A DNA stretch of 45,809 nt from Acholeplasmataceae bacterium (GCA_012841865.1 DUTX01000108.1:1-45809), one strand, 5' to 3'. Counted from the stretch's first letter, positions 1 to 45,809 are shown. The notes: generated by a model from the letters alone, not told the origin. Numbers and translations: made by a program.

Positions 1-113
1 TGATGACAAAGTGCCTTTGCAAAACATTTAAACAAGGCACTTTTATTTTCGTCCCACATTAGTATTAAAAATACGCATAAATCGTTATAATACAAGGTTA
101 TATCATATGAAAA
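1..113. repeat. Left copy of 113-bp terminal direct repeat
   Basis: Positions 1-113 are identical, base for base, to 45697-45809. The unit holds a hairpin (10-bp stem, 8-17 with 34-43) followed by a T-rich stretch, then a TATAAT at 86-91 and an ATG at 108 that opens only a 20-codon frame. The copies are flush with both window ends, which is what a circularised or repeat-bounded contig looks like; it could also be a dispersed repeat. Confidence 0.95.
8..50 (+). terminator. Hairpin with T-tract inside the terminal repeat
   Basis: Ten-base stem (8-17 with 34-43), 16-base loop, then TTTTATTTTC. It has the form of a rightward terminator, but no plus-strand gene precedes it in the window. Confidence 0.55.
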
Positions 114-150
114 TCAATCACTTTATCCCACTTTTGTTTTTAATTTATAT

Positions 151-203
151 AAAAAAATATGAGCGTTGACTTTGTCAACGCTCTGGGCATCCAGAGGGAT
201 GCC
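151..203 (-). terminator. Tandem hairpin terminator after proS
   Basis: Read on the minus strand just past the proS stop there are two perfect hairpins: a 7-bp stem (203-197 with 192-186) and then a 10-bp stem (183-174 with 170-161) followed by ATATTTTTTT. The second has the full form of an intrinsic terminator and closes the rpsB-to-proS block. Confidence 0.85.
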
Positions 204-204
204 T

Positions 205-1449
205 TTATTCTTTCAAAAGTTCAATTAGTTCATCGAAACTGGAAAGTTCTTTTGTATAATCATCAGCAAGACGCTTATATTCAAAAATGCCTTCTGCAGC
301 TTTCCTGCCGACAATAATCCGGTGGTTGATGCCGATTAAATCCGCATCATTAAATTTAACACCAGCTCTTTCGTTCCTGTCGTCGAAAAGAACCTCATAA
401 TCTTTATTCAATTTTTCATACAACTTTTCCGCAAACTCATAAGCAGCCGTTCGTTCTTTTTCAAGCGGAATGATATGAATTTGGAAAGGAGTAACCTCGC
501 TCGGCCAAACCACTTTATCCTCTTCAGCGTGTTGTTCAAGAATTGCCATTAAAAGTCTGGAAATCCCAATTCCGTAGCAGCCCATGATAATCGGTCTTTG
601 GACTTGGTCTTGATCAACAAAGATAGCTTTCATTGGCTCTGAATAATTAATTCCTAGTTTAAAAATATGTCCGACTTCAATTCCTTTAGCATGCTTTATT
701 GTTCCTTTACCGTCAGGAGAAGGCGCACCGACCGGAAGATCGCAAAGTTCGGTATTGCTTGCGAAATCACTTTCTTCGCTATAAACGATTGTATCTTCCC
801 CAATCTCACAAAGAGCCATGAATTCTTCGCTTTCTTTGCCACCGATGTTTCCGCTATCGGCGCTAACAATTTTATAATAAATTCCGAGACGAGCAAAGAT
901 GTTTTGATAAGCTTGACGGACTTTTAAATACCAATGGTCCAAATCTTCTTCGGTAGTATGGAAGGTATAAAGGTCTTTCATAATGAACTCTCGCCCGCGC
1001 ATCAGTCCGAAACGGGGACGGAATTCATCTCTGAATTTTGTTTGAATCTGGTATAAAGCAAGCGGGAATCTCTTATAGGTTGATAGATAATCCCGAACAA
1101 CGGTGGTTATAACTTCTTCATGTGTCGGTCCTAAGCAAAAATCCCTTTCATGTCGGTCTTGAAGACGAATCAACTCTTTACCGTAATTCTGCCAGCGTCC
1201 GGATTCTTCCCAGATATCCTTGGGTTGCATTGTCGGCATCAAGAGTTCACTGCAACCGATGGCATCAAGTTCCTCACGAATAATGTTTTCAATCTTTTTA
1301 ATAATACGATAAGCTAAGGGTAAATAAGTATAAATTCCCGCAGCCAACTGTCTGATATAACCGCCGCGCAAAAGAATTTTATGACTAATTACCTCTGCTT
1401 CTTTTGGTGTATCTCTTAATGTTGGAATAAATAGTAATGTTTGTTTCAT
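205..1449 (-). CDS. proS: Prolyl-tRNA synthetase, short form without editing domain
   Basis: Class II synthetase charging tRNA-Pro in the cytosol, 414 residues. The class II core is clear: the N-terminal [18 protein letters not shown] region, motif 2 ([21 protein letters not shown]), motif 3 ([16 protein letters not shown]) and a C-terminal anticodon-binding domain from about residue 325. The usual bacterial enzyme is about 565-570 residues because a roughly 180-residue INS (YbaK-like) domain, which deacylates Ala-tRNA-Pro, lies between motifs 2 and 3. Here that stretch is reduced to a few dozen residues after [17 protein letters not shown], so in-cis editing should be absent. It is the last gene of the rpsB-...-rseP-proS order known from Bacillus, 10 bp after rseP. 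The start has an AGGAAG ribosome site. Confidence 0.95.
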
Positions 1450-1459
1450 CTTATCTTCC

Positions 1460-3073
1460 TCATCTAAATAATCTTAATATATCATTAAATGTAACAATAA
1501 CCATCAATCCCAGTAAAAGGACCATCGTTACCGAAATCAGAACCGTTTCTACTTTTTGACTCGGTTTTTTCTTGGTTACGGCTTCATAGCCTAAAAACAA
1601 TAAACGCCCGCCATCAAGCGCCGGTATCGGAAAGAGATTCAACAAGCCGACATTAACGCTTAAAAGTCCCATCCAATTGAGGAGGCTAGCGAAACCGCGG
1701 GAAGCTACTGTTTTTGTCATATCAAAAATACCCACAGGTCCGCTTAAAGCAGCGATTGTTACCGATTCTTCGCTGAAAAGAAGCGCAAGAGTATCAAAAA
1801 CCGCAGTAAATGAATTTCCGGTTCTTCTAAAACTGTAAAGCATACTCTTACCTAAATGAAATTCATTTTTAGGTGCAACTCCCATTACTACATCAACAAT
1901 CTCAATCGGTTCTCCGCTACCAGTTTTCTGCGTTTCCATTATTCTTTTACTGTAAGGCTTAACAGCAATGTCTTTTGTTTCAGAGCCGCGCAGAACTGTA
2001 ATCGATAAGCGGTTTAAACTATCGTCATCGTTATTGCCTCGGTAGTTTCTGATAGCTTCATACATTTCAGGAAGCTTATTAAAACTTTTGCCTTCAACAG
2101 CAGTAATGATGTCTCCCTTTTTCAAACCGGTATTATTGCTCATTTTATTATTTTCATAATAAACTTTTTCAATTTCAATACCTGCTTCTGTAAATCTTCC
2201 CTGAACACCGATATTATAAAAGATAACTAGAGGATTTACAGAAATATTGTTATCCTCGTTATTACGTTTATAGGTGATTTCAATCGGATTGGTAATGGCA
2301 AGGGTGGTATAATTATCCATAAAGGTTGAGATATCAGCCCAAGTTTTTACTTCTATTTCATATGTTCCGCTCTTCAAACGAACAATTTCATCTCCGTCTC
2401 GAAGCCCGGCAACATAAGCAGGTTCATCTTTTAATTCATCCATTCCGGAAAGAATATTTTTATTGCTCTGAAAGCCAGTAATAAGGCCAGCAATAAAGAA
2501 TACTAGCAAAGCCAAGAGAAAGTTCATCAAAGGGCCGCCAAACATAACCATCGCCCGCGCGCCTTTGCTTTTTGAGCCCAGGGTTCGGTTATAAGGAGCA
2601 ATTTGATACTCCAGTTTTGATTCATAAATTACAGCCTGCGGATCAACCCGATGATATTGATATTCTCCCTCATATCGGGTTTCCATGAATAATGTTCCCG
2701 TCTCTTTCTCATCAAATAAGTCATAATTGATGATGTTATGAACCGGATAATTTATTTTCGGATCATCTACATTTAAATATATTCCTTTGATGACATCATT
2801 TTCAATCTGCAACTTAACACGCCTGATTTTTTCAAAAGGATCAGTCTCCAATTCTTCTCCCGCGATTGCACAAAAACCGCCGATTGGAAATGCTCTTAGG
2901 GTATAAAGTGTTTCTCCTTTCTTTTTCTTGAGAAGAATCGGCCCCATGCCGAAAGCATATTCACGGCAGAGAATATTTACTCTTCTTGCGAAAAAGAAAT
3001 GCCCAAATTCATGTACGGCAATAATTAAGCCAAGTACAAATACAAAAGCCAAAAAGCCAATTAAATAATCCAT
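1460..3073 (-). CDS. rseP: Site-2 intramembrane zinc metalloprotease (RseP/RasP)
   Basis: Cleaves transmembrane segments such as anti-sigma factors and remnant signal peptides. The first membrane segment holds the HEFGH zinc motif (residues 21-25), a PDZ-like domain lies in the middle, and the C-terminal segment contains the LDG-type ligand motif ([14 protein letters not shown]). At 537 residues it is more than 100 longer than the 420-residue Bacillus RasP. The extra sequence lies mainly between about residues 55 and 160, after [12 protein letters not shown] and before the GGPLMN membrane segment. Its ATG overlaps the dxr stop codon (TAATG), so the two are translationally coupled. If the putative anti-sigma protein at 38455-39138 is controlled by proteolysis, this is the obvious intramembrane protease, but that link is inference. 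Confidence 0.93.
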
Positions 3074-4218
3074 TATTTCACCTCATATTTTTCAAGAATG
3101 CAGGTTCGGACTTTACTGTCCGCAGCTAATATTTCCTCGAGAGTAGGATTAGCTTGATTTTCAAAACTTTCCAAAGCTTCCTCAATAATGTCTTCTATTT
3201 CTAAGAATTTAATTTTTCCCTTCAAGAATAAGCTTACCGCAACTTCATTAGCAGCATTAAAGACCGCCGGCATCAAACCTCCTGCTTTACCGGCTTGATA
3301 AGCCATTCCCAAGGCAGGAAAACGTTCAAAATCCATTTTCTTAAAGGTTAAGGTTGATAGTTCTGCTAAATCCAAACTCCGAAACTTGGGGTTGGATAGT
3401 TTTTGCGGATACATTAACGCATACTGAATCGGTAAGCGCATATCCGGTAAAGATAATTGAGCGATTATGCTTTTATCATTATATTCAACCATTCCATGGA
3501 TAATGCTTTCGGGATGGATGATGGTTTCGATTCGCTCATAATCAATTTCGAAAAGATAATGGGCTTCGATTACCTCTAAACCCTTATTGACCATTGTCGC
3601 GCTGTCGACGGTTATTTTCGGTCCCATTTCCCAGTTTGGATGCCTCAATGCTTCTACAACCGAAACATCTTTTAACTCCGAGCGGGTTCGATCGCGAAAG
3701 GCTCCCCCGGATGCAGTTATAATCAGACGGTTCACTTCTTTTTTAGAGCCGGACTGCAAGCATTGAAATAAAGCACTGTGTTCGCTGTCAATCGGAATTA
3801 ATTCCGTTTCGTGTTCCTGCAAAAGTCTATTGATAATATCTCCCGCAACAACCAAAGTCTCCTTATTTGCAAGTAAAATTCTCATGCCTTTTTTAATCGC
3901 CGCAATGGTCGGCTTTACACCTACCATACCAACAAGAGCATTTACAAGTGTTCCGGGAGCATAAGTTGCGGCTGTAATCAAACTGTCTTCTCCGCATCCA
4001 AATTTTATTTTCGGATACTCATTTTGTAAATTGACCATATCCGCTTCGGATAAAACAGAAACATATTCTGGCTGAAATTCTTCAATTATTTTTTTACCTA
4101 ATTTAATATTTTTTCCAAAGGAAATACTTTTCAAATTGTATATATTCTTTTCTCTGATGATTTCCAAAACCTGAGTACCAATTGAACCCGTAGCACCGAG
4201 TAAACAAAGATTTTTCAT
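3073..4218 (-). CDS. dxr: 1-deoxy-D-xylulose 5-phosphate reductoisomerase
   Basis: First committed step of the MEP isoprenoid pathway: converts DXP to 2-C-methyl-D-erythritol 4-phosphate with NADPH. The NADPH-binding GATGSIG is at residues 8-14; the metal/substrate region shows PIDSEHSALFQCL, ASGGAFRDR and NWEMGPKITVDSATM, all typical. Length of 381 residues is normal. It sits between cdsA and rseP exactly as in Bacillus. Its product leads to the isoprenyl chain made by the neighbouring UppS, so precursor supply and lipid-carrier synthesis are in one transcription unit. Confidence 0.97.
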   Translation of the reverse strand: MKNLCLLGATGSIGTQVLEIIREKNIYNLKSISFGKNIKLGKKIIEEFQPEYVSVLSEADMVNLQNEYPKIKFGCGEDSLITAATYAPGTLVNALVGMVGVKPTIAAIKKGMRILLANKETLVVAGDIINRLLQEHETELIPIDSEHSALFQCLQSGSKKEVNRLIITASGGAFRDRTRSELKDVSVVEALRHPNWEMGPKITVDSATMVNKGLEVIEAHYLFEIDYERIETIIHPESIIHGMVEYNDKSIIAQLSLPDMRLPIQYALMYPQKLSNPKFRSLDLAELSTLTFKKMDFERFPALGMAYQAGKAGGLMPAVFNAANEVAVSLFLKGKIKFLEIEDIIEEALESFENQANPTLEEILAADSKVRTCILEKYEVK

Positions 4219-4224
4219 AATTTA

Positions 4225-5157
4225 CTACCAGGAATAACAAATTTGCAAGATCAAAACAATAATATAATAGACAGCCCCGGAAAAGATCAAACTATCAAAG
4301 CGATCCAATACACCCCCGTGCCCGGGGAAGACATTTCCGAAGTCTTTGATATCATAAGTTCTTTTAATTTTTGAAGCTACGAGATCTCCGATTTGCACGG
4401 TAAAGGAAAGTAACATCGATATCAAGAAAGAACCAACTATGACTAAGATTAGTTCTTTTGTATCCGCAGGATTGACAATCCTAAATACAAAGGCAGCAGC
4501 AACACCAAATAAGCTACCGGCGATGAGTCCGGCGATTGCGCCTTCGACAGATTTTTTTGGGCTAATTTCCGGACACAATTTTCTTTTTCCGAATTTTGAA
4601 CCAATAAAATAAGCAAAAATATCAGTCAGAGCGACAATCGTGTAAAGATAACCAAAACTTCTGCCTCCGCGAAAAAAGATTAAACCGTTTGCATCGGGGA
4701 AGGGTTCTAAGAATCTGATATTAATTACAAACCCCATTACTAAACCACAATAAGTCAGGGTCAAAACTGCTGCCATCATGTTGTTTGCGGAAGAGTTTTC
4801 AGTAAAAACTGTATAACCCAAAACAAAAATAACATAAGCGATAAACAAACCCATAGTCAGCAAATGATAAACCGTATTGGCATTTGTTGGATCGCTAATA
4901 TCTAATCCTTGCGTTGTCGCAAGATAAATCGTATAAACCAAAGAACCACTCATAAACGGAATCAGATAACGAAGGCGTCCGATTGTCGGGTATCTCTGGT
5001 AAAATACATTTATCATTTCATAAGAAGCAATTATACTGAGAATAATACCGACCGCAAGAAACAGATATCCCACCAAAGGATATGTATGATGATCGATAAT
5101 TATTAAGGGCAACAATACTGAAGCCAGTACGATTGCTGTTATTGTTCTTTTCTTCAT
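4225..5157 (-). CDS. cdsA: Phosphatidate cytidylyltransferase
   Basis: Integral membrane enzyme making CDP-diacylglycerol from phosphatidate and CTP, the precursor used by PgsA (encoded at 43781-44395). Protein of 310 residues with about eight hydrophobic segments. The CDS family signature is complete near the C-terminus: SKIKRTYDIKDFGNVFPGHG followed by GVLDRFDS. The start codon overlaps the uppS stop (ATGA), indicating coupled translation. Slightly longer than the usual 260-280 residues because of extra hydrophobic sequence in the first half. Confidence 0.95.
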   Translation of the reverse strand: MKKRTITAIVLASVLLPLIIIDHHTYPLVGYLFLAVGIILSIIASYEMINVFYQRYPTIGRLRYLIPFMSGSLVYTIYLATTQGLDISDPTNANTVYHLLTMGLFIAYVIFVLGYTVFTENSSANNMMAAVLTLTYCGLVMGFVINIRFLEPFPDANGLIFFRGGRSFGYLYTIVALTDIFAYFIGSKFGKRKLCPEISPKKSVEGAIAGLIAGSLFGVAAAFVFRIVNPADTKELILVIVGSFLISMLLSFTVQIGDLVASKIKRTYDIKDFGNVFPGHGGVLDRFDSLIFSGAVYYIIVLILQICYSW

Positions 5158-5870
5158 TTAATTCCTCCGAATCGACGTTCTCTTCTTTGATATTCAATAA
5201 TTGCTTTTTCAAAATTTTTTGGTCGAAAATCAGGCCAAAGAACATCGGTAAAATATAGTTCGCTGTAGGCAAGTTTCCAGAGCAGAAAATTGCTGATGCG
5301 CACCTGATTGCTTGTCCTAATTAATAAGTCGACATCCGGCAACTCCTGAGAATAAAGATATTGATTAAAATCCTCAAGAGCAATTTCTTTTCTACCTTCC
5401 TTAAGTATATTATTGACGGCATTGATGATTTCATCACGACCTCCGTAATTAAATGCAATTGTAAAGGTTAGGCCTTTGTTTGCTTTTGTTCTTTCTGCAA
5501 CTCTTTCGATTTGTTTTATTAAATCTTCTGCAAGTCTATTTTTAGAACCGACCCAATGTAAACGAATATCTTCGGAAACCATCTCTTCTTCATATTCGTT
5601 AAGAAACTCTTTGGGAAGATTCATTAAATAATTTACTTCTTCTTGGGGGCGTTTCCAATTTTCGGTACTAAAAGCAAAAACAGTCAGATACTTTATTTTT
5701 AGTTTTGCTGCATGGAGCATAATGTCTTTTAATACAATTGCTCCTTTTCTATGTCCGTAATTCCTTGAAAGCCCTCGTCTTCTTGCCCAGGTTCCGTTAC
5801 CGTCCATAATAATTGCAATATGTTTCGGAAGTTTGTCCGGATTTAATTTGTCTTTCATCATTTTCACCAT
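5154..5870 (-). CDS. uppS: Undecaprenyl-diphosphate synthase, two unusual active-site residues
   Basis: cis-Prenyltransferase that extends farnesyl diphosphate with isopentenyl diphosphate to the C55 carrier for cell-wall precursors. Overall fold motifs are present (IAIIMDGNG, FSTENWKRP, FNYGGRDEI, LLWKLAYSELYFTDVLWPDF). The family motif DGNGRW reads DGNGTW here, and the IPP-binding stretch normally reading RTSGEQRISNF or similar reads RTSNQVRISNF, so the conserved Glu is Gln. I checked both at the DNA level. A TATAAT on the minus strand (5883-5878) lies almost directly upstream; with a start at 5870 the message would be nearly leaderless, and the ATGs at 5861 or 5858 are alternatives. The gene overlaps cdsA by 4 bp. 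Confidence 0.93.
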   Translation of the reverse strand: MVKMMKDKLNPDKLPKHIAIIMDGNGTWARRRGLSRNYGHRKGAIVLKDIMLHAAKLKIKYLTVFAFSTENWKRPQEEVNYLMNLPKEFLNEYEEEMVSEDIRLHWVGSKNRLAEDLIKQIERVAERTKANKGLTFTIAFNYGGRDEIINAVNNILKEGRKEIALEDFNQYLYSQELPDVDLLIRTSNQVRISNFLLWKLAYSELYFTDVLWPDFRPKNFEKAIIEYQRRERRFGGIK

Positions 5871-5877
5871 TTCATAT

Positions 5878-5883
5878 ATTATA
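5878..5883 (-). promoter_or_regulatory. Possible -10 box for uppS-cdsA-dxr-rseP-proS
   Basis: TATAAT on the minus strand, about 8 bp upstream of the annotated uppS ATG. No convincing -35 box is seen. Because rbr upstream ends in a hairpin, a promoter is expected in this gap. Confidence 0.35.
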
Positions 5884-5954
5884 CAACAGAAGCAGATATT
5901 TTTCTAGATAAATATGAAAAGCAAATAAACATTTAATAAGAATATATCCAAATG

Positions 5955-5983
5955 AAAAAGGGTTCATTGCGAACCTCTTTTTT
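5955..5983 (-). terminator. Terminator after rbr
   Basis: Minus-strand hairpin with stem GGTTC/GAACC (5975-5971 with 5965-5961) flanked by A-rich and T-rich arms (CCTTTTTC). It starts at the rbr stop codon. The stem is imperfect outside the five central pairs. Confidence 0.55.
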
Positions 5984-6518
5984 AGTAATCGATAGTCCTA
6001 AGCTGGAAGTAATCTTGTGGATGCTCGCATACCGGACAAACCTTCGGTGCATTCTTGCCATAGTGGATATGTCCGCAATTCAAGCAAATCCAAACATTTT
6101 CTTCTTCGCGTTTGAAGACGCGGTCCTTTTCCAAATTTTCAAGCAGAGCACGATATCTCATTTCGTGTTCTTTTTCAATCTTGGCAACACCTTCGAAAAG
6201 ATTGGCGATTCTTGTAAAACCTTCTTCTCTGGCTACTTTCGCAAACTCGGCGTACATTTCTGTCCATTCATAATGTTCGCCCGCAGCTGCATCTAGCAAA
6301 TTCACTGCCGTAGTCGGGATGCCGTCATGCAAGAGTTTGAACCACATTTTCGCATGCTCTTTTTCATTATTCGCGGTTTCTTCAAATATTTCAGCTATTT
6401 GTACAAAACCGTCTTTCTTGGCTTGCGAAGCATAAAAAGTGTATTTTGTTCTTGCTTGAGCTTCGCCGGAAAACGCGGTCATTAGATTTTTCTCAGTTCT
6501 TGAACCTTTTAATTCCAT
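5982..6518 (-). CDS. rbr: Rubrerythrin
   Basis: Peroxide reductase of anaerobes, 178 residues. The N-terminal ferritin-like four-helix bundle carries the diiron ligands in the two helix pairs ([34 protein letters not shown]). The C-terminal rubredoxin-like domain has two Cys pairs (CLNCG and CPVCEHPQ) for one iron. It reduces hydrogen peroxide with electrons usually from reduced rubredoxin or NADH oxidoreductases. It lies between frr and uppS, a place with no such gene in Bacillus, with its own promoter, a palindrome over the -10 box and its own terminator, so it behaves as an independent insert in the translation/lipid operon. Strong GGAGG ribosome site. Confidence 0.96.
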
Positions 6519-6561
6519 AATCTTTAATCCTCCTTGTATTTATGGTTATCAAAACCAAGTT

Positions 6562-6578
6562 AGATTATAATATAATCT
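6562..6578. promoter_or_regulatory. Palindromic operator candidate over the rbr -10 box
   Basis: AGATTATA-A-TATAATCT is a perfect 8-1-8 palindrome covering the -10 hexamer of the rbr promoter. Size and composition recall Fur/PerR-type boxes, but the half-site order differs from the usual PerR consensus. A peroxide- or redox-responsive repressor site is a reasonable inference. Confidence 0.5.
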
Positions 6579-6592
6579 GACAAAGAATGCAA
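6564..6592 (-). promoter_or_regulatory. rbr promoter (sigma-A type)
   Basis: TTGCAT (6592-6587), 17-bp spacer, TATAAT (6569-6564) on the minus strand, about 45 bp upstream of the rbr start. Confidence 0.8.
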
Positions 6593-6608
6593 ATTCTTTT
6601 TTGCTTTC

Positions 6609-7166
6609 TTAAATTTCCATTATTAAAACTTCTTTTTCTTTAGCAATCTGATCAACATTTTCAGTAAACTTATCGGTAAGTTTCTGAATTTTATCCGTTT
6701 CGCGTTTGAGTTGATCTTCGGATATTTCGCCATCTTTTTCTAATTTCTTCACTTGGTCAATCATTTCCCGACGAATATTCCGAATCGAGACTTTTGCATT
6801 TTCTGCATAACTCTTTACTTCTTTAACTAATTCTTTTCTTCTTTGTTCTGTTAAAGCTGGAAAATTAATTCTGATTACATTTCCGTCATTAATCGGAACT
6901 AAATTCAGATCAGCCAAATGGATTGCTTTTTCAACATCCTTCAGAATGCTCTTATCGAAAGGTTTAATCATAATAGTTTGTGCTTCCGGAACAGAAATCG
7001 AAGCAATTTGATTCAAGGGTGTCAAAACTCCGTAATATGTTACCTGAACACCGTTTAATATCGCAGGATTGGCTCTCCCGGTCCTAACCAAGCTGAGTTC
7101 ACTTCTGAAAGCCTGAATGGTCTTATTCATTTTCTCTTCTCCGAGATTATAAATGTTTTGAGGCAT
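6609..7166 (-). CDS. frr: Ribosome recycling factor
   Basis: Splits post-termination ribosomes together with EF-G. Protein of 185 residues with the characteristic SLVRTGRANPAILNGVQVTYYG start of domain I and the C-terminal helix RREMIDQVKKLEKDGEISED. Length is the family norm. It lies 18 bp after pyrH, in the conserved rpsB-tsf-pyrH-frr order. AAAGGA ribosome site. There is no clear terminator between frr and the rbr promoter, so some read-through into rbr is possible. Confidence 0.97.
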   Translation of the reverse strand: MPQNIYNLGEEKMNKTIQAFRSELSLVRTGRANPAILNGVQVTYYGVLTPLNQIASISVPEAQTIMIKPFDKSILKDVEKAIHLADLNLVPINDGNVIRINFPALTEQRRKELVKEVKSYAENAKVSIRNIRREMIDQVKKLEKDGEISEDQLKRETDKIQKLTDKFTENVDQIAKEKEVLIMEI

Positions 7167-7184
7167 TTCACATATATCCTTTCT

Positions 7185-7901
7185 TTATATTTTATTGGAA
7201 ATTAGGGTTCCGATCGAAAAATCATTTACCGCTTTCGCAATATTCCCTTTTACATTCATATCAAAGACAAAGATGTCGATGTTATTTTCTTTACATAAGG
7301 TTGCGGCAGTAAGATCCATTACATTTAAGTGTTTGTCTAAGACTTCCTGATGGGTGAGTTTGGTGTACTTTTTCGCATTCTTGTTTATGCGTGGATCGGA
7401 GTCATAAACTCCGTCAACACCGTTTTTTGCCATCAGGATTAGATTTGCGCCTAACTCGGCACTTCTTAAGGCCGCCGTTGTATCGGTAGTGAAGAATGGA
7501 ATACCGTTTCCGCCGCCAAAAATTAAAATTCTGCCTTTGTCTAAATGCGACAAAGCTTTTCTGCGAATATAAGGCTCTGCCACTTCCGGTATCGACAAGG
7601 AGGTCATACACCTAGTTTCAAGATTAAGGCGTTCCAGGGAGTTTTGAATCACAAGCGCATTTAATATCGTTGCTAGCATTCCCATATAATCGGCGCTCGA
7701 TCTTTCCATACCTGATTCCAAAGCATCACGTCCGCGCCAAATATTTCCAGCACCGACTACAATCGATATTTCTACATTCCCCTGATCATATAAAGCTTTA
7801 ATCTCATCGGCTATATCGTTAACCTTAAAATGGTTGATGCCAATTCTTTCATCCCCAGCTAAAGCCTCCCCACTTAGTTTTAACACTATTCTTTTTTTCA
7901 T
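7185..7901 (-). CDS. pyrH: UMP kinase
   Basis: Amino-acid-kinase-fold enzyme phosphorylating UMP to UDP, feeding pyrimidine nucleotide pools; 238 residues, normal length. Motifs: LKLSGEALAG at the N-terminus, GAGNIWRGRD, the UMP-site region SADYMGMLATILNAL, GGGNGIPFFTTDTTAALRS, and the ATP-site DGVYDSDPR. Separated from tsf by a hairpin that may lower its expression relative to the ribosomal genes. AAGGAGGTCAC ribosome site is strong. Confidence 0.97.
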   Translation of the reverse strand: MKKRIVLKLSGEALAGDERIGINHFKVNDIADEIKALYDQGNVEISIVVGAGNIWRGRDALESGMERSSADYMGMLATILNALVIQNSLERLNLETRCMTSLSIPEVAEPYIRRKALSHLDKGRILIFGGGNGIPFFTTDTTAALRSAELGANLILMAKNGVDGVYDSDPRINKNAKKYTKLTHQEVLDKHLNVMDLTAATLCKENNIDIFVFDMNVKGNIAKAVNDFSIGTLISNKI

Positions 7902-7917
7902 GTGACCTCCTTATTGT

Positions 7918-7944
7918 TTAAAATAAAAGGGCAGATTTGCCCTT
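7918..7944 (-). terminator. Intra-operon terminator/attenuator between tsf and pyrH
   Basis: Minus-strand hairpin AAGGGCA/TGCCCTT (7944-7938 with 7933-7927, 4-base loop) followed by TTATTTT, 8 bp after the tsf stop. It probably limits read-through from rpsB-tsf into pyrH-frr. Confidence 0.75.
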
Positions 7945-7951
7945 GTAGTTT

Positions 7952-8824
7952 TCAGTTTCCAGCAGCTGCCATAACTTCAGCAGCGAAATTATCGACGCGT
8001 TTTTCGATTCCTTCCCCAACTTCAAGGCGAATATAATTAATTATTTTAGAATTGTTTGACTCGACATATTTTCCGACAGTCAAATCGGGATTCTTAACGA
8101 ATTCCTGATCGACCAGGCAAATGTTTTTAAGTAACTTTTCAAGTTTACCACTAACAATTCTATCGACAATTTTGGCTGGTTTACCTTCATTTAATGTCTC
8201 TTGTGTTAAAATTTCTTTTTCTTGTTCCAGATAATCTTGGTCTACAGAATCCCTATCTAAATACTTTGGATTCATAGCAGCGACATGCATGCAGACATCT
8301 TTTGCTACCTCTGCGTTATCACCTTCAAGAACCGCTAAAACAACTATTCTGCCACCACCGTGACTATAATGGCCAAAAACTTGGGAATCGGTTTTTTCCA
8401 GTAACGAGACTCTTCTAAGAGTAATTTTTTCTCCGATTGTAGCTGTTGCGTTAACGATTAAATCGTTAATCGTTCCTGCTTTTGCTGGAGCATTAAGAGC
8501 TTCTTCGGTATTCTTCGCTCCGCTTGCAAGAATTGCTTCGCCAATTTCTTGAACGATATCCTGGAACTTTTCATTTCTGGCAACAAAGTCGGTTTCGCTG
8601 TTAACTTCATAAATGACAGCTTTATTCCCGGAAATAATTCCTGAGCATAAACCTTCAGCAGCAATCCGATCCGCCTTCTTTTGGGCTTTCATTATACCTT
8701 TTTCACGTAACCAAGTAATAGCTTCTTCAACATTTCCGTTTGTTTCAACCAATGCCTTCTTGCAATCCATCATACCGGCACCGGTTTTATCGCGCAATTC
8801 TTTAACTAATGCAGCTGTAATCAT
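7952..8824 (-). CDS. tsf: Elongation factor Ts
   Basis: Guanine-nucleotide exchange factor that regenerates EF-Tu-GTP; 290 residues. N-terminal UBA-like domain with [20 protein letters not shown], followed by the core with [14 protein letters not shown], the residues that contact EF-Tu. The start codon overlaps the rpsB stop (ATGA), tighter than in most Bacilli. Second gene of the S2-Ts pair. Confidence 0.97.
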
Positions 8825-9717
8825 TCTTGCACCTCCGTGGTTTTTTCTTCCTCTTTCGAAAGATTTTCTTCGACAGCTTCTTCAGTTACAGTTTTTTCTT
8901 CTGTAACAACTGCTTCTATATTTTTCTTTCTCTCTTCTGTTTTATATTCTACTCGACCTCTCGGACGACGGCCACGGCGATATTGTCCGCGGTCTTCGTG
9001 GATAGAATCTTCTCCAAGGTCAATCTGTATCGGAGTTCCACCTTGAGCCTCAACAGCTGCGTTAGCTAAGGTTCCGACAACCAATTTTACTGAACGAATC
9101 GCATCGTCATTTCCGGGGATAATAAAATCAACATCATCGGGATCACAGTTAGTATCAACAAGACCAAAAATTTTAATATTTAGTTTTCTTGCTTCTCTAA
9201 CAGCAATCTGTTCGCTCTTCGGGTCGACAATAACAACTGCTTCGGGGAGAGATTTCATATCTCTGATTCCGTTAAAGTATTTTTCAAGACGGGCTTTTTC
9301 TTTATTGAGTAGAATTACTTCTTTTTTAGGTAAAACTTCGAAAACTCCGTCTTCTTCCATTCTTTCAATTTCGTAGAGACGGGCAATACTTTTTCTGATA
9401 GTTTTATGATTGGTAAGGGTACCTCCCAACCAACGTTGATCAACATAAAACTGATTGCAGCGAATTGCTTCTTCCTTAATTACATCTTGAGTTTGTTTTC
9501 TAGTTCCAACAAAAAGAACCCGACCGCCGTTTTGAACAATATTGAACATTGCGGCATATGCTTCTTCAAGCAATTTAACGGTTTTGTCTAAGTCGATAAT
9601 ATAGATACCGTTTCTTTCTCCAAAAATATACTCTTTCATTTTGGGGTTCCAACGGCGAGTATTATGACCGAAATGAACCCCTGCTTCTAGCAGTTGATTT
9701 TTTGTAATAATAGACAT
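8821..9717 (-). CDS. rpsB: Ribosomal protein S2
   Basis: 30S subunit protein. Typical S2 motifs include [34 protein letters not shown] and [18 protein letters not shown]. The S2 core ends near residue 225; the remaining ~70 residues are a charged extension with an Arg-rich patch (RRGRRPRGR) and then a strongly acidic Glu/Thr/Val tail, making 298 residues against about 245 in Bacillus. It is the promoter-proximal gene of the block, with a sigma-A promoter and a structured leader. Confidence 0.97.
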
Positions 9718-9828
9718 TTTAAAAACTCCTTCTTTTTATTTTGTTTGGCCTCCATAAGCATCAACAATGACCGCCCCGAAAATCGGACCTGACGACCATT
9801 TCAACCTATGTGTGTATTAGTTTTGCCG
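9718..9828 (-). promoter_or_regulatory. rpsB 5' leader, probable structured autoregulatory RNA
   Basis: About 110 nt of transcribed leader between the promoter and the rpsB ATG. It is richer in G+C than the surrounding intergenic DNA and has complementary segments (for example CCGA/TCGG near 9787-9778 and AATG/CATT arms around it). Leaders of rpsB often bind S2 for feedback control; that role is inferred here. Confidence 0.45.
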
Positions 9829-9833
9829 GACAT

Positions 9834-9862
9834 ATTATAGCACAAAACCAAGATTAATGCAA
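9834..9862 (-). promoter_or_regulatory. rpsB promoter (sigma-A type)
   Basis: TTGCAT (9862-9857), 17-bp spacer, TATAAT (9839-9834) on the minus strand, just past the end of dut. Confidence 0.85.
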
Positions 9863-9875
9863 ACATAATCTATCC

Positions 9876-10343
9876 TTATTTTTTTGTGCTGCCGATTCCA
9901 CCCGCTCTATTACCACCAGGTTTTTCTTCATCTTCTATTAACAAAAATTTTAAAAATATTCCTTGAACAATTCTTTCGTTTTCTTTTAAGACGATAGTTT
10001 CCTTACTAGTGTTTTCAATTGCGATAAGTATATGTCCTTCATTTTTCGGATTATTATAATAATCAGCGTCAATTACACCCACTTGATTTTTTAAACGAAG
10101 GCCTTTAAAACCACAGGAACTCCTGATGACTAAAAAAAGGACTTCATCGTTTTTCATATATGCTTTGATCCCGGAGGCAATAATGATATCTTCTCCGGGT
10201 TTTAATTCTACGGCATAAGGAAGGTAAAAATCATAGCCCGCAGAATGTTCGGTTGCTCTTTTGGGTAAGTTAATCCTTTCATATTCTGTTTCCGTTTGAT
10301 ATTTCAAATATTCATGTAAACTTACTTTTTTAAATCCGCGCAT
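9876..10343 (-). CDS. dut: dUTP diphosphatase (trimeric dUTPase family)
   Basis: Hydrolyses dUTP to dUMP and pyrophosphate, keeping uracil out of DNA and feeding thymidylate synthesis. 155 residues. Family motifs are visible in order: AGYDFYLP (motif 1), RSSCGFKGLRL (motif 2), GVIDADYYNNPKNEGHI (motif 3, the version found in low-GC Firmicutes), ERIVQGIF (motif 4) and GGIGSTKK (motif 5, the Gly-rich C-terminal arm, here very short). It follows xerC by 3 bp, so is the last gene of trmFO-xerC-dut. GGAG ribosome site. Confidence 0.9.
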   Translation of the reverse strand: MRGFKKVSLHEYLKYQTETEYERINLPKRATEHSAGYDFYLPYAVELKPGEDIIIASGIKAYMKNDEVLFLVIRSSCGFKGLRLKNQVGVIDADYYNNPKNEGHILIAIENTSKETIVLKENERIVQGIFLKFLLIEDEEKPGGNRAGGIGSTKK

Positions 10344-10346
10344 TAC

Positions 10347-11261
10347 TTACTCCTTCTTTGTTGCCCGTGGGTGATGTTTCATATATTCCTCTTTTAATTG
10401 TTCTTTGGATACATGTGTGTAAATTTGGGTTGTGGAAAGGTTGGCATGACCAAGCAATTCCTGGACGCTTCGTAAATCTGCGCCGTTGTCTAAAAGGTGG
10501 GTTGCAAAAGAGTGCCTAAGCATATGGGGAGAAATTTTTAAGTCATTCGCAGCTTTCAAATTAATATTGTTTAAAATAACCCGAACCCCACGAGGAGTCA
10601 AAGGCCCCCCTCGATAATTTAAAAAGAGAATGTCGGTATGACCTTTTTTGCTTCTTTTTAATAGTTCATTGCGGGCAAACTCAAGATAATCCAAAAGGGT
10701 ATTTTTGATATTGTCATATACCGGCAAATATCTCTCTTTTCCTCCTTTACCCATAACGATAATCGAAGAGTTATAAAAATCAAGATCCTGAATTCTTAAA
10801 GCACAAAGCTCCCCAACTCGCATACCGGTTCCGTATAACAATTCTAATATTGCATAATCGCGTTTTCCGACTTCGGTGCTAACATCAATCGCATCAAAGA
10901 GATTGTCAAGTTCTTGGTAATAAACCAATTTCGGAAGCAATTTGCTTAATTTAGGAGAATTTACATCAGCAAAAATATTGACATCCACTATTCCTTCTCG
11001 AACCATAAATTTATATAGACTTCTCAAACTTGACATCTTTCTGGCAATTGTCCGGGAACTGTAACCTTTCTTATGTAAAAAGGAAAGAAAATAACGACTG
11101 TAATTTGCCTTTACCTCTTTTAAAGTTCCTAAGGAATTGGTTTTTAGAAAGTTTTGAAAATCTTCAATGTCATTTAAATAATTCAGAACCGTGTATTTGG
11201 AATAAGATCTTTCTGTTTCCAAATAGTTCTTAAAGGCTAGAACTATTTCAACATCTTTCAT
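10347..11261 (-). CDS. xerC: Tyrosine recombinase XerC
   Basis: Site-specific recombinase resolving chromosome dimers at dif, 304 residues. The N-terminal SAM-like core-binding domain ([23 protein letters not shown]) is followed by the catalytic domain with the Arg of GTGMRVGEL, the [12 protein letters not shown] box, the [16 protein letters not shown] segment with the second His and the nucleophilic Tyr. Placed directly after trmFO, as xerC (codV) is in Bacillus, which favours XerC over XerD or a mobile integrase. It overlaps the trmFO 3' end by 14 bp; its GGAG ribosome site lies inside trmFO. Confidence 0.9.
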
Positions 11262-12549
11262 TTTCTGCTCCGATTATTGTTTCCAAAGTCTGTAAACTTC
11301 TGGAAGCATATTCCTGTTTTCGTTCCGCCTTCCGCATTCTTTTATTTAAAGGGGCAAATATCCCGAAATTAACATTCATCGGCTGAAAATTTTTATTCGG
11401 CAAACTAATATAATTCGCAAGAGCGCCGATTGCCGTTTGATTAGAATAATCAATTAAATCTTTGTTGCTAAGGAATCTTGCCATATTGATACCGGCAACG
11501 AGTCCACTCGCTGCGCTTTCCAGATAACCTTCAACACCCGTAATTTGACCCGCAAAAAACAAATCATTTCTTTTCTTAGTTTGGTAATACTTTTTTAAGA
11601 CTTTAGGAGCATTGATATAAGTATTGCGGTGCATAACGCCATAACGAACAATCTCACAATTTTCAAGCCCCGGAATTAAACGCAACACTCGCTTTTGTTC
11701 AGGAAATTTCAGATGTGTTTGAAAACCCACAATATTATACATTGTCTTTGCTGCATCATCTTGACGTAATTGAACCACGGCATAAGGCTCTTTGCCGGTT
11801 CTAGGGTCGGCAAGCCCGACCGGTTTCATCGGCCCAAATAAAAGAGTTTCTCTTCCTCTTTCTGCAATCTCCTCAATCGCCATGCAACCTTCGAAAACTT
11901 TTAATTCAAAATCACGGGGAACAACCCTTTCGGCAGAAATCAAAGCTTCATAAAACCTATCAAACTCTTCTTTGGAAAGAGGACAATTATAATAAGCCGC
12001 TTCGCCCTTATCATAACGGGACTTTAAATAAGCAATGTCCTTATTTATTGATTCTTCGGTTATTATTGGCGCCACGGCGTCATAGAAATACAGATAATCT
12101 TCGCCACAAAAGTTTTTTATTTTTTCTGATAAAGCTTGGCTGGTTAAAGGCCCTGATGAAATAATCGTTGGCCCGGAAGGTATTGCGTCAACTTCTTCGC
12201 GGATGATTTCAATTCCTTCCATATTTGTTAAGAAATCGGTAACAAAGTTAGAAAAGAGGTTTCTATCAACAGCAAGCGCTCCGCCCGCTTCAATTCTCGT
12301 AGCATCGGCTGCCTTCATAATCAGCGAATCAAGCCTTCTCATTTCTTCTTTCAACAATCCGACGGCATTTTCAATAGAGGCTGAGCGAAATGAATTCGAA
12401 CAAACCAATTCCGCAAACCCAGCGGTCTGATGTGCTTCGGTATATTTTTGGGGGCGCATTTCATACAGACGAACAAACAAGCCCCGTTTAGCTAATTGAT
12501 ATGCTGCTTCGCTACCGGCTAATCCGGCTCCGATTATATTTACAATCAT
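11248..12549 (-). CDS. trmFO: tRNA m5U54 methyltransferase (folate/FAD-dependent)
   Basis: Makes 5-methyluridine at position 54 of tRNA using methylenetetrahydrofolate and FADH2. The FAD dinucleotide fold [18 protein letters not shown] is at the N-terminus, with the family segments [16 protein letters not shown] and [19 protein letters not shown]. About 433 residues, the usual size. The frame is open 9 codons further upstream, but the ATG at 12549 has GGTGAT just ahead and begins directly with the FAD fold, so I use it. TrmFO is typical of Firmicutes. Stop codon is TGA, showing TGA is not reassigned. Confidence 0.95.
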
Positions 12550-12564
12550 ATTATCACCATTAGT

Positions 12565-12570
12565 ATTATA
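12565..12570 (-). promoter_or_regulatory. Possible -10 box for trmFO-xerC-dut
   Basis: TATAAT on the minus strand 15 bp upstream of the trmFO start. Only a weak -35 (CTTTAA, 17-bp spacer) can be matched. The preceding gene ends in a terminator, so a promoter is expected here. Confidence 0.4.
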
Positions 12571-12600
12571 ACACAAAGCTTGTCTGATTAAAGAAAAATA

Positions 12601-12625
12601 AAAAAATCTTCAAACGAAGATTTTT
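12601..12625 (-). terminator. Terminator after the LysM protein gene
   Basis: AAAAATCTTC / GAAGATTTTT hairpin with a 4-base loop followed by TTATTTTTC on the minus strand, starting at the stop codon of 12624-13106. Confidence 0.85.
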
Positions 12626-13106
12626 AACGGATAAAGACCTTGCATCCCGGACGTAGCCAATTGTCAAGGTTAGCATAAACAAACTCCTCCAAAGAAAGAT
12701 TATTTTCTAAAAGGATACTTTCTAAAGTATCTCCGCTTTGGATTTGGTATGATTTCCTTTTTGGAATCCGAATTACTTGATTTGGACCAAGACGAAGTTT
12801 TGTAACATCATTGTATTTTAAAAGCATAGAAACTGAAATATTGCATTTTCTCGCTATTCCTGCTAGCTTATCGTAAGAATCGATTAAATATTCTTCAAAA
12901 AAGATATTCCCATTTTTTCCGTTCCGAGGAATAACAATTGTCTCACCAGGACAAATCGTTAACCCTGGGAGTTCATTTTCTTTCATTAATTCTTTTAATT
13001 CAACCCCATATGCTTGTGCAATCTTTCCCAGTGTATCTTCCTTCTTCACTATATAATCAAAACTTTCCGACATCCGGAAGCGAGTGCGAAAAACATCCTT
13101 ATTCAA
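12624..13106 (-). CDS. Triple-LysM protein without signal peptide, probable spore-envelope protein
   Basis: About 160 residues made almost entirely of three LysM peptidoglycan-binding modules: one beginning FDYIVKKEDTLGKIAQAYGV, a second at YLIDSYDKLAGIARKCNIS, a third at YQIQSGDTLESILLENNLS ending in GCKVFIR. There is no signal peptide or membrane segment. Cytosolic LysM proteins in spore formers are often coat or cortex-interface proteins (SafA, SpoVID-like), which fits CotE and SpoVS elsewhere in the window; this role is inference. The frame opens at a GTG (13115), but GAGGTGAG lies exactly over it and is well placed for the in-frame TTG at 13106, so I choose the TTG. It is flanked by terminators on both sides. 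Confidence 0.8.
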   Translation of the reverse strand: MNKDVFRTRFRMSESFDYIVKKEDTLGKIAQAYGVELKELMKENELPGLTICPGETIVIPRNGKNGNIFFEEYLIDSYDKLAGIARKCNISVSMLLKYNDVTKLRLGPNQVIRIPKRKSYQIQSGDTLESILLENNLSLEEFVYANLDNWLRPGCKVFIR

Positions 13107-13171
13107 ACGGCTCACCTCGTTTTATTATATTGTAAACAAGGCAAAAGATTGTAGGCAAAACCACAGGTTAA

Positions 13172-13199
13172 GAAAAAAGATTAGGCATAAAACCTAACC
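13172..13199 (-). terminator. Terminator at the end of the TPR gene
   Basis: Seven-pair hairpin GGTTAGG/CCTAATC with one G-T pair (13199-13193 with 13185-13179) followed by TTTTTTC on the minus strand; overlaps the stop codon. Confidence 0.75.
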
Positions 13200-14096
13200 G
13201 ATTTGCTTTAATAATTTTTCATAATATGAACTCTTGATAAAGTCGGCAAGTTCTTCGTCTTCAAGCATAAAATCCTTTAAACTCGGATCACGCATTAGAG
13301 CATATAACAAACAGGAATAGCCGTTTTCATAATCATTTGTTATGAGATACACGCAAGCAAGATTATACCAAAGAACCGCATTATCTTTATCTTTTTCAAT
13401 CCCTCGCAGATAATAATAACGGGCGCTTTCATAATCACGATAAATATCTTTATAAAGCAAAGCAATATTCAAATAGGCTAAAATATAACCCTCTTTTTCA
13501 ATCTCTTCAAGATAATATTTCTTGGCCTTCTCATAATTTTTTTGCTTACCATAGATAACTCCGAGATTATAGGAAACCATTTTTTCTTTAGGGTCAACTT
13601 TATAAGCCTGACGTGTATGCGCTAAGGCCAGGTTCAGCTGATTATGTTTTTCATAAAAAGACCCGATATTGAGGTTAGCCCAAAAATGATGCGGATTATA
13701 AAGCAAAGTCTTCTGATAATAATCGATGGCAAGCTCTTCATTGTCGCTTTCATCCGCAAGCAAGGCCAAACTGAAATACGCATCAGCAAAAGTGGGATCC
13801 TTCTCAATTGTAGTATGATAATACTTAACCGCTTCATCTTTCTTGCCGATTATTTCATGGGCAGTACCTAGATAGTAATAGGTATGGGGAAGATTAGGAA
13901 AAACCTCGACAATCTCATTAAATACTTCAATTGCCTGAAGCGGCTGATTATTATCAAGGTGAACAAGTCCATAATCCACCAAATCTTTGATGATTATTTT
14001 TTTTGTAAAGGCTTCTTGGTAAAATTTTATTGCCTCGCGGAAGTTTCCTTTTGCGCGAGCTTTTCTAGCATTTTCTATTAAATCTGTATATCTCAT
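13194..14096 (-). CDS. Tetratricopeptide-repeat protein
   Basis: 300 residues consisting of about seven or eight TPR units (for example AIKFYQEAFTKK, TYYYLGTAHEIIGKKDEAVKYYHTTIEKDP, AYFSLALLADESDNEELAIDYYQ, NLGVIYGKQKNYEKAKKYYLEEIEK, LWYNLACVYLITNDYENGYSCLLYAL). It has no signal peptide, so it is a cytosolic scaffold. Its ATG overlaps the stop of the CPBP protease gene (ATGA), so the pair is translationally coupled and probably works together, perhaps with the TPR protein holding a partner of the membrane protease. Specific function is unknown. Confidence 0.85.
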   Translation of the reverse strand: MRYTDLIENARKARAKGNFREAIKFYQEAFTKKIIIKDLVDYGLVHLDNNQPLQAIEVFNEIVEVFPNLPHTYYYLGTAHEIIGKKDEAVKYYHTTIEKDPTFADAYFSLALLADESDNEELAIDYYQKTLLYNPHHFWANLNIGSFYEKHNQLNLALAHTRQAYKVDPKEKMVSYNLGVIYGKQKNYEKAKKYYLEEIEKEGYILAYLNIALLYKDIYRDYESARYYYLRGIEKDKDNAVLWYNLACVYLITNDYENGYSCLLYALMRDPSLKDFMLEDEELADFIKSSYYEKLLKQIG

Positions 14097-14857
14097 AAAA
14101 AAACCGTCATAAAAAAGTAAATCAAGATGGTGGAATTATTCAAGAAATGAATTCCAATCGGTACTAAGATATTGTTTTTCGACAAAGAATAAGTCGTACA
14201 TAGTACCAAAGCCATCGGTAAATATTGGAAAAAGAAGAGATCAACCGCATGCAAGGCAGAAAAGATAACCGCAGAAATGAGAATTGCAATCAGCGGCCGC
14301 AATTTAAATTTGTCTTGCACAGCCCCATATAATGCTTTTCTAAACAAAATCTCTTCAACAAATGGCGCCAGTAGCATTACTGAAAGCAACATAAAGACGC
14401 CGGTGCTTGAATCTAAAGCAGCCAAGATTAACTCTTGATTTTGGGAAGTTCCTGTAACTCCAAGCAGTTTATAAATCAAAACAAAAGCTATATTCACTAG
14501 GTAAATAATAATGAAACCTAAAAAAATCATCGGAATAGTAGATTTCCATTCGCTTTTAAACCTCTGAAAATCTTGGCTTAAATTCCTTGCAAAGATAATA
14601 ATCATTAAGATAGCCAAAATAATACTGCCGATGAATTGGGAAAGGTTTTGTACTCCCCACATCTGATCTGTCATCTTCTTATAGTCATTAACCGCAACTT
14701 GAAATTCTTTAAGAAAATTCGGATTTTTATAGGAAATAATCCCTACCCCTAAATACATAACCGCAACTTGAAGGAGAAAAAACAGAACAAAGCCAACAAC
14801 AAAAGCCAAAAGATAAAAGTTTCCCCTTCCAATTTTCCTTATTATTCTTTCACTCAT
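14093..14857 (-). CDS. CPBP-family intramembrane metalloprotease (Abi/CAAX type)
   Basis: Membrane protein of 254 residues with about seven hydrophobic segments. The family motifs are present: EEILFRKALYG (EExxxR), FSALHAVD (FxxxH) and HFLNNS (HxxxN/B). Family members process prenylated proteins, bacteriocins or membrane substrates; the substrate here is unknown. The frame opens at a TTG five codons earlier, but AGGGGG lies inside that stretch and is correctly placed for the ATG at 14857. Transcribed with the overlapping TPR gene from a recognisable promoter. Confidence 0.88.
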   Translation of the reverse strand: MSERIIRKIGRGNFYLLAFVVGFVLFFLLQVAVMYLGVGIISYKNPNFLKEFQVAVNDYKKMTDQMWGVQNLSQFIGSIILAILMIIIFARNLSQDFQRFKSEWKSTIPMIFLGFIIIYLVNIAFVLIYKLLGVTGTSQNQELILAALDSSTGVFMLLSVMLLAPFVEEILFRKALYGAVQDKFKLRPLIAILISAVIFSALHAVDLFFFQYLPMALVLCTTYSLSKNNILVPIGIHFLNNSTILIYFFMTVFL

Positions 14858-14886
14858 AATTTTCCCCCTCAAGGTTTATTAGCCTA

Positions 14887-14915
14887 ATAATAACACAATT
14901 TCGCTCCTTCTTCAA
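14887..14915 (-). promoter_or_regulatory. Promoter for the CPBP-TPR pair
   Basis: TTGAAG (14915-14910), 17-bp spacer, TATTAT (14892-14887) on the minus strand. The -35 lies in the loop region of a hairpin that may also end thrS transcription. Confidence 0.55.
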
Positions 14916-14936
14916 GGCGAATTTTTTTCATTTTCT

Positions 14937-16853
14937 TTAATTATCCTTACCGAATCCGGCTATCTCTTTTTTTATTAAAGCGATAAACTCAGCTATAAAA
15001 ACTGTATTAGTTTCAGTACTTCCATATTTTCTATAAGTCAAAAGCTGCTCATTTACTTCTTTATCCCCGACAACAAGTTGGTAAGGGATTTTTAAGGTTT
15101 GAGCTTCACGAATTTTATAACCAAGTTTTTCCTCGCGGTCATCAATTTCAACCCGTAAGCCTTCCTTAAAAAGCAGTTCTTTAACTTTTTTTACATAATC
15201 CAAATGAAAATCATTCTTCACAGGAATTAGTTTAATCTGAACCGGTGCCAACCAAGTCGGAAAAGCACCACCGTAATGTTCGGTGATAATACCGATGAAT
15301 CTTTCCAAAGAGCCGAAAATTGCTCTATGGAGCATTACTGGTCGTTGTTTTTCGCCATGTTCATCAATATAAGTCAAATCAAAGCGTTCCGGTAAATTCA
15401 TATCAAGTTGAATTGTTCCACATTGCCAGATGCGGTTCATAGAATCACGCAATTTGAAATCAAGTTTCGGGCCATAAAATGCTCCGTCGCCGGGATTGAG
15501 TTTAAACTCTTTTCCGGCCTTCCTGCATGCATTCGCAAGCGCCTTTTCTGATTTGTCCCAAATTTCAACTGTACCGATATAGTTTTCCTCAGGGCGAGTT
15601 GAAAGCTCAATTTGATAACTCAGGTCAAAAGTGGAATAAATCTCATCAAACAATCTGATTAATTCCGCAACTTCACTTTCAATCATATCCTCGGTTAAAA
15701 AGACATGAGCATCATCTTGAGTAAAATAACGGACACGGAAAAGTCCGTTTAAAGCGCCACTCGCTTCATGGCGATGGACCATTCCGAGCTCACCGAGCCG
15801 AAGCGGAAAGTCTCGATAGGAATGCAGTTTGCTCCGGTAGACCAAAATTCCCCCCGGACAATTCATTGGCTTTATTGCAAATTCGTATTTATCAATTTCT
15901 GAAGTATACATATTGTCTTTGTAATTTTCCCAGTGTCCGGAAATTTGCCATAAATCCTTATTCAACATAATCGGAGTTTGAATTAGTTGGTATCCTTCGC
16001 GGGTATGAATTTTAAACCAATATTCTTCCAAGGTCCGTCTTAACACCCAACCATTCGGTAACCAGAAAGGAAAGCCGGGACCATATTCACTAATCATAAA
16101 GAGACCAAGTTCGCGCCCAAGTTTCCGATGGTCGCGTTCTGCTCTTTCTTTTAAGATTTCCAAATGTTGCTGCAATTCCGCATCGCTAAAAAAACAGATA
16201 CCATAGATTCTTTGTAATTGTTCATTATCCGATTTTCCACGCCAATAAGCGCCGCTGACGCTTAAAAGTTTAAAATGCTTCAACATTTTCGTGCTCAAAA
16301 CATGGGGTCCGCGACAAAGATCAATAAAATCTCCGTGTTTATAAATAGTAATTACCGCACCGTCTTCTAATTCATTGATTATTTCTTGTTTGTATTTATC
16401 ATTTTCAAAAATAACCAAAGCTTGTTCTTTAGTTACTTCACGCCGTTCAAATTTTAAAGCTTGAGTTGCAATCGCAGCCATTTCCGCTTCAATCTTAGGA
16501 AGATCTTCTTCAGTAAATTTTATGCCAGCACCTGGATTTATATCATAATAAAATCCTTCCTCAATCGCCGGTCCGACACCGAATGCGGAAGCGGGATATA
16601 ATTTCTTTACTGCACTTGCCAGTAAATGACTGCAAGAATGGTTTAATACCGAAAAGGCTTCCGGAGCATCTTTGGTAACAAGCTCGAGACTGGCATCGCC
16701 TCCAAGCGGCCGTGTCAAATCATAATCTTCACCGTTTATTTTTGCAAAAACAGCCTTCTTTGCAAGCGAAGGGGAAATGGACTGCGCAATTTCCAGCGCA
16801 CTAATTCCCTGTTGATATTCTTTTGAACTTCCGTCAATAAAAGTTATCTTCAT
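14937..16853 (-). CDS. thrS: Threonyl-tRNA synthetase
   Basis: Class II synthetase, 638 residues, all domains present: TGS (MKITFIDGSSKEYQQG), the zinc-dependent editing domain with HSCSHLLASAVKKLYP and YWRGKSDNEQLQRIYG, the catalytic core with KPMNCPGG, LPLRLGELGMVHRHEASGAL (motif 2 region) and RPVMLHRAIFGSLERFIGII (motif 3), and the C-terminal anticodon-binding domain. Unlike ProS, its editing domain is kept. The frame is open 16 codons further up, but the ATG at 16853 has a strong AAGGAGG site and starts the TGS domain. Controlled by a T-box leader. Confidence 0.97.
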   Translation of the reverse strand: MKITFIDGSSKEYQQGISALEIAQSISPSLAKKAVFAKINGEDYDLTRPLGGDASLELVTKDAPEAFSVLNHSCSHLLASAVKKLYPASAFGVGPAIEEGFYYDINPGAGIKFTEEDLPKIEAEMAAIATQALKFERREVTKEQALVIFENDKYKQEIINELEDGAVITIYKHGDFIDLCRGPHVLSTKMLKHFKLLSVSGAYWRGKSDNEQLQRIYGICFFSDAELQQHLEILKERAERDHRKLGRELGLFMISEYGPGFPFWLPNGWVLRRTLEEYWFKIHTREGYQLIQTPIMLNKDLWQISGHWENYKDNMYTSEIDKYEFAIKPMNCPGGILVYRSKLHSYRDFPLRLGELGMVHRHEASGALNGLFRVRYFTQDDAHVFLTEDMIESEVAELIRLFDEIYSTFDLSYQIELSTRPEENYIGTVEIWDKSEKALANACRKAGKEFKLNPGDGAFYGPKLDFKLRDSMNRIWQCGTIQLDMNLPERFDLTYIDEHGEKQRPVMLHRAIFGSLERFIGIITEHYGGAFPTWLAPVQIKLIPVKNDFHLDYVKKVKELLFKEGLRVEIDDREEKLGYKIREAQTLKIPYQLVVGDKEVNEQLLTYRKYGSTETNTVFIAEFIALIKKEIAGFGKDN

Positions 16854-16869
16854 TTTTCTTCCTCCTTTA

Positions 16870-17106
16870 AATAAAAATAAAAAATGCATCCCTGAACACA
16901 AGGACGCATATAACGTGGTACCACCTTATTTTCAAAATCAAAATGATCTTGACACTCAAATTCCTTAACGCGGAAAACGGAAACATCTTTCGAGTTCAAC
17001 TCCATGGTAGTAATTGCCGGGGCTTAACAAGCAGCTCTCACCATCCTGCCCTCGCTTTAAATAAACTAATCCTGCAATCGTGTCCACTTCATAGTTTTTT
17101 CATTTT
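16870..17106 (-). promoter_or_regulatory. T-box riboswitch controlling thrS
   Basis: On the minus strand the leader has the T-box sequence AAGGTGGTACCACG (about 16927-16914), close to the consensus AGGGTGGNACCGCG, followed by a terminator hairpin (ATGCGTCC with GGGATGCAT, about 16907-16882) and a T-run. The upstream Stem I region contains GGTGAGAGCTGC and then AATTACTACCATGG, where either ACT or ACC could be the specifier; both are threonine codons. Uncharged tRNA-Thr should bind and stabilise the antiterminator, switching thrS on when threonine is short. Confidence 0.93.
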
Positions 17107-17111
17107 CTAAT

Positions 17112-17140
17112 ATTATATAACAAACTTAATTTATGGTCAA
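17112..17140 (-). promoter_or_regulatory. T-box/thrS promoter (sigma-A type)
   Basis: TTGACC (17140-17135), 17-bp spacer, TATAAT (17117-17112) on the minus strand. The -35 overlaps the last codons of dnaI. Confidence 0.88.
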
Positions 17141-18012
17141 CTTTTTTGTGTATAATCTACTTCAGTTCGGTAATTTTTATCGTTTAATTTTACTTCGCTC
17201 ATAAGAAAGCGCAAACGCTCGCAAATCCGGGCGCTTTTAATTAAATCAATTTGATCTCGTGTTTCACTGAAATGATTTTGTAGTTCCAGAATGCTCAAAT
17301 TCGAAGTCATGCAAACAGGAAGATTTTCATGAAGACGATATTGGAGAATCGGTCCTAAAACCTCATCTCTGATAAATGCGGAGTTGCTTTCGGCTCCGAC
17401 ATCATCAAGCATTAATACTTCACTATTTTTTAGATCTCTGATAATCTTTTCTAATTCTCCGGTCGAGATCGAGCTTTTCATAAATCTGACCAAATCCGGA
17501 TAATAAGCAACGAAGACCTTAACTCCTACCTTAGACAGATTCTTCGCAAGAGTCATCATTAAAAAGGTTTTTCCGGTACCGAACGGGCCATGGAAAAAAA
17601 TACCTTTTGTAAATCTTCCTTTTTTATATTCATTTACAAAATCGGTAATCCTTTTTAAAGCAATGCTCCGATGTTTATTGATTACTAATTCTTGAGTCAT
17701 AAATTCGTTGCTTTCGGGAAAATAGCGTAAATCGAGATATTCGTCGTAGTCTTGTTCAAATTTGGAACAAGGAACCGATTTTAATTCCACCCTTTTGTTC
17801 TGATAACTTAAAGCGGTGTGCATCCCGTTTCCATCAACATTGCATCTTTCAAAAGTGCAGTCTTTGGATAATTCATTATTTTCTTTTTGAATAATAAATT
17901 TTCCGAGATTGTCTAATATTTCTTCTTCGTTTAACTCATTTTTTTTACAGAACCCGCGAATCAGAGGATCCTCAAAAAGCATAGATATAAGTTGTTGATT
18001 ATCACGATTCAT
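17137..18012 (-). CDS. dnaI: Primosomal protein DnaI, helicase loader
   Basis: AAA+ ATPase that loads the replicative helicase DnaC at the origin and at restart sites, with DnaB and DnaD; 291 residues. N-terminal helicase-interaction domain (about residues 1-115, with two Cys, CTFERCNV), then AAA+ core with Walker A GPFGTGKT, Walker B VLMLDDVGAES and sensor MTSNLS. It follows dnaB by 9 bp in the order coaE-...-dnaB-dnaI-thrS. Confidence 0.93.
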   Translation of the reverse strand: MNRDNQQLISMLFEDPLIRGFCKKNELNEEEILDNLGKFIIQKENNELSKDCTFERCNVDGNGMHTALSYQNKRVELKSVPCSKFEQDYDEYLDLRYFPESNEFMTQELVINKHRSIALKRITDFVNEYKKGRFTKGIFFHGPFGTGKTFLMMTLAKNLSKVGVKVFVAYYPDLVRFMKSSISTGELEKIIRDLKNSEVLMLDDVGAESNSAFIRDEVLGPILQYRLHENLPVCMTSNLSILELQNHFSETRDQIDLIKSARICERLRFLMSEVKLNDKNYRTEVDYTQKS

Positions 18013-18021
18013 ACTTCTCTC

Positions 18022-19299
18022 CTAACTTAGTTTTCTAGCTTCCTCAAGAATTTTTTCGATTTCAGTATCCGATAATTGATCTTCTTTTTCCGAAAGCTGA
18101 TCCAACTGCTTTTCATATTGGTTGTACCATTCCGGCAGTTTTGTTTTTGACTGTTTCTTGCTATATGTTTTCTTGGTAGTAGTCGGTGCTTTGTTTAAAT
18201 AAGCTAAAACATCCATCGGTGTTTTCAAGCCTGCTCGGGCCCAGGTATTGGCGATTTTTTCAAAATAATTATATCCCGGTAATGTGCCCTCTTTTTCATT
18301 ATGGACAAATAAAATCATAATATAAATAATGCTTGGAGGAAAACCAGTGTTTTTAGTTAAATCTTCGATTAACTTCAGTTCACTTACTGCAGGTTTGATA
18401 TCGCCATTTATTTGTCTCAACAATTGTTCCGGAGTAAGGCTTTCAAGTGCTTGAATAAAACGGTATTGGGTTTCATCAGTTACGCTATTGATAAATACAT
18501 CCGCTTCTTTCGTTACAAAGCTGGGAGCAGTTTTTTTATTTTTCTTTTGATAATAACTGCGGGCGTTTTTCGAAATGTCTTCGTATTTCAAATCTTTATC
18601 AATGGTAATCGTCTTTAATATCACGTCCATCATTTCTTCTTCATTCAGTTGATAGTTGTAGCTTATATTCAGAATATTTTGTTTAAACTCTTCATCATCA
18701 AGGAGCTTCTGGTCGATAAAACCGGTATCAAATCCCATCTTAAAAAACAAGTAATCAAAATCAGAATTTTTAACTTGAACCTGATTGTTGCTTTTCACTT
18801 TAAAGAGTTGGGAAAAAAGATCTCCAATAGTTTTGTTTTCAACCTTATAGACCTCATCAAAGGTTTTAGTCTTTTCCTGGTATCCGCGAATTTGAGGGAT
18901 TTTTACTTCCCCGCGCAGACGTTCGAACTCGACTTCACCGATTTGTGAAGATAGAAAAGAAGAAAGCAAAGTGTTTTCTAAAAATAAAATTCTCGGCAAA
19001 GGAGACAATAAGCGAAATAAATAACCTCGCTGTTCATGATAATAAGTCTTCAATAAAGCAACGGCTTCTAATTTACTAAAAGCTTTTTTTAATAAAGTAA
19101 AACCGCCCAAATTTAACAAATCAAGCAGCTTTTTAAAACTGTATTTTTCGTTTTCTTTCAATGTTGTGAGCGTAACATAAAGACTGAAACTATCAATGCC
19201 GATAATAGGCATATACATCTGCGAAAGCGAAAATATATCTTCGGCGCCGATGCTTTGTTTAGAAATTATTTTAAAAATATCATGAACATTTGCTTTCAT
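18022..19299 (-). CDS. dnaB: Replication initiation/membrane attachment protein DnaB (Firmicutes type)
   Basis: 425 residues. Firmicutes DnaB is not the helicase but a primosome assembly protein with winged-helix and DnaD-like domains. Here the N-terminal winged-helix part (DIFKIISKQSIGAEDIFSLSQMYMPIIG) and a C-terminal DnaD/DnaB2-like domain (ELKLIEDLTKNTGFPPSIIYIMILFV ... NYFEKIANTWARAGLKTPMDVLAYL) are visible. Placed directly upstream of dnaI, as in Bacillus. The sequence is diverged, as is usual in this family. Confidence 0.88.
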   Translation of the reverse strand: MKANVHDIFKIISKQSIGAEDIFSLSQMYMPIIGIDSFSLYVTLTTLKENEKYSFKKLLDLLNLGGFTLLKKAFSKLEAVALLKTYYHEQRGYLFRLLSPLPRILFLENTLLSSFLSSQIGEVEFERLRGEVKIPQIRGYQEKTKTFDEVYKVENKTIGDLFSQLFKVKSNNQVQVKNSDFDYLFFKMGFDTGFIDQKLLDDEEFKQNILNISYNYQLNEEEMMDVILKTITIDKDLKYEDISKNARSYYQKKNKKTAPSFVTKEADVFINSVTDETQYRFIQALESLTPEQLLRQINGDIKPAVSELKLIEDLTKNTGFPPSIIYIMILFVHNEKEGTLPGYNYFEKIANTWARAGLKTPMDVLAYLNKAPTTTKKTYSKKQSKTKLPEWYNQYEKQLDQLSEKEDQLSDTEIEKILEEARKLS

Positions 19300-19319
19300 T
19301 TCCTACTCCCTTTGTATTT

Positions 19320-19685
19320 TTATTTATATAAAGCTACTCCTTTAAACGGCAATCTTTTATCTAACATTTCATACAAACGCATAATAACCTTTCTCCCGGC
19401 TCCAAAAGGTAAAAACTTGTTTGTCGTTACTTTGAAATCGACAGCAGTCTCCGTAATTTTCGGGCTAATAATCGTCGCAATACAGGAATATGAGGACGTT
19501 TCAAAGAATATCTCATTATGCGTATCATTGATATCTCTGATTTTTGCTTTCTCTTCTTCGGCTAGTTTAATTACTTGTTCTTTGGCTGCTTCATTGCGAC
19601 AACGATAGTACCGGGTTCTCAGTTCCGGCAAATAATGATTTTCACTGGTTTCAAAATCGTTTGTAAAATAATCACCAAATTTCAT
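19320..19685 (-). CDS. Unknown 121-residue protein between coaE and dnaB
   Basis: Not recognised. A soluble acidic-to-neutral protein with no signal peptide or membrane segment: an N-terminal FGDYFTNDFETSENHYLPELRTRYY part, a charged helix (EAAKEQVIKLAEEEKAKI) and a beta-rich C-terminal half. In Bacillus nrdR lies ahead of dnaB, but this protein has no zinc ribbon or ATP-cone and is not NrdR. The start at 19685 (ATG) is preferred to the in-frame TTG at 19691 because GGAG is 8 bp ahead; it overlaps the coaE 3' end by 14 bp. Tight packing suggests a role linked to replication or to its operon partners. Confidence 0.7.
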   Translation of the reverse strand: MKFGDYFTNDFETSENHYLPELRTRYYRCRNEAAKEQVIKLAEEEKAKIRDINDTHNEIFFETSSYSCIATIISPKITETAVDFKVTTNKFLPFGAGRKVIMRLYEMLDKRLPFKGVALYK

Positions 19686-20253
19686 TCTCAATTCTCCTTA
19701 ATATATTTTCTATCTGTTTGTAAGTATTTTCAAGATCGCCTTCATTGTTCACCAAGTAATCAGCTCTTTTTTTCTTTTCCTCAATATCCATTTGGGCAGC
19801 TATTTTTGCCAGCGCATATTCCTCATCAATGCGATCTCTTACCATCAATCTTTTTAACTGCGTTTCTTTACTCGTATAAACCACGATAATCTTAGCAAAA
19901 AGATGTTCTAATTTTGCCTCAAACAAGAGTGGAACATCAACAAAGAGCAGACCTTCTGCTTGCTTTGCTTTTTCCTCAATTTTCGCAATCACTCGCGGAT
20001 GAATGATTCGATTTAATGTTTCACGGTCGCTTTTGTTTCGAAAAATTAATTCTCCTAACTTTTTACGATCAATTTTCCCATTACTTAATACCAATTCTCC
20101 GAAATAGGAAACAATCTCCTTAATAACTTCTTCATTTTTAAGTTCTTCTCCGGCAAGCAGGTCAGAATCCAATACCGGATAACCTGAGTTTGCTAGATAT
20201 TTAGTTACCACTGATTTGCCTGTTCCGATTGAACCGGTAATTCCGATAATCAT
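19672..20253 (-). CDS. coaE: Dephospho-CoA kinase
   Basis: Last step of coenzyme A synthesis: phosphorylates the 3'-OH of the ribose of dephospho-CoA. 193 residues. Walker A GSIGTGKS at the N-terminus, the DSDLLAGEE substrate segment, and DVPLLFEAKLEHLF, all characteristic. The frame is open 11 codons further up within mutM, but ATG 20253 has an AAGGAAAG ribosome site and begins with the P-loop strand. Overlaps mutM by 4 bp. Confidence 0.95.
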   Translation of the reverse strand: MIIGITGSIGTGKSVVTKYLANSGYPVLDSDLLAGEELKNEEVIKEIVSYFGELVLSNGKIDRKKLGELIFRNKSDRETLNRIIHPRVIAKIEEKAKQAEGLLFVDVPLLFEAKLEHLFAKIIVVYTSKETQLKRLMVRDRIDEEYALAKIAAQMDIEEKKKRADYLVNNEGDLENTYKQIENILRRIENEIW

Positions 20254-21092
20254 TTTCTTTCCTTTCCTGCTTTTATAAGCTGGCAATTTTCACAAAAATA
20301 AGTGCTGCGGCCGTTAATTCTAATTTTTGTGATTTTCTGCTTGCAATTAGGACAATGCTCTTTAGTATGGACAAGGAGTTCGTTTTGAAAACGACCGCTG
20401 ATTTCATGGGAAGAAAAACTTTTGATGGTTGTTCCGCCCAAAGCTATCGCCTTCGTTAACACCTCTTTTGCATAATCCAAAAGGACCGAGACCTGTTCGA
20501 AAGAAAGTTGTTTTGTGCTAGTTTCGGGATGAATTTTCGCAAGATAACAAACCTCATCCACATAAATATTTCCAAGACCACTGATGATTGATTGGTCCAG
20601 CAAAGTCGATTTAATCGGCTTTGTAATTCTTTGGAAGCGTTCATAAACCTCTTTCGCTGATAATGACTTCTCAAAAGGGTCGAAACCGACTTTATTTAAA
20701 GGTGGTTTGTTTAATACACTTTTAATATCCTTCGTTCGAAATAGATTCATCGTACCAAATTTACGAACATCGTGGTATCTTAAACTAGTTCCATCGGTAA
20801 AGTTAAAGATAATATGTTCGTGTTTTGTAGCCGGTTCAGTTCTTTTCAAAAAGTATTTACCTTCCATCCGCAGATGAGAAACCAAAATCAGATCCGTTAG
20901 AATAAAGAGCAGGTATTTCCCTTTACGTTTTATGTCTAAAAAAGTTTGGTTCACTAAGGTATGGGCAAAATCTTCGGGATCAATATCTCTGATGATTTTA
21001 TCATAAAGAATATCAACACTTTTGATGGTTTTACCGATGATATTTACTTTTAAATGGCGTCTCACTGTTTCAACTTCTGGTAATTCTGGCAT
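20250..21092 (-). CDS. mutM: Formamidopyrimidine-DNA glycosylase
   Basis: Removes 8-oxoguanine and formamidopyrimidines and cleaves abasic sites, 280 residues. The catalytic N-terminal PELPEVETVRR, helix-two-turn-helix region (QSIISGLGNIYVDEV) and C-terminal zinc finger with CPNC and CENC pairs (CPNCKQ...FCENCQ) are all present. Lies between the nitroreductase and coaE; polA-mutM-coaE is a common Firmicutes order. Confidence 0.96.
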   Translation of the reverse strand: MPELPEVETVRRHLKVNIIGKTIKSVDILYDKIIRDIDPEDFAHTLVNQTFLDIKRKGKYLLFILTDLILVSHLRMEGKYFLKRTEPATKHEHIIFNFTDGTSLRYHDVRKFGTMNLFRTKDIKSVLNKPPLNKVGFDPFEKSLSAKEVYERFQRITKPIKSTLLDQSIISGLGNIYVDEVCYLAKIHPETSTKQLSFEQVSVLLDYAKEVLTKAIALGGTTIKSFSSHEISGRFQNELLVHTKEHCPNCKQKITKIRINGRSTYFCENCQLIKAGKERK

Positions 21093-21094
21093 AA

Positions 21095-21601
21095 TTAAAA
21101 CTTTTCATAATATACTTTTTCTGGTTCATAACGGTTAACAAAATGCAAAGCATCGGGATCTTTAGGATAGCCTAAGGTGATTGCGGAAAAAACTTCTAAA
21201 TCTTCCGGGGTTCCTAAAGCATTGTTGACAAGACTGGTTCGCTCCGTATTCGGGTATAATCCCAACCAACAGTTACCGATTCCTAGTTCGGTAGCCTGTA
21301 AAAGGATGTTCATCGTTGCAACGCTTAAATCCTGTTGTACAAAGAGCGGGGCAGCAAGATTTTCTTTCTTAAAGAAGGTGAAAATTGCGACCGGAGCCTC
21401 CTTCAACAACCTTAAATTCGGAGCAACCTCCGAAAGACGATCTAATTCCTCGCGGTCTTGGATAACCAAGAAGCGCCAAGGTTTTTGATTTCTCGCGCTG
21501 GGCGCTTGCATTGCTGCTCGCAAAATCTTGTCTATTTTTTCCTTTTCGATCGGATCAGGAAGATAATTTCTGACACTTCTCCTTTTAAATATTACACTCA
21601 T
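21095..21601 (-). CDS. FMN-dependent nitroreductase family protein
   Basis: 168-residue flavoprotein of the nitroreductase fold. The N-terminal RRSVRNYLPDPIEKEKIDKILRAAMQAPSARNQKPWRFLVI contacts FMN phosphate, and GIGNCWLGLYPN is the other FMN segment; C-terminal ITLGYPKD is typical. It should use NAD(P)H to reduce quinones, nitro-compounds or a native substrate not identifiable here. It is placed between polA and mutM, 2 bp from mutM, which is not the usual arrangement. Confidence 0.88.
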   Translation of the reverse strand: MSVIFKRRSVRNYLPDPIEKEKIDKILRAAMQAPSARNQKPWRFLVIQDREELDRLSEVAPNLRLLKEAPVAIFTFFKKENLAAPLFVQQDLSVATMNILLQATELGIGNCWLGLYPNTERTSLVNNALGTPEDLEVFSAITLGYPKDPDALHFVNRYEPEKVYYEKF

Positions 21602-21636
21602 AAAATACCCCTTTCTATAATTATATTATAAAATAA

Positions 21637-24258
21637 TTATTTTGCTTCCGCCCAATTTTTTCCGATTCCCACTTCAACTAACAACTTTACCTTCAGAGGA
21701 AATGCGGATTCCATTTCTTCTTTTACTAAATCTTTAAGGATATTCACTTCTTCTTTTGGGCAATCAAAAACTAATTCGTCATGCACTTGTGCAATCAACA
21801 AAGCTTTCAAACCTGCTTTATTAATCCTCCGCTTAATATTAACCATTGCAATTTTAATAATATCAGAGGCGCTTCCTTGCATCGGTGCATTCATGGCTGT
21901 TCTTTCCCCGAAATTACTTAAATTTTTATTAGGATTATTTATTTCTGGAATATAACGACGCCGGTTTAATACTGTTTTGGTATAGCCATCTTCTTTTGCA
22001 CGGGCAACCGTTTCATCTAAAAAGCGTTTGACTTCGCGATAAGTATCAAAGTATTTATTGATATAGATATTTGCTTCTAAAGGACTGATGCCAAGAGATT
22101 CGCTCAACCCCCATGCGCTCATACCATAGATAATTCCGAAATTAATGGCTTTCGCCGTATGTCGCATTTCTTTGGTCACAGTTTCCGGATCAACTTCATA
22201 GATTAAGCTGGCGGTTTGTTTATGGAAATCAACAGCCTGATTGAAAGCTTCTATCATTTTTGCATCGCCGGAAAGATGCGCTAAAATTCTTAGTTCAATT
22301 TGCGAATAATCGGCAGTTATAATATATCCGTCTGAAAAGCGGGAGATAAAGATTTCTCTGATCATTTGCCCTTCTTCGGTACGAACTGGTATGTTTTGAA
22401 TATTCGGTTCGACAGATGATAATCTTCCCGTTTGGGTCAAAGCCTGTTTATATAAAGGATGAAGATATGATTTTTCATCAACAGCATCCTTCAAGCCATT
22501 TACATAGGTTGTGACTAATTTGTTATAGCCCCGGTAATCGAGAACCAACCTCGCAATTTTATAATCTGCTGCCAGTTTTTCCAAAACATCAACACTTGTA
22601 GAAAAACCGGTTTTGGTCCGTTTGCCGTGGGGAAGATGTAATTTATCAAAAAGAATTTCTCCCAACTGTTTCGGAGAATTGATATTAAACTCCTCTCCAG
22701 CAATTTGATAGATTTCAGCAGCAATAGCATCCGCTTTTGCGCTTAACTCCGCACCGATATTTTCTAAATGTTTAAGATTAACGGGTAAACCGTTTAATTC
22801 CATTTCCGCAAGAACTTCACTAAGCTCCTGTTCTATTTCATATAAAGATAACAAATCTTGTTCTTTTAAAGTATCCCAGATTCCATTTTCTAATTCTTTA
22901 ATGATTTCACATTTTTGAACGCTATATTTCGCATAAACATCCAAAGTCGGGATCGCCATTTTTTTATTAGCGCCATAGATATTTTCATAATAGGGTAAAT
23001 CATTGGTTGAGAAATTATCGGCAGCAATCTTGATATCATCGGAGCCGAAAGCGGGGTTTAGTAAATAAGCAGCAAGCATTAAGTCAAAACTTACCCCTTT
23101 AAGCTCAAGTCCATGTCTTTTAAGAACTAAACATAATTTTTTATAATCGAATGTTTTCTTGAGATACTGGGGTTCTTTCAAATATGCTTTCAACTCCTGG
23201 TTCGAAAGCACCGCTTCTTTTGTAAAGAAAAATCTCTTTGTTTCGGTAATTAAACTAAGACCTAAAAACTCACCGCGGAAATAGTTCTCGCCAAATACTT
23301 CTACCACCAAATAAGCATCTTCATTCAAACCCAGTTTAGAGTCGCCCTTGATAATATCTGGTTTAATAAAAGGTTGCTTTGATTTCTTTTGAGGAAGGCG
23401 CTTCAGAAAAGAATTGAATTCCATTTCCTGAAAGAAGCTTACTAATTCCTGATAATCATACTCTTCAACTTTGAAATCTTCCGGTGTAACATCAATATCA
23501 ATGTCACATTTTAAAGTCGCTAAATATTTGCATTTTAAACCTATTTCTTGATTTTCTTTAATCAATTGGCCGGTTTTACCAGTTATTTTATCCGCATTCG
23601 CAATCATATCTTCAAGCGTCGGATATTCATTTAATAGTTTTAGAGCAGTTTTTTCACCAATGCCTTTGATGCCAGGAAGATTATCGGAAGCATCGCCGAC
23701 AAGACCTTTGAAATCTACCGTTTGTTCGGGATGAAATCCCGCTTTTTCATAAAAGTTTTCTTTATTGTATTCGTCTAATTCACCGACACCTTTTTTGGTA
23801 AGATAGACAGATATTTTATCATTAACGAGTTGAAGCAAGTCTTTGTCACCGGTGATAATCCTAATCTCATCAAAATCATTATACATTTTATTAGCAACAC
23901 AGGCAATCAAATCATCGGCTTCATAATCTAAACTTTCATCGCGATAAATCTTCATTATATCGAGATATTTCTTAATATAAGGTATTTGGACTCTCAATTC
24001 CTCAGGAAGTTCTTTTCTTTTTGCTTTATATTCTGTAAATTCCTGGTGGCGAAAAGTCTGTTTGCCGGCATCAAAAGCAACAAAAGCATAATCTAGATCT
24101 TCCATCAGAGAAATAAACATGTTACAGAAGCCGTAAAGAGCGTTTGTATATAGGCCGTTCTTGGTTTGCATGAAAATGCCACGATAAGCAGTCGCATAAT
24201 AAGAACGGAACATCAGCGAATTACCATCAATTAATGTAATTGTTTTTTTGTTTGCCAT
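21637..24258 (-). CDS. polA: DNA polymerase I
   Basis: Gap-filling and Okazaki-fragment polymerase, 873 residues. The 5'-3' nuclease domain (about residues 1-290) has YEADDLIA, GDKDLLQL and LVGDASDNLPGIKGIGEKTA. The polymerase domain (from about 480) has DYSQIELRILAHLSGD (motif A), KAINFGIIYGMS (motif B) and QVHDELVF (motif C). The middle 3'-5' exonuclease-like domain is present but lacks the acidic DxE signature (VVEVFGENY) and other metal ligands, so it is probably inactive, as in Bacillus PolA. Weak promoter signals upstream. Confidence 0.97.
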   Translation of the reverse strand: MANKKTITLIDGNSLMFRSYYATAYRGIFMQTKNGLYTNALYGFCNMFISLMEDLDYAFVAFDAGKQTFRHQEFTEYKAKRKELPEELRVQIPYIKKYLDIMKIYRDESLDYEADDLIACVANKMYNDFDEIRIITGDKDLLQLVNDKISVYLTKKGVGELDEYNKENFYEKAGFHPEQTVDFKGLVGDASDNLPGIKGIGEKTALKLLNEYPTLEDMIANADKITGKTGQLIKENQEIGLKCKYLATLKCDIDIDVTPEDFKVEEYDYQELVSFFQEMEFNSFLKRLPQKKSKQPFIKPDIIKGDSKLGLNEDAYLVVEVFGENYFRGEFLGLSLITETKRFFFTKEAVLSNQELKAYLKEPQYLKKTFDYKKLCLVLKRHGLELKGVSFDLMLAAYLLNPAFGSDDIKIAADNFSTNDLPYYENIYGANKKMAIPTLDVYAKYSVQKCEIIKELENGIWDTLKEQDLLSLYEIEQELSEVLAEMELNGLPVNLKHLENIGAELSAKADAIAAEIYQIAGEEFNINSPKQLGEILFDKLHLPHGKRTKTGFSTSVDVLEKLAADYKIARLVLDYRGYNKLVTTYVNGLKDAVDEKSYLHPLYKQALTQTGRLSSVEPNIQNIPVRTEEGQMIREIFISRFSDGYIITADYSQIELRILAHLSGDAKMIEAFNQAVDFHKQTASLIYEVDPETVTKEMRHTAKAINFGIIYGMSAWGLSESLGISPLEANIYINKYFDTYREVKRFLDETVARAKEDGYTKTVLNRRRYIPEINNPNKNLSNFGERTAMNAPMQGSASDIIKIAMVNIKRRINKAGLKALLIAQVHDELVFDCPKEEVNILKDLVKEEMESAFPLKVKLLVEVGIGKNWAEAK

Positions 24259-24343
24259 AAATTCACCTAATCTCTTTTATTAATTTTACCACAAATTCCA
24301 AAAAAAAGACATAGTAATTAATAATTATGCCGATAATATCATT

Positions 24344-25231
24344 ATGAGGAAAAAGTATCGTTTTTTTCTGATTTCAATATTAATCACAATTGTTTTGTTA
24401 ACCGTTTCGCTTGTAAAGGAAAAGCAAAGACAAAAGCAAATTGAAGAGCTTTCCCGTTATCTTAATGAGGAAGAAATCGCTTTTGCAATCACAAATAATA
24501 TTATGTTTTCAGATTTGCAGGATTTTTTGGAATATGATAATTTCATTATTTTTTATTATCGTTCTTACCAAAGGTTAAAAGAAGATTATAGTCTTACACC
24601 CCTGGAAGCAATCAATCTTTTCCACAATCCTAACTACTACTCCTTCTATAAAAACCCAAAACCGGCTCTCTTTCTTGAAACACCGCTTGTGCTTGTTAAT
24701 AAATGCTATTACCTGGAAAAGGATTTCGTTCCGGAAGGACTTGTTTTAATCGATGATTATAAACTCCCTCATTATGATCGACCAGGCGATGAGATTCGCT
24801 TAAAAAAGATTGTCTTGGAGAAATTAAAATTAATGTTTGAAGAAGCAAAGAGTAATGATCACTCTTTTGTAGTTTATTCCGGATACAGAAATTATCAAAA
24901 ACAAGAATATCTCTATTATGAGGTTTATGGCGAAAATGATGCTCTCAGTGCCAGACCCGGTTTTTCTGAACATCAAACGGGTTATGCCGTCGATATCTCA
25001 ACAGCAACTGCCGGACTGACCCGCCATTTTGAAAAAACTGCTGCTTTTAAATGGCTTAAAGAAAATGCTTATCGATTCGGTTTCATTTTAAGATTTCCAA
25101 AGGGAAAAGAACATCTGACAGGATATGAATATGAGCCTTGGCATTTTCGTTATGTCGGAATTCATGCTACAGAAATTCACCTAAAAGAGATAACTTTAGA
25201 AGAATATATTCTTGCCAATTTTGAATTATAA
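24344..25231 (+). CDS. D-alanyl-D-alanine carboxypeptidase, VanY/M15B family, membrane-anchored
   Basis: 295 residues: an N-terminal transmembrane anchor (about residues 5-22), a helical linker, and an M15B zinc peptidase domain. Zinc and catalytic residues are recognisable in FSEHQTGYAVDIS (SxHxxGxAxD) and YEPWHFRYVG (ExWHxRYVG). It should remove the terminal D-Ala from peptidoglycan stem peptides outside the membrane. The gene is divergent from polA. Together with UppS it indicates a walled cell rather than a wall-less Mollicute. Confidence 0.92.
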   Translation: MRKKYRFFLISILITIVLLTVSLVKEKQRQKQIEELSRYLNEEEIAFAITNNIMFSDLQDFLEYDNFIIFYYRSYQRLKEDYSLTPLEAINLFHNPNYYSFYKNPKPALFLETPLVLVNKCYYLEKDFVPEGLVLIDDYKLPHYDRPGDEIRLKKIVLEKLKLMFEEAKSNDHSFVVYSGYRNYQKQEYLYYEVYGENDALSARPGFSEHQTGYAVDISTATAGLTRHFEKTAAFKWLKENAYRFGFILRFPKGKEHLTGYEYEPWHFRYVGIHATEIHLKEITLEEYILANFEL

Positions 25232-25235
25232 AAGC

Positions 25236-25262
25236 ACTCATTTACACATTCATCATAGAATA
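25236..25262 (+). promoter_or_regulatory. Candidate sigma-K-like promoter for the small coat-like protein
   Basis: AC at 25236-25237, 16-bp spacer, then CATAGAATA at 25254-25262, matching the sporulation sigma-K pattern AC-N16/17-CATAnnnTA. No sigma-A promoter is seen in the gap. Short consensus, so chance match is possible. Confidence 0.35.
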
Positions 25263-25281
25263 ATTATAGAGGAGGGAGATT

Positions 25282-25479
25282 ATGAATTATCAACAAGGTC
25301 CTTATATGAACCCATATGAAAACAATGAAAGAGTAGTGCCATTTTTGACGGGCGTGGCTTTGGGTACAGCATTTCCTAACCGTTATTTTTATCCAAATCC
25401 TTATTTCTATCCTTTTCCTTTTTATCCATCATTCCCATTCCGAAGATTCCCAAGACGCCGTCGTCGTTTCTTTTATTAA
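25282..25479 (+). CDS. Small Tyr/Pro/Phe/Arg-rich protein, probable spore coat component
   Basis: 65 residues with a polar N-terminus (MNYQQGPYMNPYENNERV), a short hydrophobic middle (VPFLTGVALGTAF) and a low-complexity C-terminus of alternating aromatic and Pro residues ending in a run of Arg (RRFPRRRRRFFY). Excellent GGAGGG ribosome site at 25272-25278. Such small Tyr-rich proteins are common in endospore coats, where tyrosines are cross-linked. The C-terminus resembles that of the LysM protein at 31419-31913 (YYPNRRRR), which sits beside cotE. The coat role is inference from composition, context and a sigma-K-like promoter. Confidence 0.7.
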   Translation: MNYQQGPYMNPYENNERVVPFLTGVALGTAFPNRYFYPNPYFYPFPFYPSFPFRRFPRRRRRFFY

Positions 25480-25502
25480 AAAGAGAGTGCGCTCTCTTTT
25501 TT
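25479..25502 (+). terminator. Terminator after the small coat-like gene
   Basis: AAAGAGAG / CTCTCTTT hairpin with TGCG loop and a T-run, immediately after the stop codon. Confidence 0.9.
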
Positions 25503-25519
25503 ATTTATCCAAATAATGG

Positions 25520-25525
25520 TATAAT
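25520..25525 (+). promoter_or_regulatory. Possible -10 box for the GH2 gene
   Basis: TATAAT 18 bp upstream of the preferred start; no clear -35 (T-rich terminator lies there). Confidence 0.35.
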
Positions 25526-25542
25526 AATCTCGAGGTGAGATG

Positions 25543-27264
25543 ATGAAGAAGGTTTTATTGACCAAATACGGTGAAGGACTTGATGTAAATGAGGTACTAC
25601 CCGAATATCCCCGACCTCAGTTCGCAAGAGATTCTTATCTAAACCTAAACGGCTATTGGAACTATAAAATTACCACTAAACCCGATCCTCCGAAAACTTA
25701 TGATGGGAGGGTTCTTGTTCCTTTTCCGGTTGAATCCCCTCTTTCCGGAGTCGGAAGGCGTCTTAATGATGAGTATATTATTTATCACCGCGTTTTTAGC
25801 TTACCTGAAAATTTTAATCGCGGACGAATTATTCTCAATTTTGGTGCGGTCGATCAAATAGCATCAGTCTATTTAAATAACAAAAAAGTCGGCTTCCACC
25901 GCGGTGGTTACTTTCCTTTTTCAATTGACATTACGCCCTATCTTCAAGTAACCAACGAATTGGCAGTCATTGTAAGTGATCCCACCGATACTTCATACTA
26001 TGCATACGGAAAACAAAGTTTAAATCCGAAAGCAATTTGGTACACGCCGATTACCGGAATCTGGCAAACGGTTTGGCTGGAAAGCGTTCCGGAAAATCAT
26101 ATAAAGAATCTTAAAATTACTCCTGATTTTGATTTGAGAGAAGTTGAAATTACCTTAGATGTTGAAGGTCCTTGTTTAGGGCTTATTAGTATCTTTAAGG
26201 AAGATAAACTAATCTTAGAGGAAAAGATTACAAGTCAGAATTTAAAAATTAAAATAGAAGATTTTATTCCTTGGACTCCTGAAAAACCGCAACTCTATAA
26301 TTTAAATATAACTGTCGGACCTGATAAAGTTTCAAGTTATTTTGCCTTTCGAAAATTTTCTATCGGAGAGGGTCCTTACGGTAAATGCCTTCACTTAAAC
26401 AATAAACCTTATTTTATGAACGGGGTCCTTGACCAAGGTTATTACAGTGATGGTTTATATACCCCTGCTTCAGATCAAGCTTTTGTTGATGATATTTTAA
26501 TGATGAAAGAACTCGGATTCAACACGCTTCGAAAGCATATCAAAATTGAACCGCTACGTTTTTATTATCATTGTGACCGACTCGGAATGATTGTTTGGCA
26601 GGATTTAGTAAACGGCGGAAAATATTGTTTCTGGAAGATGACAGCCCTTCCGACAATTGGTTTTCAAAAACTCACCGATACCAAAAATTTGCGTTGTTTC
26701 GGTAGAGATACTCCTGAATCGCAAGCTGTCTTTAGGGAAGAATTAAAAAGAACAATTGAACTGCTTTACAATACACCATCAATTGCTCTTTGGACAATTT
26801 TCAATGAAGGTTGGGGCCAATTCAACAGTATCGAAAATTATAATTATCTGAAAAGTTTGGATTCGACGAGAATAATAGATTCCGCAAGCGGTTGGTTTGA
26901 CCAAGGAGGTCCCGACTTAGCAAGCAAACATATTTATTTTCGAAAACTGCGTTTCAAGAAAGACAAAAGGCCTTTAGTCTTAAGTGAATTCGGCGGTTAT
27001 TCTTGCTATATCAAGAACCATTCCTATTCCAATAAAGATTTTGGTTATAAAAAGTTTTCATCCCTTGAGAAATTTGAAAAAGGATTTATCTCACTTTATG
27101 AAAATCAGGTTATACCGGGTCTTAAACGGGGCCTTGCTGCAGCCATCTACACACAACTTTCCGATGTAGAAACGGAAACAAACGGCATCCTTACTTATGA
27201 CAGAAAAGTATGTAAATTAAATCCCACTAGAATTAAAGAATTAAATCAAAACCTTAAATTTTAA
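25543..27264 (+). CDS. Glycoside hydrolase family 2 (beta-glycosidase)
   Basis: 573 residues in the GH2 order: sugar-binding jelly-roll domain (LNLNGYWNYKI to about residue 185), immunoglobulin-like domain (about 190-275), and TIM barrel. The acid/base Glu is in FNEGW (about residue 422) and the nucleophile Glu in SEFGGY (about 482). There is no signal peptide, so it acts inside the cell on imported oligosaccharides; whether galactoside, glucuronide or other substrate cannot be told. Two ATGs are adjacent (25540, 25543); GAGGTGAG spacing favours the second. Single gene with its own promoter and terminator. Confidence 0.9.
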   Translation: MKKVLLTKYGEGLDVNEVLPEYPRPQFARDSYLNLNGYWNYKITTKPDPPKTYDGRVLVPFPVESPLSGVGRRLNDEYIIYHRVFSLPENFNRGRIILNFGAVDQIASVYLNNKKVGFHRGGYFPFSIDITPYLQVTNELAVIVSDPTDTSYYAYGKQSLNPKAIWYTPITGIWQTVWLESVPENHIKNLKITPDFDLREVEITLDVEGPCLGLISIFKEDKLILEEKITSQNLKIKIEDFIPWTPEKPQLYNLNITVGPDKVSSYFAFRKFSIGEGPYGKCLHLNNKPYFMNGVLDQGYYSDGLYTPASDQAFVDDILMMKELGFNTLRKHIKIEPLRFYYHCDRLGMIVWQDLVNGGKYCFWKMTALPTIGFQKLTDTKNLRCFGRDTPESQAVFREELKRTIELLYNTPSIALWTIFNEGWGQFNSIENYNYLKSLDSTRIIDSASGWFDQGGPDLASKHIYFRKLRFKKDKRPLVLSEFGGYSCYIKNHSYSNKDFGYKKFSSLEKFEKGFISLYENQVIPGLKRGLAAAIYTQLSDVETETNGILTYDRKVCKLNPTRIKELNQNLKF

Positions 27265-27290
27265 AAAAGTTAGAAATTTTCTAACTTTTT
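27264..27290. terminator. Bidirectional terminator between GH2 and ribU
   Basis: AAAAAGTTAGAA / TTCTAACTTTTT perfect 12-pair hairpin with a 3-base loop; A/T arms give a T-run on both strands for these convergent genes. Confidence 0.88.
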
Positions 27291-27898
27291 CCTTCGTAAA
27301 ATTCTTTGGAAAGTATCGAAACTTTTTTGTATACAAAATAAGTTACAAGATTAACCATTGTTGATAAAAGCAGATTAAAAGGTATTACCGCATAAATAAT
27401 ATAATATGCCATAAAATTTTCTTTGTTGATGCCTTTGATTACTTTTTCAATAAGCCCAAAGACAGTATCAAAACCATACAACTTAATAAAGAAAGGCATT
27501 ATTATTAAATAATTAGCTAAAACTGCAACTATAATCCAAGAGACTGTACTGATGAGGAGGGCGAATGCTCCTCCTTTTTTTGTACGATTGTATTTATAGA
27601 ATAAGCTTGAACCAAGTACGGCTCCGATTCCGATTAAGACATCCGCAAGTTCACCAACACCCATTGTTGAAGTAAAAGGGAGTTTAAGCAGTCCTCGAAG
27701 CACAACAATCGTAACTCCGCTCAAAGGCCCTAAAACCAAACCGCCAATCAGGGCGGGAAGGTTGGAAAATTGTATATCTAAAAAGGAAGGAAATAACATC
27801 GGTAACGGAAATTTCAAATGATACAGCACCGTCGATAAAGCGGTGAAGATGGCAATTAAAACGAGCTTCCTAATTTTTTGACTTCTACTGTTATTCAT
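27281..27898 (-). CDS. ribU: Riboflavin ECF transporter S component
   Basis: 205-residue membrane protein with about five to six hydrophobic segments and the S-component N-terminus KLVLIAIFTALSTVLYHLKFPLP ... QFSNLPALIGGLVLGPLSG. S components bind a vitamin and share an EcfAAT energising module encoded elsewhere. The substrate call rests on the FMN riboswitch directly upstream: such switches in Firmicutes precede riboflavin synthesis or RibU. Protein sequence alone would allow folate, pantothenate or other vitamins. GAGGTGAT ribosome site. Confidence 0.88.
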   Translation of the reverse strand: MNNSRSQKIRKLVLIAIFTALSTVLYHLKFPLPMLFPSFLDIQFSNLPALIGGLVLGPLSGVTIVVLRGLLKLPFTSTMGVGELADVLIGIGAVLGSSLFYKYNRTKKGGAFALLISTVSWIIVAVLANYLIIMPFFIKLYGFDTVFGLIEKVIKGINKENFMAYYIIYAVIPFNLLLSTMVNLVTYFVYKKVSILSKEFYEGKS

Positions 27899-27911
27899 AT
27901 TATCACCTCAA

Positions 27912-27944
27912 GAAAAAAATGCTCGCGAAAAATCCCACGAGCAT
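27912..27944 (-). terminator. FMN riboswitch expression-platform terminator
   Basis: ATGCTCG / CGAGCAT hairpin (27944-27938 with 27925-27919) followed by a 7-T run, between the aptamer and ribU. FMN binding should favour this terminator. Confidence 0.85.
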
Positions 27945-27954
27945 AATGAAAAAA

Positions 27955-28068
27955 CATATCTTCTTCCATCTAGACTGTAACTATCGGTATTGGAATTTCA
28001 CCAATTCATGCCTAACGGCTCGCGGACTATACCGCCGGTCGGGAATTTCACCCAGCCCTGAAGATTTT
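27955..28068 (-). promoter_or_regulatory. FMN riboswitch (RFN element)
   Basis: The minus strand carries the conserved RFN blocks in order: ATCTTCAGGGCTGGGTGAAA, TCCCGACCGGCGGTATAGTC, CGCGAGCC, GGTGAAATTCCAATACCGAT, AGTTACAGTCTAGATGGAAG and a closing AAGAT. These match the known FMN aptamer closely. It should shut off ribU when FMN is plentiful. Confidence 0.97.
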
Positions 28069-28076
28069 TCAATAAT

Positions 28077-28105
28077 ATTATACATCTATTTGTAAGGCTT
28101 GTCAA
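28077..28105 (-). promoter_or_regulatory. ribU promoter (sigma-A type)
   Basis: Perfect TTGACA (28105-28100), 17-bp spacer, perfect TATAAT (28082-28077) on the minus strand. The -35 nearly touches the stop codon of the upstream ABC permease. Confidence 0.93.
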
Positions 28106-28106
28106 A

Positions 28107-29294
28107 CTATTGTGCAAATAAAACCTTTTCGCTTTTAAATAATTTAATTAAAATAAAGATTAAAAGCACAATAGTAACCAATGACGAACCAATTACTAAG
28201 AGATAATTAATTACATTAAAATCTGAAGAAAGCAAATCTTTAATAATCATCACAAAATTATAAATCGGGATTAAATACATATGCTGACCGGTTTTACTTG
28301 CACCGCTAAACATAGTCATCATCGGTAAAATCATTACCGCTAGAAATACTGGCATTGCATATGCGGTGGCTTCTTTTATAGTTTTTGCTATCGTAGAAGT
28401 AACAAGTAACAAACTAGAAGCCAATGTCGCAAGCATTATTAAGACACCTAAAAGCAACAAAAAGTCAACCGCCCCATAACTGATACCGCCCGGTACCTCT
28501 AACAAATTTTTTATAAAAGGAAGCGCAGCTACAACGCCGATAAACGATGAGCAAGCCGAAAGAATGGTTAATAAAGTAGTAGAAATAATCTTTCCGATAA
28601 TAATCTGATTCCGTGGTATCGGGAGAACCAACAGCTTGGGAAGTGTTCCTCTTTCTTTTTCTCCGGCAATCGCATCAGAACTGAGGCCGATTGCGCTGCT
28701 AAAGATAAAGGAAAGAATCAGAACGGGAAGGACCATTGCTAACATAGTTCCCACAACCTTTTCTTCCGGAGTTATTTCTTCCATATCAACAGAAAAAATA
28801 ATAGGATCAATTTCTTTTTCAATTAAATAATTGTTTTTTTGTATTTCTAATATTGTTTGAATTTTTCCACTGGCAATACCGGAATTAATGTTTGATTCAT
28901 CGAAATATACTATTACATTCGGTTTTTCATTTTGAGCAATCTTAGCATCAAAACCTTCATCAAAGACAACAACAGCTTCAATTTCACCTTCCAAAATCTT
29001 TGCTTTCAAATCTTCTAAATTTTCGACCTTTTCTTCAAAAAAAGAAATTTTACCGAAATCTTTAAGTTCCTTCGCTAACTCAGCAGCTCCTTCAAAACTT
29101 TCCGCAACATTAATTACATAAACTTTGCTTTCATGTTCGATGGCTTTTTGCTTCGTTGCATCAAAAGATTGTCCCATCATAAAATAAATAATGAAGATAA
29201 TAAAACCCGGAAGAATCAACGTCGATATCAATGAGCGCGGGAACTTAAAAATCTTATCCAAATCTTTTTTAATTATGCTTTTAATATTTTTCAT
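28107..29294 (-). CDS. ABC-2 exporter permease, NatB-like
   Basis: 395 residues: one membrane segment near the N-terminus (LILPGFIIFIIYFMMG), a soluble extracytoplasmic domain of about 150 residues, then a cluster of five or six membrane segments with AGEKERGTLPKLLVLPIPR, the signature found in NatB/YhaP-type permeases. Partner of the ATPase encoded just upstream, whose 3' end it overlaps by 14 bp. NatAB of Bacillus extrudes sodium; drug or peptide export is also possible, so the substrate is left open. Confidence 0.82.
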   Translation of the reverse strand: MKNIKSIIKKDLDKIFKFPRSLISTLILPGFIIFIIYFMMGQSFDATKQKAIEHESKVYVINVAESFEGAAELAKELKDFGKISFFEEKVENLEDLKAKILEGEIEAVVVFDEGFDAKIAQNEKPNVIVYFDESNINSGIASGKIQTILEIQKNNYLIEKEIDPIIFSVDMEEITPEEKVVGTMLAMVLPVLILSFIFSSAIGLSSDAIAGEKERGTLPKLLVLPIPRNQIIIGKIISTTLLTILSACSSFIGVVAALPFIKNLLEVPGGISYGAVDFLLLLGVLIMLATLASSLLLVTSTIAKTIKEATAYAMPVFLAVMILPMMTMFSGASKTGQHMYLIPIYNFVMIIKDLLSSDFNVINYLLVIGSSLVTIVLLIFILIKLFKSEKVLFAQ

Positions 29295-30063
29295 AATTCA
29301 CCTCATTGAAAACCTTAAAGAATACATCCTCAACATCCATTCCGGGATGATTTTCTAAGACATTTTTCACTGTATCGGTAAGAACCAACTTTCCATCCAA
29401 AATAATTCCGACGCGATCGCAAAGCTTTTCAACAAGATTCATAATATGGGTGCTGATGATAATGCTTTTGCCTTGGTCTCGTAATTCCAACAAAAAGTCG
29501 GTTACGGTTTTAGCCGTTATTACATCAAGACCATTCGTTGGTTCATCAAAAATAATGACATTCGGATCATTAACCAAAGAAATAACAATCGAAGCTTTCT
29601 GACTCATACCGCTTGAAAGCTCGCCAATTTTTACTTCCGCAAACTTATCAATTCCAAATTTTTCAAAAAGATATTTTTTTCTTTGTGCTGCAATTTCGGG
29701 AGCAATCCCGTAAAAACTTGAAAAATAATCAAACAAATAATTTGGGGTGAACATTTTTTCCATTTTCAATTCATTAGTTAAAAAAGCAATGTTTTTCTTA
29801 ATGTTTACCGGATCATTAATATCTATTCCTTCAACAAATATTTCACCTGCATCAGGTTTTATCAAGGTAGCGATACAACGCAAGGTTGTGGTTTTTCCGG
29901 CTCCGTTCGGACCGAGCAAACCAAAAATTTCGCCGCGATAAGTGGTAAAGGAAACATCATCAACCGCAACTTTTAAAGGATTATCGGTTTCATTGATTTT
30001 TCTTTGTTTCTTTGATAACTGGAATGTCTTCCGCAAATTTCTAATTACTATTGATTCCTTCAT
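29281..30063 (-). CDS. ABC exporter ATP-binding protein, NatA-like
   Basis: 260 residues: Walker A GPNGAGKT, signature LSSGMSQKASI (a variant of LSGGQ that is typical of NatA), Walker B VIIFDEPTNGLD, and the switch His in IISTHIM. It powers the permease encoded downstream. Own promoter, divergent from the DUF362 gene. Confidence 0.88.
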   Translation of the reverse strand: MKESIVIRNLRKTFQLSKKQRKINETDNPLKVAVDDVSFTTYRGEIFGLLGPNGAGKTTTLRCIATLIKPDAGEIFVEGIDINDPVNIKKNIAFLTNELKMEKMFTPNYLFDYFSSFYGIAPEIAAQRKKYLFEKFGIDKFAEVKIGELSSGMSQKASIVISLVNDPNVIIFDEPTNGLDVITAKTVTDFLLELRDQGKSIIISTHIMNLVEKLCDRVGIILDGKLVLTDTVKNVLENHPGMDVEDVFFKVFNEVNYEKY

Positions 30064-30091
30064 AGCCCTTTCCTTTCTTTTTATAAATAAA

Positions 30092-30120
30092 ATAATATAA
30101 TAATTAAGCTAAATTTTCAA
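30092..30120 (-). promoter_or_regulatory. Promoter for the NatAB-like pair
   Basis: TTGAAA (30120-30115), 17-bp spacer, TATTAT (30097-30092) on the minus strand. Confidence 0.6.
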
Positions 30121-30146
30121 GAAAAATTTATTATTTCCTTAAAATA

Positions 30147-30175
30147 TTGCCTCAAAACCATAATTATTGTATAAT
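30147..30175 (+). promoter_or_regulatory. Promoter for the DUF362/ferredoxin gene
   Basis: TTGCCT (30147-30152), 17-bp spacer, TATAAT (30170-30175), 23 bp before the ATG. Confidence 0.75.
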
Positions 30176-30198
30176 ATCTAAAAAGTGAGAAGAGAATT

Positions 30199-31359
30199 AT
30201 GACAAAAGTTGCGATTGAAAAATGCCTTGAATATGAAAAGGAATTAGTTAAAGAAAAAATCGAAACCTGCCTTTCTGCTATCGGCGACCTTGCCTCTTTC
30301 TTAAAACCAAATGGTAGAGTTTTTGTAAAACTGAATTGTGTCGGCGGGTTTTCGCCTGATTTAGGAATCACTACCCATCCTGTCTTTTTAGAAGCAATCA
30401 TTGAGATTTTAAAACAATATACCTCCGATATTATTGTCGGTGATAATCCCGCTACAAAAGATTTAGTTTCAACCCTAAAAAGATGTAAATTATACGATGT
30501 CATTACAAAAAATAATTTGAAGATTCTAAAAGGCGATGACCTGATTACAATTAAAAACTCCAAACCAAAACTCTATTCGAGTTTTGAAGTTTCACGGGAA
30601 ATGATTGAAGTCGATCTTTTGGTTAATCTTCCAAAACTTAAAACTCATTCTCTCACTTACATGTCGATTGCGGAAAAGAACCTTTTCGGAATGATCTACG
30701 GCCTCAGCAAAGCAGGATGGCATGTCAAGGCAAACAATCCGCTCCAGTTCGGAGAAGCCTTAAATGACCTTTACGGTGCTATTCTGGAGGCATACCAAGA
30801 TAAAAAGATGCTTCATATTTGTGATGGAATCATTGGCTTAGAAGGCGAGGGGCCAGGTACCGCAGGTATAACAAAAAAAGCCGGAGCGATCCTGGCTTCA
30901 AGCGATGCGGTGAGTCTCGACAGAGTAGCTGCCGAAGTGTGTAAACTCGATCCCGATAAAATCTTTGTAACAAAGATTGCGGATGAAAGGAATTATGGGG
31001 AAGGCAACCTTGAAAGAATTGAAATCGTTGGTAAAAGTTTAGTTGCTTTTGCGGATTTGAGATTCCAAGAGCCAGTCAACCAAACCAGCACTTTTGGTTT
31101 AAAACTTTTAAAATATGATTTTCTCCGTAATCTCCTGTTAGAACATCCGTTAATCGAAAAAGATCTTTGTATTAAATGCGGCGAATGCGTGAAAATATGT
31201 CCGCCGAAGACGCTGAAGATTAAAAAGGGAGAGTTCCCGTATTTGAAAGCAAAAGAATGTATCCGTTGTTGGTGTTGTGCGGAAGTTTGTCCTCAGAACG
31301 CAATTCAAAAAACAAAAAGACCCTTAATCGGCAGAATTGCCTTAAAGAACAGAAATTAA
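30199..31359 (+). CDS. DUF362 protein with C-terminal 2x[4Fe-4S] ferredoxin domain
   Basis: 386 residues. The N-terminal DUF362 domain (about 1-300) has VFVKLNCVGGFSPDLGITTHP, VGDNPA and PKLKTHSLTYMS. The C-terminal ferredoxin domain has two Cys motifs, CIKCGECVKICP and CIRCWCCAEVCP, each suited to a [4Fe-4S] cluster. It is a soluble oxygen-sensitive redox protein, in keeping with an anaerobe. The reaction is not known for most of the family. Single gene with promoter and terminator. Confidence 0.88.
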   Translation: MTKVAIEKCLEYEKELVKEKIETCLSAIGDLASFLKPNGRVFVKLNCVGGFSPDLGITTHPVFLEAIIEILKQYTSDIIVGDNPATKDLVSTLKRCKLYDVITKNNLKILKGDDLITIKNSKPKLYSSFEVSREMIEVDLLVNLPKLKTHSLTYMSIAEKNLFGMIYGLSKAGWHVKANNPLQFGEALNDLYGAILEAYQDKKMLHICDGIIGLEGEGPGTAGITKKAGAILASSDAVSLDRVAAEVCKLDPDKIFVTKIADERNYGEGNLERIEIVGKSLVAFADLRFQEPVNQTSTFGLKLLKYDFLRNLLLEHPLIEKDLCIKCGECVKICPPKTLKIKKGEFPYLKAKECIRCWCCAEVCPQNAIQKTKRPLIGRIALKNRN

Positions 31360-31390
31360 AAGCAGGCTCAATTTAGAGCCTGCTTAATTA
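31360..31390 (+). terminator. Terminator after the DUF362 gene
   Basis: AAGCAGGCTC / GAGCCTGCTT perfect 10-pair hairpin with 6-base loop; the following tract is TAATTATT on the plus strand and TTTTAATTT on the minus strand, so it may act both ways. Confidence 0.75.
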
Positions 31391-31392
31391 TT

Positions 31393-31420
31393 AAAAAGCA
31401 AAAAACAACTTTTGCTTTTT
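31393..31420 (-). terminator. Terminator after the LysM/Tyr-Pro gene
   Basis: AAAAAGCAAAA / TTTTGCTTTTT hairpin overlapping the stop codon of 31419-31913, followed by a T-rich tract on the minus strand. Confidence 0.7.
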
Positions 31421-31913
31421 ATCTCCGCCTTCGGTTCGGATAATAAACCGGATAAACAATATATGTATAAGGAAGATAACGAGGATAATTATATTGTCCC
31501 AAGTTGTATTGGTAAACCTTATCCTGCGGTTTGGTTGCGGTTTTAATTGTTGGCTTATCCGCGGAAACTTTTTTCTCCTCGTCTTTTTTTATTTCGATAG
31601 TCTTTATCGGTTCAACCTTCTCTTGATCGATTTCATATTCGCTGCCCCCTGCTTCAGGAAAGGGCACGTCTTCAGTCGCATCTAGATGCTCGTCGTTTAA
31701 TTTTGGATAATAATCCTCTACAAAAGGCTCCATTTCGCTGACTTCTTCTTCAATCGCCTCTGTAATCGGAGGAATTTTTAGTTTTGTACCGGGAATCAAC
31801 CGGTCCCAAACGCGAATATGTCTGTTTTCTTCTAAAAGCTCATCTTTCGTAAGATTGTATAAAAAAAGGATGTCCTCAACGGTTTCGCCGGTTCTGACAA
31901 TATGGAATTTCAA
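31419..31913 (-). CDS. LysM protein with Tyr/Pro-rich, Arg-ended tail, probable spore coat protein
   Basis: About 164 residues: an N-terminal LysM module (HIVRTGETVEDILFLYNLTK to KLKIPP, residues 3-48), an acidic middle, and a C-terminus rich in Tyr and Pro (QYNYPRYLPYTYIVYPVYY) ending PNRRRR. No signal peptide. It lies downstream of cotE on the same strand. The tail resembles the small protein at 25282-25479. The frame opens at a GTG (31922), but AGGTGAT covers it and is well placed for the in-frame TTG at 31913, the same arrangement as the other LysM gene. A coat or coat-cortex role, as for SafA, is inferred from LysM plus cotE context. Confidence 0.8.
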   Translation of the reverse strand: MKFHIVRTGETVEDILFLYNLTKDELLEENRHIRVWDRLIPGTKLKIPPITEAIEEEVSEMEPFVEDYYPKLNDEHLDATEDVPFPEAGGSEYEIDQEKVEPIKTIEIKKDEEKKVSADKPTIKTATKPQDKVYQYNLGQYNYPRYLPYTYIVYPVYYPNRRRR

Positions 31914-31961
31914 GTTAATCACCTGTTATATATTTATGAAAGACTTTTCTTTCTTATAACA

Positions 31962-31985
31962 AAAATCGTATTTTAATACGATTTT
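31962..31985 (-). terminator. Terminator after cotE
   Basis: AAAATCGTATT / AATACGATTTT hairpin (11 pairs, 2-base loop as written) with T-run on the minus strand, overlapping the cotE stop codon. Confidence 0.85.
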
Positions 31986-32502
31986 AGTGTGGACGTATAA
32001 AATTCTCATTAATTTCATTTTCAAAATTGTCATCGATAGGTTCATAACTTTCCATCTGTGTGAAAACAGTAACCATCATTTTTGTTTCACCGATGACTTC
32101 AGCAACAACTTCAAAAACAATTTCTACTTCAATATCGGAGTTAACCAATTTCGCATTTGTACATGTCGGTTGCTGGATGATTCTAACGATTACATCCTGA
32201 GAATTATCATTCACTTCTTTTACAATCTGTCTGGTATTAACAGTTTGCGAATATCCGACAACCTTCTTTGCAATATCGGTTTTAGTATTGTCATCATAAG
32301 AATACCAAATATTGATTTCGAAATTTCCGATCATTTCCACACGATTATTATCAGTCAAAGCTGCTTCAAATTCATGATTGATAACCCAAACGCCGAGTAT
32401 GCTGAAAGCATCATACCTAGGTTCGACATTTTCTTTAATGCGAATAAGCTTCTTACCCTTGCCGACTATTGCTTTAGTTACAATTTCACGGATTTCATTC
32501 AT
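31984..32502 (-). CDS. cotE: Spore outer coat morphogenetic protein CotE
   Basis: 172 residues. It matches Bacillus CotE along its length: N-terminal REIVTKAIVGKGKK, then SILGVWVINHEFEA, the strongly conserved INIWYSYDDNTKTDIAKKVV, IIQQPTCTNAKL, and EVVAEVIGETKMMV, ending in an acidic tail. CotE is the organiser of the outer coat, deposited by the mother cell around the forespore. Position next to miaB is the Bacillus order (miaB-ymcA-cotE), though ymcA is missing. GGAGGG ribosome site 7 bp before the ATG. This gene is the clearest sign that the organism makes, or recently made, endospores. Confidence 0.95.
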   Translation of the reverse strand: MNEIREIVTKAIVGKGKKLIRIKENVEPRYDAFSILGVWVINHEFEAALTDNNRVEMIGNFEINIWYSYDDNTKTDIAKKVVGYSQTVNTRQIVKEVNDNSQDVIVRIIQQPTCTNAKLVNSDIEVEIVFEVVAEVIGETKMMVTVFTQMESYEPIDDNFENEINENFIRPH

Positions 32503-32521
32503 TCATATCCCTCCTCAGTAA

Positions 32522-32548
32522 CAATATATTCACCCATAAGATATATTG
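32522..32548. repeat. Inverted repeat upstream of cotE
   Basis: CAATATAT and ATATATTG (32522-32529 and 32541-32548), 11-bp loop, in the 71-bp gap before cotE. No T-run follows, so it is more likely part of the promoter/operator region than a terminator. No clear sporulation promoter could be matched. Confidence 0.35.
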
Positions 32549-32573
32549 CTACTAGGTAATAATCTAATTTATT

Positions 32574-34019
32574 TTATGAATGGTTTTCGACAATTATGCC
32601 CCGCAAATGCCAGGTATAAGCTTTCTCGATTTTCACATCGACTATCTTACCGACTAAACTCTGGTCGCCTTCAAAATTAACAAGCTTATTATGTTCGGTA
32701 TATCCGCTCAAAAGTTCTGGATTCTTTTGGCTCGGGCCTTCAACCAAAACTTTTACAGTTTCTCCCTCAAAGCGTTGATTGCCGCGCAGATAACCTTCGT
32801 TGATTAATTTATTCAAACGATGCAGTCTTTCTTTTTTAATTTTCGAATCTAAATCATCTTGATATTTTGCTGCGGGAGTCCCCTCGCGAGGTGAAAAAAT
32901 AAAGGTAAATGCTCCTTCAAAATCAACCTTCTGAACCAAGTCTAAGGTTTCTTCGAAATCCTCATCAGTCTCACCGGGAAAACCGACAATTATATCAGTT
33001 GTAATGGAAATACCCGGAACCAAGTCCTTTAATTTCGCAACCTTTTCCAAGTATTCTTCCTTGGTATATTTGCGATTCATTTTTTTTAGAATCCGGTTGC
33101 TTCCCGATTGAACTGGAAGATGCAAATGGGGCATTAGATTTCCCCCTTTCGCAAGCGCCTGAATGGTTGCATCATCAAGATCACGTGGATGGGAGGTAGT
33201 AAATCTGATTCGTGGAATCGGAATTTCCCAAAGGTCATTCAACAAATCAGCAAATGTATAATTGATGTTTAAATCTTTCCCATAAGCATTGACATTTTGT
33301 CCAAGCAAAGTAACTTCCTGATAACCTTCCTTCGCAAGCTCCCGTACTTCTTCAATTATATCTGCGAAACTTCGAGAACGTTCTTTGCCGCGGGTATAAG
33401 GAACAATGCAATAGGTGCAAAACTCATCGCATCCATACATAATATTAACCCAGGCTTTACGTTCATGAGCGCGTTTTGTTGGAATTCCTTCAACAATCTT
33501 ACCTTCTTCAGAAAAAACTTCGACTACTTTTTCTTTATTTAGATAGGCATCATATAAATATTCACCAAGTTTATGAATATTGTGAGTTCCGAAGACCAAA
33601 TCAATATAAGGATACTTCTCCTTAATTATATTAAAGACTCTTTCTTCCTGTGGCATACATCCGCAGATTCCAAGCAATAAATCGGGATTGTGTTTTTTGT
33701 AGCTCTTGACTCTCCCAAGTTCCCCGAAAACTCTGCTTTCAGCATTTTCCCTGATTGCGCAAGTATTGAATAGAATTAGATCAGCTTCTTCTTCCTGAGT
33801 AGTCTCGCTAAACCCTAAGTTTTCAAGAATACCGGCAATCTTTTCACTATCGGCTTCGTTGCCTTGACAACCATAGGTTTTTATCAAATACTTCTTATTT
33901 TTCACAAGTCCGATTAAATTTTCCGGAAATTCAAAACGAATTGTTTCGATATCTTTTTTTATTCTTTTGCGTGCTTCTCTTAAAGATGGCGCAAAATATC
34001 TATCATAATTTTTTTCCAT
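32574..34019 (-). CDS. miaB: tRNA-2-methylthio-N6-dimethylallyladenosine synthase
   Basis: Radical-SAM methylthiotransferase acting on i6A37 of tRNAs that read UNN codons. 481 residues: N-terminal UPF0004 domain with three Cys for one cluster (TYGCQGNEADSE, NTCAIRENA, GICGCMPQEE), radical SAM CDEFCTYCIVP, and a C-terminal TRAM domain. It belongs to the MiaB rather than MtaB branch by its N-terminus and the cotE/miaB synteny. The frame is open at a GTG three codons up, but AGGGTGAG is placed for the ATG at 34019. Confidence 0.95.
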   Translation of the reverse strand: MEKNYDRYFAPSLREARKRIKKDIETIRFEFPENLIGLVKNKKYLIKTYGCQGNEADSEKIAGILENLGFSETTQEEEADLILFNTCAIRENAESRVFGELGRVKSYKKHNPDLLLGICGCMPQEERVFNIIKEKYPYIDLVFGTHNIHKLGEYLYDAYLNKEKVVEVFSEEGKIVEGIPTKRAHERKAWVNIMYGCDEFCTYCIVPYTRGKERSRSFADIIEEVRELAKEGYQEVTLLGQNVNAYGKDLNINYTFADLLNDLWEIPIPRIRFTTSHPRDLDDATIQALAKGGNLMPHLHLPVQSGSNRILKKMNRKYTKEEYLEKVAKLKDLVPGISITTDIIVGFPGETDEDFEETLDLVQKVDFEGAFTFIFSPREGTPAAKYQDDLDSKIKKERLHRLNKLINEGYLRGNQRFEGETVKVLVEGPSQKNPELLSGYTEHNKLVNFEGDQSLVGKIVDVKIEKAYTWHLRGIIVENHS

Positions 34020-34032
34020 ATTTCTCACCCTT

Positions 34033-34044
34033 ATAGTATACTAT
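34033..34044. promoter_or_regulatory. Small palindrome at the miaB transcription start
   Basis: ATAGTATACTAT is a perfect 12-bp palindrome lying between the -10 box and the ribosome site, where a repressor could sit. Could be chance in AT-rich DNA. Confidence 0.25.
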
Positions 34045-34071
34045 TATACCAATTTTTCGCTTAATTTGCAA
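34043..34071 (-). promoter_or_regulatory. miaB promoter (sigma-A type)
   Basis: TTGCAA (34071-34066), 17-bp spacer, TATAAT (34048-34043) on the minus strand. Confidence 0.8.
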
Positions 34072-34098
34072 TAAATATTTCCGCTCACATCTTATTTC

Positions 34099-34127
34099 TT
34101 GAACAGGTTTAGAAAAAATGTTAAAAT
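34099..34127 (+). promoter_or_regulatory. Promoter for the uridine-kinase-like gene
   Basis: TTGAAC (34099-34104), 17-bp spacer, TAAAAT (34122-34127); AAGGTGA ribosome site follows. Confidence 0.6.
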
Positions 34128-34142
34128 GGAAAAGGTGAAATT

Positions 34143-35159
34143 ATGAAACATTATTTTGAACATTATTATCGGAAATATCCGCAAAGTACAATTCAAGATT
34201 ATTTAAAATACTTAAAACAAATGTGTCACGGACCAAATCACTTTTTTCGTAACGAAGATGAACCTATAAAAAGGTTAATTGCAGAGGTTGAAAACCAAAA
34301 GAAAGGACCAAGCAACGAAGATCTGTATGAATATGTGGGATCCAATTATCTTAGGATAAACTTACGTCCCTATCAGAAACTGGATTTGGATTTAGAAAAG
34401 CTAAATTCCGCATTCGTTTTTTCAGCAACAATACAAAAAGTAAGCATAGATATTGATACTGCTTTAATTAAATTAGAAAATTTTTTAGTAAGAATTTTTC
34501 CTGAAGCAGAAGTGAAAGCAGAAATCAGCAAATATAAAACTGATAATTATCCGGCCTTAAGCCATAGCAAAATCTATCATCAAACTTACAAGCCTGCCTA
34601 TCGATTAATTCAAAGTAAATTTATTGATAACGAATTGAGATTGTTGCAGATTCAAAACTTCCTTAAACGTTTTCCGAAAAAAGAATTGACGGTTATCGCA
34701 ATTGACGGCGCTTCTAGCTCGGGAAAAACAACACTATCTAATGAACTAAAAAAAAGAGAGGATATCACCTTAATTCATGTTGATGATTTCTTTGATGAAA
34801 GCAATGAAGAGGTCGGTATCAATTCTGCAAGAATCAAAGAAGAAATTCTTCTCAACTTGTGTCCCGGAAAACCTCTAATCTATCAGAAGTATGATTGTAC
34901 AAAAAAAGAGTTTATTGAAGAAAGGATTCAAAAGGTAAAAAATATAGTGGTTCTTGAGGGGGTTTATTCCGCAAACCCCGTACTTAGAGATTTTTTGGAT
35001 GCGTTTATCTTTTTTGATATCTCCAAAGAAGAACAAATCTTAAGACTTGAAAAACGTTCCAAAAAGCTTCTTCCTCGTTTCTTATCGGAATGGCTTCCCC
35101 GAGAAAGAAGGTATTTTCAAAAAGAAAATGTTTATACAAATGCTGATTTGATTGTATAA
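34143..35159 (+). CDS. Uridine-kinase-like P-loop protein with extra N-terminal domain
   Basis: 338 residues in two parts. The C-terminal half (from about residue 180) is a uridine kinase/phosphoribulokinase-type P-loop domain: Walker A GASSSGKT, DDFFDE, VVLEGVYS and a lid with RLEKRSKK. The N-terminal half (1-175) is an all-alpha or mixed domain I do not recognise, with CHGPNHFF and YPALSHSKIYHQTYKPAYRLI as its most striking segments. Substrate unknown; a small-molecule kinase is likely. Single gene with own promoter and terminator. Confidence 0.75.
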   Translation: MKHYFEHYYRKYPQSTIQDYLKYLKQMCHGPNHFFRNEDEPIKRLIAEVENQKKGPSNEDLYEYVGSNYLRINLRPYQKLDLDLEKLNSAFVFSATIQKVSIDIDTALIKLENFLVRIFPEAEVKAEISKYKTDNYPALSHSKIYHQTYKPAYRLIQSKFIDNELRLLQIQNFLKRFPKKELTVIAIDGASSSGKTTLSNELKKREDITLIHVDDFFDESNEEVGINSARIKEEILLNLCPGKPLIYQKYDCTKKEFIEERIQKVKNIVVLEGVYSANPVLRDFLDAFIFFDISKEEQILRLEKRSKKLLPRFLSEWLPRERRYFQKENVYTNADLIV

Positions 35160-35175
35160 ATATATGCAAATAAAA

Positions 35176-35210
35176 ACTTGCCATTGAATTAAAAATCTGG
35201 CAAGTTTTTT
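35176..35210. terminator. Terminator between convergent kinase and protease genes
   Basis: ACTTGCCA / TGGCAAGT hairpin (35176-35183 with 35198-35205), 14-base loop, T-run on the plus strand and A-rich left arm giving T's on the minus strand. Confidence 0.82.
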
Positions 35211-35212
35211 AT

Positions 35213-35959
35213 TTATTGTAAATCTTTAAACAATTCATCTCCCACTAAAAACTCCAAGATTTTTTCCGTTGGGATTGCTCCTCCGTTTACAAATTCCTCT
35301 TCTGAATCCTTAGCACTTGGAAACCCCCAGGTATTAAGTCCAACAATTTCGCCATCTTTATTAATCAGCATCCCGCCGCTGCTTCCTTGTTTAATGATTG
35401 CATTATGGAAGATAATCTCATAATCAACTTGCTCTGCTTTTTTGTATTCCAAAATTTTGCCTGCGGTAATAATATTTTGTTGACCGGAAGGACTGCCAAC
35501 TGAAAAAACAATATCGCCTACTTCGGTATTTGTGTCGGAAAAAGAAGCGGTATGGTATTTTTCTTTTGAATTAAACCAAAGAACGGCAAGATCTGCTCCT
35601 TCCGACACCATATAGAGATTTCCTCGATAGACATTTCCGTTGATATCTTCAATCGTATAGCGATGTTGGTAATGATCATCAAGTCTAACCACATGCTTGT
35701 TTGTAAGAACATAATAATCACCACCAGATTGATAAAAGACGGCGCCGCTTCCGGAACCTTTATATGGCCCCGGTGTTTCAAATATCAAAAAATCATCATA
35801 TGTTTCCGTAGTGATTTTTACATTTGCGGATAAAATGACCGTACTGATGTGATTGAGCGTCTCAATATCAATCTGGTCGTTAGTAAATAGATTCTGAAAA
35901 CCACATCCGGAAAGAAGAGATGTAAAAAGTATTAGAATAAAAAGCAAATATTTTTTCAT
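35213..35959 (-). CDS. Trypsin-like serine protease, lipoprotein
   Basis: 248 residues. A lipoprotein signal peptide with LLSGC lipobox (Cys about residue 19) should anchor it outside the membrane. The chymotrypsin fold has TNKHVV (His about 89), SEGADLAVLWF (Asp) and QGSSGGML (Ser), plus GGAIPTEKI as in DegP-type proteases. There is no PDZ domain, unlike HtrA. It starts 2 bp after the stop of the acetyltransferase gene (TAATTATG), so is co-translated with it. Likely an envelope quality-control or signalling protease; the target is unknown. Confidence 0.86.
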   Translation of the reverse strand: MKKYLLFILILFTSLLSGCGFQNLFTNDQIDIETLNHISTVILSANVKITTETYDDFLIFETPGPYKGSGSGAVFYQSGGDYYVLTNKHVVRLDDHYQHRYTIEDINGNVYRGNLYMVSEGADLAVLWFNSKEKYHTASFSDTNTEVGDIVFSVGSPSGQQNIITAGKILEYKKAEQVDYEIIFHNAIIKQGSSGGMLINKDGEIVGLNTWGFPSAKDSEEEFVNGGAIPTEKILEFLVGDELFKDLQ

Positions 35960-35961
35960 AA

Positions 35962-36531
35962 TTATCGCCAACTATTTTCGTAAATCCTTTGAAAATACTC
36001 GTCATCTGTTATTGCATAACAATCAATATCCTTAATTGTTCCGTCATAGTTAAGATAACCTTTTCTTTTCAAACCTTCATAGGTAAGACCTATCTTTTCA
36101 CAAACCCTTCGTGATTGAATATTGCTTGGAAATGTCATACATTCGATTCTTTTCAAAAGCAATTTTTCAAATCCCCAAGAAATGACCTTTTTTGATGCTT
36201 CGACGGCTATCCCTCTGCCCCAATATTCGGGGTTAATGGTATAACCTAGTTCCGCTTTATGATTTCGAACATAGGAATGCAACTCAATCGTCCCGATCAT
36301 TTTATTGTTTTCTCGCCAAATGATTGAAAAAACTCCTAATTGACCGTATTTCTTTTTTCCTTGGAAGAGTCTGATGACAGCTTTGGTTTCGCTTAAAGAA
36401 ACATGTGGTTGCCAACCAGCATTCGGACCGACCATCGGTAACCTGGCATATTCATACATATCAGAAGCATCATATTCTTCTATTTCCCTGAGCAATATTC
36501 TCTCTGTAATAAGTACCGGCAACTTTTCCAT
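35962..36531 (-). CDS. GNAT acetyltransferase, RimJ/RimL-like
   Basis: 189 residues, acetyl-CoA-dependent N-acetyltransferase. RILLREIEEYDASDMYEY at the N-terminus, the acetyl-CoA binding part AELGYTINPEYWGRGIAVEASKKVISWGF, and SRRVCEKIGLTYEG are the standard RimJ/RimL pattern. Substrate unknown (protein N-terminus or small molecule). Transcribed from its own promoter with the serine protease downstream. Confidence 0.88.
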   Translation of the reverse strand: MEKLPVLITERILLREIEEYDASDMYEYARLPMVGPNAGWQPHVSLSETKAVIRLFQGKKKYGQLGVFSIIWRENNKMIGTIELHSYVRNHKAELGYTINPEYWGRGIAVEASKKVISWGFEKLLLKRIECMTFPSNIQSRRVCEKIGLTYEGLKRKGYLNYDGTIKDIDCYAITDDEYFQRIYENSWR

Positions 36532-36552
36532 AATATTACATCCTTTCTTTAT

Positions 36553-36581
36553 ATTATATATAAATAAAAATTAAGTTGCAA
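36553..36581 (-). promoter_or_regulatory. Promoter for the GNAT-serine protease pair
   Basis: TTGCAA (36581-36576), 17-bp spacer, TATAAT (36558-36553) on the minus strand. Confidence 0.75.
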
Positions 36582-36585
36582 CAAA

Positions 36586-36609
36586 AAAAACATCGTTGCC
36601 GATGTTTTT
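36586..36609 (-). terminator. Terminator after spoVS
   Basis: AAAAACATCG / CGATGTTTTT hairpin with 4-base loop and long T-run on the minus strand. Confidence 0.88.
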
Positions 36610-36618
36610 CTTCCGAAT

Positions 36619-36882
36619 TTATTTCCGATGTTCTACAATAAGTTTAATAGCGGTCCTTTCCTCACCATCGATAAGAATGTCACTGAATGCAGGAATGCAA
36701 ATCAAATCCTTACCGGTGGGAGCCACATATCCCCTGGCAATAGCAATAGACTTAATAGCCTGATTCAAGGCGCCGGCACCGATCGCTTGGATCTCAACAG
36801 CCTGTGATGTTTTAAAGGCATTTGCAAGAGCGCCTGCAACTGAGTTTGGTTTTGACTTTGATGAAACTTTTAATACATCCAT
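36619..36882 (-). CDS. spoVS: Stage V sporulation protein S
   Basis: 87 residues, the full family length. Near-identical to Bacillus SpoVS in MDVLKVSSKSKPNSVAGALA and in AVEIQAIGAGALNQAIKSIAIARG. SpoVS is an Alba-like small protein needed for passage through stage V (coat and heat resistance) and is also found in non-spore-formers as a regulator. It follows ymdB in the conserved rny-ymdB-spoVS order. AGGAGGAG ribosome site. Confidence 0.97.
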   Translation of the reverse strand: MDVLKVSSKSKPNSVAGALANAFKTSQAVEIQAIGAGALNQAIKSIAIARGYVAPTGKDLICIPAFSDILIDGEERTAIKLIVEHRK

Positions 36883-36950
36883 ATTTCTCCTCCTATTATT
36901 GGGTCATAAAATTATATTCAGAATTATCTGAATTTATGCCTTGTCAGGAG

Positions 36951-37727
36951 TTATTCTATCACATTGATAATGTCGATATTTGCCGCTTTTTTTGAATTTT
37001 CATCAATCTCAACCAAAATTGCACTAAATTGAGTTTGTCCGGTGTTTTGGGGAGAGAATCTTTGCATTCCGTCATTCAAATAACGGTCAATGATGATTTC
37101 TTTCTTGACACCGATGACACCTTCTAAAGCTCCGGTCATCCCCACATCAGTAATATAAGCAGTCCCCTTTTCAAGTATGCGCGCATCATTGGTTTGAACA
37201 TGTGTATGGGTTCCAAAAATTACCTGTATTTTCCCGTCAAAAGCATAAGCAAAGGCGATTTTTTCGCTTGTCGCTTCACCGTGAAAATCACAGATATATA
37301 TATCGCTCTTCACATTATCCAAAACTTCCTGAGCTGCCTTAAAGGGATCATAATTGTCTTGATTCATAAAGACCTTACCTATAACTTGTAATACGGTAAT
37401 TTTTAATCCTTTAAGGTTATTTGTCGTATAACCTTTTCCGGGCGAGCCTGCAGGAAAATTATAGGGTCTGACGATATTATTAACATCATCTATAATATTA
37501 AAAAGGGCTTTGTTATGGTAGGCATGATTGCCGAGGGTAATGACATCAACACCTTGATCCATATACCAGCGATAATGATTCTCATTCATACCGCGTCCAT
37601 GGGAAGTGTTTTCGCCGTTTACTATAATGAAATCAATTTTTTCTTTTTCTTTGATTTTTTTAACGTTTTTCTCAAAACTTGTCCGCCCAAGTTTCGAGAA
37701 AACATCTCCAACAATTAATATTTTCAT
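36951..37727 (-). CDS. ymdB: YmdB-type metallophosphoesterase
   Basis: 258 residues. Dimetal phosphoesterase with GDVFSKLGR, VNGENTSHGRGM, LGNHAYHNK, DFHGEATSEK and FGTHTHVQTND, covering the metal ligands. In Bacillus YmdB hydrolyses 2',3'-cyclic nucleotides and affects biofilm and late adaptive behaviour. It is normally transcribed after rny; here rny is 3.2 kb away because of the inserted sigma/protease module, and ymdB has acquired or kept its own promoter. Confidence 0.95.
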   Translation of the reverse strand: MKILIVGDVFSKLGRTSFEKNVKKIKEKEKIDFIIVNGENTSHGRGMNENHYRWYMDQGVDVITLGNHAYHNKALFNIIDDVNNIVRPYNFPAGSPGKGYTTNNLKGLKITVLQVIGKVFMNQDNYDPFKAAQEVLDNVKSDIYICDFHGEATSEKIAFAYAFDGKIQVIFGTHTHVQTNDARILEKGTAYITDVGMTGALEGVIGVKKEIIIDRYLNDGMQRFSPQNTGQTQFSAILVEIDENSKKAANIDIINVIE

Positions 37728-37748
37728 AATTACTCCATCAATTTATAG

Positions 37749-37777
37749 ATTATACCATAATAAAAATACTTATACAA
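37749..37777 (-). promoter_or_regulatory. ymdB-spoVS promoter (sigma-A type)
   Basis: TTGTAT (37777-37772), 17-bp spacer, TATAAT (37754-37749) on the minus strand. Confidence 0.72.
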
Positions 37778-37848
37778 ATAAAAATGTTAATTTTTCTTTC
37801 TACATTTCCTTTAATAAATTGATGATTTCTTTTCCTATCCAATTATGT

Positions 37849-37854
37849 TATAAT
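37849..37854 (+). promoter_or_regulatory. Possible -10 box for the ECF sigma module
   Basis: TATAAT 70 bp upstream of the sigma factor start, with only a weak -35 (TTTCTT, 17-bp spacer). The operon might instead use its own ECF-type promoter, which I cannot identify. Confidence 0.35.
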
Positions 37855-37871
37855 AATTTCGACAAAACATA

Positions 37872-37911
37872 ACCCCATATTCGTTTTATTGACGAAGGGG
37901 TAATCTTTTTT
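37872..37911 (+). promoter_or_regulatory. Attenuator-like hairpin ahead of the ECF sigma gene
   Basis: ACCCC and TTCG (37872-37883 region) pair with CGAA and GGGGT (37893-37901), with a 3-base bulge, followed by AATCTTTTTT. It lies between the possible promoter and the gene. The ACCCC arm could also pair with the AGGGGAT ribosome site at 37914-37920, so either transcription or translation of the sigma gene could be controlled. Confidence 0.45.
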
Positions 37912-37924
37912 CTAGGGGATTACT

Positions 37925-38458
37925 ATGAAAGAAAATTACTTGCTTCAGCGTGCGCTAGAATCTAATAACGAAAATAAGATCGAGCATGCTTTTGAAACCA
38001 TATATAATAAATATTCAGGACTTCTGCTCTACATTTCCCTCACTATTGTAAAGCGCCGGGAAATTGCGGAAGAAATTGTCAATGATACGTTTTTGAAGTT
38101 CTTCAATAATATCAGAAAAATTGATTATACGAAGAACATAAAGTATTGGTTGGTAAGAACAGCAAGAAACGCATCTTTTGATTATTTGAAGTTGAAAAAT
38201 AATCAAGTTGAGCTTGCCAATGATATTATTATGAGCACATGTGATGATCGAAAAAACATTGATTATCATGATTTTGTTGCTAAATTTAAAACTTTTTTAA
38301 GTGAAGAAGAGGTAAATATCGTTGTTCTCCGATTAATATACAAGTGTACTTTTAAAGAGATAGCACAAGAAAAGAACGTATCAGTAAATGTTATTTCCGG
38401 AAAATACAGGCGGAGTCTTGAAAAAATCAAAAAACATTATAAAGGGGAATGGTTATGA
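37925..38458 (+). CDS. ECF-type RNA polymerase sigma factor
   Basis: 177 residues with the two-domain sigma-70 ECF layout. Region 2 (about residues 20-85) contains LLYISLTIVKRREIAEEIVNDTFLKFFNNIRKI; region 4 (about 115-175) contains FLSEEEVNIVVLRLIYKCTFKEIAQEKNVSVNVISGKYRRSLEKIKKHY, a helix-turn-helix for the -35 box. No extra domains. First gene of a three-gene plus-strand unit set between ymdB and rny, against both. Its TGA stop overlaps the ATG of the membrane protein (ATGA), the classic sigma/anti-sigma arrangement. Confidence 0.9.
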   Translation: MKENYLLQRALESNNENKIEHAFETIYNKYSGLLLYISLTIVKRREIAEEIVNDTFLKFFNNIRKIDYTKNIKYWLVRTARNASFDYLKLKNNQVELANDIIMSTCDDRKNIDYHDFVAKFKTFLSEEEVNIVVLRLIYKCTFKEIAQEKNVSVNVISGKYRRSLEKIKKHYKGEWL

Positions 38459-39138
38459 GGGTAAGTCTAGCAAAGTTTAAAGAGGATTTTAACGAAGCTT
38501 TTGATAATAATCTTAGTTATGAACAAATCAAAGACAAGGTTATTATAACTAAAAATTTTAGCAGAAGCAGATTTTTGACACAAAGATTTAAGTTTGTAGC
38601 CATCTTTTTTCTAATTGCATTGCTGGGAGGTGTTTTCTTGATGGTAGCAACAAACAAAGTAATTTATCGGGACAATGAAGACGTAATAGTAAACTTTTTT
38701 AATGTAGAAGAAGTAGTCGGTTGGGCAGATAATGTTTTTATTGCACAAGTAGAGCAAAAAATGTATACCAAGCAATATGACGGAACCGGTCAGCATATGC
38801 CCTATACTTATTATTCTCTCACAAATATTAACTATTTTAAAGGTGAAGGAGATAATACCGGTAAACTCTTATTTTATGGCGGTTATGACTTTCTGAATAA
38901 CTTAATAGTGTTCTCCGATAATGACACTCTGCCAGAAGCAGGAGAATATTATATTTTTATAGTCAGAAAAGTAACTCCTTCAAATAGCAATTTGCGTGCT
39001 GAACCTAATTCGTTTTATGTACAAAGCAAAGGACAAATGCTTTTGTTGAACGGATATATTCCGGATAGACCAATTCAAGAACAATCCAAAGCAAATCAAA
39101 AAATAGTAAAACCCTATTTACAAGCACTTGAAAAATGA
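38455..39138 (+). CDS. Single-pass membrane protein, putative anti-sigma factor with sensor ectodomain
   Basis: 227 residues: a 45-residue cytoplasmic N-terminus (MRVSLAKFKEDFNEAFDNN), one membrane helix (about 47-66), and an ectodomain of about 160 residues. The ectodomain (WADNVFIAQVEQ, YDGTGQHMPYTYYSL, FKGEGDN, LLFYGGYD, LPEAGEYYIFIV) is homologous to the N-terminal part of the protease encoded next. The layout of a beta-rich domain with an adjacent 'KG' turn and 'G-E-Y-Y-I-F' strand recalls NTR/TIMP-like folds, which is an inference. Role as anti-sigma factor is inferred from gene overlap and topology; no known anti-sigma motif is visible. I choose the ATG at 38455 (AGGGG 7 bp ahead), not the one at 38449. 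Confidence 0.75.
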   Translation: MRVSLAKFKEDFNEAFDNNLSYEQIKDKVIITKNFSRSRFLTQRFKFVAIFFLIALLGGVFLMVATNKVIYRDNEDVIVNFFNVEEVVGWADNVFIAQVEQKMYTKQYDGTGQHMPYTYYSLTNINYFKGEGDNTGKLLFYGGYDFLNNLIVFSDNDTLPEAGEYYIFIVRKVTPSNSNLRAEPNSFYVQSKGQMLLLNGYIPDRPIQEQSKANQKIVKPYLQALEK

Positions 39139-39164
39139 TATATTAATTTTATGGGAGGTTAAGT

Positions 39165-40580
39165 TTGAGAAAATTAAAAATAAATAAAATTTTTACATTT
39201 ATCTTTTTTATTGCTTTTAGCTTATTAAGTTCTACAATTACCCTTAATGCGCTAGATAATACTGAGCGGACAAGCTATTTGCAGCCTGATTATTTTAGTG
39301 ATTTAGAAAATACTGAAGATTTAATTGGTTTATTTGATTATTGTTTTGAGGGTATGCTTTTCAAGCTTGAAGGAGTATCCCAATATAACGGAAACGGCAC
39401 TGATATTCCTTATACTTTCTACAGAGTGAAAGTTACAAAAAAAGTTAAAGGGATAGTTGATAATCAAGTAATCATTAAATTTTACGGTGGTTACAATGAA
39501 GAAGGAGAATTGATTCTTCCTGAAAATGCAACAATGCCAGAAATCGGAGAGATTTATACATTCTATTGTAATCGCACAAAACTGAATTATAAAGATGATC
39601 AAAGAACGATTGACGGAAGTTATATAATTAGCAGCCCAGAATGTATTGTAAAGGGGCATTACCAAGAAAAAAATGAAGTTCCTGCTGAAAATGAAACAAT
39701 AAACATTGATAAGCCGATGATTCCAAAAACTTTTTTCTATCGGGATGAACTTGAGTTTAGTATTCTAAGTTTTAGCGATCCTTTTCTAGAAGCATCAATC
39801 ATTTCACTAAATACAACATACAAGTTTAAACTTTACGGTGATAACCCTAGATATTTTAAAATTAAACGCGATACTTTAGATTATCTAGCATTTTATTCTA
39901 CAGGAGATTTCGATGTAAAAGTGTCTGTCTATGATGAGTACTTAACTTTAGTAGGGACTAACGATGATGTCAACACCTCGAGAGGATATTTATATACATC
40001 TGGTTACAATTTTTTCTTTCATTTTTATGCTGATAAAAACAGCACATATTATTTTAAAGTCAGCACTTATAATCCCAATGCAAGCGACTCTACAACTATT
40101 AAATGTGTAGTTGATAATTATTATGAATCTGATTATTCAAAATTAATAAACAGCAAACATGCTGTCAAAAATGAATCAATTTATTATGATAACCAGACAA
40201 GTTATTCTTACTATATTTCAATGAGTGCTGCGGAATGGAATAAGCTTAACACGATTCAACTTCGCCATTATAGCACCAATACAAGAAAAGATGTAACCAT
40301 TTATACCTATAACGATCCTGATACTACTACTCTCGCTTATACCAACAAACATTGGTTATTCGGATGGCGAGTTTATTACAATGACTATTATTTTAGCACC
40401 ATGAAAGCGTCCGAAAGATTCAAAACCATAATGCATGAGTTTGGTCATTTATTAGGTTTTGATGAATTCAATGGTCCAGGTTACGGCGAATCAAACAATA
40501 ATGTTATGGTTCAAGGAATGAGAGGACTTTATAATTTAGGTCCAGCAGATATTGCAGTTTACAGGCAAAGATGGGGGTAA
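39165..40580 (+). CDS. Secreted zinc metalloprotease with sensor-like N-terminal domain
   Basis: 471 residues. Signal peptide with hydrophobic core FTFIFFIAFSLLSSTITL and likely cleavage after LNA. Residues about 45-165 are the domain shared with the upstream membrane protein (YNGNGTDIPYTFY, VKGIVDN, KFYGGY, MPEIGEIYTFY). A beta-rich middle follows (about 190-330; DFDVKVSVYDEYLTLVG looks like a bacterial pre-peptidase C-terminal type domain). The C-terminal catalytic part has HEFGHLLGFDE (His424, Glu425, His428) and a downstream Met in NNVMVQGM, a metzincin-like pattern in which the third zinc ligand position is Glu (434) with Asp just before it, not His. Start is TTG with GGAGG 6 bp ahead. 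Likely output or regulator of the sigma system. Confidence 0.82.
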   Translation: MRKLKINKIFTFIFFIAFSLLSSTITLNALDNTERTSYLQPDYFSDLENTEDLIGLFDYCFEGMLFKLEGVSQYNGNGTDIPYTFYRVKVTKKVKGIVDNQVIIKFYGGYNEEGELILPENATMPEIGEIYTFYCNRTKLNYKDDQRTIDGSYIISSPECIVKGHYQEKNEVPAENETINIDKPMIPKTFFYRDELEFSILSFSDPFLEASIISLNTTYKFKLYGDNPRYFKIKRDTLDYLAFYSTGDFDVKVSVYDEYLTLVGTNDDVNTSRGYLYTSGYNFFFHFYADKNSTYYFKVSTYNPNASDSTTIKCVVDNYYESDYSKLINSKHAVKNESIYYDNQTSYSYYISMSAAEWNKLNTIQLRHYSTNTRKDVTIYTYNDPDTTTLAYTNKHWLFGWRVYYNDYYFSTMKASERFKTIMHEFGHLLGFDEFNGPGYGESNNNVMVQGMRGLYNLGPADIAVYRQRWG

Positions 40581-40583
40581 TAT

Positions 40584-40609
40584 AAAGAGGTGTTTTCACC
40601 TCTTTTTTT
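40584..40609 (+). terminator. Terminator of the sigma/protease module
   Basis: AAAGAGGTG / CACCTCTTT hairpin with TTTT loop and a 7-T run, just after the protease stop codon. Confidence 0.9.
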
Positions 40610-40882
40610 GATATGCTTTTCAAAAAAGAACATCAAATCTTTTCGTTGGTATTTATCTTGGAAAAATATTACTATCGTTATGCTAGAATATACATTTAAT
40701 TTTGCTTGATGGATATATTTCTGATGCAAACAGTCAAATATTGATAAAGACTGAATTGTGATTAATCTTAAAAATAGAAATTTAAATGAGAATTTTGATT
40801 TATTCAGAAAAATTATGGAAAATAAGAAAATATTTGTTTTTGTAAGAAAATGTTTTAAAAATACTTCCATGTTGCATATATA
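40610..40882. other. AT-rich intergenic DNA, no gene recognised
   Basis: Very AT-rich 270 bp between the protease terminator and the rny terminator. Only short broken frames are present. I see no RNA motif, repeat or promoter I can defend. It may be the scar or remnant of the event that placed the sigma/protease module here. Confidence 0.5.
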
Positions 40883-40928
40883 GACAAAAAGAGGCTGTAA
40901 CCTCTTGAGTAGGTAAACAGCCTTTTTT
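40883..40928 (-). terminator. Terminator after rny
   Basis: GGCTGT / ACAGCC hairpin (40922-40917 with 40898-40893) with an 18-base loop, followed by TCTTTTTGTC on the minus strand. Confidence 0.65.
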
Positions 40929-42546
40929 ATTTCGCAACTTCATGTACCCGGGTTTCTCTAATAACAGTAACTTTAATTGTTCCGGGATAATTAAGATTAT
41001 TTTCAATTTTCAAACGTATATCGCGCGCTAATTTGTGAGCTTCAACATCATTGATTTCTTCCGGTTTCACAAGTATTCTAATTTCGCGACCGGCTTGAAG
41101 AGCATAGGATTTTTCCACGCCTTTAAATTCATTACAAATTTCTTCAAGCTTAGTTAATCGTTTGATGTAATTTTCTAAGGATTCGCTGCGCGCACCTGGT
41201 CTTGCTGCTGACATAGTATCGGCAGCTGCAACCAATTGTGAGATAATAGTTGTCGATTCGCGATCGCCATGGTGTGAACCAATAGCGTCAATTACGGTTG
41301 GATGTTCATGAAATCTCTGAGCAAGTTCTAAACCGATATCAACATGACTTCCTTCCATTTCCGAATCGGCAGCTTTTCCGATATCATGCAACAAACCCGC
41401 TCTTCTGGCGAGGTTTTCGTTCGCACCAATTTCGGCAGCCAATTTTCCAGCTAAAAATGCAACTTCCATGGAATGAGCTAAAGCGTTTTGTCCATAACTT
41501 GTACGATATTTCAATCTTCCAATTAATTTAACTAGTTCAGGATGAACTTTTCCAATGCCGGTTTCAAAGACAGCTCTATCTCCGGCTTCTCTTAATTCTG
41601 TATCAATTTCTTTCTTATATTTGTTAACCAACTCTTCGATTCGTGACGGCTGAATTCTTCCGTCAGCGACCAAGGTTTCCAAGGTTCTTCGGGCAATCTC
41701 TCTTCTGATTGGATCAAAACAAGACAGTACGACTGCCTCGGGCGTATCGTCAATAATAATATCAACACCGGTTGTGGCTTCGATCGTTCTTATATTTCTT
41801 CCTTCTCGACCGATTATTCGGCCCTTCATTTCGTCATTAGGTAAGGGGACGACCGAAACTGTTTTTTCAGCAATAACATCACCTGCGTATTGTTGAATCG
41901 CATTTGCCAGTAGACTTTGGGCTTTGCGTACAGATTCGGTTTTTGCTTTTTCTTCCGCTTCCTTAATTATGGCAGCGATTTCCAAAGACATTTCCTCTTC
42001 CACATGTTCTAGAATGATTTTTCTGGCTTCATCAATGGTCAAACCAGAAACTTGAAGTAATTTTTGAGTTTGCTCTTCTATTAATGCATCCACTTTGCTA
42101 TATTGTTCTTCTAGTTCTATTTTACGTTCATCTAATGCCTGTTCTTTCTTGCTTAACAATTCTTCACGTTTATCTAAATTAGCACTTCTATAATCTAAAC
42201 GCTCTTCGCGTTGAGATAATTTTTGTTCTAATTCATTAACAGCACGTCGTCTTTCTTTAACTTCACGTTCTACTTCTTGTTTTAAAGTCCGGAGTTCTTT
42301 CTCGTTTTCTTGTTTTAAACGAAAAATCTCCTGTTTGGTTTCTACCAAACTGTTTTTTCTGTTTTCTTCAGCAAGTTTTTTTGCATCTTCTATCAATTTT
42401 GAAGCACTTTTACCTGCCTTTTGATAGTTCTTATTGAAAAAATAATAACCAAGTCCAAATCCTAATAATATAAGCAATATGGATGCAATAACATAAATTG
42501 CAATTTGATCGAAACCGGCCAATATCAATAGGTCGATTTCTTGCAT
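40927..42546 (-). CDS. rny: Ribonuclease Y
   Basis: Membrane-anchored endoribonuclease that starts mRNA decay; 539 residues. N-terminal membrane helix ([22 protein letters not shown]), long coiled coil (about 50-190, rich in Glu/Lys/Arg), KH RNA-binding domain ([27 protein letters not shown]) and HD catalytic domain ([20 protein letters not shown]). In Bacillus it is followed by ymdB; here a divergent module separates them. Own sigma-A promoter. Confidence 0.96.
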
Positions 42547-42599
42547 TTTGTTCTTGCACCTCCAGTAAAATATTGGAATAAAGTTTAGTCTACTAAAAT

Positions 42600-42628
42600 A
42601 TTATACTATAAAAATTTTTCATAGTCAA
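42600..42628 (-). promoter_or_regulatory. rny promoter (sigma-A type)
   Basis: TTGACT (42628-42623), 17-bp spacer, TATAAT (42605-42600) on the minus strand. Confidence 0.85.
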
Positions 42629-42750
42629 TTAAAAGATAATTATTTAGTGACAAGATTGCTTTAATCCGTTTATACATTAAAACCAAAAATAATCTTCTCA
42701 GAAGCAAGATTTTCTTGTCTGATTTTAACGATTAGCACTTAAAAAAATGT

Positions 42751-42777
42751 AAAAAAAGACCGAAAAAATTCGGCCTT
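42751..42777 (-). terminator. Terminator after recA
   Basis: AAGGCCGAA / TTCGGTCTT hairpin (one G-T pair) followed by a 7-T run on the minus strand, at the recA stop. Confidence 0.87.
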
Positions 42778-43771
42778 AAATGCTTTTGTTTTTATATATT
42801 TCTCTGACTTTTGTTTCGATTTCCTTGCTAAGGTTGGGGTTGTTTTTTAAGTACTCTTTTACATTTTCCCGACCTTGGCCAAGCTTCTCATCATTGTATG
42901 AAAACCAAGAACCGCTTTTATTAATTATATCATTCGCAACAGCAAGGTCTAATAATTCGCCTTCCCGAGAAATTCCTTTTCCGTAAATCAAATCAACTTC
43001 AACGGCTTTAAAGGGAGGGGCTACTTTATTCTTTACCACCCGTACCCGGGTAAGGTTGCCGATAATCTCGGTGCCTTTCTTAACAGCATCTATTCTTCTG
43101 ATGTCAAGGCGAATCGTCGAATAAAATTTCAATGCCCTTCCGCCGGATGTTGTCTCGGGAGATCCGAAAAGAACTCCGACCTTTTCTCTGATTTGGTTTA
43201 TAAAGATGGCAATTGAATTTGTTTTTGAAATCGCTCCGCTTAACTTACGCATAGCCTGCGACATCAAGCGAGCTTGCATTCCGATATGTGAATCCCCCAT
43301 ATCGCCGTCAATTTCAACCTTCGGAACCAAAGCAGCAACCGAGTCTATGACAATGACATCAATAGCATTACTGCGAATTAAATGTTCCGCAATTTCCAAG
43401 GCTTGCTCACCTGTATCAGGTTGAGAGATAATCAGATTATTGACATCGACGCCGAGATTCTTTGCATAGTTGGGATCCAAAGCATGTTCGGCATCAATAA
43501 AGGCCGCATAACCGCCGGCTTTTTGAGCTTCCGCAATCGCCAGCAAAGCAAAAGTAGTCTTACCGCTACTTTCAGGACCATATATTTCTATTATCCTTCC
43601 TTTTGGATAACCGCCGACACCTAAAGCCATGTCTAGAGAAATTGATCCTGAAGAGATGACTTCCATATCCCCCAAAGATTTTTCCCCTAACTTCATTATT
43701 GAGCCTTTTCCAAATTGCTTTTCAATTTGTTTAAAAGCATCCTCTAAAGCTTTCATTTTTTCTTCAGCCAT
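42776..43771 (-). CDS. recA: Recombinase A
   Basis: Strand-exchange ATPase and LexA co-protease; 331 residues, slightly short at the acidic C-terminus. Walker [10 protein letters not shown], Walker [11 protein letters not shown], loop 1 and 2 regions ([46 protein letters not shown]) are canonical. It follows pgsA by 9 bp; cinA, which lies between them in Bacillus, is absent. No LexA-type box was recognised in the pgsA promoter. Confidence 0.98.
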
Positions 43772-43780
43772 TTTTACTCC

Positions 43781-44395
43781 TTATTTACTTCTTAAAATTA
43801 TTTCTTTATTTTTTACAAAGTAATCAATTCCGGATACTAAAGTGAGCACACCCGCTAAGCTAATCATCACTAAGCCTGCAATTTCACCAGCCAAATCTCC
43901 TAAGAGCGTAAACGGATACTTATTAACCAAAAGAAGAATTATTGTTAACATTTGCGTTACGGTTTTGGCTTTTCCGAGTTTACTAGCTGCAATTACAAGT
44001 TTGTTGTCAAGAGCAAGCAACCTGATTCCGGTAACCATAAACTCCCTGGCTAAAATAATAGTAATTACAAACCCTAGATTAAAACCAAAAGCTTGGAACC
44101 TTCCTCTTTCCAACAAATAGATTAGTGCTGTTAAAACTAAGAGCTTATCAGCAAGGGGATCCATAAACTTTCCGAAATCGGTTATTAAATTATGCTTTCT
44201 GGCAAGATAACCATCAAGAAAATCAGTAAAGGATGCCAGAGCAAAAATTATCAAGATTAATAAATTTTCTAATGTGATTTTTGAGCCTACAGGCCCAAAA
44301 ACAATTTTTTCCGAAAAAATCGGAATTAAAGAAACAATGATTATAAGCGGAATCGCAAAAATACGCGCAATAGTCAGCTTATTAGGCAAATTCAT
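43781..44395 (-). CDS. pgsA: CDP-diacylglycerol-glycerol-3-phosphate 3-phosphatidyltransferase
   Basis: Membrane enzyme making phosphatidylglycerophosphate from CDP-diacylglycerol (product of CdsA); 204 residues, about five membrane segments. The CDP-alcohol phosphotransferase motif is complete: DFLDGYLARKHNLITDFGKFMDPLADK. N-terminal NLPNKLTIARIFAIP is typical. First gene of the pgsA-recA unit. Confidence 0.96.
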   Translation of the reverse strand: MNLPNKLTIARIFAIPLIIIVSLIPIFSEKIVFGPVGSKITLENLLILIIFALASFTDFLDGYLARKHNLITDFGKFMDPLADKLLVLTALIYLLERGRFQAFGFNLGFVITIILAREFMVTGIRLLALDNKLVIAASKLGKAKTVTQMLTIILLLVNKYPFTLLGDLAGEIAGLVMISLAGVLTLVSGIDYFVKNKEIILRSK

Positions 44396-44426
44396 AATTA
44401 TACTCCATTAACTATACTATATCATA

Positions 44427-44455
44427 ATTATACTATAAAACACTTTGTTAGTAAA
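44427..44455 (-). promoter_or_regulatory. pgsA-recA promoter
   Basis: TTTACT (44455-44450), 17-bp spacer, TATAAT (44432-44427) on the minus strand; the -35 is 4 bp past the stop of the flavoprotein gene. Confidence 0.65.
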
Positions 44456-44458
44456 CTA

Positions 44459-45610
44459 CTATAATTTTTTTTCAAAATGTTTTAAAATTGCATCTGCTGC
44501 TATTATACCGCTTACCCAAGCAAAGTGTAAATTATAACCACCGCATTCTCCGTCAACATCTAAAACCTCACCGATAATAAATAAGTCTTTGTTTAACTTT
44601 GAAGAAAAATCATAATTTATCTCATTGATATTAATACCACCAAGGGTTATTTGCGCATTTGAAAAACTATATTTTCCGACAACTTCATACTCTAAGTTAT
44701 GAATTAGCTTTGCAACATCAAAAAGGTTTTGATGCTTAGATCTCTTTAGGATTTCATAAACTAACATTTTTGGAAAAATTCCGAGCAAAACATTCTCCAG
44801 ATCTTTATCTTTAGTTAGTTCCTTTAAAATAGGAAGAATCTCAGTGTTTGGAAACAAATCCAAACTGATGATACTTTCAGGTTGAGCATAACGAGAGAGA
44901 TTTAGAGACAAAACCCCCGATAATCCTTGTTCTTTAAAGAGCATTTCTCCTTCTTCTTCATGAAGGATTTTATCGTTATGGATTACTCGGGCTTTACATT
45001 TAATTTTAATTCCCCGCAAACTGCTTAGATTTTCTTTTGTTTTTAGCGGAACCAAACCGGGTTCCAAAGCAGTTTTTGTATGGTTTAGCTTTTTTAACAA
45101 TTCATAACCATTTGTTTTTTCTTGAGCAAGCGAACCTGTAGCAACAATAACAAAATCAGATTCAAAAATATCGTTTTCTGTTTTTACAACAAATCCGTCC
45201 GTTATAAAAATTTCTTTCACTTCCTGATTGCATCTAACATCAATCTGATATTTATTTAAAGCTTGCAGAAAAACTTCTAAAACTGTGGTTGCATATTCGC
45301 TGTAAGGATAAAGTCGTTTAAAAGAATCGGCTCTTAGAATTAAACCTAGTTTTTGGAAAAAGTCTACTAAATCATTTACTGAAAACTTCCGTAAACAAGA
45401 ACTTAAAAACTGAGGTTGATTATAATGATCCGAGCTCATATTTAGATTACTGATATTACATCTTCCATTCCCAGTTTTTAATATTTTCTTACCAATCCGA
45501 GGATTTTGTTCTAGAAGCAAAACCTTTAAATCAGGGTTTTCCATTTTTAATCTGAGGGCAGAAATGATGCCTGATGCTCCGCCTCCAACAATGATTATAT
45601 TTCTTTTCAT
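44459..45610 (-). CDS. HI0933/YhiN-family FAD-dependent oxidoreductase
   Basis: 383 residues. N-terminal FAD dinucleotide fold NIIIVGGGASGIISALRL, the family hallmark GKKILKTGNGRCNISN, ATGSLAQEKTNGYELL, and the C-terminal LFIIGEVLDVDGECGGYNLHFAWVSG that closes the FAD site. Function of most members is unsettled (one gut homologue, BaiN, is linked to bile-acid dehydroxylation), so no specific reaction is claimed. Ends immediately before the pgsA promoter. Confidence 0.9.
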   Translation of the reverse strand: MKRNIIIVGGGASGIISALRLKMENPDLKVLLLEQNPRIGKKILKTGNGRCNISNLNMSSDHYNQPQFLSSCLRKFSVNDLVDFFQKLGLILRADSFKRLYPYSEYATTVLEVFLQALNKYQIDVRCNQEVKEIFITDGFVVKTENDIFESDFVIVATGSLAQEKTNGYELLKKLNHTKTALEPGLVPLKTKENLSSLRGIKIKCKARVIHNDKILHEEEGEMLFKEQGLSGVLSLNLSRYAQPESIISLDLFPNTEILPILKELTKDKDLENVLLGIFPKMLVYEILKRSKHQNLFDVAKLIHNLEYEVVGKYSFSNAQITLGGININEINYDFSSKLNKDLFIIGEVLDVDGECGGYNLHFAWVSGIIAADAILKHFEKKL

Positions 45611-45638
45611 ATCAATCTCCGTTATCTAAATTACATTT

Positions 45639-45667
45639 ATTTTAACATAAGCCTTTTTTCTTTGCAA
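45639..45667 (-). promoter_or_regulatory. Promoter for the flavoprotein gene
   Basis: TTGCAA (45667-45662), 17-bp spacer, TAAAAT (45644-45639) on the minus strand. Confidence 0.6.
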
Positions 45668-45690
45668 TTAAAAATGGTGCTAAGCACCAT
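45666..45690 (-). terminator. Orphan minus-strand terminator near the right end
   Basis: ATGGTGC / GCACCAT perfect 7-pair hairpin with a 3-base loop, then TTTTTAATT on the minus strand. It should end a minus-strand gene lying to the right, beyond the window. Confidence 0.75.
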
Positions 45691-45696
45691 TCAGCC

Positions 45697-45809
45697 TGAT
45701 GACAAAGTGCCTTTGCAAAACATTTAAACAAGGCACTTTTATTTTCGTCCCACATTAGTATTAAAAATACGCATAAATCGTTATAATACAAGGTTATATC
45801 ATATGAAAA
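45697..45809. repeat. Right copy of 113-bp terminal direct repeat
   Basis: Identical to 1-113 and in the same orientation, ending exactly at the last base of the window. See the left copy for its content. Confidence 0.95.

Follow-up and report, generated by a model that had tools for sequence, protein, structure and literature searches.

Background

Boichis et al. 2021 (PMC8235301) describe, for Listeria monocytogenes, a secreted metzincin, Mtz, and its substrate Tim, a TIMP-like lipoprotein. Cleavage by Mtz removes about 50 N-terminal residues of the membrane-anchored Tim and releases the TIMP-like part, and the cell wall is affected; pairs of this kind were also noted in further Firmicutes, frequently carried by mobile elements, with Agr control proposed for some, and sigma factors are not mentioned as regulators (PMC8235301). 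In B. subtilis, the anti-sigma factor RsiV binds extracellular lysozyme, and stepwise release of the ECF sigma factor through site-1 cleavage and RasP is established (PMC6066255). In C. thermocellum, the outer GH10 domain of RsgI6 is 57% identical to the secreted xylanase Xyn10D, the promoter of which is recognised by sigma-I6 (PMC4711584). The KLIKK proteases of Tannerella forsythia are secreted, and their specific inhibitors, the potempins, are encoded adjacent to them (PMC7296668).

The locus compared here with these systems lies in DNA from an Acholeplasmataceae bacterium (GCA_012841865.1 DUTX01000108.1:1-45809), the whole analysed stretch of 45,809 nt being referred to as the window; the source assembly consists of 1.95 Mb in 189 contigs and is estimated to be 98% complete. 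Three genes, for an ECF-type sigma factor, a single-pass membrane protein (the sensor) and a secreted metalloprotease, make up the unit (Table 1). As in Mtz-Tim, a secreted metzincin adjoins a membrane-associated TIMP-like protein. Mtz-Tim, however, has no sigma factor but a cI/Cro-like switch as its regulator, the TIMP-like domain belongs there to a lipoprotein and here to a transmembrane protein, and the protease of the trio, unlike Mtz, itself carries an NTR (netrin/TIMP-like) domain. The sigma-V/RsiV system is similar in having an ECF sigma factor and a single-pass partner, with an outer domain that binds an extracellular enzyme and activation by stepwise proteolysis; but the enzyme sensed by RsiV is foreign lysozyme, and RsiV is a target of signal peptidase, whereas the trio has its enzyme gene within the operon and an outer domain of the NTR type. 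The sigma-I/RsgI systems resemble the trio in that the outer domain of the anti-sigma factor recurs in a secreted enzyme belonging to the regulon, and differ in the sigma-I family, the polysaccharide-binding or GH domains, the location of the enzyme outside the operon and the lack of a protease; the sigma factor of the window is of the ECF type, and no RsgI domain was matched in Pfam or NCBIfam. The KLIKK/potempin pairs differ in having Bacteroidota lipoprotein inhibitors and no sigma factor. Animal TIMPs and matrix metalloproteases (MMPs) have the same predicted folds of both partners, but the domain of the trio lacks the Cys-x-Cys N-terminus and the sequence similarity is at noise level.

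A secreted protease that shares a domain with a membrane sensor had been put forward in the original prediction as an arrangement not known before. This holds for the combination, since no paper joining an ECF sigma factor, an NTR sensor and a metzincin was found in the open-access literature searched, but not for its parts, as domain sharing between RsgI6 and Xyn10D (PMC4711584) and a metzincin/TIMP-like pair (PMC8235301) had been described. The two-gene module of a metzincin and a membrane-linked TIMP/netrin-like protein is thus already known as Mtz-Tim; the ECF sigma wiring of such a pair and the second TIMP-like domain fused to the protease look new.

Organization of the locus and the sigma factor

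All three ORFs predicted for the unit were found, followed by a single terminator, and the stop codon of the sigma factor gene overlapped the start of the sensor gene by 4 nt (ATGA, 38455-38458), also as predicted. The neighbours, named earlier as ymdB and rny, were both matched by Pfam on the minus strand; ymdB was not found in a third congeneric genome (G002). When the candidate 5′ UTR hairpin was compared with the sister genome, Acholeplasmatales bacterium DTU067 (G001), the outer arms were kept and the inner stem was not.

Table 1 Features of the three-gene unit and its surroundings, numbered from the first nucleotide of the window
Feature	Position	Strand	Basis or remark
Peptidase M50 (RseP/RasP-type site-2 protease)	1508..3049	-	PF02163, E 2.3e-57; same window, outside the operon
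ymdB, flanking gene	36951-37727	-	PF13277, 9e-93
Extended -10-like TATAAT (TGTTATAAT) 5′ of the sigma factor gene	37849..37854	+	Sequence, consensus only; present in the sister genome too
Possible 5′ UTR hairpin ACCCC...GGGGT before the sigma factor gene	37872..37901	+	Sequence comparison and fold; weak
Three-gene unit	37925-40580	+	Sigma factor, then membrane protein, then secreted protease; one terminator at the end
ECF-type sigma factor, regions 2 and 4 only	37925..38458	+	177 aa; Pfam, NCBIfam
Single-pass membrane protein, putative anti-sigma factor	38455..39138	+	227 aa from the overlapping ATG; 229 aa from 38449
Cytoplasmic segment, ~42 aa, with [YF]xxIK(D/E)K[VI] motif; proposed sigma-binding part	38455..38580	+	Sequence; binding inferred
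Extracytoplasmic netrin/TIMP-like (NTR) domain of the sensor	38671..39048	+	AF2 and Foldseek
Secreted metzincin-type metalloprotease with N-terminal NTR domain	39165..40580	+	TTG start, 471 aa
NTR/TIMP-like domain of the protease, second copy	39282..39659	+	29% identity to the sensor, E 1e-13
Beta-rich middle region	39822..40110	+	PPC-like by eye only; no Pfam match; AF2 confidence low
Catalytic domain, matrix-metalloprotease/snapalysin fold	40170..40577	+	Foldseek
HEFGHLLGFDE zinc-binding motif (HExxHxxGxxE)	40434..40466	+	Sequence; aligned in G001, G272, L048 and L069
NVMVQG, Met-turn-like	40500-40517	+	Sequence
Intrinsic terminator of the unit	40584..40605	+	9 pairs, loop of 4, T run
rny, flanking gene	40927-42546	-	RNase_Y_N, 8e-48

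The sigma factor matched Pfam Sigma70_r2 (9e-11) and r4 (2.5e-5), both above the cut-off, and NCBIfam sigma70-ECF (1e-17; TIGR02937, 64.2 bits against a cut-off of 42.9). With 177 aa and regions sigma2 and sigma4 only, it agrees with ECF factors, which have these two regions and about 170-200 aa. Homologues were found in G001 (74%), G272 (35%) and G005 (32%).

The membrane sensor and the shared domain

A single transmembrane helix (residues 40-68 in the AF2 model) separates a short cytoplasmic segment from the outer domain of the sensor. The cytoplasmic motif was alike in four sigma-linked sensors, those of the window, G001, G272 (as IEEK) and G005, and neither motif nor segment was seen in the relative from G012, the gene of which has no adjacent sigma factor. 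In G272 and G005, the sensor gene overlapped the sigma factor gene by the same 4 nt. We infer that the membrane protein acts as an anti-sigma factor and holds the sigma factor with its 42-residue cytoplasmic part. Neither the sensor nor the protease was named by any model of Pfam or NCBIfam, both libraries having been scanned.

The claim that the sensor and the protease have a domain in common was borne out (29% identity, E 1.2e-13). When the whole of its own genome was searched with the sensor, only the sensor itself and the N-terminus of the protease were returned; the domain is therefore not shared by chance. In the protease it lies in the first 160 residues, and in the sensor it comes after the membrane helix.

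Modelled with AlphaFold on the basis of 21 related sequences, the sensor had a mean pLDDT of 86. In Foldseek, the outer domain was best matched by agrin NtA (1.5e-5), followed by TIMP-1 (8.8e-5) and TIMP-2 (1.5e-4), the latter two being structures in complex with MMPs, the enzyme class inhibited by TIMPs. All 15 matches at E<=1e-3 were agrin NtA, TIMP, complement (C3/C4) NTR or PCOLCE NTR, with TM-scores of 0.41-0.67, normalised to compact targets, and the predicted structure has the OB-fold of NTR domains. A profile of the 21-protein sensor family ranked TIMP-2 first among 177,635 PDB sequences at weak E values (0.09-0.3), the alignment starting at TIMP-2 residue 6 and running through the A-B loop. 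This match was gone when the more distant Actinomycete members were added to the NTR profile, so that the TIMP assignment rests on structure and not on sequence; single proteins as queries gave no match among the PDB sequences. The sensor has no Cys and hence neither the N-terminal Cys-x-Cys with its free amino group nor the disulfides of a strict TIMP. As judged from the models, the shared domain is of the NTR type, with the netrin/TIMP fold.

The secreted protease

The protease has a hydrophobic N-terminus, and the N-terminal part of its model matched agrin NtA (4.2e-4). The catalytic domain, modelled with pLDDT around 90 in the core, matched snapalysin (4hx3, 7e-6), karilysin (4in9, 3.4e-5) and MMP-12 (4h49, 6e-5) in Foldseek; the relative orientation of the NTR and catalytic domains is unreliable in the full model (pTM 0.43). 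One point had to be corrected: the residue at the third zinc-ligand position is Glu, whereas classical matrixins have His there. The copies of G001 and of Clostridia likewise have Glu; G272 has Asp, and the homologue on an Exiguobacterium plasmid has His. With HExxHxxGxxE and no Pfam M10 match, the protease falls outside matrixin family M10, and it shares with the metzincin clan the extended zinc motif, a Met-turn-like sequence and, in the predicted model, the fold. The catalytic domain is accordingly assigned the metzincin fold on the strength of this model.

Occurrence of the trio and of the sigma-sensor pair

The trio was found in three genomes, the window included, and the sigma factor with the overlapping sensor in three more (G005, G060 and G115). 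The objection that these genes are only ever found apart therefore fails, and the prediction that they form a unit was upheld. In the congener G001 the trio lies between the same two neighbours as in the window; in G272, of another family, it is at another locus, between rpsD and tpiA, and the protease gene has one frame break between the NTR and catalytic parts. Because G005, G060 and G115 have no adjoining protease, a neighbouring protease is not required for this type of sensor; in G005, other surface proteins come next. The sigma/sensor gene overlap thus extends to six genomes of several families. At two loci of G056, a LytTR regulator gene is immediately followed by one for a membrane protein with the same domain, and the sigma-linked and LytTR-linked copies together mark the domain as a signalling ectodomain that has become joined to different transcription regulators. 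A sensor match was present in 9 of the 395 genomes of the class; with the sensor as the query, no match was found in the plasmid collection, and a search of phages gave none either. We regard the trio as real, conserved and specific.

The copy in G001 is damaged. The sensor reading frame breaks after the cytoplasmic part, about 540 nt (the end of the sensor and the start of the protease) are inverted, about 190 nt are missing and the protease is disrupted, while the sigma factor is intact. Unless this is due to misassembly, the trio is dispensable in G001. Phase variation by the inverted segment was considered and rejected: no notable inverted repeats flank the segment and about 190 nt of the protease are gone, so that decay, by rearrangement with loss, or misassembly is the likelier explanation.

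Pairing of metzincin and NTR proteins beyond the trio

When 85,000 genomes were searched with the protease only, one Clostridia locus (L048) was found besides G001 and G272. It encodes a protease without an NTR domain, followed 34 nt on by a membrane NTR protein, and lies inside an agr-like locus. A search of Clostridia with the L048 NTR protein led to L069, in which a broken metzincin gene is directly upstream of the NTR gene. In the plasmid collection, a metzincin gene followed directly by an NTR gene was found in records of Exiguobacterium, Planococcus, Niallia, Listeria, Rhodococcus (two) and Gordonia (one), and with a weaker score in a Streptomyces record. A phylum-wide search with protease profile A3 gave weak partial matches only. 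The metzincin/NTR adjacency that defines Mtz-Tim is thus present in the window and in at least nine other loci, and without a sigma factor it spans Clostridia, Bacilli and Actinomycetes.

Queries with the protease only reached NTR neighbours in L048 and the Exiguobacterium plasmid, and queries with the NTR domain only reached protease neighbours in L069, Rhodococcus, Gordonia, Niallia and Listeria. Because the searches lead from either side to the other, there is strong evidence that the metzincin and the NTR protein are a functional pair. The metzincin and NTR profiles also matched the Listeria pair L103 (E 5.6e-24 and 2.9e-26), which may not be the studied 10403S locus.

Proposed mechanism and alternative explanations

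Tentatively, and at somewhat less than even chances, we prefer the reading that a module of the Mtz-Tim type has been rewired as an ECF switch, in which the protease cleaves the anti-sigma sensor and a cut by an M50 protease, an enzyme present in the same window, frees the sigma factor. The 42-residue cytoplasmic segment would hold the sigma factor, the secreted protease would dock on the NTR domain of the sensor and cut the short stalk between the membrane and this domain, like Mtz on Tim, as the site-1 cleavage, and the M50 protease would next cut within the membrane. The NTR domain of the protease would most likely serve for latency, or compete for the same surface, and the switch would therefore report active protease at the cell surface. 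A stronger form, that the operon encodes its own outside trigger, the secreted protease being the dedicated site-1 protease of an anti-sigma factor that shares its TIMP-like domain, is doubtful; equally doubtful, as part of the same claim, is that the ECF sigma factor reads extracellular proteolysis as an autocrine or population signal. The original suggestion, that the sensed signal is relayed by the protease or its shared domain or meets competition from them, has become more plausible and more specific with the TIMP/NTR-like domain, the metzincin and the cleavage in Listeria (PMC8235301). Sensor cleavage is supported by the confirmed shared domain, the predicted TIMP/NTR and metzincin folds, the recurrence of the unit, the metzincin/NTR pairing reached from either side, the grouping in the NTR tree, the cleavage of Tim (PMC8235301), the stepwise release of an ECF sigma factor from RsiV (PMC6066255) and the M50 protease of the genome. 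Against it count the limits of the Listeria precedent, which concerns a lipoprotein and cell-wall phenotypes and not transcription, as well as the sigma-sensor units without protease in G005, G060 and G115, the lack of Cys-x-Cys, the unreliable domain orientation in the protease model, the only moderate separation in the NTR tree and the damaged trio of G001.

The main rival, which we consider unlikely, is sensing of the RsgI kind: the NTR domains of sensor and protease would bind one common target outside the cell, a component of the wall, the matrix or the host. The sensor would report this target, the sigma factor would turn on the protease and the protease NTR domain would bring the enzyme there, with no contact between protease and sensor. 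Such logic is known from RsgI6 and Xyn10D (PMC4711584), the domain is structurally closest to agrin NtA, an NTR domain that binds laminin, and the sigma-sensor units without protease favour it, as does the fact that the NTR module stands by itself in numerous proteins and is also present in membrane proteins linked to LytTR regulators, as would be expected of a ligand-binding domain. It gives, however, no account of the stand-alone NTR proteins beside NTR-less metzincins (L048, L090, L091, L101 and L103) and leaves the Listeria cleavage result unexplained. These proteases without a fused NTR domain but with an adjoining NTR gene would instead suit a true metzincin inhibitor, acting as a latency domain in the protease and as a catcher of stray protease on the sensor of the producer, where occupancy, and not cleavage by the protease of the trio, would alter sigma activity, just as RsiV, itself a receptor for an enzyme, responds to bound lysozyme (PMC6066255). 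The predicted TIMP fold and the known pairs of secreted protease and specific inhibitor (KLIKK/potempins, PMC7296668) agree with this; but the inhibitory N-terminal Cys of TIMPs is absent, a membrane helix or linker precedes the domain and Tim is reported as a substrate, not an inhibitor (PMC8235301), so that we hold inhibition to be less probable still.

It is improbable that the membrane protein is no anti-sigma factor at all and that the sigma factor, controlled via its own transcription, is merely co-transcribed with surface genes. No anti-sigma domain was recognised in the Pfam and NCBIfam scans, a housekeeping-type -10 lies upstream of the sigma factor gene, and the similar unit of G005 is followed by other surface proteins; the overlap of sigma factor and sensor genes in six genomes of several families and the absence of the cytoplasmic segment from the sigma-less G012 relative nevertheless speak for an anti-sigma factor. 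A chance neighbourhood of unrelated genes would fit the minority of related genomes (9 of 395 in the class) with a sensor match, but a genome of another family (G272) has the trio as well, at a locus unrelated to that of the window, and the shared domain is specific; on this recurrence, chance was rejected as extremely improbable.

The site-1 protease of an ECF sigma factor is usually a housekeeping enzyme. If true, the preferred reading of sensor cleavage would provide a concrete case of an activating protease that is both secreted and encoded in the operon of the sigma factor itself, and would join bacterial counterparts of MMPs and TIMPs with ECF sigma signalling, so far two separate stories. 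Even on a conservative reading, bacteria use a TIMP-like domain as the outer part of signalling proteins, coupled to ECF sigma factors and (in G056) to LytTR regulators. The preferred reading would moreover provide a probable fold and a probable partner for an unnamed protein family across Gram-positive bacteria and their plasmids.

Relationships of the sigma factors and NTR domains

The sigma factor tree contained no resolved clade of sensor-linked sigma factors. In the NTR tree, the sigma-linked sensors and the protease-linked NTR domains (fused and adjacent) were on opposite sides (86/92), a moderate separation, and a recent duplication of the domain within the genus was rejected (p 0.036). 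Because the tree separates the two groups, the trio looks like an old protease/NTR pair combined with a separate lineage of NTR-bearing anti-sigma factors.

Surroundings of the trio

A possible conserved hairpin (ACCCC...GGGGT) lies between a promoter-like sequence and the start codon of the sigma factor gene and could be a leader element. Close to the trio, a further gene encodes a serine protease of trypsin-like type, whose signal is of the lipoprotein type.

Coordinates of features in the window and in related loci
Feature	Location	Positions	Strand
Possible hairpin	Window	37872-37901	
Trypsin-like serine protease	Window	35213-35971	-
Inversion and other sensor/protease lesions	G001, L012	9985-10525 and 11030-11100	
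LytTR/NTR-like units	G056, L036	5424-6507	
	G056, L037	4711-5773	
Surface proteins	G005, L061	3753-5305	
Lipoproteins	G605, L070	3685-4296 and 5079-5750	
Metzincin/NTR pair in agr-like locus	Clostridia, L048	4309-7528	

Copy of the trio in the sister genome

In the congeneric genome G001, the sigma factor gene was intact, the sensor gene was frameshifted directly after its cytoplasmic part, and approximately 190 nt of the protease gene were absent. An inversion of approximately 540 nt covered the end of the sensor gene and the start of the protease gene; no strong inverted repeats flanked the inverted segment.

NTR-like domains in other gene contexts

Genome G056 carries two paralogous two-gene units. 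In each, the gene for a LytTR DNA-binding protein precedes one for a membrane protein that bears the NTR-like (netrin/TIMP-like) domain also present in the trio sensor; the NTR-like ectodomain is thus joined to a second type of regulator, LytTR. In G005, two related single-pass surface proteins, resembling by eye BspA-type leucine-rich-repeat proteins, are encoded downstream of the sigma factor and sensor genes, in the place of the protease. G605 encodes two lipoproteins, near each other, whose NTR-like domains are distant members of the family. This family seems to extend well beyond the examples considered here.

One Clostridia agr-like quorum-sensing locus (L048) has a metzincin/NTR pair inserted inside it, flanked by two near-identical AgrD-like peptide genes, one on each side. 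Agr control of some similar metzincin/TIMP-like pairs was proposed in the study of the Listeria pair (PMC8235301). Four Gordonia plasmid loci (L098, L104, L105, and L106) retained the NTR-like lipoprotein gene with no metzincin upstream, and one Gordonia plasmid (L099) had the metzincin/NTR pair, with overlapping start and stop codons.
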